NCBI RefSeq assembly: GCF_001528665.1
Contig: NZ_BBYJ01000022.1
Coordinates: forward strand, 62,001 to 126,000
Origin: Microtetraspora malaysiensis
GTDB lineage: Bacteria; Actinomycetota; Actinomycetes; Streptosporangiales; Streptosporangiaceae
Direction: 5' to 3'
Length of the DNA stretch: 64,000 nt
A program made the position numbers and the translations under genes. Below, one piece after another: positions 1 through 64,000 of this stretch. Positions within the stretch are counted from its first letter, which is position 1; every line of letters starts with the position of its first letter. The notes beneath the pieces were generated by a model. It made no database searches, was not told the DNA's origin, and worked only from the letters and a program-made list of their open reading frames with translations.

Positions 1-73
1 GCCCACGACGACCAGCGGTACGCACGGCGCGGGAGGCACCGCTGAACGCGGACGCTCCGGACCGCACGCCCGC

Positions 74-300
74 ATGGCCCAGCACTACAAGGAGACCGGC
101 GCGGCCTGCGCCTGCACGAACTGCGCCGAGCATGAGGGCCGGGGGTGCGGACGGTCCGGCACACCCGACAACCCCAGCACCGCCGGGCACATCATCCCGA
201 GGTCGAAGGGCGGCACGAACGACCCGCGACCTACCGGCCCGAGTGCCGCCGCCGCAACAGTGCGAAGGGCGCCCGATGGTGGGGAGGATGGGTAAAGATC
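74..300 (+). pseudogene. HNH endonuclease remnant, frameshifted
   Basis: Starting at ATG 74, the reading frame encodes two Cys pairs and the motif AGHIIPRSKGGTNDP, typical of phage-type HNH endonucleases (the metal-binding His of the beta-beta-alpha fold). The expected continuation, TYRPECRRRNSAKGARWW (the N-x-x-K-G part of HNH), is present only in another forward frame, so a single frame slip lies near 225-235. The second Cys of the usual C-x-x-C is also replaced by Arg (ECRRRN). I read this as a decayed gene. A sequencing error is possible, since the rest of the motif is intact. Confidence 0.6.
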
Positions 301-689
301 TTGAGGATATTCCGGGAACAACGTGCGCGCGGTAATCGATTTCACCGCCGGAACTGGAAAACCGGCGGGAGTGCGACCAGTGCCAGGAGCGGGACTTTCG
401 GTGCGACCGTATCACCTGCTGCCGAGTGGTCGCGACCGCCAATATTGCTGCTGAACGTGGCAATAAAAGGGTGCGGCGGGTGTGAATTATCCCCATAAGT
501 ACCCTCCAATATTTCACGCTCGCGGGTCAGTGAGCCCTCCGCGGCTCCGGCAGATCCCGTGAAAGATAGTGGACAGTTCTAAATCGTGGCGCTATTGAAT
601 TGATGAGGGCGCTCACCCCCGCGCTCTCGATGCGAGTTTTACGCAGCCCATATCCGGGCTTCCCCACCCCCCACAAAGGAGTCACGAGA
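301..689. other. Intergenic region upstream of the metallopeptidase
   Basis: No convincing gene. A forward frame running to 498 is only the tail of the frameshifted HNH reading. AT-richer patches at 425-520 and 560-600 are plausible promoter territory for the M4 peptidase, but no clear -35/-10 pair can be assigned. Confidence 0.4.
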
Positions 690-2348
690 GTGAATCCCAA
701 AGTCAGGCCGGGCGTCGTCGCCGTACTGGCGGCGGCCATGGCCGCCACCTCGCTCGCGACCAGCCCCGGGGCCTCGGCCGCGCGGACATCGTCGGCCACG
801 AACGGATGGAGCCCGGTCGGACCTACGTCGACCTCTTCCGCCCTCGACCCCACGCCGGCCTTCAGCCCGCCGAGCTCCGACGAGCGCAAGCGGGCGATCA
901 GCAGCGCGGGCGGCGCGCTCCTCACCGACGCGGCGGCGCTGCACACCTCCTCCGACGACGCGTTCCAGCTCGAGCGCTCGGTCGCCGGCAGCCAGGGCCT
1001 CCAGTACCTGACCTACCGGAGGACACACCGGGGCCTGCCGGTGTACGGCGGCGACGTCGTGGTGGCGACCGACAAGCCGGGCCAGGTCGTCCAGGCGGTC
1101 ACGACCGGCCAGCGCGCCACCCTCAAGATCGACCCCACGACCTCGGTCACCGCAGGCGAGGCCGCGACCAAGGCCAGGGCCAAGCTGTCCGTCGTCGAAA
1201 GCGTCGGCGAGCCCACCCTCCTCGTGCACGCGGTCGGCGAGCGGCCCCGCCTCGCCTGGGAGGTCGTGGTCACCGGCGCCACCGGCAAGGGCCCGAGCGT
1301 GCAGCACGTCTACGTCGACGCGAGGGACGGCTCGGTCTTCGACACCTGGGACGAGGTCAAGGCCGGCACCGGCAACAGCTTCTACAACGGCCCGGTGACG
1401 ATCGGCACCGTCAACTCCGGCGCCTCCTACTCGATGACCGACCCGATCCGTCCCGGTCTGCGGTGCGGCGGCCAGAGCGGCACCACGTACACCAAGTCCA
1501 TCGACACCTGGGGCAACGGGTCGGGCACCGACCTGGAGACCGCCTGCGTCGACGTGATGTTCGCGGCGCAGCAGGAATGGGACATGTTGCGCGACTGGCT
1601 CGGGCGCGACGGTTTCAACGCTTCCGGCGGCGGCTTCCCGGCCCGGGTCGGCCTGAACGACTACAACGCGTTCTGGAGCGGCAGCTACACGAATTTCGGC
1701 CGCAACGCGTCAAACACCCGGCAGGCGACCGCGATCGACGTGGTCGCCCACGAGTACGGCCACTCCGTCTTCCAGTACTCCGGCAGCCCCCAGCAGAGCA
1801 GCGACCCCGAGGAGGCCGGGTTGACCGAGTCGACCGGCGATATCTTCGGCGCGCTGACCGAGCACTACGCGAACGAGCCCGCGCCGTACGACACGCCGGA
1901 CTACCTGGTCGGCGAGGAGGTCGACTTCGTCGGCAGCGGGCCGATCCGCAACATGTACGACCCGAGCGCCCTCGGCGACCCCAACTGCTACGGACCCTGG
2001 ATCAGGATGTTTCCGAATCCGTACATGGCGGCAGCCCCGCAGAACCACTGGTTCTACCTCCTCGCCGAGGGCAGCGACCCCGGCGGCGGCAATCCGGCCA
2101 GCCCGACCTGTAACAGCTCTACGGTGACGGGCATCGGCATCCAGAAGGCGGGCAAGATCTTCCAGGCCGGCCTGAACATGAAGACGATCCCGTGGACATA
2201 CGCCAAGGCGCGGGTGGCCACACTGAAGGCCGCCAAGTCGCTCTTCCCGGGAAGCTGCGTCGAATTCAACGCGACCAAGGCCGCCTGGGCCGCGGTGAGC
2301 GTGCCCGCGCAAGCCGGTGAACCGACCTGCACGGTCGCCCCGCGGTAA
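690..2348 (+). CDS. Secreted M4 (thermolysin-like) zinc metallopeptidase
   Basis: Extracellular neutral protease of 552 aa. The start is GTG 690, preceded by AAAGGA nine bases upstream; an upstream ATG at 600 would place extra residues before the signal peptide. The first ~35 residues form a Sec signal peptide ending in an ASA-A-type site. An FTP/PepSY-type propeptide follows (around 90-220, with HRGLPVYGGDVVV). The catalytic domain carries HEYGH at 354-358 (two zinc His plus Glu355) and the third ligand Glu380 in GLTESTGDIFG. The NHWFYLLAEG stretch corresponds to the region of the transition-state His in thermolysin. Length and order fit M4 preproenzymes, so it is probably secreted as a self-processed zymogen. 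Confidence 0.93.
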   Translation: MNPKVRPGVVAVLAAAMAATSLATSPGASAARTSSATNGWSPVGPTSTSSALDPTPAFSPPSSDERKRAISSAGGALLTDAAALHTSSDDAFQLERSVAGSQGLQYLTYRRTHRGLPVYGGDVVVATDKPGQVVQAVTTGQRATLKIDPTTSVTAGEAATKARAKLSVVESVGEPTLLVHAVGERPRLAWEVVVTGATGKGPSVQHVYVDARDGSVFDTWDEVKAGTGNSFYNGPVTIGTVNSGASYSMTDPIRPGLRCGGQSGTTYTKSIDTWGNGSGTDLETACVDVMFAAQQEWDMLRDWLGRDGFNASGGGFPARVGLNDYNAFWSGSYTNFGRNASNTRQATAIDVVAHEYGHSVFQYSGSPQQSSDPEEAGLTESTGDIFGALTEHYANEPAPYDTPDYLVGEEVDFVGSGPIRNMYDPSALGDPNCYGPWIRMFPNPYMAAAPQNHWFYLLAEGSDPGGGNPASPTCNSSTVTGIGIQKAGKIFQAGLNMKTIPWTYAKARVATLKAAKSLFPGSCVEFNATKAAWAAVSVPAQAGEPTCTVAPR

Positions 2349-2365
2349 CGACGTCACGGTTCACG

Positions 2366-2403
2366 TGAGCGGTGGCCGGCGACAAGGAGCCGTCCACCGC
2401 TCA
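2366..2403 (+). terminator. Stem-loop after the M4 gene
   Basis: TGAGCGGTGG at 2366-2375 pairs with CCACCGCTCA at 2394-2403 across an 18-nt loop, 18 nt after the peptidase stop. There is no U-tract, so it is only a candidate terminator between the convergent genes. Confidence 0.5.
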
Positions 2404-2558
2404 TTCGTGTCATTCGTGCAAAAGCGAGACGTCACGCTCCACGGGAAATACGTCGTCCTTTGTCGCGACGACGTCCCGGAGCGGGTGCTTCTCCGGCCGT
2501 TCGCCCATGGTCGGCGTGGGGGAGCGGCGGAGCGGCAGGGCCGGATTCTCTCCTGCGT

Positions 2559-3824
2559 TCAGCGACCGGAGCGGTCAGTGAGCCAGCGGGCGGCGAGCAG
2601 ACCGGAGGCCGCGGTGAGGACCGCGGCGGCGACGACGGTGGCGTTCAGGCCGAGCGCGTCGGCGAGGACGCCCGCGACGAGGGCGCCCGCCGCGTAGCCG
2701 ATGTCGCGCCAGAACCGGTACGTGCCCAGCGCGTTGGCCCGCCAGGAGGGGTGGGCATGGTCGGAGACGGAGGCGATGAGGGCGGGATAGACCATGGCGG
2801 TCCCGATGCCGAGAGCGACAGCGGAGAGGATCCCGGCGAGCAGCGGATGGTTCAGCAAGGCGAGGGCGAGGACGAAACCGGCGGCCTGGACGAGCATGCC
2901 GGTCACGATGAGCGGCTTGCGGCCGACGCGGTCGGCGAGGTGGCCGGTGTAGATCTGCCCGACACCCCACAGCAGCGGGTAGAGGCCCTTGATCAGGCCG
3001 ACGGCGGCCAGGCCCAGGCCGTGGTCGGTGAACAGCAGGGGGAAGACGCCCCAGGTCAGGCCGTCATTGAGGTTGTTGACCAGGCCGGCCTGGCAGGCGC
3101 CGCGCAGGGATCGGTCGCGCCAGGAGGTCCGGGCGAAGGTCTGTCCCAGTCCGGAGCCCCGGCCGCCGGGCGGGGGCATGGGGTGCTGCGCGAGTTCGAG
3201 CGCCACGTGGGCGGCGGTGTCCCGGACGACGAGGGAGAGAGCGAGGCCCGCGGCGACGAAGAGGACGCCGATGAGTTCGGGGGCGGGGCGCAGGCCGTAG
3301 CCGGTGGCGAGGTAGCCGGTGAGCAGAGCGGTGCCGCCCACGGAGACGTATCCGGCGGCCTCGTTCAGGCCGGTGGCGAGCCCACGACGGGCGGGGCCGA
3401 CGAGGTCGATCTTCATGTTGACGGTCATCGACCAGGTCAGGCCCTGGTTGATGCCGAGCAGGACGTTCGCGGCGACGATCCAGCCCCAGCCCGGCGCCCA
3501 GGCGAGGGCGAAGGGGACTGGGACGCCGATCAGCCACCCCGCCATGAGGAGCTGTTTGCGGCGGAAGCGGGCCGTCAGGGCGCCCGCGGCCAGATTGGTG
3601 AACGCCTTGGTGAGGCCGAACGCGATGATGAAGGAGAAGACGGCCAGGCCGCTGGTCACCCCGAAGACCTCGGTGCCGATGAGCGGGACCGTGGTGCGCT
3701 CCAGGCCGACCAGGCCGCCGACGCAGGCGTTGACGATCACGAGCAGGGTGAACTGCAGCCAGTTCTCGCGCAGGCCCAGCCGGACGGGCCGGGGCGGCGC
3801 CGACGTACGAGATGTGCTGCTCAT
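2559..3824 (-). CDS. MFS transporter divergent from the ArsR-rhodanese gene
   Basis: 421-aa major facilitator with twelve predicted hydrophobic segments. The loop-2/3 type signature GALTARFRRKQLL and the second-half motif GHLADRVGRKPLIV are visible. It starts at ATG 3824 (MSSTSRTSAPP). It is transcribed away from the ArsR-rhodanese/desulfurase operon, and the shared 130-bp region holds the palindromes at 3864-3902. It is therefore probably controlled by that ArsR protein. The substrate is unknown. The neighbourhood suggests sulfur-compound or thiol export/import, but family similarity alone would fit a drug exporter equally well. Confidence 0.85.
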   Translation of the reverse strand: MSSTSRTSAPPRPVRLGLRENWLQFTLLVIVNACVGGLVGLERTTVPLIGTEVFGVTSGLAVFSFIIAFGLTKAFTNLAAGALTARFRRKQLLMAGWLIGVPVPFALAWAPGWGWIVAANVLLGINQGLTWSMTVNMKIDLVGPARRGLATGLNEAAGYVSVGGTALLTGYLATGYGLRPAPELIGVLFVAAGLALSLVVRDTAAHVALELAQHPMPPPGGRGSGLGQTFARTSWRDRSLRGACQAGLVNNLNDGLTWGVFPLLFTDHGLGLAAVGLIKGLYPLLWGVGQIYTGHLADRVGRKPLIVTGMLVQAAGFVLALALLNHPLLAGILSAVALGIGTAMVYPALIASVSDHAHPSWRANALGTYRFWRDIGYAAGALVAGVLADALGLNATVVAAAVLTAASGLLAARWLTDRSGR

Positions 3825-3863
3825 GAGTGCGTGGGTCTCCGTGTCGTAAGCGAGGTCCGGCGA

Positions 3864-3902
3864 TATTCCATGGATTTATGGAGTACCATATTCCATGGAA
3901 TA
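3864..3902. promoter_or_regulatory. Nested palindromes, likely ArsR operator
   Basis: TATTCCATGGAATA (3889-3902) is a perfect 14-bp palindrome. A near copy, TATTCCATGGAT, starts at 3864, and ATGG-agta-CCAT lies between them. The block sits 40 bp before the MFS start and about 100 bp before the ArsR start, as expected for an autoregulated divergent promoter. Confidence 0.7.
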
Positions 3903-3998
3903 GTGGAGAATGAAACTGCCTGAGCGTGCGGACTGGGCGAAGGGTCCGCGTCCATGACGGTCGCGCCCCGCGGGGATTGGTTGGGAGTGGAGGAGGCC

Positions 3999-4667
3999 AT
4001 GCCGGACACGGCTGCGAAGGCCCGGTTGTACGACGCGTTCGCGGCCAGCGGGAAGGCGCTGGCCAATGGAAAGCGTCTGGAACTGCTCGACCTGCTCGCC
4101 CAGGGCGAGCGCACGGTCGACGCGCTGGCGAAGGCGGCCGGGCTGAATCTCACGACGGCGTCGGCGCATCTGCAGACACTCAAGCAGGCCGGGTTCGTCG
4201 CCACCCGCCGCGAGGGCGCGCGTGTCTACTACCGCCTCGCGGGCGACGACGTGGCTCAGCTCCTCGCCCTGCTGCGCAAGGTCGCCGACCGTCACCAGGC
4301 CGCCGTCCCGGCGGCCCGGGACGCATACCTCGGCCACGACGGCGGCCGCGAGGTCGGCCGCGAAGAGCTGCGCGCCCGCGTGAAAGCGGGGGAGGCCATG
4401 CTCCTGGATGTGCGCCCGGTGGAGGAATACCTGGCCGGCCACATCCCCGGAGCCGTCTCCATCCCGGTCGGGGAGCTCGCCGACCGCATCGGCGAGCTCT
4501 CCGAGGACACCGAGATCGTCGTCTACTGCCGAGGTGAGTACTGCGTGTTCGCCTACGACGCCGTCCGCTTGCTGAGAGACCGCGGCCGACGCGCGATCCG
4601 CCTCAACGACGGCATGCTGGAGTGGCGGCTGGCGGCCCTCCCCGTGGCCGTCGAGGAGCCGGCATGA
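3999..4667 (+). CDS. ArsR-family regulator fused to a rhodanese domain
   Basis: 222 aa from ATG 3999, which is preceded by GGAGG at 5 nt. The upstream ATG 3954 is in frame but has no such site. Residues ~10-90 are an ArsR winged helix (recognition helix LTTASAHLQTLKQAGF). Residues ~115-210 are a rhodanese domain with DVRPVEEYLAGHIPGA and active loop CRGEYC. The only cysteines in the protein are the two in that loop, so sensing must rely on the rhodanese domain rather than a metal-thiolate site in the HTH. The likely role is a persulfide/sulfane-sulfur-responsive repressor of itself, the downstream desulfurase and the divergent MFS (inference). Its stop overlaps the next start (ATGA). Confidence 0.9.
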   Translation: MPDTAAKARLYDAFAASGKALANGKRLELLDLLAQGERTVDALAKAAGLNLTTASAHLQTLKQAGFVATRREGARVYYRLAGDDVAQLLALLRKVADRHQAAVPAARDAYLGHDGGREVGREELRARVKAGEAMLLDVRPVEEYLAGHIPGAVSIPVGELADRIGELSEDTEIVVYCRGEYCVFAYDAVRLLRDRGRRAIRLNDGMLEWRLAALPVAVEEPA

Positions 4668-6154
4668 CGCACAACACGCCGCCGCATGCCGGGCTGACCG
4701 GCGGACCGGTCTACCTGGACTACAACGCCACCACACCGGTCGATCCCCGCGTCGCCGAGGCGATGCTGCCCCATCTGACGCGGTTCTTCGGCAACCCCTC
4801 CAGTGACTACCGCTACAGTGTCGAGCCCCGCTCCGCGCTGGCCCACGCCCGCGCCCAGGTGGCCGCGCTGATCGGGGCGCGCGCGGACGAGATCGTGTTC
4901 ACCGCCTCCGGATCCGAGGCCGATCTGTTCGCGCTTCGCGGTGCGGTCCTGGCCTCCGGCCGGCGCCGGCCACATGTGATCACTCAGGTCACCGAGCATC
5001 CGGCCGTGCTCGAGTCCTGCCGCGCCCTGCAACGGCTGCACAATGCCCGAGTGACGCTGTTGCCCGTCGACGGCGACGGCCTGGTCGATCCGGCCGCGCT
5101 CACCGAAGCCCTCGACGAGGACACCGTGCTGGTGTCGATCATGGCCGCGAACAACGAGACCGGCGCCCTGCAGCCCATCGGCGAACTCGCCGCCCGCACC
5201 CGCGCGCACGGGGCGCTGTTCCATTGCGACGCCGCTCAGACAGCCGGGAAGATCCCCCTCGACGTCACGGCGTTGGGGGTGGATCTCCTCACTCTCGTGG
5301 GGCACAAAATGTACGCCCCGAAGGGAGTCGCCGCCCTGTACGTGCGCGACGGCGTACGCCTGGAGCCGGTCGTCTACGGCGGCGGGCAGGAACGCGGGCT
5401 CCGGGCCGGGACCGAGAACGTCGCCTTCGCCGTCGCGCTCGGCGCGGCAGCCCAACTGGCGGCCGACGAGCTCGCCGGCGGCGCCGCGGTCCGGATCGAA
5501 GCGCTGCGCGACGATCTGCACCGCCGGCTGGCCGACGGACTGCCCGGCCGTGTACGGCTCAACGGGCCGCGGCAGGAACGCCTGCCGAACACGCTCAACA
5601 TCAGCATCGACGGCGTCGCCGGACACCGACTCCTCGCCGCCGCCCGCGCCGTCGCCGCGTCCACCGGCTCGGCCTGCCACAGCGGGGCCCACACCCCGTC
5701 ACCTGTGCTGACCGCCATGGGCCTGGACGCCGGCCGGGCTCTCGGGGCGGTGCGGCTGTCCCTGGGCCGCTGGACCACAGGCGACGACATCGCGAAGGCG
5801 GCCACCGCGCTGACCGACGCGGCCTCGGCCCGCGCGGGGGCCACCGCGAGCGACCGGGACTCCACCCCGCGCGACGCCGGCATCACCGTCGACGGCACCG
5901 GCCTTCTCTGCGTCACCCTTCTGCTGAAGCTGCGCGACCGCATCCAGGGCGCCGCGCCCGGGACCGTGGTGCACATCATCGCCACCGACCCGGTGGCCCC
6001 GCTCGACCTGCCCGCCTGGTGCCACATGACCGGCCACCACTACCTCGGCCCCGTTCCCGGCGACGATCGTCCGGTTTACGCCGTCCGTCTCGCCTCGTCA
6101 GAACGGCGGACCCGGCCCGACCGGCCGTGGCATCGGTACGAGTCCGGCCATTGA
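4664..6154 (+). CDS. Cysteine desulfurase (NifS/IscS class) fused to a TusA-like domain
   Basis: 496 aa, translationally coupled to the regulator by a 4-bp overlap. Residues ~15-390 are a class V aminotransferase fold: YLDYNATTP, PLP Lys215 in LVGHKMYAPKG, and sulfur-accepting Cys338 in STGSACHSG. Residues ~405-485 match TusA/SirA: D-G-T-G-L-L-C with Cys416, then PGTVVHIIATDP and DLPAWCHMTGHHYL. The normal TusA CPxP motif reads CVTL, so the acceptor Cys is kept but both prolines are lost. The fusion would pass persulfide sulfur from cysteine directly to an attached carrier, with the rhodanese regulator as a possible further acceptor or sensor. The final acceptor pathway is not visible here. 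Confidence 0.9.
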   Translation: MTHNTPPHAGLTGGPVYLDYNATTPVDPRVAEAMLPHLTRFFGNPSSDYRYSVEPRSALAHARAQVAALIGARADEIVFTASGSEADLFALRGAVLASGRRRPHVITQVTEHPAVLESCRALQRLHNARVTLLPVDGDGLVDPAALTEALDEDTVLVSIMAANNETGALQPIGELAARTRAHGALFHCDAAQTAGKIPLDVTALGVDLLTLVGHKMYAPKGVAALYVRDGVRLEPVVYGGGQERGLRAGTENVAFAVALGAAAQLAADELAGGAAVRIEALRDDLHRRLADGLPGRVRLNGPRQERLPNTLNISIDGVAGHRLLAAARAVAASTGSACHSGAHTPSPVLTAMGLDAGRALGAVRLSLGRWTTGDDIAKAATALTDAASARAGATASDRDSTPRDAGITVDGTGLLCVTLLLKLRDRIQGAAPGTVVHIIATDPVAPLDLPAWCHMTGHHYLGPVPGDDRPVYAVRLASSERRTRPDRPWHRYESGH

Positions 6155-6299
6155 CCCAGGGGCCGCGCGACTGCGCGCCGCCTTCCCGGCCGACCGTCGG
6201 CGAATCGCCGTTCGTGGTCTACCGGGAGGGCGGGGCGCTCTCTCGCCTGTCTTGGTGGGTCAGGCCGGATGCCGGGCCGGGCAGTAGGCCCGGGGCGGG

Positions 6300-6881
6300 T
6301 TAGGTGAGGTCGAGGTCGATGACCTGGTAGAAGGCGTTGCCGGTATCGGCGACCTCCCAGACCGCCAGGAGTACGTGGTAGCCCTTGCGGTCGTTCGGCA
6401 GTGTGACCTGGTGGACGGTCGGGTTGTCCGGCATGAGGCTGTCACTCGCCCAGTACGGCTGGCCCGTGTTCAGGATCGTCATGATCGGGTCGGGGTCGAA
6501 CTGTGCCCGCGCCAGGGGCTTCTTCGGATCCCAGCTGCCGCTGGTGAGGAAGTAGTTCCAGCGGCGGGTCTTGTGCGGCGCGTGCATATGCCAGGTGACT
6601 TCCAGTTGCTGGCCCGCGCGCGCCGGGTGCTTCGTCCAGTCATCCCGCGGCTCGTCGAGCGAGGCGGCGAAGTCGAGTCCAGCGCTCGCGATCTTGCCGT
6701 CGACCGGGGGCGTGTTGTTGGGGACGTCGTCCGGGGCGTCGGGGTCGCGGAGGCCGCCCTGCAGAGCCGGGAAGAACTTCCCCGCCTCCAGGCCGGCGGC
6801 CTGCCAGGGTTCGAGGTGGATACCGGCTCTGGACGGCGGGCTGGTCACGTTTCCGTGCCGTGCTGATTGTCCTCCGGGCAT
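6300..6881 (-). CDS. AA10 lytic polysaccharide monooxygenase without signal peptide
   Basis: 193 aa. The core begins HGNVTSPPSR, the AA10 N-terminus with the copper-brace His. The second copper His is His103 in PHKTRRWNYFLT. Length from His9 to the end (185 aa) equals a full single-domain AA10 module. The ATG at 6881 has GGGGGA a few bases upstream and gives only MPGGQSAR before the His. No signal peptide appears in frame further upstream or in the other two frames. AA10 enzymes need the His as mature residue 1, so either eight residues are removed by another route, or this belongs to a cytoplasmically stored, non-Sec-released AA10 subgroup. The substrate is probably chitin or cellulose. Confidence 0.85.
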   Translation of the reverse strand: MPGGQSARHGNVTSPPSRAGIHLEPWQAAGLEAGKFFPALQGGLRDPDAPDDVPNNTPPVDGKIASAGLDFAASLDEPRDDWTKHPARAGQQLEVTWHMHAPHKTRRWNYFLTSGSWDPKKPLARAQFDPDPIMTILNTGQPYWASDSLMPDNPTVHQVTLPNDRKGYHVLLAVWEVADTGNAFYQVIDLDLT

Positions 6882-7157
6882 GCTTCCCCCTGAGTGGTGT
6901 GCAGAGTGTCTCTCGAGATCCGCTACCCACGGTAGTTGTACGATTACCCAGACTTTCGGGCAAGAAAGCCGGCCTCGCCGCTGCAACCGGACGCTCTGGT
7001 CGCCGCGATGGGGTCGTGGCCCTGCCGGCCGGTCCGCGACGACGGGCATGCTCGTGCTGCTGGAGCGGCTGACGCCGGCCGAACGGGTGGAGTACCACCC
7101 CTGGATACGGTGCGCCCGCTTGCGGACTGCACGTGGTTTCGAGATCGGGGAGAGCGC

Positions 7158-7523
7158 ATGTCGAGGAACACGCAGACCGTCGAGGCCTACCTGGACGGCT
7201 TCCGCAAGGGCGATCACGCGCAGATCCTGTCCTGCCTCACCGACGACATCGAATGGACCGTCTTCGGCGCCTTCCATCTCACGGGCAAGCCGGCGTACGA
7301 CGAGGCCATCGAGGGGCCCGGCTTCGCCGGACCGCCCACGCTCGAGGTGGTCCGCATGGTGGAGCAGGGCGACGTGGTCATGGCGGAGCTCACCGGTTCC
7401 GCGGTGCGCGACACGGGCGAGGTCATGCGGATGTCGATGGCCGAGGTGTTCGTCATGCGGGACGGAAAGATCGCCGAGCGCCGGGCCTGGGTGATCGAGC
7501 TGAAGGAGAACGACTACCGCTGA
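7158..7523 (+). CDS. SnoaL-like (NTF2-fold) protein
   Basis: 121 aa from ATG 7158 (purine-rich GGGGAGAG upstream). It has the NTF2-like pattern: N-terminal helix VEAYLDGFRKGDHAQILSCL, TDDIEWTVFG, and C-terminal strand VFVMRDGKIAERRAWV. Such cone-shaped domains act as small-molecule isomerases, hydrolases or binding proteins; no catalytic assignment is possible from sequence. It lies on the opposite strand from the LPMO and is followed by a second NTF2-fold gene 216 bp downstream, probably a loosely related paralogue. Confidence 0.75.
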   Translation: MSRNTQTVEAYLDGFRKGDHAQILSCLTDDIEWTVFGAFHLTGKPAYDEAIEGPGFAGPPTLEVVRMVEQGDVVMAELTGSAVRDTGEVMRMSMAEVFVMRDGKIAERRAWVIELKENDYR

Positions 7524-7739
7524 GCCGCATCGGAGCCGTACGGGCGCGGCGCGCGGTTCTCGGCGACGGCTTTCGGACGTCGTCGGCTCCGCCCCGCGTC
7601 GACGCCCGTCGCCGCCATGGAGAGGTCGCCGCATGTTCCTCCCGCCGTCCGGCGGCCTGGGGCGACGCCGGGGAGGTGCCTCTCTGCCTTACCTCGGGGG
7701 TAATCGACGTGCCGTGCCCGAGTCCGGAAGGCTTGCGGG

Positions 7740-8156
7740 ATGAGTACTCGTGACGTTGTGGAAGAACTGCTGCGCCGGATCGCCGAGGGCGATCACGACC
7801 GCACGGCGGAGCTGTTCGCCGAGCCGATCGACTGGCGGCTCTCCTGGCCCGCCGAGGGGCATCCAGCGGTTCCGTGGATCCGGCCCCGGTCCAGCCGGGC
7901 GGATGTGGCCGACCATTTCCGGTCGCTGGAGGCCCACCACGTGCCCGAGCTGAACGGCACGTCCGTGACGCGGATCCTGGTCGACGGGGCGCACGCCGTC
8001 GTGCTCGGAGAGCTTGCGCAGACGGTGCGGGGTGGCGACATCGCGTACACCTCGCCGTTCGCGCTGCACCTCACCGTCGAAGACGGGTTCGTCACCCGTT
8101 ATCACATTTACGAGGACAGCCTTACGGTCGCACGAGTCCACAGCGCGCACACGTGA
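7740..8156 (+). CDS. SnoaL-like (NTF2-fold) protein
   Basis: 138 aa from ATG 7740, with GGAAGG about 10 nt upstream. The N-terminus DVVEELLRRIAEGDHDRTAELFAEPIDW and the tail ALHLTVEDGFVTRYHIYEDSLTV are typical of the SnoaL/ketosteroid-isomerase-like NTF2 fold. It resembles the ketosteroid-isomerase-related proteins found beside many actinobacterial regulators. The function is unknown and could be a hydrolase, an isomerase or a ligand-binding protein. It converges on the alcohol dehydrogenase. Confidence 0.75.
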   Translation: MSTRDVVEELLRRIAEGDHDRTAELFAEPIDWRLSWPAEGHPAVPWIRPRSSRADVADHFRSLEAHHVPELNGTSVTRILVDGAHAVVLGELAQTVRGGDIAYTSPFALHLTVEDGFVTRYHIYEDSLTVARVHSAHT

Positions 8157-8291
8157 TCGCGGCCCGGAGCATCGGCGTCGGCGTCGGCGTCGGCGAGGAG
8201 CCTCGCCGGACCTGCGCGGATGTGGCGCACAGGACTCGGCGGTGGGATCCCATCGCACGGTGGCGGCGGGAACGCGGGTGGGCGGTTCACC

Positions 8292-9302
8292 TCACATTGC
8301 GAAGACCAGCCGGGCGGGGATCTGGCCGGAGAGGATGTCCTCGACGGCCTGGTTGATCCCTTCCAGGTCGCGGGTCTCGTATTTGACCGTCGTGCGGCCG
8401 GCCGCGTGCAGCCGGAAGACCTCGGCGAGGTCGGCGCGGGTGCCGACGATGGACCCGATCACGCTGATGCCGCCGAGCACCGTCTCGAAGACGGGCAGGG
8501 GCATCACGTTGTCCTGGGGCAGGGAGACGAGCACGAGGCGGCCGCCCCGGCGTAGGGACGCGTGCGCCTGCTGCAGGACCCGGGGGTCGGCGGCGAGGAC
8601 GACGGCCACGTCCGCGCCGCCGAGGTCGCGGATCGCGGCGACCGGGTCGGAGGTCTTGGCGTTGACGACGTGGGTCGCGCCGAGCTCGCGGGCGAGGCGG
8701 AGCTTGTCGTCGGTGACGTCGACCGCGATGGTGTCGGCGCCGAAGATCTGCGCGTACTGCTGGGCCAGATGTCCCAGTCCGCCGATGCCGAAGATCGCCG
8801 CTCGTTCCGTGGGGCGCAGCCCGGAGACCTTGACGGCCTTGTACGTGGTCACGCCGGCGCAGGTCAGGGGAGCGGCGTCGAACGAGTTGACCTCCGGAGG
8901 CACGGGGACCACGTGGCTCGCATAGGCCGCGACGTATTCGGCATGGCAGCCGTTGACGCTGTAGCCGGTGTTCAGCTGCGACTCGCAGAGGGTCTCCCGC
9001 CCGCTCAGGCAGTAGTCGCACATGCCGCACGCGTAGCCCAGCCACGGGACCGCCACCCGCTCGCCGACGGCGCGGCCGGTGACGGCGGCTCCGACCCGCT
9101 CGATCACGCCGACACCCTCGTGGCCGGGTGTGAACGGCAGGGTGGGCTTGATCGGCCAGTCACCGTGTGCGGCGTGGATGTCGGTGTGGCACAGCCCGCT
9201 GGCCTCGACCCGGACCAGCACCTGGCCGGGCTGGAGCTCTGGAATCGGAAGATCGCGGATCTCGATCGGACGGTCGAACCCGGTGACCAATGACGCACGC
9301 AT
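8292..9302 (-). CDS. Zinc-dependent alcohol dehydrogenase (AdhP type)
   Basis: 336-aa medium-chain dehydrogenase that oxidises primary alcohols with NAD+. The catalytic zinc ligands Cys38 (GLCHTD) and His61 (GHEG) and the structural zinc cysteines 92, 95, 98 and 106 are all present. The Rossmann motif is GIGGLGHLAQQYA. The sequence closely follows the AdhP/AdhA group with GYSVNGCHAEY. ATG 9302 is preceded by a GAGG Shine-Dalgarno. Two GGGCC-type palindromes sit about 60-95 bp upstream and resemble DevR/DosR boxes, so hypoxia or dormancy induction is plausible (inference). Confidence 0.93.
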   Translation of the reverse strand: MRASLVTGFDRPIEIRDLPIPELQPGQVLVRVEASGLCHTDIHAAHGDWPIKPTLPFTPGHEGVGVIERVGAAVTGRAVGERVAVPWLGYACGMCDYCLSGRETLCESQLNTGYSVNGCHAEYVAAYASHVVPVPPEVNSFDAAPLTCAGVTTYKAVKVSGLRPTERAAIFGIGGLGHLAQQYAQIFGADTIAVDVTDDKLRLARELGATHVVNAKTSDPVAAIRDLGGADVAVVLAADPRVLQQAHASLRRGGRLVLVSLPQDNVMPLPVFETVLGGISVIGSIVGTRADLAEVFRLHAAGRTTVKYETRDLEGINQAVEDILSGQIPARLVFAM

Positions 9303-9359
9303 TGTCCAACCTCCTCATGTCGGGCTTTCAGCGTCCAGCCTGCGATGTACCCGCGGGGA

Positions 9360-9395
9360 GGGGCCTATGGGCCCCGTCCCCGGGCCGAAGGGCCC
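9360..9395. promoter_or_regulatory. Paired palindromes upstream of the alcohol dehydrogenase
   Basis: GGGGCC-tatg-GGCCCC (9360-9375) and GGGCC-gaag-GGCCC (9382-9395) are perfect dyads with centres 21 bp apart, i.e. two helical turns. Spacing and core resemble DevR/DosR (OsdR) dormancy boxes of actinobacteria. The regulator identity is inference. Confidence 0.5.
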
Positions 9396-9536
9396 ACCCG
9401 GCTCCGCGACCCACGATCACGCGCCGCCCAGCTCATGTGTCTGTGGTCTCGATCGGCGGCCGAACGCCGGGCGGACACTGCGACGGTGCCGCTCGGGCAG
9501 GTGGGGAGCGCGTCCGCGGGCCCGCCCCGGGCCGTC

Positions 9537-10127
9537 TCACGGCCAGGCGCGGAGCGCGATCTCGGCGACCCGATCAAGTTCGGCGCGCGTGACACCGTCG
9601 CGCGCGGCCTGGGCGAGCCCGGTGAGAGCGGACATGGTGTAGCGGCCGAGAGCGCGCGGGTCGATGCCGGCGGGGAGGCGGCCGGCATCGATGTCGGCGC
9701 GGATCTTGGCCGCGAACGCGTCGACCTTGCTGTCGCGTATCCGCCTGAGGTGCTCGATGATCTCAGTGCTGGCGGTGCCGGCATCCCCGCTGACGATGAG
9801 GCATCCGGTCGGCAGGTCGCGGCGGGTGTAGCGTTCCGGCGCCTCGGCGAACACCCGAGCCGCGGCGCCCTTGGCGGTGGGTTCGTCGGCGAGGGCGCGG
9901 TCGATGAATCCGCCGTACCTCTCGTCGTAGACCCGCAGCGCCTCCGTGAACAGCTGCTGCTTGTCGCCGAAGGCGCTGTAGAGGCTGGGGGCGCCGATGC
10001 CGAGTTCCTCGGTGAGGTCCCGCACCGAGGTGGCCTCGTAGCCGCGTCGCCAGAACAGCCGGATGGCCTTGTCCAGTGCCGCGTCCCGGTCGAACGAGCG
10101 GGGACGTCCCCGTGTCGCTGTCACCAT
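9537..10127 (-). CDS. TetR-family regulator
   Basis: 196 aa. The N-terminal HTH RGRPRSFDRDAALDKAIRLF to TSVRDLTEELGIGAPSLYSAFGDK is canonical. The C-terminal domain is of the AcuR/TetR_C_16-like type (GCLIVSGDAGTASTEIIEHL). It is divergent from the SDR/MFS pair, with two operator-like dyads in the 78-bp gap, so it probably represses itself and that pair. The ligand is unknown. Confidence 0.9.
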   Translation of the reverse strand: MVTATRGRPRSFDRDAALDKAIRLFWRRGYEATSVRDLTEELGIGAPSLYSAFGDKQQLFTEALRVYDERYGGFIDRALADEPTAKGAAARVFAEAPERYTRRDLPTGCLIVSGDAGTASTEIIEHLRRIRDSKVDAFAAKIRADIDAGRLPAGIDPRALGRYTMSALTGLAQAARDGVTRAELDRVAEIALRAWP

Positions 10128-10138
10128 GACCCAATTTT

Positions 10139-10189
10139 ATAGCGATCGATAGAAAAGGTGCTATGTTCACTTCTGTAACGACCGCTAGA
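10139..10189. promoter_or_regulatory. Two TetR operator-like dyads
   Basis: TAGCGATCGATA at 10140-10151 and TAACGACCGCTA at 10176-10187. The second, read on the opposite strand, matches the first at 10 of 12 positions. Both sit in the divergent TetR/SDR promoter region. Confidence 0.6.
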
Positions 10190-10205
10190 AAAATGGGGTT
10201 CTGTC

Positions 10206-10958
10206 ATGGGTTCGTTGGCGGGGAAGACCGCGTTGGTGACCGGTGCGGGGAGGGGGATCGGCCGGGCGATCGCGTTGCGGTTGGCGCGCGACGGTGCCCG
10301 GGTGGGGGTGCACTACGGCAGCAGTGCCGACGGAGCGGCCCAGACGGTCGCCGCGATCGCGGATGCGGGCGGTGACGCGTTCGCGATCCAGGCCGCCCTC
10401 GGGACGCCGGGGGACGCGGCGGCGTTGTGGGCCGCCGTCGACGAGCACGCCGACGGGGTGGACATTCTGGTCAACAACGCCGGGATCCTCGGCGGACGCA
10501 TGCCGTACGCCGATGTGGACGAGGCGATCTACGACCAGATCTTCGCGATCAACACCAAGGCGCCGTTCTTTGTGATCCGGCACGGTCTGTCGCGGCTGCG
10601 GGACGGGGGGCGGATCGTCAACATCTCGACCCGGTTCACCCACGGTGCCCGGAACCCGGAGCTGGCGGCGTACGCGATGTCGAAGGCCGCGCTCGACTCA
10701 CTCACGGCGACGCTGGCCAAGGAGCTCGGCCCGCGCGGGATCACCGTGAACGCGGTCGGGCCGGGCGCGACCGACACGGACATGAACGCCGCCCGGTTGT
10801 CGACCGAGGAAGGCCGTGCCGCGGTCGCCGCGCTGTCGCCGCTGAACCGGGTGGCCCAGGCCGCCGACATCGCCGACATCGTGGCGTTCCTGGCGTCCGA
10901 TGACGCCCGCTGGGTGACGGGGCAGTGGATCGATGGCAGTGGCGGGTCGATGCTCTGA
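10206..10958 (+). CDS. Short-chain dehydrogenase/reductase
   Basis: 250-aa classical SDR. The cofactor motif is TGAGRGIGRA near residue 13; NNAGIL and the catalytic YAMSK (Tyr/Lys) follow, and the C-terminus is WVTGQWIDGSGGSML. The family uses NAD(P)H to reduce carbonyls; the substrate cannot be told. ATG 10206 follows the operator region directly. The TGA stop overlaps the ATG of the MFS gene (TGATG), so the two are translationally coupled under the divergent TetR. This regulator/reductase/exporter set looks like a small detoxification unit. Confidence 0.9.
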   Translation: MGSLAGKTALVTGAGRGIGRAIALRLARDGARVGVHYGSSADGAAQTVAAIADAGGDAFAIQAALGTPGDAAALWAAVDEHADGVDILVNNAGILGGRMPYADVDEAIYDQIFAINTKAPFFVIRHGLSRLRDGGRIVNISTRFTHGARNPELAAYAMSKAALDSLTATLAKELGPRGITVNAVGPGATDTDMNAARLSTEEGRAAVAALSPLNRVAQAADIADIVAFLASDDARWVTGQWIDGSGGSML

Positions 10959-12151
10959 TGCCGATCGCCGTCATCATCATCGGTTTCGCGATCTTCGCGC
11001 AGGGCACCAGCGAGCTGATGCTCGCCGGGCTGCTGCCCGAGATCGCCTCCGACCTGGGCATCACCATCCCGCAAGCCGGTCTGCTGATCTCCGGGTTCGC
11101 GCTCGGCATGCTGGTCGGCGCGCCGGCGCTCGCGGTCGTCACACTGCGTTGGCCGCGTCGCCGCGCCATGCTGGCGTTCCTTGCGATCTTCATCCTCGCT
11201 CACGTGGCGGGGGCGGTGACCGCGAGTTATGCCATGTTGTTCGCCAGCCGGTTCATCGGCGCTTTCGTCTACGCCGGCTTCTGGGCGGTCGGTGGCAGCA
11301 CCGCGATGGCGCTGGTGCCGGAGAACCGCCGGGGCCGGGCGATGAGCGTCGTCGCCGGAGGGCTGACCGTCGCCACGGTGATCGGCCTCCCGGCGGGGAC
11401 CTGGATCGGACAACATCTGGGATGGCGGGGAGCGTTCTGGGCCGTCGCCGTGCTGTCCGTCCTGGCCATGGCCGCCGTCCTCGTCAAGGTTCCCGACCTG
11501 CGGCCCGACCGGCCGCCGCAGGTCCGCGACGAACTGCGCGGACTGGCCACGCCACGGCTGTGGCTGTCGTACGCGATGACGGCGGGCTCGACCGCCGCGC
11601 TGCTGGGCACCTTCTCCTACCTCGGCGCCATGCTGATCGAGGTCACCGGGCTGGACGCGCGCTGGGTGCCGGCGGTGCTGCTCACCTATGGTGTCGGAGC
11701 CCTGGTCGGGGTCGTGATCGGAGGACGCGCCGCCGACGCCCGGCCGTTGAGGGTGCTGGCTGCCGGCTTCACGGGGGTGCTGGCGACGTCGATCCTCCTG
11801 GCGTTGACCGCGCGCCACATCGTCCCGGTGGTGATCGTGGTGTTCCTGCTCGGGCTCGCCGGGTTCGGCGCCAACCCGGCTCTCAATTCGCGCGTCTTCG
11901 GGCTCGCCCCGGCGGCGCCGACCCTGGCGGTGGCCGGGAACACCGCCGCCTTCAACGTGGGCATCAGCGTCGGCCCGTGGCTCGGCGGGATCGCGCTCAC
12001 GGCGGGGCTCGGCTACCCCGCCGTGCCCTGGATCGGCGCCGGCCTCGCCGTACTGGCCCTGGCGCTCCTCGGGGTCGAGGCGATGGGCCGGATCGGTCCG
12101 CGCGGTTCCATGGCGCGTCGTGAAGATCCACGATGCTCGGCCGCCGCCTGA
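10958..12151 (+). CDS. MFS transporter, Cmx/AraJ-like (DHA1)
   Basis: 397 aa from ATG 10958, overlapping the SDR stop. It has twelve hydrophobic segments. The N-terminal FAQGTSELMLAGLLPEIASDLG and the motif GFALGMLVGAPALAVVTLRWPRR are typical of the DHA1 subgroup that includes chloramphenicol-type and sugar-type efflux proteins. It is coupled to the SDR and probably TetR-regulated, so export of a toxic carbonyl compound or its reduced product is a reasonable guess. Confidence 0.88.
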   Translation: MPIAVIIIGFAIFAQGTSELMLAGLLPEIASDLGITIPQAGLLISGFALGMLVGAPALAVVTLRWPRRRAMLAFLAIFILAHVAGAVTASYAMLFASRFIGAFVYAGFWAVGGSTAMALVPENRRGRAMSVVAGGLTVATVIGLPAGTWIGQHLGWRGAFWAVAVLSVLAMAAVLVKVPDLRPDRPPQVRDELRGLATPRLWLSYAMTAGSTAALLGTFSYLGAMLIEVTGLDARWVPAVLLTYGVGALVGVVIGGRAADARPLRVLAAGFTGVLATSILLALTARHIVPVVIVVFLLGLAGFGANPALNSRVFGLAPAAPTLAVAGNTAAFNVGISVGPWLGGIALTAGLGYPAVPWIGAGLAVLALALLGVEAMGRIGPRGSMARREDPRCSAAA

Positions 12152-12545
12152 CCGCGTGTCCACGGGCGGTTCCATCGCCGTCGTCGGGGCGCGGCTCCAC
12201 GTGATGGCTGTGGCGACGCGTGAGAGCGGCACCCTGCCACGGCCCTGATCGCACGACTGGGCCGTGGGGGTCACTGCCTGGTTGGCGGGCCGGTCGAAGG
12301 CCTGATGATCGCCGATGGCCGCTCACCGAGCGTCATCGTGGAGTCGGCAAGGATGACGCTGACACCAGAGACCCCGAGCGCCACCAGAGACGCAGGCGCC
12401 GGGGATGCAGGCACCAGGGACGCAGGCACCAGGGACGCAGGCACCAGGGACGCAGACCTTGGCGCGCCCTCTCCGGTCACGAATGCCCACCAATCGGAAT
12501 GCCGCACACGGTGCTCACAAATAGTGCAAGCGTGATTACTTAGAG
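12152..12545. other. Intergenic region before the DUF222-HNH locus
   Basis: No gene supported. It holds a tandem 15-mer array (12392-12451) and an AT-richer stretch at 12510-12545 that probably carries the promoter of the DUF222-HNH gene. An in-frame TAG at 12522 limits that gene's start to TTG 12546 or GTG 12561. Confidence 0.5.
12392..12455 (+). repeat. Tandem 15-bp repeat
   Basis: Three exact copies of GCAGGCACCAGGGAC (12407-12451), preceded by one diverged copy (12392-12406) and followed by a partial one. Noncoding as far as can be judged. Confidence 0.9.
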
Positions 12546-12594
12546 TTGTATATCGAACGCGTGAACGATATCCTCGCAGAGGCTCGACCGGCCT
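12546..12594 (+). pseudogene. 5' stub of DUF222-HNH gene, left of the inversion
   Basis: Forward codons from TTG 12546 (or GTG 12561) read VNDILAEARPAS, a typical amphipathic N-terminus for DUF222/13E12 proteins. Beyond 12594 the forward frame becomes antisense to the inverted DUF222 core. If bases 12595-14495 are flipped, this stub continues in frame into the core. Confidence 0.6.
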
Positions 12595-14495
<1,901 letters not shown>

Positions 14496-14837
14496 CGGGT
14501 GCTCCGCGACGCGGACGGGATCGTGAAGGATTTCGGGCGGGCGCGCCGGCTGGCCTCGGCCGATCAGCGGGAAGCGATCCTGGCCATGTACCGGACCTGC
14601 TGCCGCGAAGGGTGTGACGTCCCCGCCTATCTGGCCGAGATCGACCACATCGAACCCTGGTACCCGACCGGCCGCACGAACTTGGACAACCTCGCACCAC
14701 TGTGCGCCGCGGACAACAAGTGGAAGTCCCGCTACCCCGACCGGGTAGAAGTGATCGATCAAGGGGACGGGACCGTCTCAATGCGGTTCCACCGGTATTC
14801 CAAGCTCCGCCCCCGACACTGGACCGACAGACAGTGA
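14496..14837 (+). pseudogene. HNH nuclease tail of the split DUF222 gene
   Basis: The forward frame reads VLRDADGIVKDFGRARR, ADQREAILAMYRTCC, then the HNH motif C-x4-C ... EIDHIEPW ... TNLDNLAPLC ... NKWK, and stops at TGA 14835-14837. This is the C-terminal HNH domain expected after the DUF222 body now found inverted beside it. Upstream of 14496 the same frame is antisense to the linker and has no DUF222 similarity. If the inversion is fixed, this tail probably has no start of its own. Restored length would be about 763 aa from TTG 12546. Confidence 0.8.
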
Positions 14838-14854
14838 CCAACAATCCCGCGAAC

Positions 14855-14990
14855 AGCCATCCGTGATCCGTGGTCAGTGATCCGCGGTCGGTGATCCGCG
14901 ACCCGCGAACAGCGAGCCATGACCCGCCTGCCGCGATCCGCGATCCGCGATCCGTGAACGGCGATTCCGTGACCCCCGATCCGTGATCGG
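14855..14990. repeat. Degenerate short repeats (GATCCGCG-type)
   Basis: More than ten imperfect copies of the core TGATCCGYG/CGATCCGCG, many 9-14 bp apart, fill the gap between the HNH tail and the next gene, including three adjacent CGATCCG units near 14935-14960. No coding potential. Confidence 0.8.
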
Positions 14991-15031
14991 TATTTGGCGA
15001 TCATGGCGCTGGCGGCAGTGCCGATGGTGGT

Positions 15032-15523
15032 CTATGAGCGCGTGAAGCGGTGGAGTTCGCGGCCGGGGCGCCAAAGGTCGATGACCATGACAGATCCTTC
15101 GGTCCGAGTCAATGCGACTTCACGGATGTCGGCCGTGAAGAAATGGGAATCGCGGAAAGTGTCGGGACCGAAACCGCGCGCGGCCAACATCGGCGTGAGC
15201 TGGTCCCGGTCGGTCACCTCGACCGCGCAGCCGGACAGTTTCGTGTCACCCGGCGAGGTGGCGGAATCGTCGGCATTGAGGAGAACAGGAGGACCGTGCA
15301 GAGCAAATCGTGGATCACGCCGCAGGTCGCGGGCCTTCAATGCGCCGGGCATCGATCCGAACCACAGTTCGTCACCGATGATGTAGGCCTCGATGCCGCT
15401 GACTCGCGGTGCGCCGTCCCTGCGTAGGGTCGCGATGGTCTTGTGCTTGTGCGCCTCGAACGAGTCCCGGACGCGGGCGGCGAACTCCGGCGCCGACTCG
15501 GTGACTTCACGCCAGTTGGCCAT
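15032..15523 (-). CDS. Pyridoxamine 5'-phosphate oxidase-family (split-barrel) protein
   Basis: 163 aa from ATG 15523 with GGGAGG four bases upstream; an in-frame ATG at 15535 would add four residues but loses that site. It has the split-barrel pattern FEAHKHKTIATLRRDGAPRVSGIEAYIIGDELWFGSMPGALKARDLRRDPRFALHGPP (quoted here only to locate residues ~25-80). Members bind FMN or F420 and many reduce or bind small molecules; no specific activity can be assigned. It is flanked by repeat-rich noncoding DNA on both sides, with no obvious operon partner. Confidence 0.85.
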   Translation of the reverse strand: MANWREVTESAPEFAARVRDSFEAHKHKTIATLRRDGAPRVSGIEAYIIGDELWFGSMPGALKARDLRRDPRFALHGPPVLLNADDSATSPGDTKLSGCAVEVTDRDQLTPMLAARGFGPDTFRDSHFFTADIREVALTRTEGSVMVIDLWRPGRELHRFTRS

Positions 15524-15989
15524 ACGACCTCCCATTACACGATCTTGGGCAACCTGCCCAGCCTGTCACCCGGGACCGACAAAACGGAGTCACTCCCTGG
15601 CGCAGTTCTTCCAGCGCCTGGTGCACCCCGGCGCGCGCCGTGCCAGTCGCCCACGCCGGTTGCCCGCGCGGGTTGCCCGTGCGAGCTGTTCGGGTGAGGA
15701 GTCCGGACGGCATTCCAGCGCGCCGGCGTGGGTGGCCACGGGCGACGGCGCGGCCGCGAGGGGTGGCGGCCGGCGTGCCGATCACCGGTCACCAGAGCTG
15801 GGCTGGCCACATGGAACGGCACCCCGAACCCGGTGAAGGCCCGCCCCCGGCGCCGGGTCACACCACCCTGCCGCAGGCGGGTCCTGTAGCCAGGCTCACC
15901 GCCGCGACCACGTCATCTGGAACGAGCGCGGTCGCGTACGGGACGGCGCGCGCCCAGAGCGTCACCGCCATCTGCCCGCCCATCCCGCG

Positions 15990-16105
15990 AGCCCGCCCAT
16001 TCCGGTGAGCCAGGTCCAGCCGGCTCAGCTTGCCCGTTCCGGCGAGTGCCCCAGCTTGCCCGGTTCAGCGACCCCGTCCAGCCCGCTCGTTCCGGTGAGC
16101 CGGCT
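15990..16105 (+). repeat. Imperfect GCCCGTTCCGGTGAGCC repeats
   Basis: Four degenerate copies beginning near 15992, 16031, 16048 and 16081, sharing GCCCG...TTCCGGTGAGCC. Function unknown. Confidence 0.6.
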
Positions 16106-16206
16106 CGCCACAGCGGCGGGCCGGGGAAGGCGTCTCGCTCACCGGGCAGGCTGGCCGCCGGTACGGCCGAGCCGTCAAGAAATCGCAGCATGCTGTAAAT
16201 ATGCAG

Positions 16207-16233
16207 TGGACTTAAAGTTTGCACTAGAGTCCA
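16207..16233. promoter_or_regulatory. Candidate TetR operator
   Basis: TGGACT (16207-16212) and AGTCCA (16228-16233) form an inverted repeat, with the smaller palindrome ACTTAAAGT inside it. It lies immediately before the TetR start codon, consistent with autorepression. Confidence 0.5.
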
Positions 16234-16236
16234 TTC

Positions 16237-16875
16237 ATGCGGGAAGGACTGCGGGAGCGTAAGAAGCGGCAGACCCGGCAGCGCATCTCCGAGGTGGCCA
16301 TCGGCCTGTTTGTGGAGCGCGGCTTCGACCGGGTCACGATCGCCGAGGTCGCGGCGGTGTCGGATGTGTCGGTCAACACCGTCTACAACTACTTCGAGTC
16401 CAAGGAGGACCTGGTCCTGCCGCCGGAGGAGGCGTCCCCGCAGCGGCTGGCCGACATCGTGCGGGAGCGGCCTCCGGGCCGGTCCGCGGCGGGCGCGGTG
16501 CTGGCACGGCTGCGCCAGGAGATACGCGACCGCGAGCGCAGGGTCGGGCTGAGCGCGGGATTCGGGCGTGTCCTGCAGATGATGCGGGCCGCCCCCACGC
16601 TGACCGCCCGCCTGGAGGACCTCGGCCGCCAGATGACCGACGCGCTGGCGGTCATGCTGGCCGAGGAGACCGGCGCGGCCGAGGACGATCCGCTGCCGCG
16701 CCTGGTCGCCTGGCACATCGGCTGCTTGCACGCGTTCGTGTACGCCGAGATCGGCCGGCGCACGACGACGGGGGAGAGTCCCGACGCGATCGCCGCCGCC
16801 GTGCTGGACCTGCTGGACGTCGCCGAGGATCTGCTCGGCGAGCGCGTCCTCACCTACGCCGTACGAAAGGGATGA
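16237..16875 (+). CDS. TetR-family regulator
   Basis: 212 aa from ATG 16237. HTH: RERKKRQTRQRISEVAIGLF ... VTIAEVAAVSDVSVNTVYNYFESK, of the AcrR/TetR type. The C-terminal ligand domain carries RLVAWHIGCLHAFVYAEIGRR and is unassigned. Its stop overlaps the start of the DUF6204-like gene by 4 bp (ATGA), so the two are co-translated. A dyad directly upstream suggests autoregulation. Confidence 0.9.
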   Translation: MREGLRERKKRQTRQRISEVAIGLFVERGFDRVTIAEVAAVSDVSVNTVYNYFESKEDLVLPPEEASPQRLADIVRERPPGRSAAGAVLARLRQEIRDRERRVGLSAGFGRVLQMMRAAPTLTARLEDLGRQMTDALAVMLAEETGAAEDDPLPRLVAWHIGCLHAFVYAEIGRRTTTGESPDAIAAAVLDLLDVAEDLLGERVLTYAVRKG

Positions 16876-17177
16876 CCGTGTTCAGGGTGACGATCAGAGG
16901 GAAGTTCGCGGGGCTCGACGACGCCGGCCGGGCGGCCGTGATGGCGGCGGGCGGAGCGGCCTACAGCGAGGCGGGGACGTTCACCCACGACGCGAGCGTG
17001 TCCGTCTTCACCTTCCGTTGCCAGGTGCCCGCCGGTCCGGACGACGGCGAGGACGAGGCGGCTCTGGGGGCGATGGTCGCCCTGGACGCGCACGGGCACC
17101 CGTACGAGATCCTGAAGATCGCGGTGACGGACATGCGCGACATCAAGATCCGCCACCGATCCCGCGGATCCTCGTAA
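16872..17177 (+). CDS. DUF6204-like small protein
   Basis: 101 aa, starting inside the stop of the TetR gene (ATGA overlap). It reads FRVTIRGKFAGLDDAGRAAVMAAG, then FTHDASVSVFTFRCQVPA and ALDAHGHPYEILKIAVTDMRDIKI, matching from memory the small actinobacterial DUF6204 family. No signal peptide, membrane segment or cysteine cluster. Function unknown. In many actinobacteria such genes follow a TetR regulator, so it may be that regulator's principal target. Confidence 0.7.
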   Translation: MTVFRVTIRGKFAGLDDAGRAAVMAAGGAAYSEAGTFTHDASVSVFTFRCQVPAGPDDGEDEAALGAMVALDAHGHPYEILKIAVTDMRDIKIRHRSRGSS

Positions 17178-17214
17178 ACCGGGAAGGCGGTACGCGCCCA
17201 TGGGTTGGGGCGTG

Positions 17215-17420
17215 CCCGTCATGGAGGGTGAGTCGTCTGGGTGAGGATCTGCTCGGCGTGGCCGGTCTGGGGTGTGGAGCGCGTCGGCTGTGACGACGAC
17301 GTTCGTCAGGTCCAGGCCAGTCAGCAGGGGCATGCGAGCGACGCATTCCCGGCCAGCCCGGAATCGTCGCCCGGCGTGGGCGAGCAGAACTGCGCCATGC
17401 AGATCGACGTCGACGAGGTG
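17215..17420 (-). pseudogene. ISAs1-family transposase remnant
   Basis: The minus strand reads MPLLTGLDLTNVVVTADALHT and, after a one-base frame slip, QTGHAEQIL. Together these reproduce the ISAs1 DDE transposase block 'LD-L...VVTADALHTQ..HA..L'. Flanking transposase sequence is absent or unrecognisable and no terminal inverted repeats are visible. It is a small decayed fragment of a former insertion. Confidence 0.6.
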
Positions 17421-17493
17421 CTCGGCGCGGAGACGTGGCCCGTCGCGGAGGGCGAGAGCGCGCGTTCCCCGAGGTGGGCGACGTTGTTCTCGG

Positions 17494-17577
17494 TACTCGA
17501 ACCGGGTGATTACTCGAACCGGGTGATCCGGTCGGTGCCGGCAATAGCGGTTGATATTCGAACCGGGTGATCCGGTC
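17494..17577 (+). repeat. Three direct repeats of TAYTCGAACCGGGTGAT
   Basis: Copies start at 17494, 17511 and 17555. The last two extend into CCGGTC. Copies 1 and 2 are exactly adjacent (17-bp tandem). They lie between the transposase remnant and the exporter operon promoter. Confidence 0.85.
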
Positions 17578-17602
17578 AAGGCCGCGGGTGTCGGCAAATC
17601 GG

Positions 17603-17632
17603 TTGAACGAGTGAGTGCTCGCTCATTATGCT
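17603..17632 (+). promoter_or_regulatory. Leaderless-type promoter with TetR operator
   Basis: -35-like TTGAAC (17603-17608), 18-bp spacer, -10-like TATGCT (17627-17632). The dyad TGAGTGCTCGCTCA (17612-17625) sits between the two boxes. The predicted transcription start coincides with ATG 17640. Confidence 0.6.
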
Positions 17633-17639
17633 CACCCGC

Positions 17640-18266
17640 ATGACCAGAAGGCGAAGGGTGCCGGCCATGGCACCCGACGACCGCCGCGCCGCGCTCATCG
17701 CCGCCACGCTCCCTCTGCTCCGCGAGTACGGCACCGCGATCAGCACCCGCCAGATCGCCGAGGCCGCGGGTGTGGCCGAGGGCACGATCTTCGGCGTCTT
17801 CCCCGACAAGGCCTCGCTGCTGCGGGCGGCGCTGATGAGCGCGTTCGACCCGCAGCCGGCGGTGGACGCCCTGGCCGCCATCGCCACGAAGGCCGGGCTG
17901 CGCGCGCGGCTGCGTGAGGCGGTCACGACGCTGCGGACCGGGATGTGCGCCAACGCCAACCTCATGACCGCGCCCAGGGAGCTGATGGCCGAGGACGCCG
18001 AGTTCCGCGAGCGGATGATCGACGGCCGGCGTCGGATGCTGGCCGGGCTCGCCGCCCTGATCGAGCCGGACCGCGACCGGCTGCGCCGCTCCCCGGAGGC
18101 CACGGCACAGCTGCTGCTCATGCTGATAGTGGCGAGTGTGCACCGCGGCTTCGGCCAGCAGGGCGGCGAGTTCGGAGAGATGGACGACGAGGAGATCGTC
18201 TCCGACCTGCTTGACGGGCTGCTCGTGCGGCCTTCCCCCACCCCTTCCACAGAAAGCCTCTCTTGA
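17640..18266 (+). CDS. TetR-family regulator of the ABC exporter
   Basis: 208 aa. ATG 17640 is chosen because the -10 box TATGCT at 17627 would place the transcript start at or next to it (leaderless); ATG 17628 overlaps that box. HTH: AALIAATLPLLREYGTAIST ... IAEAAGVAEGTIFGVFPDK. The long effector domain is typical of TetR proteins that precede heterodimeric ABC exporters. Its stop overlaps the ATG of the first ABC gene (TGATG). The dyad between -35 and -10 argues for autorepression of the three-gene operon, relieved by a transported drug. Confidence 0.9.
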   Translation: MTRRRRVPAMAPDDRRAALIAATLPLLREYGTAISTRQIAEAAGVAEGTIFGVFPDKASLLRAALMSAFDPQPAVDALAAIATKAGLRARLREAVTTLRTGMCANANLMTAPRELMAEDAEFRERMIDGRRRMLAGLAALIEPDRDRLRRSPEATAQLLLMLIVASVHRGFGQQGGEFGEMDDEEIVSDLLDGLLVRPSPTPSTESLS

Positions 18267-20002
18267 TGCTGCTCCGTCTTCTGCGGGTCCAGCTCAGGCC
18301 GTACGGGAAAGAGATCACGCTCGTCGTCCTCTTCCAGTTCGTGCAGACGCTGGCCACGCTCTATCTCCCCACACTCAACGCCGACATCATCGACGACGGT
18401 GTGGTCAAGGGCGACACCGGAACCATCATGCGCATCGGGCTGGTGATGCTCGGTGTGACGCTCATCCAGATCGCCTGCTCGACCGTGGCCGTGTACTACG
18501 GCGCCCGGACCTCGATGGCCCTGGGCAGGGACCTGCGGGCCGCGATCTTCCGCCGCGTGCAGGACTTCTCCGCCCAGGAGGTCAACAAGTTCGGCTCGCC
18601 GTCCCTGATCACCAGAACCACCAACGACGTGCAGCAGGTCCAGCTGCTCGTGCTGATGACCTTCACGATGATGGTGGCCGCGCCGATCATGTGCGTCGGC
18701 GGCATCGTGCTGGCGCTGCGCCAGGACGCGACGCTGTCGTCGCTGCTGCTCGTCGTGCTGCCCGTGATGATCGTCATCGTGGGCGTGATCGTGATGCTGA
18801 TGCGCCCGCTCTTCCGCACGATGCAGGTGCGCATCGACCGGATCAACCAGGTGCTGCGCGAGCAGATCACCGGCATCCGGGTCATCAGGGCCTTCGTCCG
18901 CGACCGGCACGAGCGCGAACGCTTCGGCGTGGCCAACGGTCAGCTGACCGACGTGTCGCTGCGGGTCGGGCGGCTGATGGCGCTGATGTTCCCCACGGTC
19001 ATGCTGGTGGTGAACCTGTCCAGCGTCGCCGTGGTGTGGTTCGGCGGCCACCGCATCGCCGACGGGGCCATGCAGGTGGGTGCGCTGACCGCGGTCATCT
19101 CCTACCTGATGCAGATCCTCATGTCGGTGATGATGGCGATGTTCATGTTCATGATGATCCCGCGGGCGGAGGTCTGCGCCGAGCGCATCAAGGAGGTGCT
19201 CGACACCGAGCCGACCGTCCACCCGCCGTCGAGCCCCGTCACGCCGGAAAGACGCCTGGGCGAGCTGGAGTTGCGATCTGTGGGCTTCCGCTATCCGGGC
19301 GCGGAGGAGCCGGTGCTGAGCGACGTGAGCCTCGTGGCGCGGCCCGGCCGTACCACCGCGATCATCGGCAGCACGGGCAGCGGCAAGACGACGCTGCTCA
19401 ACCTCATCCCCCGGCTGTTCGACGCCACCGCCGGCGAGGTGCTCGTCGACGGCGTCGACGTACGCGACCTCGACCCGGCCGTGCTCTCCCGGGCGGTCGG
19501 CCTGGTCCCGCAGGCGCCCTACCTCTTCACCGGCACCGTCGCCTCCAACCTGAGGTACGGCAGGCCGGACGCGACCGACGAGGAGCTGTGGGAGGCCCTC
19601 GAGGTGGCCCAGGCCCGCGAGTTCGTCGAGGCGATGCCCGGCGGCCTGGAGGAGCCGATCTCCCAGGGCGGCACGAACGTCTCCGGTGGCCAGCGCCAGC
19701 GCCTGGCCATCGCCAGGACACTGGTGCACCGGCCCGAGATCTACCTGTTCGACGACTCCTTCTCCGCCCTCGACTACGCCACCGACGCCCGGCTGCGGGC
19801 CGCGCTGGCGGAGCAGATCACCGACGCCACGATCGTGATCGTGGCCCAGCGAGTGAACACGATCCGTGACGCCGACCGCATCCTCGTGCTCGACGACGGC
19901 CGTGTGGTGGGCAGCGGCGACCACTCTGAGCTCATGACCACCTGCCCGACGTACCGCGAGATCGTGCTGTCCCAGCTCACCGAACAGGAGGCCGCAGCAT
20001 GA
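18266..20002 (+). CDS. ABC exporter half-transporter, degenerate-site subunit
   Basis: 578 aa with six N-terminal membrane helices and a C-terminal ATPase. ATG 18266 overlaps the TetR stop. Walker A is GSTGSGKTT and the signature VSGGQRQR is canonical. Walker B ends LFDD (Asp where the catalytic Glu normally sits) and the switch His is Gln (IVAQRVNT). These are the hallmarks of the subunit that donates Walker A/B to the inactive ATP site in heterodimeric exporters such as TM287/288 or BmrCD. Partner is the next gene. Likely a multidrug or lipid-like substrate exporter in the plasma membrane. Confidence 0.93.
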   Translation: MLLRLLRVQLRPYGKEITLVVLFQFVQTLATLYLPTLNADIIDDGVVKGDTGTIMRIGLVMLGVTLIQIACSTVAVYYGARTSMALGRDLRAAIFRRVQDFSAQEVNKFGSPSLITRTTNDVQQVQLLVLMTFTMMVAAPIMCVGGIVLALRQDATLSSLLLVVLPVMIVIVGVIVMLMRPLFRTMQVRIDRINQVLREQITGIRVIRAFVRDRHERERFGVANGQLTDVSLRVGRLMALMFPTVMLVVNLSSVAVVWFGGHRIADGAMQVGALTAVISYLMQILMSVMMAMFMFMMIPRAEVCAERIKEVLDTEPTVHPPSSPVTPERRLGELELRSVGFRYPGAEEPVLSDVSLVARPGRTTAIIGSTGSGKTTLLNLIPRLFDATAGEVLVDGVDVRDLDPAVLSRAVGLVPQAPYLFTGTVASNLRYGRPDATDEELWEALEVAQAREFVEAMPGGLEEPISQGGTNVSGGQRQRLAIARTLVHRPEIYLFDDSFSALDYATDARLRAALAEQITDATIVIVAQRVNTIRDADRILVLDDGRVVGSGDHSELMTTCPTYREIVLSQLTEQEAAA

Positions 20003-20033
20003 CCGCGCAGGTCGAGGCCGACAAGGAGAGATC

Positions 20034-21986
20034 ATGACGACGCAGGCGCCCGCGCGCCGCCCACAGCCCGGCTTCGGCCCGGGCAGGATGATGGGCGGGC
20101 CGGCCGAGAAGGCACTCGACTTCGGCGGCACGTTCCGCCGCCTGCTGCGGATGCTGCGCCCCGAGCGGGCGCTCCTGACCGTCGTCCTCGCTCTCGGCAC
20201 GGTCAGCGTCGCGCTGACGGTGACGGGTCCCAAGATCCTCGGGCAGGCCACGGACCTGATCTTCTCCGGCATCATCGGGGCGCAGCTGCCCGCGGGGATC
20301 ACCAAGGAGCAGGCCGTGGCGGGGCTGCGCGCGCGGGGCCAGGGCACGTTCGCCGACATGGTCTCGTCGATGAGCGTGGTGCCCGGCCACGGCATCGACT
20401 TCACCGCGCTGGCCCAGGTGCTGGGCTGGGTGCTGGCGATCTACCTGCTGGCGGCGCTGCTCGGCATCGTGCAGTTCCGGCTGACCACGACGGTCGTGCA
20501 GCGGGCGGCGTTCCGGCTGCGCGAGCGGATCGAGACCAAGCTGGCCCGGCTGCCGCTGAGCTACTTCGACGGCCAGCCGCGCGGTGAGATCCTCAGCCGC
20601 GCCACCAACGACACCGACAACATCGCCCAGACGTTGCAGCAGACGATGAGTCAGCTCATCTCGGCGCTGCTGACGGTGGTGGGGGTGCTGGTGATGATGT
20701 TCTGGATCTCACCGGTCCTGGCGCTCATCGCGCTGGTCTCGGTGCCGCTGTCGGTCTACGTCACCACGGTCATCGGCAAGCGTTCGCAGCCGCAGTTCAT
20801 CAAGCAGTGGTCGTCGACGGGCAAGCTCAACGGCCACATCGAGGAGATGTACGGCGGGTACACGCTGGTCAAGGTGTTCGGCCGGCAGAAGGAGGCCGCC
20901 GAGACCTTCGCCGAGCACAACGAGGCGCTGTTCACCTCCAGCTTCCGGGCCCAGTTCATCTCCGGGATCATCCAGCCGGCGATGATGTTCATCGGCAACC
21001 TGAACTACGTGCTGGTCGCGGTGGTGGGCGGGTTCAAGGTGGCCTCGGGCTCGATCTCGCTGGGCGACGTGCAGGCCTTCATCCAGTACTCGCGGCAGTT
21101 CAGCCAGCCGCTGACCCAGGTGGCCGGCATGGCGAACCTGGTGCAGTCGGGCGTCGCGTCGGCCGAGCGGGTCTTCGAGCTGCTGGAGGCTCCGGAGCAG
21201 TCCGCGGAGTCCGACGAGCCCGCGCGGCCCGCGCAGGTCAGGGGTCGCGTGGCGTTCGAGAACGTGTCCTTCCGCTATGCGCCGGACCGGCCGCTGATCG
21301 AGAACCTGTCGTTGACCGTGGAGCCCGGTCAGACCGTGGCCATCGTCGGTCCCACGGGAGCGGGCAAGACGACGCTGGTCAACCTCATCATGCGCTTCTA
21401 CGAGGTGACCGGCGGCCGCATCACGCTCGACGGCGTCGACATCGCCGAGATGTCCAGGGAGGAACTGCGCGCCAACATGGGCATGGTGTTGCAGGACACC
21501 TGGCTGTTCGGCGGGACGATCGCGGAGAACATCGGCTACGGGGCGGAAGGCGCCACGCGCGAACGGATCGAAGCCGCCGCGGAGGCCGCCCATGTGGACC
21601 GCATCGCGCACACGCTGCCCGACGGCTACGACACGGTGATCGACGAGGAGGGCGCGTCGGTCAGCGCGGGCGAGAAGCAGCTGATCACGATCGCCCGGGC
21701 GTTCCTGTCCGAGCCGGCGATCCTGATCCTGGACGAGGCGACCAGCTCGGTCGACACCCGGACCGAGGTGCTCATCCAGCGGGCGATGAGCTCGCTGCGC
21801 GAGGGGCGCACCAGCTTCGTGATCGCCCACCGGCTGTCCACGATCCGGGACGCGAGCCTGATCCTGGTCATGGAGAACGGGCAGATCGTCGAGCAGGGCA
21901 CGCACGAGTCGCTGCTGGCCGCGGACGGCGCCTACGCCCAGCTGTACACGGCCCAGTTCGCCCAGGCCGTCGCGGAGGTGGACTGA
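20034..21986 (+). CDS. ABC exporter half-transporter, catalytic-site subunit
   Basis: 650 aa, six membrane helices plus ATPase, starting at ATG 20034 with GGAGAG just upstream. Walker A GPTGAGKTT, Walker B ILDEATSSVD with catalytic Glu, and switch His in IAHRLST are intact. Its signature is VSAGEKQL instead of LSGGQ. This complements the previous gene exactly: the good Walker/switch set here pairs with the good signature there, and the poor ones pair together. A Pro/Gly/Arg-rich cytoplasmic N-terminus of ~35 aa precedes the first helix. The operon ends in a strong hairpin just after the stop. Confidence 0.94.
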   Translation: MTTQAPARRPQPGFGPGRMMGGPAEKALDFGGTFRRLLRMLRPERALLTVVLALGTVSVALTVTGPKILGQATDLIFSGIIGAQLPAGITKEQAVAGLRARGQGTFADMVSSMSVVPGHGIDFTALAQVLGWVLAIYLLAALLGIVQFRLTTTVVQRAAFRLRERIETKLARLPLSYFDGQPRGEILSRATNDTDNIAQTLQQTMSQLISALLTVVGVLVMMFWISPVLALIALVSVPLSVYVTTVIGKRSQPQFIKQWSSTGKLNGHIEEMYGGYTLVKVFGRQKEAAETFAEHNEALFTSSFRAQFISGIIQPAMMFIGNLNYVLVAVVGGFKVASGSISLGDVQAFIQYSRQFSQPLTQVAGMANLVQSGVASAERVFELLEAPEQSAESDEPARPAQVRGRVAFENVSFRYAPDRPLIENLSLTVEPGQTVAIVGPTGAGKTTLVNLIMRFYEVTGGRITLDGVDIAEMSREELRANMGMVLQDTWLFGGTIAENIGYGAEGATRERIEAAAEAAHVDRIAHTLPDGYDTVIDEEGASVSAGEKQLITIARAFLSEPAILILDEATSSVDTRTEVLIQRAMSSLREGRTSFVIAHRLSTIRDASLILVMENGQIVEQGTHESLLAADGAYAQLYTAQFAQAVAEVD

Positions 21987-21996
21987 ATCTCGTACC

Positions 21997-22041
21997 GCAC
22001 GGCCCCGGCCCGGCGAGCAGCTCGCCGGGCCGGGGCCGTGC
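21997..22041 (+). terminator. Strong hairpin ending the exporter operon
   Basis: A perfect 21-bp GC-rich stem (21997-22017 with 22021-22041) and a 3-nt loop, 11 nt after the stop codon. There is no T-run, as is common in actinobacteria. Confidence 0.85.
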
Positions 22042-22129
22042 GGTCGCGGGACCCGCTGCGCGTCCACTTGGCGCCACCTGCCGCGTACCGGGTGCTCGTG
22101 GCGTCCGGAGCATCTGGCCGGAGCGCCGA

Positions 22130-22694
22130 CCAGCGGCGGTGCCGTTGGTTTACCGGCGTTCGCCGAGCGGCGGCCCGCTCACTCTGGTCAGGCGCATCCA
22201 CAACCACGGTGCCGGTCCACACGGCATCTGGCCCAGCCCGGACAACTCCCGCATCTACGTGGTGCTGCAGAAATCCGACGCGGTCGACGTGATCGACACC
22301 AAGACGATGTCGGTGGTCAAGACTCTGCGCATCGGGCAGTACCCGATGGCGTTGGTCTATGTGGCCCGCGCGAGTCGTGGTTCCGGTGCGAACCTGAGCC
22401 GGCAGGGGCTGGGCATGCCCGTCGTGAACCTTCCGATTGACGTGCGAGGAGTTCCCGGGTCCGGGAACGGCGAACATCCGGTCCGTTCCCGGACTCGATG
22501 AGATCGTCGTCGACCTGCGGGGGCTTCCCCCGCACCGGCCGTTCACCGTGTACGCCGTCCGTGGCACGAGCGAAACCGCGATTCTGTCAGCGAAGAGTGA
22601 CGGCATGGGTGCCATCCCGGAAGCGCTCGCCTACGTTCATTTCTTCGCCAACCATTACGACAAGCTCGTTCTTCGTCCCGCGTCGTCTCGGTGA
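22130..22694 (+). pseudogene. YVTN beta-propeller protein fragment
   Basis: A forward frame reads LVRRIHNHGAGPHGIWPSPD, SRIYVVLQKSDAVDVIDTKT and TLRIGQYPMALVYV, the YVTN/NHL-type blade pattern of 40-residue beta-propeller repeats. After about 22435 the coherent sequence moves to another forward frame (VPGLDEIVVDLRGLPPHRPFTVYAVRG ... ALAYVHFFANHYDKLVLRPA to 22694). The 5' part of the gene is missing: it begins just after the exporter terminator. So it is a truncated and frameshifted remnant of a secreted or surface propeller protein. Confidence 0.65.
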
Positions 22695-22733
22695 GCCCGT
22701 TCCCAGAGCCGCTGAAACCCGGGCCGGCGAGCG

Positions 22734-23075
22734 TCACCACTCCCGGGCGGCGACCAACTCTTCGATGTCCGCCTCCGCGAAGCCGTATGCCGACGCCACA
22801 AAATGGAAGTCCACGGCGATCACATCTCGGGCGACGGTCTCGATTTCGCTGCCGGCCGCGCCGAACTCCTCCTCCAGCTCGTTGAACTCCTCTGTCGCGG
22901 ACTCCGTGAGCACGTACAGCGCCGTGAGATCCGACGGCCGCTCGGCCTCGATCCGCTCGCACAGCCTCAGCAGGATCGTCTTCCCCTTGTCGACGAGGTG
23001 ACCCGGGTAGTAGTCGTCGTCGGACATGCCACTGAGAAAGGCGTAGTCGGCCACCTGAGGGTTTGAGAGTGACAC
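22734..23075 (-). CDS. DUF5713 family protein
   Basis: 113 aa from GTG 23075, preceded by AGGAG. It reads SDDDYYPGHLVDKGKTILLRL, EELYVLT-like ALYVLTESATEEFNELEEEF, SEIETVARDVIAVDFHFVA and a terminal DIEELVAAREW. This matches the widely distributed DUF5713 family along its whole length. Acidic, cytoplasmic, no catalytic motif known. Isolated on the minus strand between the propeller remnant and the I36-type gene. Function unknown. Confidence 0.85.
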   Translation of the reverse strand: MSLSNPQVADYAFLSGMSDDDYYPGHLVDKGKTILLRLCERIEAERPSDLTALYVLTESATEEFNELEEEFGAAGSEIETVARDVIAVDFHFVASAYGFAEADIEELVAAREW

Positions 23076-23254
23076 CGAGATCTCCTGTTCCTGTCGGCGG
23101 TTCGGTGGTTCGGCGGTTCGATACTGCACGACCCCACCGACAGTTCCTACCGGTCCTCGGGGACAACAGGGGTGTCGCGTAACCATCACCGGATGATTCA
23201 GCAAGGGAGCCGCCTTCCCAGATCATCCGATGATGGCGCCGATCATTTCTCGCG

Positions 23255-23755
23255 TTACGGCAGGCCGATCCAGCTTTTAGCTGCGCAGTCGCCGCTGGTG
23301 ACCCACTTATGCGAGGAGATCTGGCGAGCCATGGGGCCCTTCGCGTTGCCGTTGGGGTCGACGAACCTGAACTTGCTCAGGTCGGACTCCCAGGCGCCCA
23401 CGCCCAGGCACCGGTACCCGCCCCAAGACCAGTAATTCTCGTAGTCGTACACGGCGACGACGTCATACTTTCCAGGTATGCCGTTATTGAGGATGGACAT
23501 GGCGTTGTTGCCGGCACTGCCGTAGAACCCGCCCGAGTTGTCGGCCCAGTTGGGGTCATCGCCCTCGTCATAGCCGAGCGGGAAATAGCAGAAGGTGTCT
23601 CGGAAGGCGTGGAGGTCGCCGTCCCGCCCGTACAAGTTCTTCAGCGTGAGGCAGTGCGACTCCATGGCGGTGCTGGCTGCCGAGGAGGGGGCGGACATGG
23701 GGACGGCGGCGACGGCCAAGCCCACGGCTACCGCCGCGAGGTGGATCTTGCGCAT
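23255..23755 (-). CDS. Secreted peptidase-inhibitor I36-like protein (first copy)
   Basis: 166 aa from ATG 23755 with GAAGGA upstream. A signal peptide (RKIHLAAVAVGLAVAAVPMS) is followed by a Cys-containing beta-rich domain with FYGSAGNNAMSILNNG and a Trp/Tyr-rich YDYENYWSWGGYRCLGVG. This resembles the actinobacterial I36 inhibitor/beta-gamma-crystallin-like group. The I36 prototype inhibits metalloproteases; inhibition here is unproven. It lies 58 bp downstream of the lipoprotein gene on the same strand, so it is probably transcribed from the dyad promoter upstream of that gene. A second member is at 28942-29400. Confidence 0.65.
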   Translation of the reverse strand: MRKIHLAAVAVGLAVAAVPMSAPSSAASTAMESHCLTLKNLYGRDGDLHAFRDTFCYFPLGYDEGDDPNWADNSGGFYGSAGNNAMSILNNGIPGKYDVVAVYDYENYWSWGGYRCLGVGAWESDLSKFRFVDPNGNAKGPMARQISSHKWVTSGDCAAKSWIGLP

Positions 23756-23813
23756 TGATCCTTCTTTCGTGAGCCCTCGGTGAGGGATGATCCGCGGCCT
23801 CGTGCCGCGGAAG

Positions 23814-24707
23814 TCAGGGGGTGGAGTGGTTGATCTCATTCGCGCGCTCGAATGCCTCGCGCAGCAGCCGGGCGTGGGTCCGGAGGCTGGACGCGTAGGG
23901 GCCCTCCACCTTGGGCTGGTATTCGGCTTGCAGCGCACGCAAGGTCGAGGTGAGCGAGATGGCGCGTGCGCAGGTGGCCTCCGCCACGGCGAGCTTCACC
24001 TCGATGGCGTGGGCCTGGGCGGGAGCCAGCCCATCGGTGAGATCGGGAAGGGCTGCCCGGATCTCCGGTGGCGTGGCGTAGGCGTGGCCTTTCCCGCGCA
24101 TGCACCGCGACCATGAGGACAAGGCCGCGGTGAAGCGCGCGTCCTTGGCGACCTCCCGCATGTACAGCGGCGCGATGTTGGAGGCGAGGGTGTCCAGGCG
24201 GAACCATCGCTCGCGGTTGCCGTAGAGCTCTTCGCTGCTCGACAGCTGGCACCCGCCGGGGGCGCTGTTGATCGTTCCTCCGTCGGGCAGGTGCGCGGTG
24301 AGCACTTTGACGTCGTCGCCGCCGCTCATGGCGAGGGCGTACTGGGCTTGGCGGGCCGCGGGCAGGCTGTCGCGGTAGGCGATGTTGGGGTCGTCTCGCT
24401 TTTCTTGCATGGCCTTCTGCCGATCGAGGCCCCCGTACCCGTGCTCACGCGCCCAGTCCGGATCGTCGAGGACGAAGCCGAGCCCTCGCGACGGCTCCCA
24501 CATCTTCGGCACCCAGTACCAGAAGCCGTGCTCTTGCATGCAGTCGCGGATGAGTAGGAGTTCCGCGCGTTTCAGGACCACGTAGTCGGCCTGGGTGAGC
24601 GGAGTCGGCGGCACGCTGGGGCCGGCGCCGCACCCGGTGAGCAACCCCAGGGCCAGAACATGGCCTGCGACCACCGCTGCGGCCCGCCCGCGCCCCGTGA
24701 AAAGCAT
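23814..24707 (-). CDS. Putative lipoprotein of unknown function
   Basis: 297 aa. N-terminal VVAGHVLALGLLTGCGAG is a lipoprotein signal with lipobox LTGC, so the mature protein is membrane-anchored outside the cell. The rest is helical and charged with three or four Cys (RDCMQEHGFWYWVP, SAPGGCQLSSSEELYG, SSWSRCMRGKGHAY, EATCARAISL). The spacing suggests disulfides, as in actinobacterial proteins annotated only as hypothetical. It is divergent from the STAND gene and probably co-transcribed with the I36-like gene behind it. Its promoter shares the dyad architecture found at two other secreted-protein genes nearby. Confidence 0.75.
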   Translation of the reverse strand: MLFTGRGRAAAVVAGHVLALGLLTGCGAGPSVPPTPLTQADYVVLKRAELLLIRDCMQEHGFWYWVPKMWEPSRGLGFVLDDPDWAREHGYGGLDRQKAMQEKRDDPNIAYRDSLPAARQAQYALAMSGGDDVKVLTAHLPDGGTINSAPGGCQLSSSEELYGNRERWFRLDTLASNIAPLYMREVAKDARFTAALSSWSRCMRGKGHAYATPPEIRAALPDLTDGLAPAQAHAIEVKLAVAEATCARAISLTSTLRALQAEYQPKVEGPYASSLRTHARLLREAFERANEINHSTP

Positions 24708-24763
24708 CCGTGTCCCCGTTCTGCTCGGAATCGACGTCGGCCCTGCTCGGCGGGCGACACCGC

Positions 24764-24818
24764 TCAGCTTCGGAGGCCGGCGGATTGTCTGCCACCCCGA
24801 TTCGCCACCTCAGACAAA
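24764..24818 (-). promoter_or_regulatory. Shared dyad promoter, copy 1
   Basis: Read on the minus strand: TTTGTC, 23 bp, GACAAT (dyad arms 24813-24818 and 24784-24789), 13 bp, then AAGCTGAG, about 57 bp before the lipoprotein start. The interior TGAGGTGGCGAATCGGGGT is nearly the same as in copy 2. The dyad also abuts the STAND gene's -35 on the other strand. Confidence 0.75.
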
Positions 24819-24819
24819 C

Positions 24820-24848
24820 TTGATCACCTCCGCCCGACGTCGTACTTT
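24820..24848 (+). promoter_or_regulatory. Promoter of the STAND gene
   Basis: TTGATC (24820-24825), 17-bp spacer, TACTTT (24843-24848), 38 bp before the GTG start. The -35 begins two bases after the dyad, so whatever binds the dyad can affect both directions. Confidence 0.55.
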
Positions 24849-24885
24849 GTGTTGGTTTGCCTTGTCGGGGGACGAAGGGGATCGT

Positions 24886-27800
24886 GTGGGGCGTCGCGAG
24901 CGGCCGGTGGATCCGGCGGACGGCCCGGTGGCCGCCTTCGCCGTCGAACTACGCAAGTTGCGCCAGGAGGCGGGCAGCCCGTCGTACCGGGCCATGGCGG
25001 CGCAGGTGCATTTCTCGTCCGCCACGCTGGCCGCGGCGGCCGCCGGGGACAAGCTGGCGACACTGCCGGTCACGCTCGCCTATGTCGAGGCGTGCGGCGG
25101 AGACCGCCGGGAGTGGCAGGCCCGCTGGGAGGAGGTCTGCGCCTCCGCTCTCGAGACGGCGGCCTCAGGTGCCGCCGTCCAAGCGCCGTACCGTGGGCTG
25201 GCCAGGTTCGAAACAGCCGACCAGGCGTACTTCTTCGGCCGCGGCGCACTGGTCGAACGGCTGGCCACGCTGGTGGGAGCGCACCGGTTCGTGATGGTGG
25301 TGGGACCGTCAGGCAGCGGCAAGTCCTCACTGCTGCGTGCCGGCCTGGTGCCGGCGCTGCAGCCGCGCACGGTCAGCGTCGCCACTCCCGCAGCGCATCT
25401 GGAGCAGCCGCACCCCGGTGGCGTCGAGGTGGTCGTCGTCGACCAGTTCGAGGAGACGTTCACCCTGTGCCTGGACCCCGCGGCGCGGCAGGCGTTCATC
25501 AACGCGCTCATGACCCTCGGCCACGGCGAGGATGGCACCCGGGTGGTGTTGGCCGTCCGCGCGGACTTCTTCGGCCATTGTGCGCATCATCCCGAGCTCA
25601 TCGAGGCCGTCCGGGATTCCACGATCCTGGTGGGCCCGATGAGCCCGGCGGAGTTGCGGGAGGCGATCGTCAAGCCGGCGGCCGCGGCCGGCCTGATCGT
25701 GCAGCGTGAACTGACGGCCAGACTCGTCGAGGAGGTGACCGGCCAGCCGGGCGGGCTGCCGCTGATGTCGCACGCGCTGCTGGAGACCTGGCGGCGCCGC
25801 CGCGGCAAGGCGCTGACCATGCAGGCGTACGAAGCGGCTGGAGGTATCGACGGCGCGGTCGCCCACACCGCGGAAGAGATGTACGCCGCGCTCACGCCCC
25901 CGCAACAGCAACGGTTGCGCCACCTGCTGCTGCGCATGATCACCCCGGGTGAGGCGGGCAACCAGGACACCCGCCGCCCTGTGATCCGGGCTGAGCTGGT
26001 CACCGGCCAGGACGGTGACTTCGGCCCGCTGCTGCTGGAGCGGCTGGCCGCTGCCCGGCTGATCATCCTGGACGACGACACCGCCGACCTGGCGCACGAG
26101 GCGCTGCTGACCGCCTGGCCGCGCCTGCGCGGCTGGGTGGAGGAAGACCGGGAACGCCTGCGCGTCCACCGCCGCCTCACCGAGGCGGCCACCGCCTGGC
26201 AGGATCACGCCCGCGACCCCGGCACCCTCTACCGCGGGCTCCAACTCGCCAACGCCCGCGAGCATCTCACCGAACGCCTCGATGCGCTCACCCCTGAGGA
26301 GCGGGCGTTCCTGGAGGCCAGCACAGCCGCCCACCACAGAGCGCGCCGCCGGAGCAGACTGCGCACCTTGTTCCTCTCGGTCGTGGTCACGCTCGCGCTG
26401 GTAGCGGTGTCACTGGCCTGGCAGCAGAAAACGGCCAGCAGCCGGCAGCAGCGCGAGGCGCACGCTCGCCAGATGATCGGCACTGCCGAGAGTCTGCGCC
26501 AATCCGATCCGCGCCTGGCGATGCAGCTCAGCCTGGCCGCCTGGCGCCTGGCCGACCTTCCCGAGACCCGCGCCGCCCTGCTGACCGCGAGCCGGCAGCC
26601 CCAGCAGGACACCTTCACCGACCCCGACCCCGCCTCGGCCACCATGCGCTGGCTCAGCACCGACGGCCGCTCACTCATCAGCGCCGGTGCCTCTCGAATC
26701 ACCCGCTGGGACCTGGACAGCCACCGGACGATCTCCACGGCTCCCGGCCTCGGCGGGCGGTTGCCCGACGCTGCCCTGGTCATGGGCGATGTCCGCTGGC
26801 TCCCCCTCGTGGATCGCCGGGCCATCAACTCGAAGGTGACGCTGTGGGACATGACCACCGGCCACCACGACCCAACGCCGTTGGACACCACCAACCTGGG
26901 CGTCGAGGTCACCCGCAGCGGATACCAGGTCATCGTCTACCAAGCGGACGGCTCCCGCTATCGCGTCCGCGTGTGGGACCTCGCCACTCGGCGGAAGATC
27001 CTGCAGGTGAGCACCTCTCGAAAGAAGTCCGGGCCGAACCACGGGGGAAAGGTCCGCATGCTGGGCATGGCACTCAACCAAGGGGGGACCGTCGAAACTG
27101 ACGTTCCCGACGCCACGATCAGCGCGAACAGCAAGGTCATGGCACTGTGCGTGCCCGGCGCGCCGGTCCAGCTGTGGAACCTGGACGACGGCCACAGGAT
27201 CACGGCGCCCTGGGCTCCGACGCTGTCGGCCCGCCAGTGCCGGGAAGAACGCCTATTCCTGGCCCCGGACGGACGACGACTGCTGCTGGCCGAAGAGGGC
27301 CGGGTCCGGCTGTGGCACCTGCCCGACGGCAAGGAGGCCGCCGCCCTCGTGGCGCCGGGCGTGGATGAGGTCGAATTCAGCCAGGACGGCTCCTTCCTGG
27401 CTACGGTCGGCATGGATGAGCTCCTGGTATGGCGGTTGAGCAAGACCGACGTGCCACTGTTCCGGCACCCGCTCGGCGGCGAATTCGCGTTCGACCTCAG
27501 GATCGACCCAGTTGCCGGCCGAATCCGCTACCTTTTCAGGACACTTAACGGTTCGGACTTCTCGACACTGATCACCGTCCGCACGCTTCAACTCAACGCC
27601 GTCTTCGGCAGCGACGGGGGAGACGACCTCGCCACGGGCGCGACCTTCAGCCCCGACGGCCGCCGCCTTGCCATCACATACAACAACCGAGTCGAGCTAC
27701 GCGACGGCACCAGCGGGCAGCGCCTGCCCGGCCCCCCGCCACTGCGCTGCCCGGCGACCACCCCAGGCACGACCGGATGCTCTGCGATCGCCGCCTTCCG

Positions 27801-28623
27801 GCGCGACGGCCGGGCACTGGCCTACAGCGACGTCCTTCAGGCCCCGCTGCGCAGGGCATGGGTGTGGGATCTTGACGGCCAACGCGTAAGCGCGACCTCG
27901 CCTCCTCTGAAGTGGGGAGGAGGCGGCCTAGCCTTCGCGGGCAACCGTCTGTTAGTAAGCGGAGTAACCCTCGACGAAGATGCCTCACCTCTCAGAACGA
28001 CCACCGTCTGGGATCCGACCAAGGGCCGCATCTCCGCGACCGTGCCCGTCATCGGCGGCGGCCTCGCCGTCGACCCCACCGAGCGACTGTTGGTCAGCTC
28101 ACAGGGGCACATCGCCGATCTCGCCGCAGGAGTGCCGACCCGCCGCGAGGGCAGCTTCGGTGCGGCCGGCGCGCTGGCCTTCAGCCCCGACGGACGCTTC
28201 CTCGCCGTCGGCAAGGGGGGCGGGCAGACCGCACTGTGGGACGGCAAAGTGCGACGCCACATCGGCACCCTCACGTCCACGACCTCGGCCGCGGCCGTCA
28301 CCGCCCTCGCCTTCTCCCCGGACGCGCGCATGCTCGCTGTCGGGATGACCAACGGCACGATTCAGCTGTGGGACACCGAAACACAGCAGCCCATGGGGGC
28401 ACCCATCACCGCTCCCGGCAGCATGGTCTCGGCCATGTCCCTGCACGACAACGCCCTCTACGTCGCATCCGGGCGCACCCCCTACCAGCGATTCGACCTC
28501 ACCCCAGCGGCTGCGGCCACCACCATCTGCCACCGGGCAGGCCAAGGCCTCACACCGGAGACCTGGGCCACCTACTTCCCCGGCTATCCCTACCAGCCCA
28601 CCTGCGATGGCAACGCCCGATGA
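24886..28623 (+). CDS. HTH-nSTAND NTPase-transmembrane-WD40 protein
   Basis: 1245 aa from GTG 24886, with GAAGGGG five bases upstream. Residues ~10-90 form an XRE-like helix-turn-helix region as found at the N-terminus of many actinobacterial STAND proteins (AFAVELRKLRQEAGSPSYRA). Residues ~105-440 are an nSTAND NTPase: GRGALVERL, Walker A GPSGSGKS (140-147), Walker B VVVVDQFEE (Asp186), then PMSPAELREAIVKPA and LPLMSHALLETW. One membrane helix spans ~495-512 and is followed by a helical stretch. From ~600 to the end are WD40 blades (LAFSPDGRFLAVG, LAFSPDARMLAVGMTNGTIQLWDT). N-in topology would put the propeller outside as a sensor of a ligand and the HTH/NTPase inside as effector (inference). 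Neighbouring secreted genes share a promoter dyad. Confidence 0.88.
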   Translation: MGRRERPVDPADGPVAAFAVELRKLRQEAGSPSYRAMAAQVHFSSATLAAAAAGDKLATLPVTLAYVEACGGDRREWQARWEEVCASALETAASGAAVQAPYRGLARFETADQAYFFGRGALVERLATLVGAHRFVMVVGPSGSGKSSLLRAGLVPALQPRTVSVATPAAHLEQPHPGGVEVVVVDQFEETFTLCLDPAARQAFINALMTLGHGEDGTRVVLAVRADFFGHCAHHPELIEAVRDSTILVGPMSPAELREAIVKPAAAAGLIVQRELTARLVEEVTGQPGGLPLMSHALLETWRRRRGKALTMQAYEAAGGIDGAVAHTAEEMYAALTPPQQQRLRHLLLRMITPGEAGNQDTRRPVIRAELVTGQDGDFGPLLLERLAAARLIILDDDTADLAHEALLTAWPRLRGWVEEDRERLRVHRRLTEAATAWQDHARDPGTLYRGLQLANAREHLTERLDALTPEERAFLEASTAAHHRARRRSRLRTLFLSVVVTLALVAVSLAWQQKTASSRQQREAHARQMIGTAESLRQSDPRLAMQLSLAAWRLADLPETRAALLTASRQPQQDTFTDPDPASATMRWLSTDGRSLISAGASRITRWDLDSHRTISTAPGLGGRLPDAALVMGDVRWLPLVDRRAINSKVTLWDMTTGHHDPTPLDTTNLGVEVTRSGYQVIVYQADGSRYRVRVWDLATRRKILQVSTSRKKSGPNHGGKVRMLGMALNQGGTVETDVPDATISANSKVMALCVPGAPVQLWNLDDGHRITAPWAPTLSARQCREERLFLAPDGRRLLLAEEGRVRLWHLPDGKEAAALVAPGVDEVEFSQDGSFLATVGMDELLVWRLSKTDVPLFRHPLGGEFAFDLRIDPVAGRIRYLFRTLNGSDFSTLITVRTLQLNAVFGSDGGDDLATGATFSPDGRRLAITYNNRVELRDGTSGQRLPGPPPLRCPATTPGTTGCSAIAAFRRDGRALAYSDVLQAPLRRAWVWDLDGQRVSATSPPLKWGGGGLAFAGNRLLVSGVTLDEDASPLRTTTVWDPTKGRISATVPVIGGGLAVDPTERLLVSSQGHIADLAAGVPTRREGSFGAAGALAFSPDGRFLAVGKGGGQTALWDGKVRRHIGTLTSTTSAAAVTALAFSPDARMLAVGMTNGTIQLWDTETQQPMGAPITAPGSMVSAMSLHDNALYVASGRTPYQRFDLTPAAAATTICHRAGQGLTPETWATYFPGYPYQPTCDGNAR

Positions 28624-28716
28624 AGGGATGATCGGCCGACGCCCTTTCGGTTCGGCCAACGCAGGGACCGTCCCAACCGGCCCCGGACACCCCCAGCGTC
28701 CACCACCAGCACCACT

Positions 28717-28754
28717 GAGAGCCCGAGGCCCCCTCGAGGGGGCCTCGGGCTCTC
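28717..28754 (+). terminator. Hairpin after the STAND gene
   Basis: A perfect 38-bp palindrome: 28717-28735 pairs with 28736-28754 (GAGAGCCCGAGG.../...CCTCGGGCTCTC), 93 nt after the stop. Confidence 0.85.
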
Positions 28755-28941
28755 TCCGCACCCAGCCCCGTCCGTCAGGACGAGGTTTTCCGGCTTTCCC
28801 GACAGGTCTACCCGCGTGCGTTGGAGAGAGTTTCAGGACTTTCGGGAGGGGCCCGTCTTCGGGGAGGATCGGACCGATTTTGGCCTCTGGAGTGGCGGCC
28901 CGGCTGGGGACGATGCCCTCTTGAAGCGATCTCCCTACGAC
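28755..28941. other. Spacer between STAND terminator and I36 copy 2
   Basis: With the terminator region this makes a 318-bp gene-free stretch (28624-28941). Nothing else recognisable. Confidence 0.5.
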
Positions 28942-29400
28942 TCAGGACGACTCATGGCAAGGAGCCTGGGACTTCTTAATCCACTCGATCGCCACCACCG
29001 TGACAGGGACCGAGATGGCTTCGTGGCCGGCGGCCACGTTGTTTTCCTCGGCCCGATGGACGCAGAGCGTCATGAACTTGCGGGTTGGCAAGGCGTAGGT
29101 GACGGCCACATGGTCGTACGTGTCCGGGAAACCATAGTTGAAGAAGGACCGAACATTTTTGTAAGGGCTGCCGTCGATGTTGGGAAAGATGTCCCAAGTC
29201 TCGCCGCGGCCGATGCCGATCTTCGTGTCTGCCGAGATCACCTCGGTGGAGTACACGCAGAAGTCCCCACGCGCACACCCGTACAGGCGGTCCGGAAGGC
29301 TGGCTGCGCTGGAGGCCCCGGCCGGGGTCGCAGTTGTGAGACCGACGAGGCCGGCGGCGGCGATGGCCACTGCTCTGGCTACGAGATGAGATTTGATCAC
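28942..29400 (-). CDS. Secreted peptidase-inhibitor I36-like protein (second copy)
   Basis: 152 aa from GTG 29400, with GGAAGGA about nine bases upstream. The signal peptide (ARAVAIAAAGLVGLTTATPA) ends at an Ala-rich site. The mature domain begins LYGCARGDFCVYSTEV and continues GETWDIFPNIDG, VRSFFNYGFPDTYDHVAVTY: the C-x4-F-C-hY pattern and Asn/Gly turns of I36 inhibitors and related crystallin-like domains. Two further Cys (LCVHRAEE, APCHES) could form a second disulfide. Extracellular; a protease-inhibitor role is from family knowledge only. Its promoter carries copy 2 of the dyad element. Confidence 0.75.
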   Translation of the reverse strand: MIKSHLVARAVAIAAAGLVGLTTATPAGASSAASLPDRLYGCARGDFCVYSTEVISADTKIGIGRGETWDIFPNIDGSPYKNVRSFFNYGFPDTYDHVAVTYALPTRKFMTLCVHRAEENNVAAGHEAISVPVTVVAIEWIKKSQAPCHESS

Positions 29401-29482
29401 GCGAGGAGTTCCTTCCGTCAGCAGCTCGACTGCAGGCACTGGAGTGGCCTTGCTGTCACCGCAGGTCAGGGGTGACGCGTCT

Positions 29483-29536
29483 TAGCTTTGGTGACTGGTC
29501 GATTGTCCGGAACCCCGATTTGCCACATCAGACAAT
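29483..29536 (-). promoter_or_regulatory. Shared dyad promoter, copy 2
   Basis: Minus strand: ATTGTC, 23 bp, GACAAT (arms 29531-29536 and 29502-29507), 13 bp, then AAGCTAAG, about 80 bp before the I36 copy-2 start. Interior similarity to copy 1 includes AATCGGGGT and TGGC. Confidence 0.75.
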
Positions 29537-30076
29537 TTTGATGCTGCACGTCGTCTCGGCCCTTACCCCTGGCTTGTCGCGTGTCCTGCCGGTTCGTCAA
29601 TCGTCGCGACCATCTCCACGGCGGCCGCCGGCTTCCGCACGGCGCCACCTCTTCGATCGCCTTTCACACCCCCATTAGCGACACCAGCCGATCCGCTTCC
29701 TCGGCCGGGGGCGAGTCTCGATGGCGCCGGCCACGACGGACCCGCGCGACGAGGACGCGTTCACCGAGATCGGCTTGGCTGACGTGACGGCCTGGTACTC
29801 GGCGAGCACGTACCCGAGAAGCTGTACGACTCGCCCGGCTGCCCCTTCTGCGGCGCGCAGGAGATCAAGGCCCAACGCTCGGGCCGTCGTGATCGGACTC
29901 GGCACACACTGCCTCGCGCGATCGCTATTCGATGGACGTCGCCGCGATCGAACGGATCTATATCAGATCTAAAGCGGATCTATAGCGGGGGTGCGCATAC
30001 TCAGTGATCGCGCCCATCCGGTCGGACGCAGCAGTCGATTCACCCAACGCGGGCAAGGGCGCCGGCAGGCCCGCCA

Positions 30077-30135
30077 CCGATTGTCCGAACTGGCGAGGGG
30101 GGCTACCAGACAATCGGCGGTCCGCCGAGACTGAG
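30077..30135 (+). promoter_or_regulatory. Shared dyad promoter, copy 3
   Basis: Plus strand: ATTGTC (30080-30085), 23 bp, GACAAT (30109-30114), 13 bp, AGACTGAG (30128-30135). The arms extend to a perfect 9-bp inverted repeat, CCGATTGTC/GACAATCGG. It faces the repeat-protein gene, whose start is about 190 bp downstream. Confidence 0.7.
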
Positions 30136-30323
30136 GACCCGCCGGCGACGTGGCGACGCTGGGGATGTCGACGCGGCCGCTGACCGGGCGGGGCTATGAG
30201 CTGCCTGTTCCTGCTCAGGCTGGAACGGGGGCACAGGCAGCGGCCCCGCGTTGTGCGCTGGATCCCGTGCCCGACCCGGGCGCGGCGGGAGATCACGCAT
30301 CAGGAGTGACGAGAGGTGACGGC

Positions 30324-30650
30324 ATGACCAAGACGACGCTCAAACTGGCCGCGATCGGGCTGCTGGCCGCAGCCGGACTCGCCCTGGCCGCCGGCCCGGC
30401 AGCCGCCAAGGACGACTTCTTCCCCAGCACGGGCGGGATCGCCCCGATGGGCGAGGAGGCTTGGCCCGGCAAGGGCGGGGTCGCCCCGATGAAGGAGGAC
30501 TTCTACCCCGGCGGCGGCACGGTCGCTCCAATGAAGGAGGACGCCTGGCCCAGTCACGGCGGGGTTGCCCCGATGAAGGAGGACTTCTACCCCGGCGGCG
30601 GCACGGTTGCCCCGATGAAGGAGGACTTCTACCCCGGCACCGGCGGGTGA
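30324..30650 (+). CDS. Small secreted protein of 14-residue tandem repeats
   Basis: 108 aa from ATG 30324 with GAGAGGTGA upstream. Residues 1-28 are a clear Sec signal peptide ending AGPAAA-K. The entire mature part is five to six repeats of KED-x-x-P-x-x-GG-x-APM, the x-x being FY, AW or FF (KEDFYPGGGTVAPM, KEDAWPSHGGVAPM). No cysteine, no other domain, mature length about 80 aa. I do not recognise the family. Regular acidic, aromatic and Met positions suggest surface display, metal (for example copper) binding, or a multi-core peptide precursor, none demonstrated. Dyad copy 3 lies upstream, linking it to the I36/lipoprotein genes. Confidence 0.8.
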   Translation: MTKTTLKLAAIGLLAAAGLALAAGPAAAKDDFFPSTGGIAPMGEEAWPGKGGVAPMKEDFYPGGGTVAPMKEDAWPSHGGVAPMKEDFYPGGGTVAPMKEDFYPGTGG

Positions 30651-31055
30651 GCTCCGGGTTGGAGTTCCGACCTGGACTTTGAGCGCGATAGCAGAAGTGC
30701 TGGCACCGCCGCTCGATATGCAGCGGCGGACCATCGCCGAGGAAACGCGTGCGCTCGATCTGGATGTCACGCTGTGCGGCAAGGAGGACCATCAGGGCGT
30801 GTTTCAGAATGAGGAAGAGTAAAGCAGCAGCGAGTCCGCCGGCCGGGGCATTAAATCTTGGTCGACTGCTGTCTCATCGAAAGCTTCATCTCATCTGCCA
30901 CCGCTCTGCACAGGCCCATTCTGGCCAGCACCGTCACGATGGAAAAGACTCCAGGCATCTGGGCAATTTCGCAAATATCCACGCAATAGCCTGCTCTTCT
31001 GCCTTCATTTCATTAAACTTATTTCGATGGTCGCACGAACACGGGAGGCGGTATT
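30651..31055. other. Gap with possible C-terminal gene fragment
   Basis: The frame ending at TAA 30820-30822 reads TLSAIAEVLAPPLDMQRRTI, EETRALDLDVTLCGKEDHQG and VFQNEEE, which looks protein-like but has no credible start; I cannot identify it. From about 30830 GC content drops noticeably and the sequence appears noncoding up to the gene at 31056. Confidence 0.35.
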
Positions 31056-31562
31056 ATGCTAAAACTCGGGGCCAAGGTCGCAGCAATTAGCATGGCGGTC
31101 CTCGCTACTCTGTCAATCGTAACTCCGGCTGCTAATGCGACTAGTAGCGGCGAGTGGACGACGTATGGCCCCTACAGCTTCGTGTTCGATCTTCAGAACA
31201 GAATGTGCATGATCTCCATCTCCGGCGGCGCCACCTATGAGGGAGCCTGCGCAGCCAGCAGCACCAGGGGTCGTTGGCACGTCCGCTACAACTCGGTCAC
31301 CCATCTGGTCGTACTCCATAACGTGGCCTATGACACCTGTCTGAACGTCGATGGTAACTTTAAAGTCACCACCAGCGGCTGCAGTAGCGTCTGGACTCAA
31401 GGGTTCAACGAGGAAAAGATCGCGAATGGCACCAGTAAACACAGTGGCGTATACATGTACCATCCACTGGCTGACGCAAGCAAGTGCCTCGTGAGGGGCT
31501 GGTATATCGGCTCCTGCAGCGATAGAGGCGCCACCTACTATCAGTACTACAATGCGCCGTAG
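31056..31562 (+). CDS. Secreted protein, unknown (possible beta-trefoil lectin-like)
   Basis: 168 aa from ATG 31056 with GGGAGG nine bases upstream. A signal peptide (VAAISMAVLATLSIVTPAAN) precedes a Cys-rich beta domain: LQNRMCMISISGG, GACAASSTRGRWHV, YDTCLNVDGNFKVTTSGC, KCLVRGWYIGSC. Repeated 'C-L....G...C' blocks and the length resemble a ricin-type beta-trefoil, but no QxW motif is evident, so this is tentative. GC content is clearly lower than that of neighbours and the codon choice differs (many A/T-ending codons), suggesting recent acquisition. A textbook terminator follows. Confidence 0.75.
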   Translation: MLKLGAKVAAISMAVLATLSIVTPAANATSSGEWTTYGPYSFVFDLQNRMCMISISGGATYEGACAASSTRGRWHVRYNSVTHLVVLHNVAYDTCLNVDGNFKVTTSGCSSVWTQGFNEEKIANGTSKHSGVYMYHPLADASKCLVRGWYIGSCSDRGATYYQYYNAP

Positions 31563-31586
31563 GCCACCTTAATAGCTTCCCGAAAC

Positions 31587-31623
31587 AAAAGGCCCCCCAC
31601 CACCATGTGGTGCGGGGCCTTTT
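31587..31623 (+). terminator. Rho-independent terminator
   Basis: AAAAGGCCCC...CACCAC-cat-GTGGTG...GGGGCCTTTT: a stem-loop with A-run before and T-run after, 25 nt after the stop. It is the only classic U-tract terminator of this form in the accessory island. Confidence 0.92.
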
Positions 31624-31874
31624 GTATGGTAACCGGCCGCCGTGGAATCCAAAATGCGGAATCCAAAATGAGAATTCACCGGATATATGGCGTTCCACGC
31701 GCTCCTTGATAAAGACGGCTGCTCATTCGACGTGACGGCCCCGGGCGCGCCGAAGAGTGGTGGCGGCCGGATATGAGGCAGGGCCGGCGGGTTGGCGGGT
31801 CGGCGTACGGAACGGCGTCCGGCTCGACCGGGACGCGGCTTCCCATGGCTGATAATTGACCGGCCCCCGCGAAC
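31624..31874. other. Spacer with short tandem repeat
   Basis: GGAATCCAAAATG occurs twice at 31644 and 31658 (14-bp period). Otherwise nothing recognisable between the terminator and the convergent response regulator gene. Confidence 0.6.
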
Positions 31875-32546
31875 CTACTGTCCGGACGGGCGCACCAGCC
31901 CTGTCTCGTACGCGAAGACCGCGGCCTGGGTCCGGTCACGCAGGCCCAGCTTGACCAGGATGCGGCTCACGTGTGACTTCACGGTCTGCTCCGCCACCAC
32001 CAGCGCCTCGGCGATCTCCGCGTTCGACAGGCCCTGCGCGATCAGCGACAACACCTCGGACTCGCGTTCCGTCAGGTCGCCGACGCGCTCCTTGAGCGGG
32101 GCGCGGGCGGTGCCGCTCAGCCGGGAGAACTCGACGATGAGGCGCTTGGTGATGTTCGGGGCGAGCAGGGCGTCGCCGGCCGCCACCACCCGCACCGCCC
32201 GGGCCAGGTCGGCGGCCGAGGCGTCCTTCAGCAGAAAACCGGAGGCGCCCGCGCGCAGGGCCTCATACACGTACTCGTCGAGGTCGAAGGTGGTCAGGAC
32301 GAGGACCTTGACGGCGGCGCCGGGGGGTTCCATGATCCGGCGGGTCGCCTCGATGCCGCCGAGCCGGGGCATCCGGATGTCCATCAGGACGACGTCCGGG
32401 GTGAGCTCGGCGACCTTGGCGACGGCGTCGAGGCCGTCCACGGCCTGGCCGACGACCTCGATGCCGGGTTCGGCGTTGAGCAGCACCGTGAATCCCTGGC
32501 GGACCATCATCTGGTCGTCGGCGATCAGTACGCGGATGTTCGTCAC
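31875..32546 (-). CDS. NarL/LuxR-type response regulator
   Basis: 223 aa. The receiver domain (2-120) has the acidic pocket Asp10/Asp11, phospho-acceptor Asp56 in VVLMDIRMP, and the conserved Lys in LLKDAS. The C-terminal LuxR HTH (~155-215) reads LTERESEVLSLIAQGLSNAEIAEAL, VAEQTVKSHVSRIL. It is encoded directly after the histidine kinase with a 4-bp overlap, so the pair forms one two-component system. Target genes are not evident; the linked hydrolase and acyltransferase suggest a cell-surface stress role (inference). Confidence 0.95.
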   Translation of the reverse strand: MTNIRVLIADDQMMVRQGFTVLLNAEPGIEVVGQAVDGLDAVAKVAELTPDVVLMDIRMPRLGGIEATRRIMEPPGAAVKVLVLTTFDLDEYVYEALRAGASGFLLKDASAADLARAVRVVAAGDALLAPNITKRLIVEFSRLSGTARAPLKERVGDLTERESEVLSLIAQGLSNAEIAEALVVAEQTVKSHVSRILVKLGLRDRTQAAVFAYETGLVRPSGQ

Positions 32547-33880
32547 GGGGTGTCCTCAACCGGGTCGGCGGGGGGTTTCCGAGGGGTGGCGGGCAGGATC
32601 GCGGTCACTTCGTAGCCTCCGTCGGGGGTGGGCCCGACGGCCAGTTCGCCACCCAGCATGGTCGCGCGTTCGCGCATGCCCAGCAGCCCGTGCCCGGCGA
32701 TCCGGGTCGGCGGGGCAGGCTCGGCCGGGGCGGTGTTGGTGACCCGGATGGCGAGAGCGTGCGGCTCGTACCCGAGCTCCACCCGCGCCCGCGTCCCGGG
32801 GGAGTGCCGCATCACGTTGCTGAGGGCCTCCTGAACGATGCGGAACGCCGACAACTCGACGCCCGGCGACAGCGGACGCGGTGCACCGGTGGTCTGGGTG
32901 GTGACGGTCTGTCCGGCGTCGCGCACATTGCCGACCAGCTCGTCCAGCCGGTCGAGGGTGGGCTGCGGGGCGTGCCGCGCCCCGTCCGCCAGGGGGTCTT
33001 CCGACCGCAGCACGCCCAGCACCCGGCGCAGCTCGGTCAGCGCCTCCACCGCGTTCTCCCGGATCGCCGCGAGGTTCTCCCTCAGCTCGTCGGGCGGGTC
33101 CTCGACCAGATGCGGCGCGACCTGTGCCTGGATGGAGATCAAGGACATGTGGTGGGCGAGCACGTCGTGCAGCTCGCGGGCGATCCGGTTGCGCTCCTCC
33201 AGCTGGGTGCGCCGGGCCCGCTCCTCGGCGGTGAGCTCCTCCTGCAGGACCAGTTCCGTGCGGGCCACCCGGCTGCCGCGCACGGCCGCGCCGACCACCA
33301 CCACGGTGGTGAGAACCGCGGCGGCGGTGCCGGCGCCGTAGTTGTGCGCCCGGGAGACGAACAGGCCGCAGGCCAGTCCCACCATGATGCTGATCGCCAG
33401 CGCCTCGACCGCGGCCCGGGGGCGGACCCGCAACGCAAGCAGGAGCAGCACCCCGCCCTGCAGGGCGAGCCCGGGGCCGGTCCAGGGGAACAACACGTCT
33501 GAGGTGCGCGGCGCCGCGACCGCCGCGACGACGACCATGGCGATCGTCACCGCCCACCAGGCCGGTACCGGCCGGACGAGTGCGAGGACGAGCGCCGCCG
33601 ACTGGAGCACGCCAAGCAGCACGGCGTACGACGTGTCCAGCTGGTAGAGCGAGACGAGCTGATTGATGTTGGGGATGGCGACGAACGTCGCCGACAGCAC
33701 CAGTATCAGTGCGAACGCCGGCATCCAGTCCTGCCAGCTGGGCCGCCCCGTACGCGGTAGCGGATCACGCGCCGTCGTCCACAGATCGTCGCGCAGGTTG
33801 CGCGGTACCGCCCGCAGTGCCGCCACGAGCCGAGCCCTGACGCCTTTCTCCTCCTTCTGCACGGAAGTCACCCTAAGCAC
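32543..33880 (-). CDS. Membrane sensor histidine kinase (HisKA_3 / NarX type)
   Basis: 445 aa from GTG 33880, which has GGAGG six bases upstream and overlaps the acyltransferase stop. Four to six membrane helices fill residues ~45-200. The dimerisation domain carries phospho-acceptor His238 in RNRIARELHDVLAHHMS, and a GHKL ATPase with GHGLLGMRERATMLGG completes it. There is no large extracellular sensor domain, so it probably senses within or at the membrane (the 'intramembrane-sensing' class common in actinobacteria). It phosphorylates the adjacent NarL-type regulator. Confidence 0.94.
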   Translation of the reverse strand: MLRVTSVQKEEKGVRARLVAALRAVPRNLRDDLWTTARDPLPRTGRPSWQDWMPAFALILVLSATFVAIPNINQLVSLYQLDTSYAVLLGVLQSAALVLALVRPVPAWWAVTIAMVVVAAVAAPRTSDVLFPWTGPGLALQGGVLLLLALRVRPRAAVEALAISIMVGLACGLFVSRAHNYGAGTAAAVLTTVVVVGAAVRGSRVARTELVLQEELTAEERARRTQLEERNRIARELHDVLAHHMSLISIQAQVAPHLVEDPPDELRENLAAIRENAVEALTELRRVLGVLRSEDPLADGARHAPQPTLDRLDELVGNVRDAGQTVTTQTTGAPRPLSPGVELSAFRIVQEALSNVMRHSPGTRARVELGYEPHALAIRVTNTAPAEPAPPTRIAGHGLLGMRERATMLGGELAVGPTPDGGYEVTAILPATPRKPPADPVEDTP

Positions 33881-35018
33881 GCCATACCTCCAGCTCTTGC
33901 GCGGGCCGCCTCTCGCGTACGGGCCGCCCGTGCTCGTAGACGCCGAACGCGGTCACGCACACCAGCAAGGCCAGAAGGAACGCCGGCAGCCAGGCCAGCC
34001 GGGCGAGCAACCAGCCCAAGGTGTCGGGGACGGTGTGCAGGCTGGGCACGGGCGCGTCCGCGAGCAGGCCGAGGGCGGTCACCGTGATCATCGCGGTCTG
34101 GTGCCAGAGGAAGATCGTCATCGTGGACAGGTTCACCGCCGCCACGACCGCCCAGGCGGCGGGACGGCGCAGCACCCGCCGCAGCGGCCCGGCCAGCAGC
34201 AGCGCCGCACCGCACTGGGCCACCCCGAACGTGACGGCCGCGAGCGTGGGCGGGTTGAGGTTGGAGATCGCGGCGCCGGGCACTCCGACCATGGCGACCG
34301 GGTAACCGCCCCAGCCGACGAGCGCCGCGGTGGCGGCGGCGCCGCCGAGCAGCAGCGCCCATCCGGTCGCGCCGCCGCGCAGCCGGCCCCGCCCCCACGC
34401 CGCGCCCAGGCAGTACGGCACCAGCCAGCCGGCGGCGAGGTTGATCCAGCCGAGCCAGGCGGGTCCGCCCAGGCCGTACCGGACCAGGTCGACGAGCGTG
34501 ACGACGGCGAACGGCCACAGCGGGTGCAGCTTCGCCACCAGCGGAGTCACCGCCGTCAGCGCCGCGAAGACCAGCAGGAACCACAACGGGGAGTACACCA
34601 GCTTGACGAGCACGCGGACGGTCTCCAGCCCGGCGCCGGAGGCGAGGAGCGCCACGGCGACCAGGACCCATACGACCAGCACGGCGGAGACCGGCCGCGA
34701 CAGGCGGGCCATCCGTACGCCCAGCCACTGCCCGTACGTCCTGCCCCGGGCGCGCGCCGCGGCGTGACCACGCGCCCCCGTCCAGCCGCCCACCAGGAAG
34801 AAGACCGCCAACGTCTGGAACATCCAGGACGAGGGGGCGAGCTGCGGCAGGTGGCGCAGCGGGCTGGCGACACGCACCGTTCCGCTGTCGACGACCAGGG
34901 CGGTCACCAGCCAGTGGCCGGCCACCACACCGCCGATGGCCAGTGCGCGCAACGCGTCCACGGCACGGTCGCGGTCGGCGGGAGTCGCCGCGCCGATCCG
35001 CCGGGTGAGGTCACGCAC
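33873..35018 (-). CDS. Membrane acyltransferase (acyltransferase-3 family)
   Basis: 381 aa from GTG 35018, inside the end of the hydrolase gene. It has about ten membrane helices. The N-terminal DRAVDALRALAIGGVVAGHW contains the R-x10-H-like arrangement of OafA-type O-acyltransferases, and AVFFLVGGW and STMTIFLWHQTAM follow. Such enzymes acylate surface glycans or lipids. It overlaps the upstream hydrolase by 8 bp and the downstream kinase by 8 bp, so all four genes are one tightly coupled operon. Confidence 0.85.
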   Translation of the reverse strand: MRDLTRRIGAATPADRDRAVDALRALAIGGVVAGHWLVTALVVDSGTVRVASPLRHLPQLAPSSWMFQTLAVFFLVGGWTGARGHAAARARGRTYGQWLGVRMARLSRPVSAVLVVWVLVAVALLASGAGLETVRVLVKLVYSPLWFLLVFAALTAVTPLVAKLHPLWPFAVVTLVDLVRYGLGGPAWLGWINLAAGWLVPYCLGAAWGRGRLRGGATGWALLLGGAAATAALVGWGGYPVAMVGVPGAAISNLNPPTLAAVTFGVAQCGAALLLAGPLRRVLRRPAAWAVVAAVNLSTMTIFLWHQTAMITVTALGLLADAPVPSLHTVPDTLGWLLARLAWLPAFLLALLVCVTAFGVYEHGRPVRERRPAQELEVWRA

Positions 35019-35988
35019 CGCGGCCCACCACCGAAGGGACCTGCCCGCGGACGATCCTGGCGATGTTCTCCAGCGCCGGGGAACCCGCCCCCAGATAGTC
35101 GGTGTGCCCGCCGTCACCCGCCGCGAAGACGCGCGCGCCGAACTCCGGGGACATCGGATCGACTCCGAACCCGACCGTGACGAACGGAAGACGGAACTGG
35201 ACGTGCGGCACGCCGGCGATCCAGTCACCGCCACCCCGGCCGGCCCACACCGTCGCCCGGGTCCGCAGCGCGGCGACGTCGGCGGCGGCCACCCCGGCGC
35301 TGCCGTACAGGACGATGTCCGCGACGTCCAGGCCGGACGCGGCACGGGCGCAGACCACACTCCCGTAGGAGTGGCACAGCAGCGAGATCCGCGCGCCGGG
35401 CCGGGCCACCCGCAACCCCCGGACGAACGCGCGAAGACCGGGGGCGGCCTCATCCGCGCGGCCGGGCGTCAGCGCCGCCAAGCTCATCATGCTGGGCGTC
35501 CGATAGCCCATCCAGGCGATGACCGCGGACCGCGCACCGAGCTCCCGCGCCAGTCGCGTCGCGCCACCGTGCAGGCGCCCGTACTTGTCGAGGTTGGTGT
35601 CGGCGCCGGGAACCAGCACGGCGATCCGCTCCGCCGTCGACAGGTCGCCGTAGACCTCGGCCGTACGGCCCCCGTCGCGGCCGTCGAAGAACAGGAACTG
35701 CCGGGCCGGATCCGCCAGGGCCCCCAGCATCACGGCCCGCCCCCGGTCGCCGTGACCGGCGGCCGTCCGCTCGGCCGCCCGGATGGCCGCACGGCTGGTG
35801 GCATATCGCCCGGCCAAAGCCGGGGGAGTCACGGCCCGCGGAGGAGCCCAGGCGGCGGAGACGGCGGGGACGGGCGCGGGGACGGCCGCGGAGCGGGCCG
35901 CGCCCGACATCGGCACCGCCACCGAGCCGGCGACGAGCGCGGCGAGCAGGGCACGGCGCAGGCGGCTCCCGCGCGAATTGGGCGCCAT
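35011..35988 (-). CDS. Secreted alpha/beta hydrolase (DUF1023 type)
   Basis: 325 aa from ATG 35988, with AAGGA upstream. A signal peptide (RRALLAALVAGSVAVPMSGA) is followed by a Pro/Ala linker and an alpha/beta-hydrolase fold. The nucleophile elbow is CHSYGS (Ser flanked as G/H-x-S-x-G variants) in ISLLCHSYGSVV, preceded by AVLVPGADTNLDKY and followed by GHTDYL near the C-terminus, a likely catalytic His. This matches the actinobacterial DUF1023 group of secreted esterase-like proteins. First gene of the four-gene operon ending in the response regulator. Confidence 0.88.
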   Translation of the reverse strand: MAPNSRGSRLRRALLAALVAGSVAVPMSGAARSAAVPAPVPAVSAAWAPPRAVTPPALAGRYATSRAAIRAAERTAAGHGDRGRAVMLGALADPARQFLFFDGRDGGRTAEVYGDLSTAERIAVLVPGADTNLDKYGRLHGGATRLARELGARSAVIAWMGYRTPSMMSLAALTPGRADEAAPGLRAFVRGLRVARPGARISLLCHSYGSVVCARAASGLDVADIVLYGSAGVAAADVAALRTRATVWAGRGGGDWIAGVPHVQFRLPFVTVGFGVDPMSPEFGARVFAAGDGGHTDYLGAGSPALENIARIVRGQVPSVVGRGA

Positions 35989-36138
35989 GGGGGATGGTCC
36001 TTCCGTAACGGATCTCTCTCGTATGTCAGGACCCGAAGTTATGGACCACCCCTTCTGGCCGGCGTCCCGCCAGGGAGCGAACTTCTCGCGTAGCTCTGAA
36101 GTACTACGAGTAGGGGCTCCTGCATCGCCGGTAGGTCG

Positions 36139-36969
36139 TCAGGCGGCGCCGGGGCTCGAACTCGCGGGGAAGCGCGTGTGCGGGACGACCATCGGGGTGA
36201 ACGTCCGCGGGTCGGGCACGATGTCGCAGGCCAGTCCGAAGACGTCCGCGACGAGCCCCGAGGTCAGCACCTCGGCCGGTGGACCTTCGGCGACCACCTG
36301 TCCGCGGTGCATCACGACCAGATGGGAGGCGAACCGGGCGGCCTGGTTGAGGTCGTGGAGCACGGCGACGATGGTCTTGCCCTCGTCGTGCAGTTCCCGG
36401 CAGAGCTCCAGCAACTCGTACTGGTGGGCGATGTCGAGGAATGTGGTCGGCTCGTCGAGGAGCAGCAGGTCCGTCTGCTGTGCCAGGACCATGGCGATCC
36501 AGGCGCGCTGCCGCTGGCCCCCGGACAGCTCGCTCACCCGCGCCTCCGCGAGATCGGCCAGGCCGGTGCGGTCGAGCGCGAACCCGATCGCCACGTCGTC
36601 GTGCGGTGACCACTGGCGGAGCAGCGTGTGATGCGGAAAGCGGCCACGCCGCACCAGGTCTCGCACGGTGATTCCGTCGGGCGCGACCGGGGTCTGCGGC
36701 AGGAGCGCCATGTGGCGGGCGGCCTCCTTCCCCCGGTATGTCCAGAGGTCCTTGCCGTGTAGCAGTACGCGTCCACCGGCCGGCTTCAGCCCGCGGGCCA
36801 GCGCCTTGATCAGCGTTGACTTGCCACACCCATTGGGGCCGATGATCATGGTGAAGGCGCCGTGCGGGATGTCGAGGCTGACCTCGCGCACGATCGGGGC
36901 GCCGCCGTAGGAGAGCGTCACTTTCCGCACGCTCAGCCCTTTCCCGCCCGGTTCGACTGGGGTGTTCAC
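36139..36969 (-). CDS. Siderophore ABC importer, ATP-binding protein (FepC-like)
   Basis: 276 aa. GTG 36969 overlaps the permease stop (GTGA) and has AAAGGGA upstream; an in-frame ATG at 36987 is the alternative start. Walker A GPNGCGKST, signature LSGGQRQR, Walker B LLLLDEPTTFLD and switch His in VLHDLNQAARF are intact. It drives uptake of ferric siderophore with the two FecCD permeases and the binding protein encoded upstream. Last gene of the operon under the iron box at 40245. Confidence 0.95.
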   Translation of the reverse strand: MNTPVEPGGKGLSVRKVTLSYGGAPIVREVSLDIPHGAFTMIIGPNGCGKSTLIKALARGLKPAGGRVLLHGKDLWTYRGKEAARHMALLPQTPVAPDGITVRDLVRRGRFPHHTLLRQWSPHDDVAIGFALDRTGLADLAEARVSELSGGQRQRAWIAMVLAQQTDLLLLDEPTTFLDIAHQYELLELCRELHDEGKTIVAVLHDLNQAARFASHLVVMHRGQVVAEGPPAEVLTSGLVADVFGLACDIVPDPRTFTPMVVPHTRFPASSSPGAA

Positions 36970-38018
36970 AGGCGTCCCTTTCTCCATTCGCGGACCAGTA
37001 GAAAGCCGAGGTAGGCCCCGCCGATCGCCAGCGTGTAGATGCCGACCGGCAGGTTCACCGGGAGGGGCAGCTGCTGCGCGGCGAGATCAGCCAGCACCAG
37101 CAGCAGGGCGCCGACCAGCGCGGCCGGGGTCAGATGCGGGCCCGGCCGGCCGGTGACCCGTTTGGCGATCTGCGGGGCGGTCAGCGAGATGAAGGCGACA
37201 GGGCCGGCGACGGAGACGGCGCCGGCGGAGAGGACGATCGACAGCGTGACGGCCCAGGCCCGGGTGGATCTCGGCCCGGCCCCGAGCGCCCCGGCGAGTT
37301 CGTCGCCCATCTCGCCGATATCCAGGCGCCCGGCGATGAGCGCGACCAACGGCACCGCGACAAGGAGCACCACCCAGATCGTCACCGCGTGACTCCAGGA
37401 CCGGGCCGCCAGGCTGCCGTTGACGTACGCGGTGAGCACGGCGGCCTTGTCCCGCTCCACGGCGTACACCACGTACTGCGTGAACGCCGTGGCGATCGAG
37501 AAGACGCCGATGCCGGCCACGATGAGACGCCCGGGGCTGCGGAACCCGGTCCCGGTCGACACGTAGACCAGCGCCATCGCGGCCGCGGCGCCGGCCAGGG
37601 CGCCGACGGGCACCGGCAGCACGCCGGGCAGGTACAGCGCGACGACCGCGGCGCCCGCCCCGGCGCCGGCGGCGAGTCCGATCACATCGGGACTGCCGAG
37701 CGGATTGCGGGTGACGGTCTGGAACAGCGCGCCGGAGAGCCCGAGCGCGGCCCCGGTACCGACGGCCACGACGAGGCGCGGCCCACGCAGCCGTCCCAGG
37801 ACGAACGCCTGCGTGCCGTCCGCGCCTCCGGTGAGAGCACCGGGAAGATCGGTGACCGGGATGCCGAGCCGCCCCAGCGACAGCGTGGCGACGGCGGCCG
37901 CGGCGACGAGGACGACCGTGCCGATCGCGACGACCACGGAGACGCGCGCGACCGGGATCGCCACGGCGCGTCCGATCGTGACGAAGCCGCGCGGGGGCGT
38001 GGTGCGGTTTCCGGTCAT
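36966..38018 (-). CDS. Siderophore ABC importer, FecCD permease (second)
   Basis: 350 aa from ATG 38018 (overlaps the preceding stop, ATGA). About ten membrane helices. The family signature GALFQTVTRNPLGSPDVIGLAAGAGAGA and the later GPVAFISLTAPQIAKRVTG (coupling to the ATPase) are clear. Pairs with the other FecCD protein as a heterodimeric channel, FepD/FepG style. Confidence 0.94.
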   Translation of the reverse strand: MTGNRTTPPRGFVTIGRAVAIPVARVSVVVAIGTVVLVAAAAVATLSLGRLGIPVTDLPGALTGGADGTQAFVLGRLRGPRLVVAVGTGAALGLSGALFQTVTRNPLGSPDVIGLAAGAGAGAAVVALYLPGVLPVPVGALAGAAAAMALVYVSTGTGFRSPGRLIVAGIGVFSIATAFTQYVVYAVERDKAAVLTAYVNGSLAARSWSHAVTIWVVLLVAVPLVALIAGRLDIGEMGDELAGALGAGPRSTRAWAVTLSIVLSAGAVSVAGPVAFISLTAPQIAKRVTGRPGPHLTPAALVGALLLVLADLAAQQLPLPVNLPVGIYTLAIGGAYLGFLLVREWRKGRL

Positions 38019-39052
38019 GTGGCGCCCCTCATCCTGCGCACCGTGAGGAGCAGCGCCGGGGCTCCGATGAACGCGGTCACGACGCCCACCATCAGTTCCT
38101 GCGGCCGTAGCACCAGGCGGCCCACCACGTCGGCGAGAAGCAACAGAGCGGGACCGATGACGGCGGAGAACGCGATCTGGACCCGGAAATCCAGGCCGGC
38201 CAGCGCTCTGACCATGTGGGGTACGGCCAGGCCGACGAAGGCGATGGGGCCGACCGCCGCGGTCGCCGCCGTGCTCAGCAGCACGGCGGCGAGAAGTCCC
38301 CCCGAACGCGTCACGGCCGGGTTGGCGCCGAGCGCCGACGCGGACTCGTCGCCGAGCGCGAGCGTGTTGAGGCCCGAGCCGAGCAGCACCGCGACGACGA
38401 GACCGGCGACGGCGGGCGGGAGCACAGAGGCGAAGACGTCGAAGTTCCTGCCGCCCAGAGCGCCGACCACCCAGTAGCGGTAGCTGTCGAAGACCTGCGG
38501 CTTGCTCAACGCCACCGCCTGCACGTACGCCCCGAGAACCGCCGAGACCACGGCCCCGGCGAGGACGAGCCGTACCGGGCCGCCGGCGGATCCCGCCGCT
38601 CCGATGACGTGGACGAGCGCCCCGGCGGTGAGCGCCCCGGCCAGCGCCCACCAGACGGCGGCCCACTGGCCGGACGCGCCCAGGACGGCCGTGGCGGTGA
38701 CGATCCCGGCGGACGCGCCGGCCGTGATGCCGAGGAGGCCGGGGTCGGCGAGCGGGTTCCTGGTCACGCCCTGCATGAGCGTGCCCGCGACGGCGAGGCA
38801 GAGCCCGGCCAGGAGGCCGAGTGCCGTACGCGGATAGCGGCTCTCCACGACGACGGCGATCTCGGGGGGCGCAGTGCCGTTCAGTACGGCGAACACCTGG
38901 GAGAGCGAGGTCGGGTGGCTGCCGAACGCGACGCTCGCGAGGATCGCCAGAGCGAGCACGACCAGGGCGAGGAACAGGAAGGACAACCGCCGCGCGCGGC
39001 CGGCGCGACTCGCGTCGGCCGTGCGCGGACGGGACAGGGGGCCGATGGACAT
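38015..39052 (-). CDS. Siderophore ABC importer, FecCD permease (first)
   Basis: 345 aa from ATG 39052. Membrane helices throughout, with GTLMQGVTRNPLADPGLLGITAGASAGI and GPIAFVGLAVPHMVRALAG, the standard FecCD motifs. It follows the binding-protein gene by 22 bp and overlaps the second permease by 4 bp. Inner-membrane channel half for Fe-siderophore uptake. Confidence 0.94.
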   Translation of the reverse strand: MSIGPLSRPRTADASRAGRARRLSFLFLALVVLALAILASVAFGSHPTSLSQVFAVLNGTAPPEIAVVVESRYPRTALGLLAGLCLAVAGTLMQGVTRNPLADPGLLGITAGASAGIVTATAVLGASGQWAAVWWALAGALTAGALVHVIGAAGSAGGPVRLVLAGAVVSAVLGAYVQAVALSKPQVFDSYRYWVVGALGGRNFDVFASVLPPAVAGLVVAVLLGSGLNTLALGDESASALGANPAVTRSGGLLAAVLLSTAATAAVGPIAFVGLAVPHMVRALAGLDFRVQIAFSAVIGPALLLLADVVGRLVLRPQELMVGVVTAFIGAPALLLTVRRMRGAT

Positions 39053-39074
39053 GGGCGACGGGCCGTCCGCGGGC

Positions 39075-40121
39075 TCAGCGGCCGAGGGTGGCCACGGCCT
39101 TGTCGATCATCGGCAGGTACCGATCGATCACCCACGGAACGGTGAGCGGGTTGATGATCGACGACGCGGTGACGAACGAGTTGTCGTCGCTGGACACGAC
39201 GCCGCCGCGCTTGACCGCCGGGATCGCGGCGTACAGCTTCTGCGCCTCGATCTCCTTGCGGGTCCTGTCATCGGTGTAGAAGGTGAAGATCAGATCGCTG
39301 TTCGCGAGCTTCGGCGCGTTTTCCAGGCCGATCAGGGCGGAGGCGGTGCCCTTGGTCTCCTCGAAGGAGCTCACCACCGGGTCGACCGTGAGCCCCAGCG
39401 CCGAGACCATGTCGACCCGCTGTTCCCCCGGCAGGAACACGCCGAGCGTGCCGGGACCGGCGGTGTAGATGTAGGAGAAGGTCACGTCCTTGTACTGCGG
39501 GCGGGACGCGGCCGCGTCGGCGAGCTGCCGATTGATCCGCGCGATCAGCGTGTCGCCGTCGGCGGGCCGGCCCAGCGCCTTGGCGATAGTCTGGATCTGC
39601 TCGTCCCACTTCGTCGTCCACGGCTCGCCCGGGTAGGCGACGGTGGGCGCGATGTCCTTGAGGATGTCGTACTGCTCCTTGGTGATGCCGGACCAGGGGG
39701 CCAGGATCACGTCCGGGTGGAGTTCGACGATCGCGTCGAAGTCGATGTCCTCGCCGCCGTCGAACTGCTTCGGCAGCGTGCCGCCGGCCTTGGTCACCGC
39801 CTCATGGATCCACGGCAGGTAGCCGGTCTTGTCGCTGCCCCACGCGTAGCTCTCGATGCCCACCGGTGTGTGGCCCAGCGCGATCGCGGTCTCGGTCGAG
39901 CCCTGTCCGAGGGTGACGATCCGTTCCGGCTTCTCGTTGATCGTCGCCTGGCCGAGCGCGCTGTCGATCGTGACGGGGAAGGCGGCGCCCGCGGCTTTCG
40001 CCGGTTCGGGGGCGGGCTTCTCGTCGGTCGACGAGCAGGCTCCCAGGGCGAGGACCGCCACGGTGGCGATCGTCGAGACAGTGAGCGCGCGGCGGCGCAC
40101 ACGGGTGAACGAGAACGGCAT
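39075..40121 (-). CDS. Ferric-siderophore substrate-binding lipoprotein
   Basis: 348 aa from ATG 40121 with AAGGAA upstream. Lipoprotein signal TVSTIATVAVLALGACSS (lipobox LGAC). Type III periplasmic-binding fold: ERIVTLGQGSTETAIALGHTPVGI, FDAIVELHPDVILAPWSGIT, FSYIYTAGPGTLGVF, typical FepB/FhuD-like order. It delivers the Fe-siderophore to the FecCD channel. First gene of the four-gene operon and directly downstream of an iron box. No siderophore biosynthesis genes are in this window, so it may take up a self-made siderophore encoded elsewhere or a xenosiderophore. Confidence 0.94.
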   Translation of the reverse strand: MPFSFTRVRRRALTVSTIATVAVLALGACSSTDEKPAPEPAKAAGAAFPVTIDSALGQATINEKPERIVTLGQGSTETAIALGHTPVGIESYAWGSDKTGYLPWIHEAVTKAGGTLPKQFDGGEDIDFDAIVELHPDVILAPWSGITKEQYDILKDIAPTVAYPGEPWTTKWDEQIQTIAKALGRPADGDTLIARINRQLADAAASRPQYKDVTFSYIYTAGPGTLGVFLPGEQRVDMVSALGLTVDPVVSSFEETKGTASALIGLENAPKLANSDLIFTFYTDDRTRKEIEAQKLYAAIPAVKRGGVVSSDDNSFVTASSIINPLTVPWVIDRYLPMIDKAVATLGR

Positions 40122-40244
40122 CGAAGTTCCTTGTGTTCTGCGAACTGCGCGGGTCGTGTTTTCCCCCGCGGGGGAGGCGGAGGTATGCGCCCCCGGAATG
40201 AGCCCAGGCGGGAAACCGTGCAGGTCGCCACCAGAGGTGCGCAC

Positions 40245-40263
40245 TTAGGTGAGGCTAACCTAA
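40245..40263. promoter_or_regulatory. IdeR/DmdR-type iron box
   Basis: TTAGGTGAGGCTAACCTAA, one mismatch from the perfect 19-bp iron-box palindrome, 124 bp upstream of the binding-protein start. It implies repression by iron-loaded IdeR/DmdR. Confidence 0.92.
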
Positions 40264-40649
40264 CCAATATGGCGATCGCAATCTACCTACCGCTGACCGG
40301 GCCATTGCCTGGCGCCCGTTTCGCCGCGTGCGGCTTCGGTCCGCCGCGCGCAGAGACCGGGAAGGTACGCGAACGCATGGTTTTTCATGACCCGCCACGG
40401 ACTGTGGCCGAGCGAAGGCGTCGAACAAACCCTGCCAGATTGGGTTCGTCGGGCCGGGCACGAGCGAAGGACAGCGTCCGGAGCGCCATTCGGACGCGAG
40501 TCGTGCCGATGGCCGCGCGGCCCGGCTCGACGACACAGGGCTATGAGCACATCGACCTGCGGCGGTCCGGCATCCGGGATACCTCGACGATCACGGACCG
40601 GTACGCCGCCGGATACACAGGCATCCATTGGCATCCATAGGAGGAAGAA
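40264..40649. other. Intergenic, no gene seen
   Basis: 386 bp between the iron box and the lipoprotein gene. Possible promoter DNA for the latter; no convincing frame, repeat or RNA structure. Confidence 0.45.
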
Positions 40650-41237
40650 GTGGCGGCGCGGAGTATTCGATATGCCGGCGTGCACGTGGCGGCGGCTCTG
40701 CTGTCGGTGACGCTGCTCGCCGGCTGCGGCGGCAACACGGCCACCACCGCGGCGGAGGAAGGCGCGGGCGCCCCCAAACCGGCGGCGACTCCCACGAGCA
40801 CCGATGCCGAGTACACCGGCGCGTGTCCGACGGGAGGCAACGCCAAGCGGTTCGCCAAGACCCGCTTCGCGCTGCACGCGGGTCTCGCGCTGGGCGCTTT
40901 TCATCGCTACATCTACAAGCCCCTGCGCGCCGGCGGCTTCCAGGCCGGGGCGGAGAAGCGGAAGCGCACATTCGTCAAGGCGGCGGTGGCCGGTGCTTTC
41001 GCCCTTCATCAGCTGAAGGTCGCCAAGGGGTTCGCCGTGGCCAATCCGACGCTGTGCAAGTCCGTTGAAGGGGTCACCGGCCACTTCACCCACCTCACGG
41101 ACAGACTGAAGAGCGGCACCGCCACACCGGCCGACCTCGACGCCAGCAAGAGCTCCATTGACGCCCTCCAGGGTCACGCCGGGCAGACGGGTTACCCGTT
41201 CAAGGAGCAGAACGTCAGCATCCCCGGCGCCGCCTGA
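40650..41237 (+). CDS. Putative lipoprotein, unknown function
   Basis: 195 aa from GTG 40650, with AGGAGG five bases upstream. N-terminal VAAALLSVTLLAGCGGN has lipobox LAGC, so it is lipid-anchored outside. A Thr/Ala/Pro-rich linker is followed by a helical domain rich in Lys, His and Phe (FHRYIYKPLRAGGF, FVKAAVAGAFALHQLKVAKG) and a Cys in NPTLCKSVEG. I do not recognise the family. Stand-alone: bounded upstream by noncoding DNA and downstream by a terminator hairpin. Confidence 0.75.
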   Translation: MAARSIRYAGVHVAAALLSVTLLAGCGGNTATTAAEEGAGAPKPAATPTSTDAEYTGACPTGGNAKRFAKTRFALHAGLALGAFHRYIYKPLRAGGFQAGAEKRKRTFVKAAVAGAFALHQLKVAKGFAVANPTLCKSVEGVTGHFTHLTDRLKSGTATPADLDASKSSIDALQGHAGQTGYPFKEQNVSIPGAA

Positions 41238-41299
41238 CCGGCCCAGGGGACGCGGCCGCTCGCGGCCGGCCACCATGGCCGGATCGATGAGACGGGAGA

Positions 41300-41340
41300 G
41301 CAGAAGAGCTCCTGGGTGAGATGCCCAGGGGCTCTTCTGC
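41300..41340 (+). terminator. Hairpin after the lipoprotein gene
   Basis: GCAGAAGAGC-t-CCTGGG pairs with CCCAGG-g-GCTCTTCTGC around a 7-nt loop, 62 nt after the stop. No T-run. Confidence 0.85.
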
Positions 41341-41415
41341 CACTTCGCTGAAACCACCGGACGCGAAGCGGATTCGCGGACGGCGGCCCGAACCCGTGGC
41401 GTGAAAGGTGGATCA

Positions 41416-42066
41416 ATGAATGTGGATGTGGTCCTGCCCTGCCTGGACGAGGCCGGAGCGCTGCCCTGGGTGATCGGCCGCCTCCCGCCGGGATTCCGCG
41501 CCATCGTGGTGGACAACGGCTCGTCCGACGGGTCGGCGGAGATCGCCCGCTCACTCGGGGCCGTCGTCGTGGCGGAACCCCGGCGCGGCTTCGGCGCGGC
41601 CTGCCGCCGGGGCCTGATCGCGGCCACCACGGACGTGGTGTGCTTCTGTGACTGTGACGCCACCCTGGACCCCCGGCAGCTCCCTCGGGTGGCCGGACCG
41701 GTCCTCCAGGGCGACGCGGATCTGGTGCTCGGGCGCCGACGGCCCGTCGCCAGGGGCGCCTGGCCGCTGCCCGCGCGGCTCGCCAACCGTGAACTCGCCC
41801 GGCTCATACGGCGCCGCACCGGCGTGCGCGTACACGACCTCGGGCCGATGCGGGCGGCCCGGCGCGCGGAGCTTCTCGCGCTGAACCTGGCCGACCGGCG
41901 GTCCGGGTACTCGCTGGAGATGCTGGTGCGCGCCGCCGACGCCGGCTGGCGGGTGAGTGAGACCGACGTGGACTACCGTCCGCGCATCGGCCGCTCGAAA
42001 GTCACCGGGACCGCGCGCGGTTACTGGCAGGCCGTGCGCGACATGCGTAAGGTGCTCGCCCGGTGA
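41416..42066 (+). CDS. Glycosyltransferase family 2
   Basis: 216 aa from ATG 41416 (AAGGTGG upstream). GT-A fold: VVLPCLDEAGALPWVI, VVDNGSSDGSAEIA, the metal-binding CFCDCDATLDPRQLP (DxD-like), then VHDLGPMRAARR and GYSLEMLVRAADAGW. It resembles DPM1-like polyprenyl-phosphate sugar transferases without a membrane anchor. First gene of a 4-bp-overlap series with the DUF2064 and membrane glycosyltransferase genes, so it probably charges a lipid carrier with a sugar for the latter. Confidence 0.92.
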   Translation: MNVDVVLPCLDEAGALPWVIGRLPPGFRAIVVDNGSSDGSAEIARSLGAVVVAEPRRGFGAACRRGLIAATTDVVCFCDCDATLDPRQLPRVAGPVLQGDADLVLGRRRPVARGAWPLPARLANRELARLIRRRTGVRVHDLGPMRAARRAELLALNLADRRSGYSLEMLVRAADAGWRVSETDVDYRPRIGRSKVTGTARGYWQAVRDMRKVLAR

Positions 42067-42713
42067 GGACAGGGGGCGGGGGCGGCTTGCGCATGACCTT
42101 GCTGGTCATCGCGAAGGAACCGTTGCCCGGCCGGGTCAAGACCCGGTTGGTGCCGCCCTACACCTTCGAGCAGGCCGCTCAGCTGGCCGAGGCGGCGTTG
42201 TCCGACACGCTCGCGGCGGCGCGCACGGTTCCCGCGTGCCGCCGCGTCCTGATTCTGGAGGGGCGGCCCGGGCCGTGGCTGCCGGACGGCTTCGACGTGA
42301 TCCCGCAGAGTGGCGGCACGCTCGACGAGCGGCTCGCCTCGGCGTTCGCCGCGGTTCGCGGGCCGGCGCTGCTGATCGGCATGGACACCCCGCAGGTGGC
42401 GCCGGAACTGCTCGCGGTCGAATGGGACGGCGTCGACGCGTGGTTCGGTCCCGCCGCGGACGGCGGGTTCTGGGCGCTCGGCCTGCGTGTGCCGGATCCG
42501 GATCTCGTGCGCGGCGTCCCCGTCTCCACGCCGGACACCGGCGCCGCGCAGCTCCTGAGGTTGCGCGCGGCCGGACTGCGGGTGGCCGAGCTGCCGCTCC
42601 TGCGGGACGTCGACACCGCCGAGGACGCCGCCGCGGTGGCCGCCCTCGCGCCGGGTAGTCGGTTCGCCGCCTGCCTGGCCCGGATCGCCGCGGGGCGGGT
42701 CGATCGCCCGTGA
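42063..42713 (+). CDS. DUF2064 / TIGR04282-type nucleotidyltransferase-like protein
   Basis: 216 aa if started at GTG 42063 (GTGA overlap); ATG 42093 (MTLLVIAKEPLPGRVKTRL) is an alternative start. The KTRL loop, LLIGMDTPQV and GPAADGGFWALGL are hallmarks of this GT-A-like family. It is commonly annotated 'arsenosugar biosynthesis glycosyltransferase' although most members have no proven role. Sandwiched between two glycosyltransferases with 4-bp overlaps on both sides, so it acts in the same glycan step. Confidence 0.88.
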   Translation: MRTGGGGGLRMTLLVIAKEPLPGRVKTRLVPPYTFEQAAQLAEAALSDTLAAARTVPACRRVLILEGRPGPWLPDGFDVIPQSGGTLDERLASAFAAVRGPALLIGMDTPQVAPELLAVEWDGVDAWFGPAADGGFWALGLRVPDPDLVRGVPVSTPDTGAAQLLRLRAAGLRVAELPLLRDVDTAEDAAAVAALAPGSRFAACLARIAAGRVDRP

Positions 42714-44275
42714 GCTTCGGGGCGGAGGCGGGACCGCCGCCCGCACAAGGTCCGCGTGTCTGGGAGAAGGGCGCGCGCGCCGTCTCCCGCTTCGCCGCGG
42801 TGGCGGGGCTCGCGGCGATCGCGGTGTTCCTGTCGACCGCCGTGCGCCGCCTGGACCATCCGTACGCGCTCGAGTGGCTGGAGGGCAACTCCCTGGTCGA
42901 GGTGTGGCGGCTCCGCGCCGGACTGCCGCTGTACTCCGCCCCCACCGTCGACTATGTGCCGGACGGTTATCCGCCGCTGTACTTCGTCATCTCGGCGGGC
43001 CCCGCCGCTCTCCTGGGAGAGTCCTACCTGCCGCTCCGGCTGGTGTCGTCGCTCGCGTCGATGGCCTGCTTCGTGGCGCTCGCCCGGCTTGTCCAGCGGG
43101 AGACCGGCGATCTCGCCGCCGGAGTCGCGGCGGCGGGGCTGTACGCCGCGACCTACTTCGCGGCCGGCGCGTGGTTCGATCTCGCCCGGGTGGACTCGCT
43201 GTTCCTCGCCTTCAGCCTGGCGGGGCTGTACGGCGCCCGTTGGATGCGCCGGACGCGAGGCGCGGTGGCGTCGGGCGCGCTGCTCGCCGCGGCGTTTCTC
43301 ACCAAGCAGAACGCGCTCGCCGAGGTGGTGGTGGTCACCGCGGTCCTGCTCTGCGGCGCCTCCCGCCGCCTGGCGGTGATCATGGCGGGGACGTTCGCGG
43401 GTGCGGTCGCGCTGGTCACGCTCGTCTGGGGTGCGGCAAGCCGGGGCTGGTATGTGTTCTACGTCTTCGAACTGCTCGGACAGCATCCCTGGGAGCGGGG
43501 AGCGTGGGCCGGGTTCTGGACCTGGTACCTGTTTCCGATCATGGGGGTCGCTCTCGGTGCGGCGCTGCTCGCGGTGGGGAGGGTCACCCCGGTCGTCGGC
43601 GCGGGCTGCCTCGCCCTGATGGCGGAGGGTTATGCGGGCCTGCTGCACACGGGCGGCGCGGTCAACACCATGCTCCCCGCCTTCGCGGCGGTGGCGCTGC
43701 TCGCCGGCGTCGCGATGGGTGGTCCCCGTCCGGAGTGGCGCCGCGCCGCGGCCGGTGCGCTGGTCCTGCTGCAGATCGCCTTCCTGGCCGCGACGACGTT
43801 CGCCCCGGCCCGGATGGTCCCCACCGCCGCCGACCGGCGCGTGGGCGACGCGCTGGTCGCGTGGGTGCGGGGGTTCGGCGGCCGGGTGGCGGTCTTCTCC
43901 GATCCCGGTCTCGGCATGGCGGCCGGGCTGCCGCCGGTGGCCCATCGGGGGGCCGTCTACGACATCGTGCGCGGCACGAGCGCCGCCGCCAAGGCGTCGC
44001 TGGGTCGGTCCATCGCGCGGGCGATCGAGGAACGGCGGTTCGCGGCGATCGTCGTCGAGCAATCTCAGGACCTCAAAGGTCTCGCGGCCGGCCTGGCCCG
44101 GACCTACCGCCGCTGCCCGGGAACGCTGCTCGCGGGCGTTCCCCGGCAGGTGTTCCGTCCGGTGACCGGGCCCTCGGTACGGCCGGCCGAGCTGTGGCTC
44201 CCCGCCGGCGGCGCATCCTGCGCGGCGGCCTTCCACCGGCTCGCGGTGGAACTGACCCGGAACGCCGGAGCGTAA
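42710..44275 (+). CDS. Polytopic membrane glycosyltransferase (GT39/ArnT-like)
   Basis: 521 aa from GTG 42710 (GTGA overlap). Eight to ten membrane helices. The first extracytoplasmic loop carries YALEWLEGNSLVEVWRLRAG, with acidic catalytic candidates, as in GT-C enzymes, followed by YPPLYFVI and the helix-rich LARVDSLFLAFSLAGLYGARW. A C-terminal soluble tail has two or three Cys. GT-C enzymes transfer sugars from polyprenyl phosphate donors outside the membrane, matching the GT2 gene two positions upstream. Confidence 0.85.
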   Translation: MSFGAEAGPPPAQGPRVWEKGARAVSRFAAVAGLAAIAVFLSTAVRRLDHPYALEWLEGNSLVEVWRLRAGLPLYSAPTVDYVPDGYPPLYFVISAGPAALLGESYLPLRLVSSLASMACFVALARLVQRETGDLAAGVAAAGLYAATYFAAGAWFDLARVDSLFLAFSLAGLYGARWMRRTRGAVASGALLAAAFLTKQNALAEVVVVTAVLLCGASRRLAVIMAGTFAGAVALVTLVWGAASRGWYVFYVFELLGQHPWERGAWAGFWTWYLFPIMGVALGAALLAVGRVTPVVGAGCLALMAEGYAGLLHTGGAVNTMLPAFAAVALLAGVAMGGPRPEWRRAAAGALVLLQIAFLAATTFAPARMVPTAADRRVGDALVAWVRGFGGRVAVFSDPGLGMAAGLPPVAHRGAVYDIVRGTSAAAKASLGRSIARAIEERRFAAIVVEQSQDLKGLAAGLARTYRRCPGTLLAGVPRQVFRPVTGPSVRPAELWLPAGGASCAAAFHRLAVELTRNAGA

Positions 44276-44377
44276 TCGCGTCGATACAATACGCGAAGGG
44301 GGCATGTCCGAATATTTCTAGCGGGCCGGTGTTCGTGCGCGAATACCGGCGGGCGCCGACGCGGGGGTGGTGATCCG

Positions 44378-45724
44378 GTGCCAGATCAGCCGGGCGAAGA
44401 GCAGGGGCGCGAGGGCGGCGAGTCCGTGTGGCGGAGGGGTGGCGCGTGGGTGCGGTCGCATCCACCGCCCGGGCCGTTCCGGCCGGACTTCTGGCGCAGT
44501 CCGCTGCGTGGTTCCTGGTTGACCTCGGTGTTCGGTCTGGTCCTGCTGGTCGGCATCCCGATCATCGCGATCACCGGCCTGCTGTCGTACGCCGCGTACA
44601 ACCCGTGGCTGCCCGGCAACGACACGACACCGGAGCGAGGCCTGCTCGGGTTCTATTTCTTCGACTGGCCGACCTGGCCCGCGTGGCTGTACCGGGTCAC
44701 GCAGGGAATCCACGTCATCCTCGGGCTGACGCTCATCCCCGTGCTGCTGGCCAAGCTGTGGTCGGTCATCCCCAAACTGTTCGCCTGGCCGCCGGCCCGC
44801 TCTTTGGCCATGGCCGTCGAACGCGCCAGCCTGCTGCTGCTTGTCGGCGGCGCGGTGTTCGAGTTCGTGACCGGTGTGCTCAACATCCAGCTCTTCTACA
44901 CCGCGTTCCCGTTCTCCTTCTATCCGGCGCACCTCTACGGAGCGTGGATCTTCATCGCCGCGTTCGCCGTCCACGTCGTGCTCAAGCTGCCGCGGATGGT
45001 CAGCGCGCTGCGGTCACGGAGCCTGCGCCGCGAACTCCGCACGGGCCTGGACGGCACAAGGCCGGAGCCCCCCGACCCCGACGGCCTGGTGGCCACCCGT
45101 CCCGCGGAGCCCAGCCTCTCCCGGCGCGGTCTCCTCGGGTTCGTCGGCGGCGGCTCCCTGCTGATCTTCGGTCTGTCCGTGGGGCAGACCCTGGACGGGC
45201 CGCTGCGCCGCACCGCCCTGCTCGCCCCGCATGGACGCATGTACGGTCTGGGGCCGAACGACTTCCAGGTGAACAAGTCCGCGTCCGCCATGGGTGTCAA
45301 CCCGATGAGCACCGGTCCCGGCTGGCGGCTGGAGCTGGCCGGGACCGACCTGCGGCTGTCACGCGCGGAACTGCTGGCGCTGCCGCAGTACACCTACGCG
45401 CTGCCCATCGCATGCGTGGAGGGCTGGTCGACCCAGCAGACGTGGACCGGCCCGCGCCTCGCCGACCTCGCCCGGCTCGCGGGGGCGGTCCCGGGCCGCG
45501 TCGAGGCCTACGTGGAGTCGCTGGAACGCGGCGGCGCGTTCTCCGAGGCGTCGCTGAGCGCCCGGCAGGTGGCCGACCACCGCTCCCTGCTGGCGTTGCG
45601 GGTCAACGGTGCGGATCTCTCCCTCGACCACGGCTATCCGGCCCGGATCATGGTCCCGAACGCGCCCGGCGTGCACAACACCAAGTGGGTGCGCAGGCTC
45701 ACCTTCCGGCCTCCGAGCGGGTGA
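44378..45724 (+). CDS. Membrane molybdopterin oxidoreductase with internal Tat motif
   Basis: 448 aa from GTG 44378. Residues ~45-215 are four membrane helices with His residues (RVTQGIHVILG, FYPAHLYGAW, AVHVVLKLPR) suggesting b-type heme. A loop leads to SRRGLLGFVGGG with twin Arg249-Arg250 and a fifth helix, then a sulfite-oxidase-type Mo-binding domain with cofactor ligand Cys346 in IACVEGWS and SLDHGYPARIMVPN. This matches the actinobacterial five-helix molybdoenzymes inserted partly by Sec and finished by Tat (SCO3746-like, from memory). The substrate is unknown; electrons probably pass to or from heme. The stop overlaps the next gene. Confidence 0.9.
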   Translation: MPDQPGEEQGREGGESVWRRGGAWVRSHPPPGPFRPDFWRSPLRGSWLTSVFGLVLLVGIPIIAITGLLSYAAYNPWLPGNDTTPERGLLGFYFFDWPTWPAWLYRVTQGIHVILGLTLIPVLLAKLWSVIPKLFAWPPARSLAMAVERASLLLLVGGAVFEFVTGVLNIQLFYTAFPFSFYPAHLYGAWIFIAAFAVHVVLKLPRMVSALRSRSLRRELRTGLDGTRPEPPDPDGLVATRPAEPSLSRRGLLGFVGGGSLLIFGLSVGQTLDGPLRRTALLAPHGRMYGLGPNDFQVNKSASAMGVNPMSTGPGWRLELAGTDLRLSRAELLALPQYTYALPIACVEGWSTQQTWTGPRLADLARLAGAVPGRVEAYVESLERGGAFSEASLSARQVADHRSLLALRVNGADLSLDHGYPARIMVPNAPGVHNTKWVRRLTFRPPSG

Positions 45725-46281
45725 CGGCGATGATCTCCCGGGTGCGTTCCCTGCGGCAGTGGGCCGTCGGCCGCTACGGCGCCGACCCGCTGCACCTGCT
45801 CGCGCTGCTCGCCTGCTTCACGCTGGCCGGCTACGCCGCGAGCCGTGTCGTCGTGGCCGGCATCTGGGTGGGCTTCGTCGTGTGGTTCGTCGGTGCGGCG
45901 ATCATCCATGACCTTGTGCTCTATCCTCTGTACGCCGTCGCCGACATCGCCGTGCGGTGGCGACCCTGGCGTCGTGTGCGGCCGTCGGCCGTGCTCTCCC
46001 ACCCGCCGCCGTGGATCAACTACCTGCGCGTTCCCCTCGCCCTGTCGGCGCTGTTGCTGCTTGTCTGGTTCCCGCTGATCCTCCGCCTGTCCCAGGACGG
46101 GTACCGGAGGTCGGTGGCGCTGGACACGACCCCCTTCCTGGGACGGTGGCTCCTGGTGACCGGCCTGCTCTTCGCCGGATCGGCGCTGGCCTACGCCGTC
46201 AGGCTGCGCCGACGGGCGCCGGGGGAGGGGAGCGGCCCCGGCTCACGACCGGACGACCCACCCGGCCCCGGACAGGGGTGA
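45721..46281 (+). CDS. Small polytopic membrane protein
   Basis: 186 aa from GTG 45721 (GTGA overlap with the molybdoenzyme). About four membrane helices (LLALLACFTLAGYAAS, VGFVVWFVGAAIIHDL, VPLALSALLLLVWFPL, WLLVTGLLFAGSALAYAV) and a Gly/Pro-rich cytoplasmic tail. No catalytic motif. Tight coupling suggests it is a membrane partner of the molybdoenzyme, perhaps an electron-transfer or assembly subunit (inference). Confidence 0.8.
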   Translation: MTAMISRVRSLRQWAVGRYGADPLHLLALLACFTLAGYAASRVVVAGIWVGFVVWFVGAAIIHDLVLYPLYAVADIAVRWRPWRRVRPSAVLSHPPPWINYLRVPLALSALLLLVWFPLILRLSQDGYRRSVALDTTPFLGRWLLVTGLLFAGSALAYAVRLRRRAPGEGSGPGSRPDDPPGPGQG

Positions 46282-46322
46282 CCGGCCGTCCGACACGCAA
46301 ACCAACCGGACGAGGTGCCTGT

Positions 46323-48137
46323 GTGAGCACGCGAGCGATCAGCGACTACGCCTTGCTGTCGGACTGCCGGTCAGCGGCCCTGGTCTCGTCGGACGGCTCG
46401 GTCGACTGGCTGTGCTCTCCCCGCTTCGACAGCCCGGCGATCTTCGCCCGGTTGCTGGACGAGAACGCCGGACACTGGTCCGTCGGCCCGGCCTGCCCGG
46501 CTGAGATCACCCGCAGGTACCTGGACGACACCCTTGTGGTCGAGACGACCTTCCGCACCGCGACCGGGACCGCGGTGCTCCGCGACACGCTCGCCCTCGG
46601 CCGCCGGGAACGCGGGCACGCGCTCGGCGTGGCCTCGCCGAGCGCCCTCCTGCGTGAGGTGTCCTGCGTCGAGGGGCAGGTGCCGATCACCGTGGACTTC
46701 GCCCCCCGGCCCGAGTTCGGGCTCATCCGGCCTCTGATGGAACCGGTGCGCGGCGGGCTGGTGGCGCGAGGAGGAGCGCAGGTGCTGACTTTGTCGTGCC
46801 CGGTCGAACTGCACGTGCGCGACGCCACCGCGCGGGCCACGGTCACCCTGCGCGCCGGACAGCGGCTCGGCCTCGCCCTGCGCACCGGGCCGGTCTGGGA
46901 GCCGGCCCCGCCGTGCTGGCGCCCCGGGCGCGTCCACCGCCGGATCGGGGACACGGCGCGGGGCTGGCGCTCCTGGTCCCGTGAGCACGCGCGCTACCAG
47001 GGCCCCTGGCGGGAACAGGTCGGGCACAGCGGGCGAGTGTTGCGCGCGCTCACCTTCGCACCCACCGGCGCCATCGTCGCCGCGGCGACCACCTCGCTGC
47101 CCGAGTGCGTCGGCGGCGAGCGGAACTGGGACTACCGCTATACCTGGATACGGGATGCCAGCCTCACGCTGCAGGCGCTCGCCACCGCGGCGTGCGAGAA
47201 GGAGGAGACCGCGTTCTTCTCCTTCCTCGCCGGTGCCGCGGCCGGTCTGCTCGACCGCGACACCGACCTGCCGATCATGTACGGCGTGGGTGGCGAACGT
47301 GACCTGAGTGAGAGGATCCTGCCGCACCTGACCGGGTGGCGCGGCAGCGCCCCGGTGCGGATCGGCAACGACGCCTGGCGCCAGCGTCAGATCGACGTCT
47401 ACGGCGAACTGCTCGACGCGGCCTACGAGCTTTCCCCCAGCCGGTTCGACCCGCTCACGCGCTCCTTCCTGCTCGGCGCGGCCGAATCGGCCGCGCGCCG
47501 CTGGCAGGAACCCGACCAGGGCATGTGGGAGGTCCGCGGCCCGAGCCGGCAATTCCTGCATTCGAAACTCATGTGCTGGGTCGCCCTGGACCGGGCTGTC
47601 GCCCTGGCCCCCGTTCTCGGCGCCACCGACAGGGTGCCCTTCTGGGAAGACACGCGCGAGCGGATCCGGGCGGCGATCCTCACCCGGGGCTGGAACGAGG
47701 ACGTGGGCGCGTTCACCCAGGTACTCGACGGGACGGACCTGGACGCGTCGGCGCTGACGCTCCCGCTGGTGGGGTTCCTGCCCGGCGACGATCCGCGGGT
47801 GCGGTCGACTGTGGAAGCCGTCGCGACGCGGCTGGCGGACCGGCGTGGGCTGGTGCTCCGCTACCGTACCCGCGACGGGATCACCGGCCCCGAGGGGACG
47901 TTCCTGCTGTGCACCTTCTGGCTCGCCCACGCGTTGGCCCTCACCGGCCAGGCCGGACGCGGCGAGCGGGTGTTCCGTACCGCGGCCTCGCACGCCAACG
48001 ACGTCGGCCTGCTGGCCGAGGAGGTGGACCAGGTCACCGGGGAACCGATCGGGAACTTCCCCCAGGCCTTCAGCCACATCGGCCTGATCAACGCCGCCCG
48101 GGCGATCGGCGACGTCGGCCGGCCGTCGTGCCCGTGA
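46323..48137 (+). CDS. Glycoside hydrolase family 15 (trehalase/glucoamylase-like)
   Basis: 604 aa from GTG 46323. The N-terminal ISDYALLSDCRSAALVSSDG, VDWLCSPRFDSP is the typical start of bacterial cytoplasmic GH15 proteins. The (alpha/alpha)6 barrel carries NWDYRYTWIRDASLTLQAL, GMWEVRG (general acid Glu region), LMCWVALDRAV and the tail HANDVGLLAEEVD ... GNFPQAFSHIGLINAA (second catalytic Glu region). No signal peptide, so it acts inside on trehalose or malto-oligosaccharides. It nearly abuts the convergent epimerase (8-bp gap). Confidence 0.93.
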   Translation: MSTRAISDYALLSDCRSAALVSSDGSVDWLCSPRFDSPAIFARLLDENAGHWSVGPACPAEITRRYLDDTLVVETTFRTATGTAVLRDTLALGRRERGHALGVASPSALLREVSCVEGQVPITVDFAPRPEFGLIRPLMEPVRGGLVARGGAQVLTLSCPVELHVRDATARATVTLRAGQRLGLALRTGPVWEPAPPCWRPGRVHRRIGDTARGWRSWSREHARYQGPWREQVGHSGRVLRALTFAPTGAIVAAATTSLPECVGGERNWDYRYTWIRDASLTLQALATAACEKEETAFFSFLAGAAAGLLDRDTDLPIMYGVGGERDLSERILPHLTGWRGSAPVRIGNDAWRQRQIDVYGELLDAAYELSPSRFDPLTRSFLLGAAESAARRWQEPDQGMWEVRGPSRQFLHSKLMCWVALDRAVALAPVLGATDRVPFWEDTRERIRAAILTRGWNEDVGAFTQVLDGTDLDASALTLPLVGFLPGDDPRVRSTVEAVATRLADRRGLVLRYRTRDGITGPEGTFLLCTFWLAHALALTGQAGRGERVFRTAASHANDVGLLAEEVDQVTGEPIGNFPQAFSHIGLINAARAIGDVGRPSCP

Positions 48138-48145
48138 CGGGCGGT

Positions 48146-49132
48146 TCAGCCGAGCGGCGCGGTGGCGAACTCCCTCATCCCGGCCGCGAAGCCGACGCGG
48201 GCGCGGAATCCGAGCTCCGCCGCGGCCCGGTCCGGCGAGGCGACGATGTGCCGCACGTCTCCCAGCCGGTACTCACCGGTGATCACCGGCTCGGGGCCGC
48301 CGCGTTCCGCGGCGAGCGCGGCCGCCAGCTCACCGACGGTGTGCGGCTCTCCGCTGGCGATGTTGTACGCGGCCAACGCGCCGGGCACCCCGGCACCGAG
48401 CGCGACGACGTTCGCGCGGGCGACATCACGCACGTGGACGAAGTCACGCAACTGCCCGCCGTCCTCGAACACCGCCGGCGCCCGCCTCGCCTCCAGCGCG
48501 GATCGGAAGATCGCGGCCACACCGGAGTACGGAGTGTCCCTGGGCATCCGGGGACCGTACACATTGTGGTAGCGCAGCGCGACCACCGTGCCACCGGTCT
48601 CGCGTGCCCAGTTCGCGGCCAGGTGCTCCTGGGCGACCTTGGTGGTCGCGTAGACACCGCGCGGGTCCAGGGGCGCGCCCTCGCCGATGGCGGCCGGGGT
48701 CAGCGCGGCGCCGCAGCGCGGACAGCGTGGATCGAAGAACCCGGCCGCCAGATCCCGTACGGCGCGGGGTCCCGGCCGCACCCTGCCGTGCGCGGCGCAG
48801 TCATAGGCGCCCTCGCCGTAGACGACCATCGACGAGGCGAGGACCAGCCGCGCGACGCGGCGCCGTGCCATCGCGGCCAGCAGCGCAGCGGTGCCGTACG
48901 TGTTCACGGAGACGTAGGAGGGCATGTCCGCGATGTCCACGCCGAGCCCGACCTTGGCCGCCAGGTGCACGACCGCGTCCACGCCGTCCGTCGCGCGGTC
49001 CAGCGCGGCCGCGTCCCGGATGTCCGCGCCGTCGCGCACGTCGAAGCCGGACGTGTCATGACCGGCCTCGACAAGGATCTCGGCGACGTGGCTTCCGATG
49101 AAGCCGGCCGCTCCGGTGACCAGAACTCTCAC
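48146..49132 (-). CDS. NAD-dependent sugar epimerase/dehydratase with Zn-ribbon insert
   Basis: 328 aa from GTG 49132. Extended SDR: VLVTGAAGFIGSHVAE, DVRDGADIRD, LAAKVG, SSMVVYGEGAY, catalytic YATTK, HNVYGPRMP, FEDGGQLRDFVHVRDVA. Between the serine and YxxxK strands there is an insert with CPRCGA and an upstream Cys (YDCAAHG), a possible zinc-knuckle not seen in ordinary GalE/RmlB. It probably makes the NDP-sugar used by the neighbouring glycosyltransferases. Transcribed toward the GH15 gene. Confidence 0.9.
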   Translation of the reverse strand: MRVLVTGAAGFIGSHVAEILVEAGHDTSGFDVRDGADIRDAAALDRATDGVDAVVHLAAKVGLGVDIADMPSYVSVNTYGTAALLAAMARRRVARLVLASSMVVYGEGAYDCAAHGRVRPGPRAVRDLAAGFFDPRCPRCGAALTPAAIGEGAPLDPRGVYATTKVAQEHLAANWARETGGTVVALRYHNVYGPRMPRDTPYSGVAAIFRSALEARRAPAVFEDGGQLRDFVHVRDVARANVVALGAGVPGALAAYNIASGEPHTVGELAAALAAERGGPEPVITGEYRLGDVRHIVASPDRAAAELGFRARVGFAAGMREFATAPLG

Positions 49133-49227
49133 TCGCCGAGAGTAACCGGCCGCCCACTCCCGCGCCCGCTTCACGACCCCGCGTACGTGGCGCGACCGCC
49201 CGGCGAGGTCTCGCGGCGTTCGGCTGA

Positions 49228-50619
<1,392 letters not shown>

Positions 50620-50691
50620 CGATCCGATCGTCGCGCCCGCGGGCGCGACGCGCCGATCACCACCAGCCCTCTACCGAAGCAGGAACAGGAT

Positions 50692-51927
50692 ATGAAGCAT
50701 CTGCTCACCCGGTTCGAGAACCGGGCACCGGAGATCGTTTTCGAGTGGCGAGATCCCGAGACCCCGGCCAGGGGATGGGTAGTGATCAACTCGCTCAGGG
50801 GAGGTGCCGCGGGCGGCGGAACCCGCATGCGCCCCGGGCTCGACCGCGACGAGGTCGTGTCGCTGGCCAAGACGATGGAGATCAAGTTCACCGTCTCCGG
50901 GCCCCGGATCGGCGGGGCCAAGTCCGGCATCGACTTCGACCCGCGCGACCCCCGTAAGAACGACGTGCTGCGCCGCTGGTACAAGGCGGTCACCCCGCTG
51001 CTGAAGACGTACTACGGCACCGGCGGCGACCTCAACGTGGACGAGGTGCGCGAGGTCGTGCCCATCACGGAGAGCCACGGCCTGTGGCACCCGCAGGAGG
51101 GCGTGGTCCGGGGCCACTACGACGCCACCGACCGGGAGCTCGTGCGGCGGGTCGGACGGCTCCGCCTCGGCGTGGGCAAGGTCGTGGAGGACGGCCGCTA
51201 CACCCCCGCCCCCGCCGGGCACTCCGGCGGCTACGCGGTCGCCGACCTCATCACCGGGTGGGGCGTGGCAGAGTCGGTGCGGCACTACTACGCCGTCTAC
51301 GGCGGCGACATCGCGGGCAAGCGCGTCATCGTCCAGGGCTGGGGCAACGTCGGCGCCGCGGCCGCCTACTACGCGGCCCAGGCCGGCGCGCGGGTGGTCG
51401 GCGTGATCGACCGCAACGGCGGGATCCTCAACCCCGCCGGGTACGGCCTCGACGAGGTGCGCGAGCTGTTCCTCACCAAGGACGGCAACACCCTGCGCGC
51501 CCCCGGCATGATGCCGTACGAGGCGATCGACGCCGCCGTCTGGGACGCCGGCGCGGAGGTCTTCCTGCCCTGCGCGGCGTCCCGGCTCGTCACCCGCGAG
51601 CAGGTGGACCGCATGGCGGCGCGCGGCCTGGAGGTGATCGCGTGCGGCGCCAACGTGCCGTTCGCCGACACCGAGATCTTCTACGGCCCGACGTACGAGC
51701 ACGCCGACAAGAGCGTCACGGTCGTGCCCGACTTCATCGCCAACAGCGGGATGGCCCGCACCTTCGCCCTCCTGATGCGGGAGGGCGTGGAGGTCTCCGA
51801 CGAGGCGATCTTCGCCGACGTGTCGGCCACCATCGAGTCGGCGATCAGGAAGTGCCACGAGCGCTCGCCGGAGCCCACCGGGGTGGCGAGCACCGCGTTC
51901 GAGATCGCCCTCGAACAACTCACCTGA
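50692..51927 (+). CDS. Leu/Phe/Val (branched-chain or aromatic) amino-acid dehydrogenase
   Basis: 411-aa Glu/Leu/Phe/Val dehydrogenase-family enzyme: NAD-dependent oxidative deamination of an amino acid to its 2-oxo acid. GGAAGGGTRMR, KFTVSGPRIGGAKSGIDFDP (catalytic Lys region) and NAD motif QGWGNVGAAAAYYAAQAGA are clear. ATG 50692 follows AGGAACAGG. Its position just behind HPPD favours Phe/Tyr as substrates, which would feed (4-hydroxy)phenylpyruvate into HPPD. Sequence alone cannot exclude Leu/Val specificity. A strong terminator follows. Confidence 0.9.
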   Translation: MKHLLTRFENRAPEIVFEWRDPETPARGWVVINSLRGGAAGGGTRMRPGLDRDEVVSLAKTMEIKFTVSGPRIGGAKSGIDFDPRDPRKNDVLRRWYKAVTPLLKTYYGTGGDLNVDEVREVVPITESHGLWHPQEGVVRGHYDATDRELVRRVGRLRLGVGKVVEDGRYTPAPAGHSGGYAVADLITGWGVAESVRHYYAVYGGDIAGKRVIVQGWGNVGAAAAYYAAQAGARVVGVIDRNGGILNPAGYGLDEVRELFLTKDGNTLRAPGMMPYEAIDAAVWDAGAEVFLPCAASRLVTREQVDRMAARGLEVIACGANVPFADTEIFYGPTYEHADKSVTVVPDFIANSGMARTFALLMREGVEVSDEAIFADVSATIESAIRKCHERSPEPTGVASTAFEIALEQLT

Positions 51928-51946
51928 CCCTCCCCACACGTACGCG

Positions 51947-51986
51947 CGGGAGCGCGGTGGCGATCGCCACCGCGCTCCCGTCTTTT
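51947..51986 (+). terminator. Rho-independent terminator of the hppD operon
   Basis: A 16-bp perfect stem (51947-51962 with 51965-51980, CGGGAGCGCGGTGGCG) followed by TCTTTT, 20 nt after the stop. Confidence 0.93.
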
Positions 51987-52011
51987 GCCCGGAGGATTCA
52001 CGGGACCCTCC

Positions 52012-53439
52012 CTAAGGCCGGCCAGGACGAGTGATGAGGGAGACCACGAGCGCGGCCAGGCACAGGAAGCCGGCTGCGCCGAGGCTCGCTACGTTGAAGC
52101 CGTGGACGACGGCCTCCGCGGGCTCGTGGTGGTGATAGTGGGCCGCGGCCGTCCCGGCGATCGTGCTGAGCAGCGCGGTGCCCAGGGAAGCGCCGACCTG
52201 TTGCGAGGTCATGACCATGGCTCCTGCCACAGCGCTGTCCGCACCCGCGCCGAGGGTCGCGGTGCTGTTGGCGGTGACCAGCACCCACCCCGTGCCGAGC
52301 CCGACCAGCAGGAACACCAGGAGGGCGTGCGGCCAGTAACTGCTGTCGGTCCGAAGAAGTCCGAGCAGGGCGAGCCCGGACGCGACCGCCAGGAGCCCGG
52401 GGCACAGCAGCCACCGGACCGGGACCCGAGCCAGCAGCGGGCTGACCGCCCGTACTCCCACCATCAGGCCGACGGTCAAAGGCAGGAAGGCCAGGCCCGC
52501 CCGGACAGGTGAATAGCCCAGCACGTCCTGCAGGTAGAAGGTCAAGAAGAACAACGCGGCGAACATGCCCACCGCCAGGCTGAGCACCGCCAGGTACGAC
52601 CCGCCGCGGCGGCGGTCCAGGACGACCCGCAAGGGGAGCAGCGGCCCCTTGACCCGGGTCTGGACCCGTACGAACGCGACCAGCGCCAAGGCTCCGGCGA
52701 CCAGCGGTCCGAAGGTGTACGGCGAGTCCCACCCGTCGGGTTCGGCCCGGGCGAACCCGAAGACCAGCGCCATCAAGCCGGCGGTGGACAGGACCACCCC
52801 GGCGACGTCGAGGCGCACACCGGGAACGCGTGGCACGGGCCGTACGGCGCGCGACACCCCGATCGTGGCCAGGGCCGCGATCGGCAGGTTCACGTACATG
52901 CACCAGCGCCAGTCGAGGTAATCGGTGAGCACTCCGCCCAGCAGCACGCCCAGGCCGGAAGAACTCCCTATCACGGTGCCGTAGATGCCGAACGCCCTGC
53001 CGCGCTCGGCGGGGGCCGGGAACGTCGCGGCGAGGGTCGCCAGCACCGCCGGAGTGAGCAGAGCGCCGAAGACGCCCTGCAGGGCACGGCCGGTGAGCAG
53101 CATCGCCGGGCCGGTGGCGGCGCCGCCGAACGCTGAGGCCACGGCGAACCCGATCAGACCCACCATCAGGGTCCGCTTGCGCCCGACCAGATCTGACATC
53201 CGCCCGCCGAGCAGCAGCAGGCCGCCGTAGCCCAGGGAGAAGAGCGTGACCACCCACTGGCGGGTCGGGTCGGACAGATGGAGGTCTCGCTGTATGGAGG
53301 GCAGCGCGATGTTCATGATCGTCATGTCGATGCCGATCATGAGCTGCGCCGTCGCGACCGCCGCAAGCGCCCACCAGCGCCGGGGGTCGGGCGGGGCGGC
53401 GTCATCGGGAAGCCGCGTGGAACTGCTTGTGGTGGTCAC
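52012..53439 (-). CDS. DHA2-family MFS drug exporter (EmrB/QacA type)
   Basis: 475 aa from GTG 53439, two bases after the upstream SnoaL stop. Fourteen hydrophobic segments. DHA2 motifs: DMTIMNIALPSIQRDL (motif D1), LGGRMSDLVGRKRTLM (motif A), GRALQGVFGALLTPAVLA and GSSSGLGVLLGGVLTDYLDWRW (motif C region). Proton-coupled export of antibiotics or dyes. Co-transcribed with the SnoaL-like gene and controlled by the divergent TetR regulator. Confidence 0.92.
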   Translation of the reverse strand: MTTTSSSTRLPDDAAPPDPRRWWALAAVATAQLMIGIDMTIMNIALPSIQRDLHLSDPTRQWVVTLFSLGYGGLLLLGGRMSDLVGRKRTLMVGLIGFAVASAFGGAATGPAMLLTGRALQGVFGALLTPAVLATLAATFPAPAERGRAFGIYGTVIGSSSGLGVLLGGVLTDYLDWRWCMYVNLPIAALATIGVSRAVRPVPRVPGVRLDVAGVVLSTAGLMALVFGFARAEPDGWDSPYTFGPLVAGALALVAFVRVQTRVKGPLLPLRVVLDRRRGGSYLAVLSLAVGMFAALFFLTFYLQDVLGYSPVRAGLAFLPLTVGLMVGVRAVSPLLARVPVRWLLCPGLLAVASGLALLGLLRTDSSYWPHALLVFLLVGLGTGWVLVTANSTATLGAGADSAVAGAMVMTSQQVGASLGTALLSTIAGTAAAHYHHHEPAEAVVHGFNVASLGAAGFLCLAALVVSLITRPGRP

Positions 53440-53441
53440 GG

Positions 53442-53822
53442 CTAGAACATCCCGTTCCGGTTCTCGGCGGCCTCCGGGATCGGCTGCATCACGTCCCAGT
53501 GCTCAACGATCTTGCCGTTCCGGTCGAGCCGGAAGATGTCGACAATGGCCGTGCCGGGCTGCCCGGGCACCCGCACGCCGTGCACATGCGCGATGACGAA
53601 GTCGCCGTCGGCGAAGATGCGCTTGACCTCGGCGCGCAGCGCGGGAAAGTCCTCCCGTAGCTGTCTGGCGAAGGCCTCGAAGCCCTCGATCCCGTCCGCG
53701 ATCTTGGGGTTGTGCTGCACGTACCGGTCGCCGATGAGCTTCGACGCGGTCTCGAAGTCCTTCTGATTGAGGCCCGCCTCGTAGAAGGCCAAGACAGTCT
53801 GCTTGTTCCGCTCGAGATCCAT
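53442..53822 (-). CDS. SnoaL-like polyketide cyclase-family protein
   Basis: 126 aa from ATG 53822. Closely follows the SnoaL/ester-cyclase pattern: NKQTVLAFYEAGLNQKDFET, YVQHNPKIADGIEGF (with the QHNP motif), AEVKRIFADGDFVIAHVHG, DIFRLDRNGKIVEHWDVMQP. The QHN and HWD motifs are those of the bacterial SnoaL-like group. Substrate unknown. It lies in an operon with a drug exporter, so modification of an aromatic or quinone-like toxin before export is conceivable (inference). Confidence 0.9.
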   Translation of the reverse strand: MDLERNKQTVLAFYEAGLNQKDFETASKLIGDRYVQHNPKIADGIEGFEAFARQLREDFPALRAEVKRIFADGDFVIAHVHGVRVPGQPGTAIVDIFRLDRNGKIVEHWDVMQPIPEAAENRNGMF

Positions 53823-53858
53823 GTGTCCCCTTAAGTGAACAGCCGTAGGTTAACGCAT

Positions 53859-53899
53859 GTAGCGCTACGACTGTAGGGCAACGGTCGTTGCAATACAAT
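53859..53899. promoter_or_regulatory. TetR operators and -10 box
   Basis: GTAGCGCTAC (53859-53868) and GCAACGGTCGTTGC (53878-53891) are palindromes in the divergent promoter. TACAAT at 53894-53899 is a good -10 for the TetR gene, whose ATG at 53907 would then be nearly leaderless. Confidence 0.65.
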
Positions 53900-53906
53900 G
53901 CGAGCC

Positions 53907-54530
53907 ATGGACACGACCTCTTCGAACTCTTCGGCGCGGGGTCGCAACCCGCGCGGCCAGGGGGAACGGCTGCGCCGCGACATCATCGGCGCCACCCTGC
54001 GGATGCTGAACGAGTTGGGGGATGATGAGGCGCTGTCCCTGCGCGCCGTCGCGCGCGAGGTGGGAATCGCGGCGACCTCCGTCTACATCCACTTCTCCGA
54101 CCGGGACGCCCTGGTCTTCGCGGCCCTGGAGCAGTGCACCCTCGACCTCATGCGTGATCTGGATCGTGCCGAGTCGGCCTCCGGCGACCCGGTGGCCCAG
54201 CTGCGAGCGCGCCTGCTCTACCTCGCCACGTGGGTCCGCGACCATGCGGGCCTCTACAAGGTGCTGCACGAGAGCACTCTCAATCGGCGGATGCATCTGG
54301 TGTTCAAGGAGGAGTTGGCTGTGCGTACCGGCGCCGCCGTTCAGCGGTGCATGGACGCCGGGCTCGCGCCCGCCGCCGATGCGGCCACTGTGGCGCTCGA
54401 CCTACGCGCGGCCGTGCACGGCGCCGTGTCCATCCGGGTGAACGAACCGGGGCTGGCGTTGCCGCCCCTGGAGGAGCAGATCGACCGCTACCTCACCAAG
54501 ATCGTCGGCGTGAGCCTCGCAACGGGGTGA
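53907..54530 (+). CDS. TetR-family regulator
   Basis: 207 aa from ATG 53907 (MDTTSSNSS); ATG 53898 overlaps the -10 box and is less likely. HTH: GERLRRDIIGATLRMLNELG, LSLRAVAREVGIAATSVYIHFSDRD, with the TetR_C_13-like/WHG effector region RARLLYLATWVRDHAGLYKVL. Divergent from the SnoaL-MFS operon with palindromes between, so it represses both directions until an inducer binds. Confidence 0.92.
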   Translation: MDTTSSNSSARGRNPRGQGERLRRDIIGATLRMLNELGDDEALSLRAVAREVGIAATSVYIHFSDRDALVFAALEQCTLDLMRDLDRAESASGDPVAQLRARLLYLATWVRDHAGLYKVLHESTLNRRMHLVFKEELAVRTGAAVQRCMDAGLAPAADAATVALDLRAAVHGAVSIRVNEPGLALPPLEEQIDRYLTKIVGVSLATG

Positions 54531-54819
54531 GGCTGCCCGCCCCACTCCTGCGAGGGGCTACGGGCGCTCTCCGGGACGGCTGGACGGTCGCCGAGGGCGG
54601 CCCCGGGGCTCCTGTGAGGAGACGCCGGCCTGACTCGATCATGACTGCGATGTCAGGTGGAAGGTAAAAAATTATCTGTCCTATTTATTGCAGCATGTCG
54701 GATTAGGTAGCTTTAGGGCACTGTCACGGTAGGTAACGCCAACGTCGTCGTTACCGTGCCGCGACCTCGTACCAGGACCGCGCGTGCCCGGTGGGGATCC
54801 TCCCGCCGGGACGCGCGCG

Positions 54820-54952
54820 GCCGCCGAGTCCGCCACGCGCGGAGCCGGGGACCCACTCCCGGGGTGAATCGACACGCCGAGCGGCGTGCCGTAGGGCACC
54901 TCCCAGCCCGAACCCGTCAGCTAACCCGGTAGGCGGTGTGGAAGGAAGGAGG
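54820..54952 (+). ncRNA. Cyclic di-AMP riboswitch (ydaO-yuaA class)
   Basis: Matches the actinobacterial ydaO element: CGCGGAGCCGGGGACCC, GGGGTGAATCG, a variable GC stem (ACGCCG-ag-CGGCGT), GTAGGGC, then the hallmark GAACCCGTCAGCTAACCCGG and closing TAGGCGG...GAAGGA. It turns expression off when c-di-AMP is high. In actinobacteria this class sits before cell-wall hydrolase genes, here a GH25 lysozyme. Confidence 0.9.
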
Positions 54953-54960
54953 ACCCTTCA

Positions 54961-55038
54961 TGCCCGAGCATCGGCCTGCCCCTCGTCCGAAGCCCCCCGG
55001 CCGGACCTGTCACGGCACGCGTGGCGCCCTCGCCTGAC
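54961..55038 (+). CDS. Possible 25-codon leader peptide after the riboswitch
   Basis: ATG 54961 lies 9 bp after GGAAGGAGGA and opens a 25-codon frame rich in Pro and Arg, ending at TGA 55036-55038. The Shine-Dalgarno is stronger than that of the lysozyme gene 310 bp further on. It has no similarity I recognise. It may be a real small protein or leader, or chance; the GGAGGA could be part of the riboswitch expression platform. Confidence 0.3.
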
Positions 55039-55350
55039 GCGCTGCCGGTAGGCGCCGCCTGACGGCCCCGAGGACCCCGTCCTCGTGCCCGGTCTTCAGG
55101 CTCGCCCCGTCGACCTCGCCTTCCGCGCCGCTCTCGCACTTTCACCCCCCGGGCTCCCGCCTGCCCGAACCCCGGACGCCCGCACCGTTCCGGCAGGGCC
55201 TCGCGGGCGCTCGGCGGTCGTCGGCTCCCGGTGACCCGGACCCCGCCACGGGTCGCGAGGAGCGGACGCGACGGCACCCGTGTGCCCCCGCACACCACCG
55301 ATCCCACTCCCCAGGCAGTTCCCTCAATTGCCCCCCGTAGGAGAAACCTG

Positions 55351-56091
55351 ATGTCCCTTCGTCGTAACCTTCGCGTCGCGTCCGCCGCCGGACTGCTGGC
55401 CGCCGTCTCCACGTCGGCCGCCCTGGTCCTGTCCGGCCCGGCGCACGCCACACCGGACCGTCCCGTCCCCGCCGCGGCCGAGGAGAAGGCCGCCGTCGCC
55501 CCGTTCATCTACGGCGAGGACATCTCCAACCACGAGCCCGACCACGACTGGAGCGCCAGCCCCGCGAAGTTCGGCATCGTCAAGGCCACCGAGGGCCTGA
55601 CCTTCCGCGACGGCACCTTCGCCCGGAACTGGCGGCAGATCGGCGAGAAGGGCATCGTGCGCGGCGCCTACCACTTCGCGCACCCCAGCAACGACCCGAT
55701 CGCCGAGGCGAACCACTTCCTCTCCGTGGTGAACGCGCAGCCCGGCAAGCAGGGCGACCTGCTCGTGCTCGACCTGGAGGCGACCGACGGCATGTCCGTC
55801 GCGCACGTCAACAAATGGGCCAAGACCTGGCTCGCGTACGTGAAGGCGAAGACGGGCGCCACGCCGCTGATCTACAGCGGGTGGAACTTCGCCGACACCT
55901 ACGGTCGTGGCCTGGCGGAGTACCCGCTCTGGGTCGCCCACTACAGCAAGGCGAAGGGCACCGTGACCCCGCCCGCCGACTGGAAGAGCTGGGCCATCCA
56001 CCAGTACACCGAGGACCCCATCGACGAGAACGTCTCGGCGCTGAGCGCCGACCAGCTGCGCGCCCTGGGCCGCCCCGCCGCCAAGGCGTAA
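55351..56091 (+). CDS. Secreted GH25 lysozyme/muramidase
   Basis: 246 aa from ATG 55351 (AGGAG upstream). A Sec signal peptide (~35 aa, ending PAHA-T) and a ~20-aa linker precede a GH25 barrel: IYGEDISNHEPDHDW, KFGIVKATEGLTFRD, GAYHFAHPSNDPIAEANHF, catalytic LLVLDLEATDG, YSGWNFADTYG, YPLWVAHY, SWAIHQYTED. It cleaves N-acetylmuramyl beta-1,4 bonds in peptidoglycan. Regulated by the upstream c-di-AMP riboswitch, so it probably serves wall remodelling or germination. Confidence 0.94.
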   Translation: MSLRRNLRVASAAGLLAAVSTSAALVLSGPAHATPDRPVPAAAEEKAAVAPFIYGEDISNHEPDHDWSASPAKFGIVKATEGLTFRDGTFARNWRQIGEKGIVRGAYHFAHPSNDPIAEANHFLSVVNAQPGKQGDLLVLDLEATDGMSVAHVNKWAKTWLAYVKAKTGATPLIYSGWNFADTYGRGLAEYPLWVAHYSKAKGTVTPPADWKSWAIHQYTEDPIDENVSALSADQLRALGRPAAKA

Positions 56092-56107
56092 CCGCCCCCC
56101 GCGCTCA

Positions 56108-56142
56108 CGCCCACCGCCTTCCCGTACAGGAGGCGGTGGGCG
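56108..56142 (+). terminator. Hairpin after the lysozyme gene
   Basis: CGCCCACCGCCT pairs with AGGCGGTGGGCG across an 11-nt loop, 17 nt after the stop. Confidence 0.85.
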
Positions 56143-56212
56143 TTCGCGTGTCACGGGGCGCGCGTACCCCCTTGCCGCCGGGCGGCCCATGGGATAGAAA
56201 TGCGCTCACCCT

Positions 56213-56237
56213 GAGTAGGAAAGTTTCCGACCTACTC
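56213..56237. promoter_or_regulatory. ROK operator
   Basis: GAGTAGG (56213-56219) and CCTACTC (56231-56237) flank the palindrome GGAAAGTTTCC (56218-56228). This is the operator type typical of actinobacterial ROK regulators, directly before the ROK gene. Confidence 0.7.
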
Positions 56238-56259
56238 GGTGCCGGGACGGAGGGTGAGC

Positions 56260-57468
56260 GTGGGCGGCGACTACCTCGCGGGGCCGCAGGGCCTGCTCCG
56301 GTCGATCAACGCGCGCGCCGTGCTCGCCGTCGTCGACCGCGAGGGGCCGCTGGGCCGGCCCGAGATCACCAGGGCGACCGGCCTGTCCAAGACCACCGTC
56401 GCCCAGGCGCTGCGCGAGCTCATCGCGCGCGACGTCGTCGACGAGGCGGGCATCGACACCGCGCGCAGGGGACCCGCCGCGACGCTCTACCGGATCGCCC
56501 CCCGCTGCGCGTTCGGCCTCGGCGTCGACATCGGGCACCTGCGGGTTCGCGTCGCGGTCGTGGACGCGACCGGAGAGGTCCTCGCCCGCGCCGAGGCCCC
56601 CGCGCCGCGCCGGGACGCCGCCGCCCTGGCGGACACGGTGACCGCCCTCGCGTCCGAGTGCGCCGGACGGGCCGGCATCGGCGTGGCCGCCGTGGGCCAG
56701 GCCGTCATCGGAGTCCCCGCCATCGTCGGCCGCGACGGCCGCACCATCCGACGGGCGTACGGCCTGCCGCGGGGCGGCAAGGGGCTGGTCGACGCGATCG
56801 CGCGCGACCTGCCCATGCCGCTGCTCCTGGAGAACGACGTCAACCTGGCCGCCGTCGCCGAGCAGCGGTTCGGCGCGTGCGCGGACGTCGGCGACTTCGT
56901 CCTGCTCGGCGTCGGCGTCGGCCTCGGCGCCGGGATCGTGCTCGGCGGCCGGCTGCACCGGGGGTTCGCCGGAGGAGCGGGCGAGGTCGGCTTCCTGCCC
57001 CACCCCGCGACCGAGCTCGGCACCGAGGTGCTCGGCGCCCGGCGCATCGCCGAGCAGGCCAGGGCGGCCGGCATCGCGGGCCGGCCGTCCCCCCGCGAGC
57101 TCTTCGAGCGCGCCAGGGGCGGTGACGAGAAGGCGCTCGCGGTCGTGGACGCCACCGCCCGCAGGATCGCCCACGTCGCGGCCTCCATCGCCCTGGTGAT
57201 CGAGCCGGAGTTGTTCGTGCTCGGCGGGGCGGTCGGCGCCAACGCCGACCTGCTGCTCGGCCGGGTCCGCCACCACCTCGCCAAGGACGCCGGCCCGCTG
57301 CCGATCAGGGTCATCGCGAGTGGTGTGCCCGACGACGCCGTCCTGCGCGGCGCGGCCTGGCTCGCCCGCCATCACGCCAGGGAACGCGCCTTCGCCGCCG
57401 CCACGGGCGCGCCCCCGCAGGATGCCGGCCCCGGAGGCCGGCCGTACGACACCGACTCCGCCGGGTGA
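56260..57468 (+). CDS. ROK-family transcriptional regulator
   Basis: 402 aa if started at GTG 56260 (GGAGG six bases upstream); in-frame GTGs at 56239 and 56254 are alternatives. N-terminal MarR-like HTH: LLRSINARAVLAVVDREGPL, ITRATGLSKTTVAQALRELI. ROK sugar-kinase-like body: GLGVDIGHLRVRVAVVD, LLENDVNLAAVAEQRFG, GVGVGLGAGIVLGGRLHRGFAGGAGEVGFLPH. The usual CxCGxxGC zinc motif is absent (LPHPATELGTEVLGA). It probably represses itself and the ChbG/symporter genes; inducer likely an amino sugar. Confidence 0.92.
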   Translation: MGGDYLAGPQGLLRSINARAVLAVVDREGPLGRPEITRATGLSKTTVAQALRELIARDVVDEAGIDTARRGPAATLYRIAPRCAFGLGVDIGHLRVRVAVVDATGEVLARAEAPAPRRDAAALADTVTALASECAGRAGIGVAAVGQAVIGVPAIVGRDGRTIRRAYGLPRGGKGLVDAIARDLPMPLLLENDVNLAAVAEQRFGACADVGDFVLLGVGVGLGAGIVLGGRLHRGFAGGAGEVGFLPHPATELGTEVLGARRIAEQARAAGIAGRPSPRELFERARGGDEKALAVVDATARRIAHVAASIALVIEPELFVLGGAVGANADLLLGRVRHHLAKDAGPLPIRVIASGVPDDAVLRGAAWLARHHARERAFAAATGAPPQDAGPGGRPYDTDSAG

Positions 57469-57511
57469 CCGCGCGGCTCCAGGAAAGCGGCTCCAGGAAA
57501 GGGGACACCAC

Positions 57512-58408
57512 GTGAACCTCGCACGACGGCTCGGCGCCCGGGAGGACGACCGGCTGTTGATCGTCAACGCCGACGACTACGGCATGTGCCACGCGGCCAA
57601 CACCGGCATCACCTCGCTGCTCGCCGCCCGCGCCATCAGCTCGGCGACCGTCATGACCCCGTGCCCGTGGGCCCCCGAAGCGATCCGTACCGCCGTCGCC
57701 GGCGGCTACGACGTGGGCGTCCACCTGACCTTCACCAGCGAGTGGGAGGGCTACCGGTGGGGGCCGGTGACCCGTGACCGCGGGGTGTCCTCGCTGGTGG
57801 ACGAGGCCGGCTACTTCCCGGCCGACTGCCGGGCGGTCGAGGAGCGGGCCGACCCGGACGAGGTCCACGCCGAGATCACCGCCCAGATCCGCAGGGCCGT
57901 GACCCTCGGCCTGGACCCCTCGCACGCCGACAACCACATGGGCAGCCTGTACGGCCTGGTGACCGGCCGGGACTTCCTGGACGTCGTGTTCAAGGCGTGT
58001 GCCGAGCACGGCCTGCCGTTCCGGCTGCCCAGGACCCTGGACGGCATGGGCCTGCCCGAGGAGCTGGAGCCGATCGCGGCGGCGCGGGCGGAGGCGGCGG
58101 ACGCGGCCGGGGTGGTGATCCTCGACCGGCTCTGGACGCTGCCGTTCGAGCTGGCCGAGGGTGAGACGTACGAGAGTGTCAGGAACGACATGATCGGGCT
58201 GATCCGGGCGCTGCGGCCCGGTGTGACGGAGCTCTACATCCACCCGTTCGAGGAGACCGGCGAGCTGCGGCAGATCATGCCGCACCACGCGAAGCGCGCC
58301 ATGGAGCTGCGGCTCTTCACCGATCCGGAGGTCCGCCGGGCGGTCGACGAGGAGGGCGTCCGGCTGATCGGCTGGTCCGACCTGCGCGCCCTGCAGAGGT
58401 CGCGATGA
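57512..58408 (+). CDS. ChbG/HpnK-family carbohydrate deacetylase (YdjC-like)
   Basis: 298 aa from GTG 57512 (AGGAAAGGGG upstream). Metal-dependent deacetylase of chitooligosaccharide-like substrates. LLIVNADDYGMCHAANTGI holds the catalytic Asp pair, VGVHLTF and SHADNHMG give the metal His residues, and TELYIHPFEETGELR is near the C-terminus. No signal peptide: cytoplasmic. It overlaps the symporter gene by 4 bp, so import and de-N-acetylation are coupled. Confidence 0.92.
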   Translation: MNLARRLGAREDDRLLIVNADDYGMCHAANTGITSLLAARAISSATVMTPCPWAPEAIRTAVAGGYDVGVHLTFTSEWEGYRWGPVTRDRGVSSLVDEAGYFPADCRAVEERADPDEVHAEITAQIRRAVTLGLDPSHADNHMGSLYGLVTGRDFLDVVFKACAEHGLPFRLPRTLDGMGLPEELEPIAAARAEAADAAGVVILDRLWTLPFELAEGETYESVRNDMIGLIRALRPGVTELYIHPFEETGELRQIMPHHAKRAMELRLFTDPEVRRAVDEEGVRLIGWSDLRALQRSR

Positions 58409-59721
58409 TCGGCCGCGGCCGGATGCTCGCCTACGGGTCGGGCAACCTGTCGGTCAACCTGCTGGCGCAGGCGTTCGCGACCTTCGCCACCTTCTACTAC
58501 GTGGACCACCTCGGCGTCGATCCGGCGCTGATCGGCGTCGCCATGGTCATCCACGGCATCGTGAACGCGCTGCTCAACCCTTTGGTGGGGCACGTCTCGG
58601 ACCGGACGCGCACCCGCTGGGGGAGGCGGGTGCCGTACATCGCGATCGGGATGGCGCCGCTGGCGGCGGCGTTCACCATGATCTGGATCCCGCTCGTGGA
58701 CGGTGGAACCGCCCGCTTCTGGTACTTCCTGATCGCGGTCCTCGTCTACGACGTGCTGTTCGTCGTCGTGGTGCTGAACTACGTGGCGCTGTTCCCCGAG
58801 ATGTTCACCACCATCGCCGAGCGGGCCGCCGCCGCGTCCTGGCGGCAGATGTTCGCCATCGTCGGCATGATCGTCGGCGTCGCCGCCGCGCCCGTGCTGT
58901 ACGGGCTCATCGGATGGCCCGCGATGGGCATGTTCTTCGGCGTCGTCGCGCTGGCCTTCTTCGCGTTGTCGCTGCGCGGGTCGGTCGAGCGGGTCCGGGC
59001 CGAACGCGAGAGCTTCGGGTTCCTGACCGCGGTCCGCTACACGCTCGCCAACCGGGCGTTCGTCACGTACGTCCTGGGCAGCTTCCTGCTGCAACTGACC
59101 TTCGCCCTGCTGCAGGCGGGCATCCCGTTCTTCACCAAGTACGCCCTGGGCGAGCCCGACTCCGCCAACACCGTCATCCTGGGCGCGGTGTTCGTCACCG
59201 CGATCCCGCTCGTCTACGTCTGGAGCCGGGTCACCACCCGGATCGGCCCGCGCCGCGCCGTCCTCGCCGCGATCATCGTGTACGGCGCGGCCCTCGTGCC
59301 GTTCCTCTTCGTCGGCGGTCTCGCCCTCGCGGCGGTCGCCGGGGCCGCGGTCGGCGTGGGGATCGCGGGCATGCTGGTCCTCCTGGAGATCCTGCTCGCC
59401 GAGGTGATCGACGACGACGAGCGCAGGACGGGCGCCCGCCGCGAGGGGATGTATTTCGGGATGAACGGGTTCATCGTCCGCTGGGCGGTGTCGCTCCAGG
59501 CGGTGATCATCAGTATGGTGCTGTCCCGGTCCGGTTACCAGGCGGGGGCGGCCGTGCAGCCCGGCTCCGTCGTGACCGGCGTCCGGCTGATGCTGGGCGG
59601 GGTTCCCCTGATCGTGCTGGCGGTGGCGTTCGGCTGCTTCCTGCTCTACCCGCTGCGGGCGGGCGTCCGCCCGGCCGGCGAGAGCGGCCCGGTCCCGATC
59701 TCCGGCCCACCCGCTCCTTGA
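58405..59721 (+). CDS. GPH-family (glycoside-pentoside-hexuronide) cation symporter
   Basis: 438 aa from ATG 58405 (ATGA overlap). Twelve membrane helices. The family motif GHVSDRTRTRWGRRVPYI and FAVL-type EMFTTIAERAAAASWRQMFAIVG, then GARREGMYFGMNGFIVRWAVSLQ, identify the GPH/MelB class. Imports a glycoside with Na+ or H+. In an operon with ROK and ChbG, the substrate is probably an acetylated amino-sugar oligosaccharide (inference). Confidence 0.92.
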   Translation: MIGRGRMLAYGSGNLSVNLLAQAFATFATFYYVDHLGVDPALIGVAMVIHGIVNALLNPLVGHVSDRTRTRWGRRVPYIAIGMAPLAAAFTMIWIPLVDGGTARFWYFLIAVLVYDVLFVVVVLNYVALFPEMFTTIAERAAAASWRQMFAIVGMIVGVAAAPVLYGLIGWPAMGMFFGVVALAFFALSLRGSVERVRAERESFGFLTAVRYTLANRAFVTYVLGSFLLQLTFALLQAGIPFFTKYALGEPDSANTVILGAVFVTAIPLVYVWSRVTTRIGPRRAVLAAIIVYGAALVPFLFVGGLALAAVAGAAVGVGIAGMLVLLEILLAEVIDDDERRTGARREGMYFGMNGFIVRWAVSLQAVIISMVLSRSGYQAGAAVQPGSVVTGVRLMLGGVPLIVLAVAFGCFLLYPLRAGVRPAGESGPVPISGPPAP

Positions 59722-59755
59722 GGACCGTCATCACGGGGCGAGGCGGCGGCCGGGC

Positions 59756-60781
59756 TCAGATCGTGACGAGCATCTTGCCGATGTTCTCGCCCCTCAGCAT
59801 GCCGAGGAACGCGTCCGGGGCGTTGCGCAGGCCGTTCACAACCGTCTGACGCTCGCGCAGCCGGCCGTCGCGCAGCCAGCCGCCGACCTCGTGCAGCAGG
59901 TCGGGCATGCGCCGGGCGCTGTCCCCGACGATGAAGCCCCGCAACGCCAGCCGCTTGGTAACGATCTTGAACATGTTGTGCGGCCCCGGCGGCGGATCCG
60001 GGACGTTGTACTGCGCCACCGCGCCGCAGCAGGCGACCCGGCCGTGCTCGTTCAGCAGGTCGATGGCGGCCTCCAGATGGTCGCCGCCGACGTTGTCGAA
60101 GTAGACGTCCACACCGTCCGGCGCGGCCGCGCGGAGCTGCTCCACGACCGGGCCGTCCTTGTAGTTGAAGGCGGCGTCGAACCCCAGCTCCTCGTTCAGG
60201 TAGCGGACCTTCTCCGCCGACCCGGCGCTGCCGATGACGCGGGGGGAGCCGCGCAACCTGGCCATCTGCCCCACCAGCGAACCGACCGCCCCGGCCGCCG
60301 CGGACACGAAGACGATGTCGCGCGGGGTGAACCCCGCGACGTCGAACAGGCCGACGTACGCGGTGAGGCCGACCATCCCCAGCACGCCCAGGTACGAGCC
60401 CAGCGGCGCGGCGTCCGGATCGACCACGCGGGCCGACTTGGCGTCCAGCAGCGCGTACTCGCGCCAGCCCAGGGGGTGGACCACCTTCTGCCCGGGCCGG
60501 AACCGGCCGGAGGCGTCCGCGATCACCTCGCCCACGGCGCCGCCCTCCAGCGGTTTGCCGACCTCGAAGGGCGGGACGTAGGACGGGCCGGCGTTCATCC
60601 GGCCGCGCATGTACGGATCGACGCTCATGATCTCGTTGTGGACCAGGAGCTGCCCGGGGCCGGGAGGCTCGACCGGGGCCTCGGCGATGTCGAAGTTCTC
60701 CGGGGTGGGCCATCCCCGGGGCCGGGACGCGAGCCGCACCTCGAGGCCCCGCTCGGGCAACGGCCGGTGTGGCTGGTTCAC
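59756..60781 (-). CDS. NADP-dependent oxidoreductase, CurA/leukotriene-B4-DH class
   Basis: 341 aa from GTG 60781. Zinc-free medium-chain reductase: SVDPYMRGRM, GAVGEVIADASGRFRPGQKV, LGMVGLTAYVGLFDVAGF, cofactor motif SAAAGAVGSLVGQMARLRG, YFDNVGGDHLEAAIDLL, LRGFIVGD. Reduces alpha,beta-unsaturated ketones/aldehydes or 15-oxoprostaglandin-like compounds with NADPH. Stands alone between the symporter operon and IcmF on the opposite strand. Confidence 0.92.
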   Translation of the reverse strand: MNQPHRPLPERGLEVRLASRPRGWPTPENFDIAEAPVEPPGPGQLLVHNEIMSVDPYMRGRMNAGPSYVPPFEVGKPLEGGAVGEVIADASGRFRPGQKVVHPLGWREYALLDAKSARVVDPDAAPLGSYLGVLGMVGLTAYVGLFDVAGFTPRDIVFVSAAAGAVGSLVGQMARLRGSPRVIGSAGSAEKVRYLNEELGFDAAFNYKDGPVVEQLRAAAPDGVDVYFDNVGGDHLEAAIDLLNEHGRVACCGAVAQYNVPDPPPGPHNMFKIVTKRLALRGFIVGDSARRMPDLLHEVGGWLRDGRLRERQTVVNGLRNAPDAFLGMLRGENIGKMLVTI

Positions 60782-60987
60782 GTTGATCGTCCATCCGTGC
60801 TCGGGGAGCGTCCCTGCTCAGGGCGCTTCCCTGCTCCTGTTCCTCCGGCCCGCCGCCGCAAACGTCATGGCCGCGAAACCGCCCGTGCCCGCCCGTGCCC
60901 ACCTGCGCCCGCCCGTGCCCGCCCGAACGGGGACGACGCGCGGAGCGGCCTTGCTTTGCGCCTCCGTTCTCTTCTATGCTCCGCGAT

Positions 60988-61007
60988 TTAGTAGGACGTC
61001 CTAATAA
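60988..61007. promoter_or_regulatory. Palindromic operator before icmF
   Basis: TTAGTAGGACGTCCTAATAA, a 20-bp dyad with one mismatched pair, 26 bp before the icmF start. Typical TetR-type operator; the regulator is not in the window unless it lies beyond the right edge. Confidence 0.7.
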
Positions 61008-61033
61008 ATTGTCGCTCGGTAGGAGTGTGGTCC

Positions 61034-64000
61034 ATGCATGTGCCGGTTCATCCCACGAGGTTCGTGACGGCGGCGGCCCTGTTCGACGGACATGACGCGG
61101 CGATCAACATCATGCGGAGGATCCTGCAGTCACAGGGCGCCGAGGTGATCCACCTCGGGCACAACCGGTCGGTCGAGGAGGTCGTCACCGCGGCCATCCA
61201 GGAGGACGTCCAGGGTGTGGCGATCAGCTCCTACCAGGGCGGCCACGTGGAGTACTTCACCTACCTCGTGGACCTGCTGCGTGAGCGCGGCGCCGGCCAC
61301 ATCAAGGTGTACGGCGGGGGCGGCGGCGTGATCGTGCGGGAGGAGATCGAGCTGCTGCACGCGCGCGGCGTGGCCGGCATCTTCTCGCCCCAGGACGGCC
61401 AGCGGCTGGGCCTGGCAGGCATGATCAACAAGCTTGTCGAGACGTGCGACGTCGATCTCGCCGCGGGCGACGCGCCCGACATCGCCAAGGTGGTGGCCGG
61501 GGACCACGGGGCGCTCGCGCGCGCGGTCACCTTCGTCGAGGCGGGCCGGGCCGGCGCGGAGTGGCTCGGCGAGCTGCGCGCCGCCGCGTCCGCCCGGGAG
61601 ATCCCCGTGCTCGGCATCACCGGGACCGGCGGTTCGGGCAAGTCCTCGCTCACGGACGAGCTGCTCCGCCGGATCAGGATCGACTACGAGGACAAGCTGC
61701 GGGTCGCGGTGATCGCCGTCGACCCGACCCGCCGGCGCGGCGGGGGAGCGCTGCTGGGCGACCGCATCCGGATGAACAGCCTGACCGGGGGCTCGGTCTA
61801 CTTCCGCTCCCTGGCCACCCGGGGCGCGCAGGAGCTGCCCCCGCACCTGGGGGACGTCATCGCCGCCTGCCGGGCGGCCGGGCACGACCTGGTGATCGTG
61901 GAGACCCCCGGCATCGGCCAGGGCGACGCCGCCATCGTCCCGTTCTCGGATGTTTCGCTGTACGTGATGACGCCGGAGTTCGGCGCCGCCTCGCAGCTCG
62001 AGAAGATCGACATGCTCGACTTCGCCGACGTGGTGGCGATCAACAAGTACGAGCGGCGCGGCGCGGAGGACGCGCTGCGCGACGTGCGCCGCCAGATGGT
62101 GCGCAACCGCGAGGCGTTCGGCGTCCCCCCGGAGCAGATGCCGGTCTTCGGCACGATCGCCTCCCGCTTCAACGACGAGGGGGTGACCGCGCTCTACCAG
62201 CGGCTGCGCGCCCTGCTCGGCGAGAAGGGGCTGCCCGTCTCGCCCGGGCTGGTCCCCGAGGTGCGGGGCAACGCCTCCGAGGTGACCTCCGCGATCGTCT
62301 CGCCGTCCCGCGTCCGCTACCTGGCCGAGATCGCCGAGCACGTCCGCGGCTACCACGCCCGCACCGCCGCCCAGGCGGAGGCCGTACGCCGCCACCAGGC
62401 GCTGCTCACCGCGCGCGAGGCGGTCGCGGCCGACGGGGCGGCGACCGCCGACCTGGACCGGATCGCCGAGCGCGCCGCGGGCGCGGTCGACGCCGACAGC
62501 CGCGGGCTCCTCGACGGGTGGGCCGCCACGCGGGAGGCGTACGAGGCCGACGAGCTGGTGGTCAAGGTCCGCGACCGGGAGCTGCGCACGCCGCTGTGGC
62601 GCGAGACGCTGTCGGGCAGCCGCGTCCGGAGGGTGGCCCTGCCCCGGTACAGCGACCGCGGCGACCTGCTGAGCTTCCTGCGCTCGGAGAACCTGCCGGG
62701 CAGCTTCCCGTTCACCGCGGGGGTCTTCCCGTTCAAGCGGGACGACGAGGAGCCGACCCGGATGTTCGCCGGCGAGGGCGACGCGTTCCGCACCAACCGG
62801 CGCTTCAAGCTGCTGTCCGAGGGCCAGCCCGCGACGCGGCTGTCCACCGCGTTCGACTCGGTCACCCTGTACGGCAACGACCCCGACCTGCGTCCCGACA
62901 TCTACGGAAAGGTCGGCACCTCCGGGGTGTCGATCGCCACCCTGGACGACATGAAGGCGCTCTACGACGGGTTCGACCTGTCCGCGCCGAACACCTCGGT
63001 CTCCATGACCATCAACGGCCCGGCCCCCACCATCCTCGCGTTCTTCCTCAACGCCGCCGCCGACCAGGCGCTCGACCGGTTCGCGGCCGAGCACGGGCGG
63101 CAGCCCTCGGCGGAGGAGGCGGCCGGCCTGCGGGCCCGCACGATGGCCACCGTACGCGGGACCGTGCAGGCCGACATCCTGAAGGAGGACCAGGGGCAGA
63201 ACACCTGCATCTTCTCCACCGAGTTCAGCCTGCGCATGATGGCCGACATCCAAGAGTGGTTCATCGCCAACAAGGTGCGGAACTTCTACTCGGTGTCGAT
63301 CTCCGGCTACCACATCGCCGAGGCCGGGGCCAACCCCATCACCCAGCTCGCGTTCACCCTCGCCAACGGCTTCACCTACGTCGAGGCGTACCTGGCGCGC
63401 GGCATGAATGTGGACGACTTCGCCCCCAACCTGTCGTTCTTCTTCTCCAACGGCATGGACCCCGAGTACGCGGTGCTTGGCCGGGTCGCCCGCCGGATCT
63501 GGGCGGTCGCCATGCGCGAGCGGTACGGCGCGGGCGAGCGGGCGCGGAAGCTCAAATACCACATCCAGACCTCGGGCCGTTCCCTCCACGCCCAGGAGAT
63601 GGACTTCAACGACATCCGCACCACCCTGCAGGCGTTGATCGCGATCTACGACAACTGCAACAGCCTGCACACCAACGCCTACGACGAGGCCGTCACCACC
63701 CCGTCGGCGGAGTCCGTACGGCGGGCCATGGCGATCCAGCTGATCATCAACCGCGAGTGGGGCATGGCCGTCAACGAGAACCCGCTGCAGGGCGCGTTCA
63801 TCGTCGAGGAGCTCACCGATCTGGTCGAGGAGGCGGTGCTGCGGGAGTTCGAGCGCATCTCCGACCGCGGCGGCGTCCTCGGCGCGATGGAGACCGGCTA
63901 CCAGCGCGGCAAGATCCAGGACGAGTCGATGCTGTACGAGACCCGCAAGCACGACGGCTCGCTCCCGATCATCGGCGTGAACACTTTCCGGAACCCGAAC
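61034..64000 (+). CDS. icmF: Fused isobutyryl-CoA mutase IcmF (5' part, runs off the window)
   Basis: 989 codons from ATG 61034 (AGGAG eight bases upstream), open at the right edge; full IcmF is near 1,080 aa, so about 100 residues are missing. The order is characteristic: B12-binding domain with VTAAALFDGHDAAINIMRRI (His20 as cobalt ligand), MeaB-like GTPase chaperone with GITGTGGSGKSSL (~194-206) and VIAVDPT, then the mutase barrel (TRLSTAFDSVTLYGND, GKVGTSGVSIATLDDM, SVSMTINGPAPTILAFF, YSVSISGYHIAEAGANP). It interconverts isobutyryl- and n-butyryl-CoA (or relatives) using adenosylcobalamin. The longest gene after STAND; it is easily missed because it lacks a stop here. Confidence 0.96.
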   Translation, partial: MHVPVHPTRFVTAAALFDGHDAAINIMRRILQSQGAEVIHLGHNRSVEEVVTAAIQEDVQGVAISSYQGGHVEYFTYLVDLLRERGAGHIKVYGGGGGVIVREEIELLHARGVAGIFSPQDGQRLGLAGMINKLVETCDVDLAAGDAPDIAKVVAGDHGALARAVTFVEAGRAGAEWLGELRAAASAREIPVLGITGTGGSGKSSLTDELLRRIRIDYEDKLRVAVIAVDPTRRRGGGALLGDRIRMNSLTGGSVYFRSLATRGAQELPPHLGDVIAACRAAGHDLVIVETPGIGQGDAAIVPFSDVSLYVMTPEFGAASQLEKIDMLDFADVVAINKYERRGAEDALRDVRRQMVRNREAFGVPPEQMPVFGTIASRFNDEGVTALYQRLRALLGEKGLPVSPGLVPEVRGNASEVTSAIVSPSRVRYLAEIAEHVRGYHARTAAQAEAVRRHQALLTAREAVAADGAATADLDRIAERAAGAVDADSRGLLDGWAATREAYEADELVVKVRDRELRTPLWRETLSGSRVRRVALPRYSDRGDLLSFLRSENLPGSFPFTAGVFPFKRDDEEPTRMFAGEGDAFRTNRRFKLLSEGQPATRLSTAFDSVTLYGNDPDLRPDIYGKVGTSGVSIATLDDMKALYDGFDLSAPNTSVSMTINGPAPTILAFFLNAAADQALDRFAAEHGRQPSAEEAAGLRARTMATVRGTVQADILKEDQGQNTCIFSTEFSLRMMADIQEWFIANKVRNFYSVSISGYHIAEAGANPITQLAFTLANGFTYVEAYLARGMNVDDFAPNLSFFFSNGMDPEYAVLGRVARRIWAVAMRERYGAGERARKLKYHIQTSGRSLHAQEMDFNDIRTTLQALIAIYDNCNSLHTNAYDEAVTTPSAESVRRAMAIQLIINREWGMAVNENPLQGAFIVEELTDLVEEAVLREFERISDRGGVLGAMETGYQRGKIQDESMLYETRKHDGSLPIIGVNTFRNPN

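Follow-up and report, generated by a model that had tools for sequence, protein, structure and literature searches.

The window, by which we mean the whole stretch of 64,000 nucleotides analysed from a soil actinobacterium, carries a gene for a secreted repeat peptide, the gene of a proposed regulator 1.7 kb upstream of it, two further genes for secreted or lipoprotein-like products, and predicted operator sites in front of these genes. The features are located as follows.

23814..24707, minus strand: gene whose product looks secreted or lipoprotein-like, transcribed divergently to the regulator; no Pfam family.
24785..24817, no strand assigned: predicted operator dyad between the regulator (plus) and the divergent secreted/lipoprotein-like gene (minus), 69 bp before the regulator GTG.
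24886..28623, plus strand: HTH_31 - nSTAND1 - WD40 protein of about 1245 aa, the proposed regulator, with its HTH domain at 24886-25215.
28942..29439, minus strand: gene for a small secreted protein, preceded by the predicted operator at 29503; neither Pfam nor NCBIfam has a family for it.
29503..29535, no strand assigned: predicted operator dyad preceding the secreted protein gene 28942..29439.
30081..30113, plus strand: predicted operator dyad upstream of the repeat gene, TTGTCCG-N19-CAGACAA, at a distance of 210 bp from the ATG.
30207..30226, plus strand: another conserved palindrome of the leader, GTTCCTGCTCAGGCTGGAAC, the sole copy in the home genome.
30312..30319, plus strand: Shine-Dalgarno-like AGAGGTGA preceding the ATG, conserved in close relatives.
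30324..30650, plus strand: repeat-peptide precursor gene, 108 aa, from its translation and its relatives.
30324..30407, plus strand: signal peptide MTKTTLKLAAIGLLAAAGLALAAGPAAA, kept in relatives; helix 3-26 in the AF2 model.
30408..30647, plus strand: mature region, composed of five units of 14 aa and a last one of 10 aa with a Gly-Gly end.
30408-30449, 30450-30491, 30492-30533, 30534-30575 and 30576-30617, plus strand: repeat units of 14 aa each.
30618-30647, plus strand: last repeat unit, 10 aa, Gly-Gly end.

The start, stop, reading frame and 42-bp period of the repeat gene, which is present as a single copy in the home genome of 8.8 Mb, agree with the preliminary description, and the anatomy of the signal peptide is in keeping with its claim of a secreted product. 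The cut between AAA and K (before K29) was assigned by eye from the AxA motif and, judging from these features, the peptide would be exported by the Sec route. The mature 80 residues read KDDFFPSTGGIAPM, GEEAWPGKGGVAPM, KEDFYPGGGTVAPM, KEDAWPSHGGVAPM, KEDFYPGGGTVAPM again and KEDFYPGTGG, so that the chain consists, as had been reported, almost wholly of 14-residue repeats. Identities at a spacing of 14 residues amount to 40 of 66; 20,000 shuffles averaged 6.2 and never exceeded 17. Tandem Repeats Finder scores the array at 201 for a period of 42 and at 285 for a period of 84, the longer period scoring higher because two unit variants, K..YP and G..WP, alternate in part. In the AF2 model of the precursor only the signal helix is formed and the remainder has a pLDDT of about 42 (mean 45.8), which, with three input sequences, is weak evidence of disorder. 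The mature peptide is a Cys-free, acidic and probably intrinsically disordered chain.

Neither Pfam, NCBIfam, PHROGs nor PADLOC models match the peptide, which bears out the earlier statement that no family is recognised. Past the last Gly-Gly of the window peptide neither a sorting signal nor a membrane anchor follows, and an LPXTG-like motif with hydrophobic segment and basic tail is absent, as the chain stops at GG after [W/Y]Pxx. The identities of sortase substrate and of RAPP arrest peptide were both rejected, since the required motifs are absent. The repeat peptide resembles the RAPP-type arrest peptides (PMC12992588) in being small and in having a secretion signal and an Ala-Pro motif, which in the latter is Ala-Pro(-Pro). 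However, it has no RAPP/RGPP motif, its linkers are I/V/F-AP-M/A/P and its C-terminus is GG, its units are in tandem, and no downstream secretion gene is found in the window.

A search of 343 Streptosporangiaceae genomes, first with a single sequence and afterwards with a profile, retrieved 15 intact relatives in nine genomes (G000, G340, G337, G345, G310 and G230, and three each in G224, G288 and G272). Nonomuraea spiralis is among the carriers (G224 is taken as the same strain). Damaged copies comprise a frameshifted one in G125 and a truncated one-unit form in G182. Altogether, the family extends to about a dozen related species. A profile search across the class, in 395 genomes, gave no credible relative; the profile matches near E=1e-4 sit in long open frames and were set aside as chance, and matches to PDB immunoglobulin light chains and tblastn matches to plasmids (Enterobacter, Mycetohabitans; 31-37% identity) were discarded as low-complexity noise.

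Members have two to seven units, their mature chains measuring 24-94 aa, with a mature pI of about 4-5.5 and a negative charge. The consensus unit is [KG][DE][DE]x[WY]PxxGG-xAP-x, with a near-invariant core of acidic-acidic-x-aromatic-Pro-x-x-Gly-Gly. Among the 59 family units, Pro6 is invariant (59/59), position 3 is D or E in 58, position 5 is aromatic in 56 (W 31, Y 23, F 2), and Gly9 and Gly10 are found in 52 and 51, respectively. The fixed positions described earlier therefore hold for the acidic, aromatic-Pro and Gly-Gly core, whereas the Lys and Met do not: position 1 is K in 29 units and G in 27, K mostly accompanying YP and G mostly WP, and position 14 is M in 16, A in 15, P in eight and V in one, with Met replaced by Ala or Pro throughout one genus (g82). 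Linker variants include IAP-K (in 13-aa units), FGPA and RVTA. The last unit ends in GG (or GSG, GTG) followed by the stop in all 15 intact members, and the first starts at the expected signal-peptide cut in nearly every one.

An extremely improbable reading would make all of this a chance open frame running untranslated across repetitive DNA. In its favour, the antisense frame 30300-30782 is likewise open, and the pooled pN/pS over the family units is about 1, a value that is uninformative, in part owing to the comparison of unit types that are paralogous. For this reason, differences by codon position at the conserved columns were used instead. At columns 3, 6, 9 and 10 these amount to 0.42 at codon position 3, compared with 0.12 at the first and 0.08 at the second position, an excess at the wobble position as expected for a selected protein, whereas columns 4, 7 and 8 differ mainly at codon positions 1-2. 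Since the antisense frame shares its wobble position, this statistic alone leaves the strand unsettled; what settles it is the signal peptide together with the ribosome site and the start and stop. The motif and these same elements are kept across genera, the relatives share signal peptide and stop position with the window gene, and their length differences are whole codons (13- or 14-aa units). The secreted repeat-peptide family is real and, as defined here, new and undescribed.

Open reading frames were compared over 16 repeat-gene loci, and no gene consistently adjoins the repeat genes. The preliminary description had noted that no modifying enzyme is adjacent, and none is consistently so at the relatives' loci either; a RiPP cluster was rejected, as no modification or transport gene recurs. 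The only recurring neighbour is the nSTAND1 gene, found near the window copy and near one N. spiralis copy. Its product in the window, whose GTG start was deduced from homologues beginning MGRRER, has a Pfam WD40 match, matches PF20703 (nSTAND1) at E=1.8e-119 and, at its N-terminus, PF13560 (HTH_31) with 29.1 bits over a cut-off of 27 (34.6 and 34.2 bits in two homologues); its PADLOC matches are weak only. As an observation apart, a gene adjoining the repeat gene (31056-31562, plus strand) encodes a small secreted protein of 168 aa that looks by eye like a ricin-type trefoil and has no Pfam match. Ricin-B-lectin-like secreted genes also flank HTH-nSTAND1 genes in L074 (4759-5250) and, by eye, in L151 (5474-6142).

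What the preliminary description missed is a predicted shared operator that would tie the repeat gene to the HTH-nSTAND1-WD40 regulator and to another secreted protein. A dyad of the form TTGTCYG-N17..21-CRGACAA, 33-35 bp in length, stands upstream of nine of the 15 repeat genes, with no recognisable copy before the other six. In group A, formed by the window copy and two N. spiralis copies, it reads TTGTC[CT]G-N19-C[AG]GACAA and lies 204-210 bp before the ATG, and in group B (G272, G288) a version of 34-35 bp, with a single mismatch in one copy, lies 72-81 bp before it. Two group A copies (L007, L049) are without the dyad and retain the rest of the leader, with transposase-like genes nearby by eye. 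In the 8.8 Mb of the home genome there are three dyad sites, all inside 5.4 kb of the window, and one match to a reversed-pattern control; with a slightly different search pattern, the window gives five strand-wise matches and shuffled windows an average of 0.16. A tandem 11-bp repeat, CGGATCTATAG, is also present in 3.3 copies at 29953-29988, about 90 bp upstream of the operator of the repeat gene.

Across the family, 80 of the 343 genomes match the dyad, most of them with one or two sites. Three or more sites occur in six genomes only (G000, G179, G182, G224, G272, G288), four of which hold intact repeat genes and a fifth the truncated copy, compared with nine of 343 genomes overall. The dyad precedes small secreted proteins in L071, L072, L078, L147, L149 and L150, as well as the divergent gene in L075; the N. 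spiralis proteins of L071 and L072 are similar to the product of 28942..29439. It also precedes homologous regulators in L074, L075, L079, L080, L083, L145, L149 and L151. Genes similar by eye to 23814..24707 lie beside the regulator or divergent from it in L145, L149 and L152, and this family is possibly part of the sensing side. Some sites, among them L081 and that of G340, show no obvious target and might be chance matches. SARP/BTAD-type regulator genes, recognised by eye, were seen directly behind the dyad in L146, L148 and L083 (G179, G230), hinting at a cascade or at a second binder.

Since the dyad pattern was read off the repeat and regulator loci, matches there are not independent, and it is only the association with regulators in other genomes that serves as an independent test of the predicted operator. 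The HTH region of the regulator (110 aa) was found by a separate search in 159 of the 343 genomes. At least 13 dyad sites in 11 genomes lie 28-310 bp upstream of HTH-nSTAND1 starts, as counted among 46 sites chosen by the analyst with hand-entered coordinates and against the HTH genes listed. These regulator-linked sites include genomes outside the derivation of the pattern (G020, G204, G215, G228, G243). By our own arithmetic, a site placed at random in a genome of 9 Mb has a chance of the order of 1e-4 to fall in the 400 bp upstream of any of a few genes, so the association is far above expectation. For a computational result, the predicted regulatory link between the STAND-type regulator and the repeat gene is well supported. 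Control is not uniform, however, because six of the 15 genes have no operator and a second palindrome marks a different subset. This 20-bp palindrome, GTTCCnGnTCAnGCnGGAAC, precedes the start by 86-98 bp in group A and in G345. It recurs near other operator-linked secreted genes, and in L066, L069, L073 and L150 near genes for secreted proteins. The leader palindrome has no match in Rfam, and its palindromy, together with its occurrence on the upstream side of the operator in the case of some secreted genes, favours a DNA site over a known RNA; it is probably the site of another regulator.

Precedent for gene control by STAND proteins comes from the transcription factors MalT and AfsR, in which ligand-triggered assembly turns genes on (PMC4381067, PMC10936776). 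Both they and the window regulator join a STAND NTPase, a DNA-binding domain and a repeat sensor in one chain. Unlike MalT and AfsR, the window regulator consists of an N-terminal XRE-like HTH_31, an nSTAND1 NTPase and a WD40 sensor, its DNA binding is predicted, and its proposed targets are secreted peptides. STAND NTPase systems also have roles in conflict in multicellular bacteria (PMC7159879, PMC8195603), and the window regulator resembles these proteins in coupling a STAND NTPase to a repeat sensor and in its actinobacterial, patchy distribution. However, an HTH replaces the toxin-type effector, and the proposed effectors would be separate secreted proteins sharing an operator.

Whether the HTH-nSTAND1-WD40 proteins command a regulon that includes an acidic, disordered secreted repeat array, acting as a multivalent chain or as several peptides, is in our judgement an even call on the sequence evidence. 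In the mechanism proposed, the nSTAND1-WD40 part would sense a cue, upon which the regulator would assemble like other STAND transcription factors, and its HTH domain would bind TTGTCYG-N~19-CRGACAA before its own gene, the gene of a small secreted protein and the repeat gene. The repeat array would then be exported, each [DE][DE]x[WY]PxxGG unit representing a short linear motif, and would work as a multivalent ligand when whole or be cut into several near-identical peptides. The sequences themselves show the conservation of the protein family and of the dyad, and the association of the latter with genes for regulators and secreted proteins; we infer the binding of the dyad by the HTH, any activation, the secretion, the cleavage and the extracellular role. 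A short-linear-motif array working outside the cell, whole or cut, is the reading of the mature peptide that we favour.

As to the form in which it would act, a multi-core precursor, exported and cut at its xAP[MAP] linkers to give several near-identical extracellular signal peptides, can be held tentatively. The two to seven near-identical copies, the K..YP / G..WP alternation, and a first unit set at the signal-peptide cut with a last one ending in GG without linker in nearly all intact members would suit such a precursor. The home genome has 18 matches to PF08386, the C-terminal domain of tripeptidyl peptidases. Actinobacterial enzymes of this type act on Ala-Pro-Xaa substrates, which the linkers resemble, and the tripeptidyl peptidases A and B of S. 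lividans cleave Ala-Pro-Ala (PMC4022732); processing of this kind is only a lead, since such proteases have a general role and the linkers differ in their third residue. However, the linkers are not constant (IAP-K, FGPA, RVTA), no protease or receptor gene is recurrently linked to the repeat genes over the 16 loci, and neither dibasic nor other conventional processing sites are present. The fungal Kex2-processed repeat proteins, which include the alpha-factor precursors (PMC7329392), share with this family the signal peptide, the near-identical tandem short units and the several paralogues per genome. The present family is instead bacterial and its processing hypothetical, and no homology is claimed; as none of the 15 mature sequences has a dibasic pair (KR/RR/KK), it is not filed with the Kex2-processed proteins.

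The same low-complexity units, acidic, aromatic-Pro and Gly-rich and variable in copy number, might instead serve whole as a matrix or spore-coat protein, a multivalent repeat with a structural or adhesive task in the cell wall or on the aerial surface. This is unlikely, as the mature chains are very short, have no anchor, sorting signal or wall-binding domain, and are rare and patchy within Streptosporangiaceae, unlike a core structural protein. An extracellular metal binder or buffer, for which the earlier suggestion had invoked the regular KED and Met positions, is very improbable. Even though each unit has two acidic residues and some have a His, the latter is found in few units, the loci of the relatives share no recurring gene for a metal transporter or oxidase, and Met-based binding is made unlikely by the alternation of K with G and by the Ala or Pro that replaces Met in genus g82. 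A role as exported bait or decoy, such as a substrate for proteases, deployed with the co-regulated small secreted proteins against microbes or phage, would fit the conflict roles of STAND NTPases and the patchy distribution, and one protein sharing the operator is weakly similar to the inhibitor family I36 (15.9 bits, below cut-off). The change of the variable columns 4, 7 and 8 chiefly at codon positions 1-2 would also fit, but third-position GC bias likewise lowers silent change. As the peptide matches no defence model and the regulator has but weak PADLOC matches, we consider this role improbable too.

The favoured array of short linear motifs can be extended to a bacterial form of repeat-precursor peptide signalling, in which the regulator, rather than killing the cell, would act through a dedicated operator to induce small secreted proteins along with secreted multi-copy peptides of short motifs. 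In multicellular actinobacteria this output would serve as an alarm outside the cell or as a response to conflict. This extension is speculative, and we regard it as rather doubtful. If the regulatory link is true, immune-receptor-like NTPases of bacteria would control extracellular peptides besides intracellular effectors. In the literature searched, no described target was found for HTH-nSTAND1-WD40 proteins, and the literature covered, with few subscription papers among it, held no paper on this architecture or on the repeat peptide. A predicted DNA site and predicted targets are hereby provided for these proteins, whose N-terminal domain has the wide occurrence given above.

Finally, two apparently unrelated proteins of analogous build, with a signal peptide followed by short repeats, were seen in L099 (G219; ...ETDSKHWVNGGGVSTASKHWVDGGGVST...) and L107 (G320; ...AETEWGLAGGGGAITPAEIEWGFAGGG...), which suggests that secreted Trp/Gly-Gly repeat peptides form a broader class within Streptosporangiaceae.
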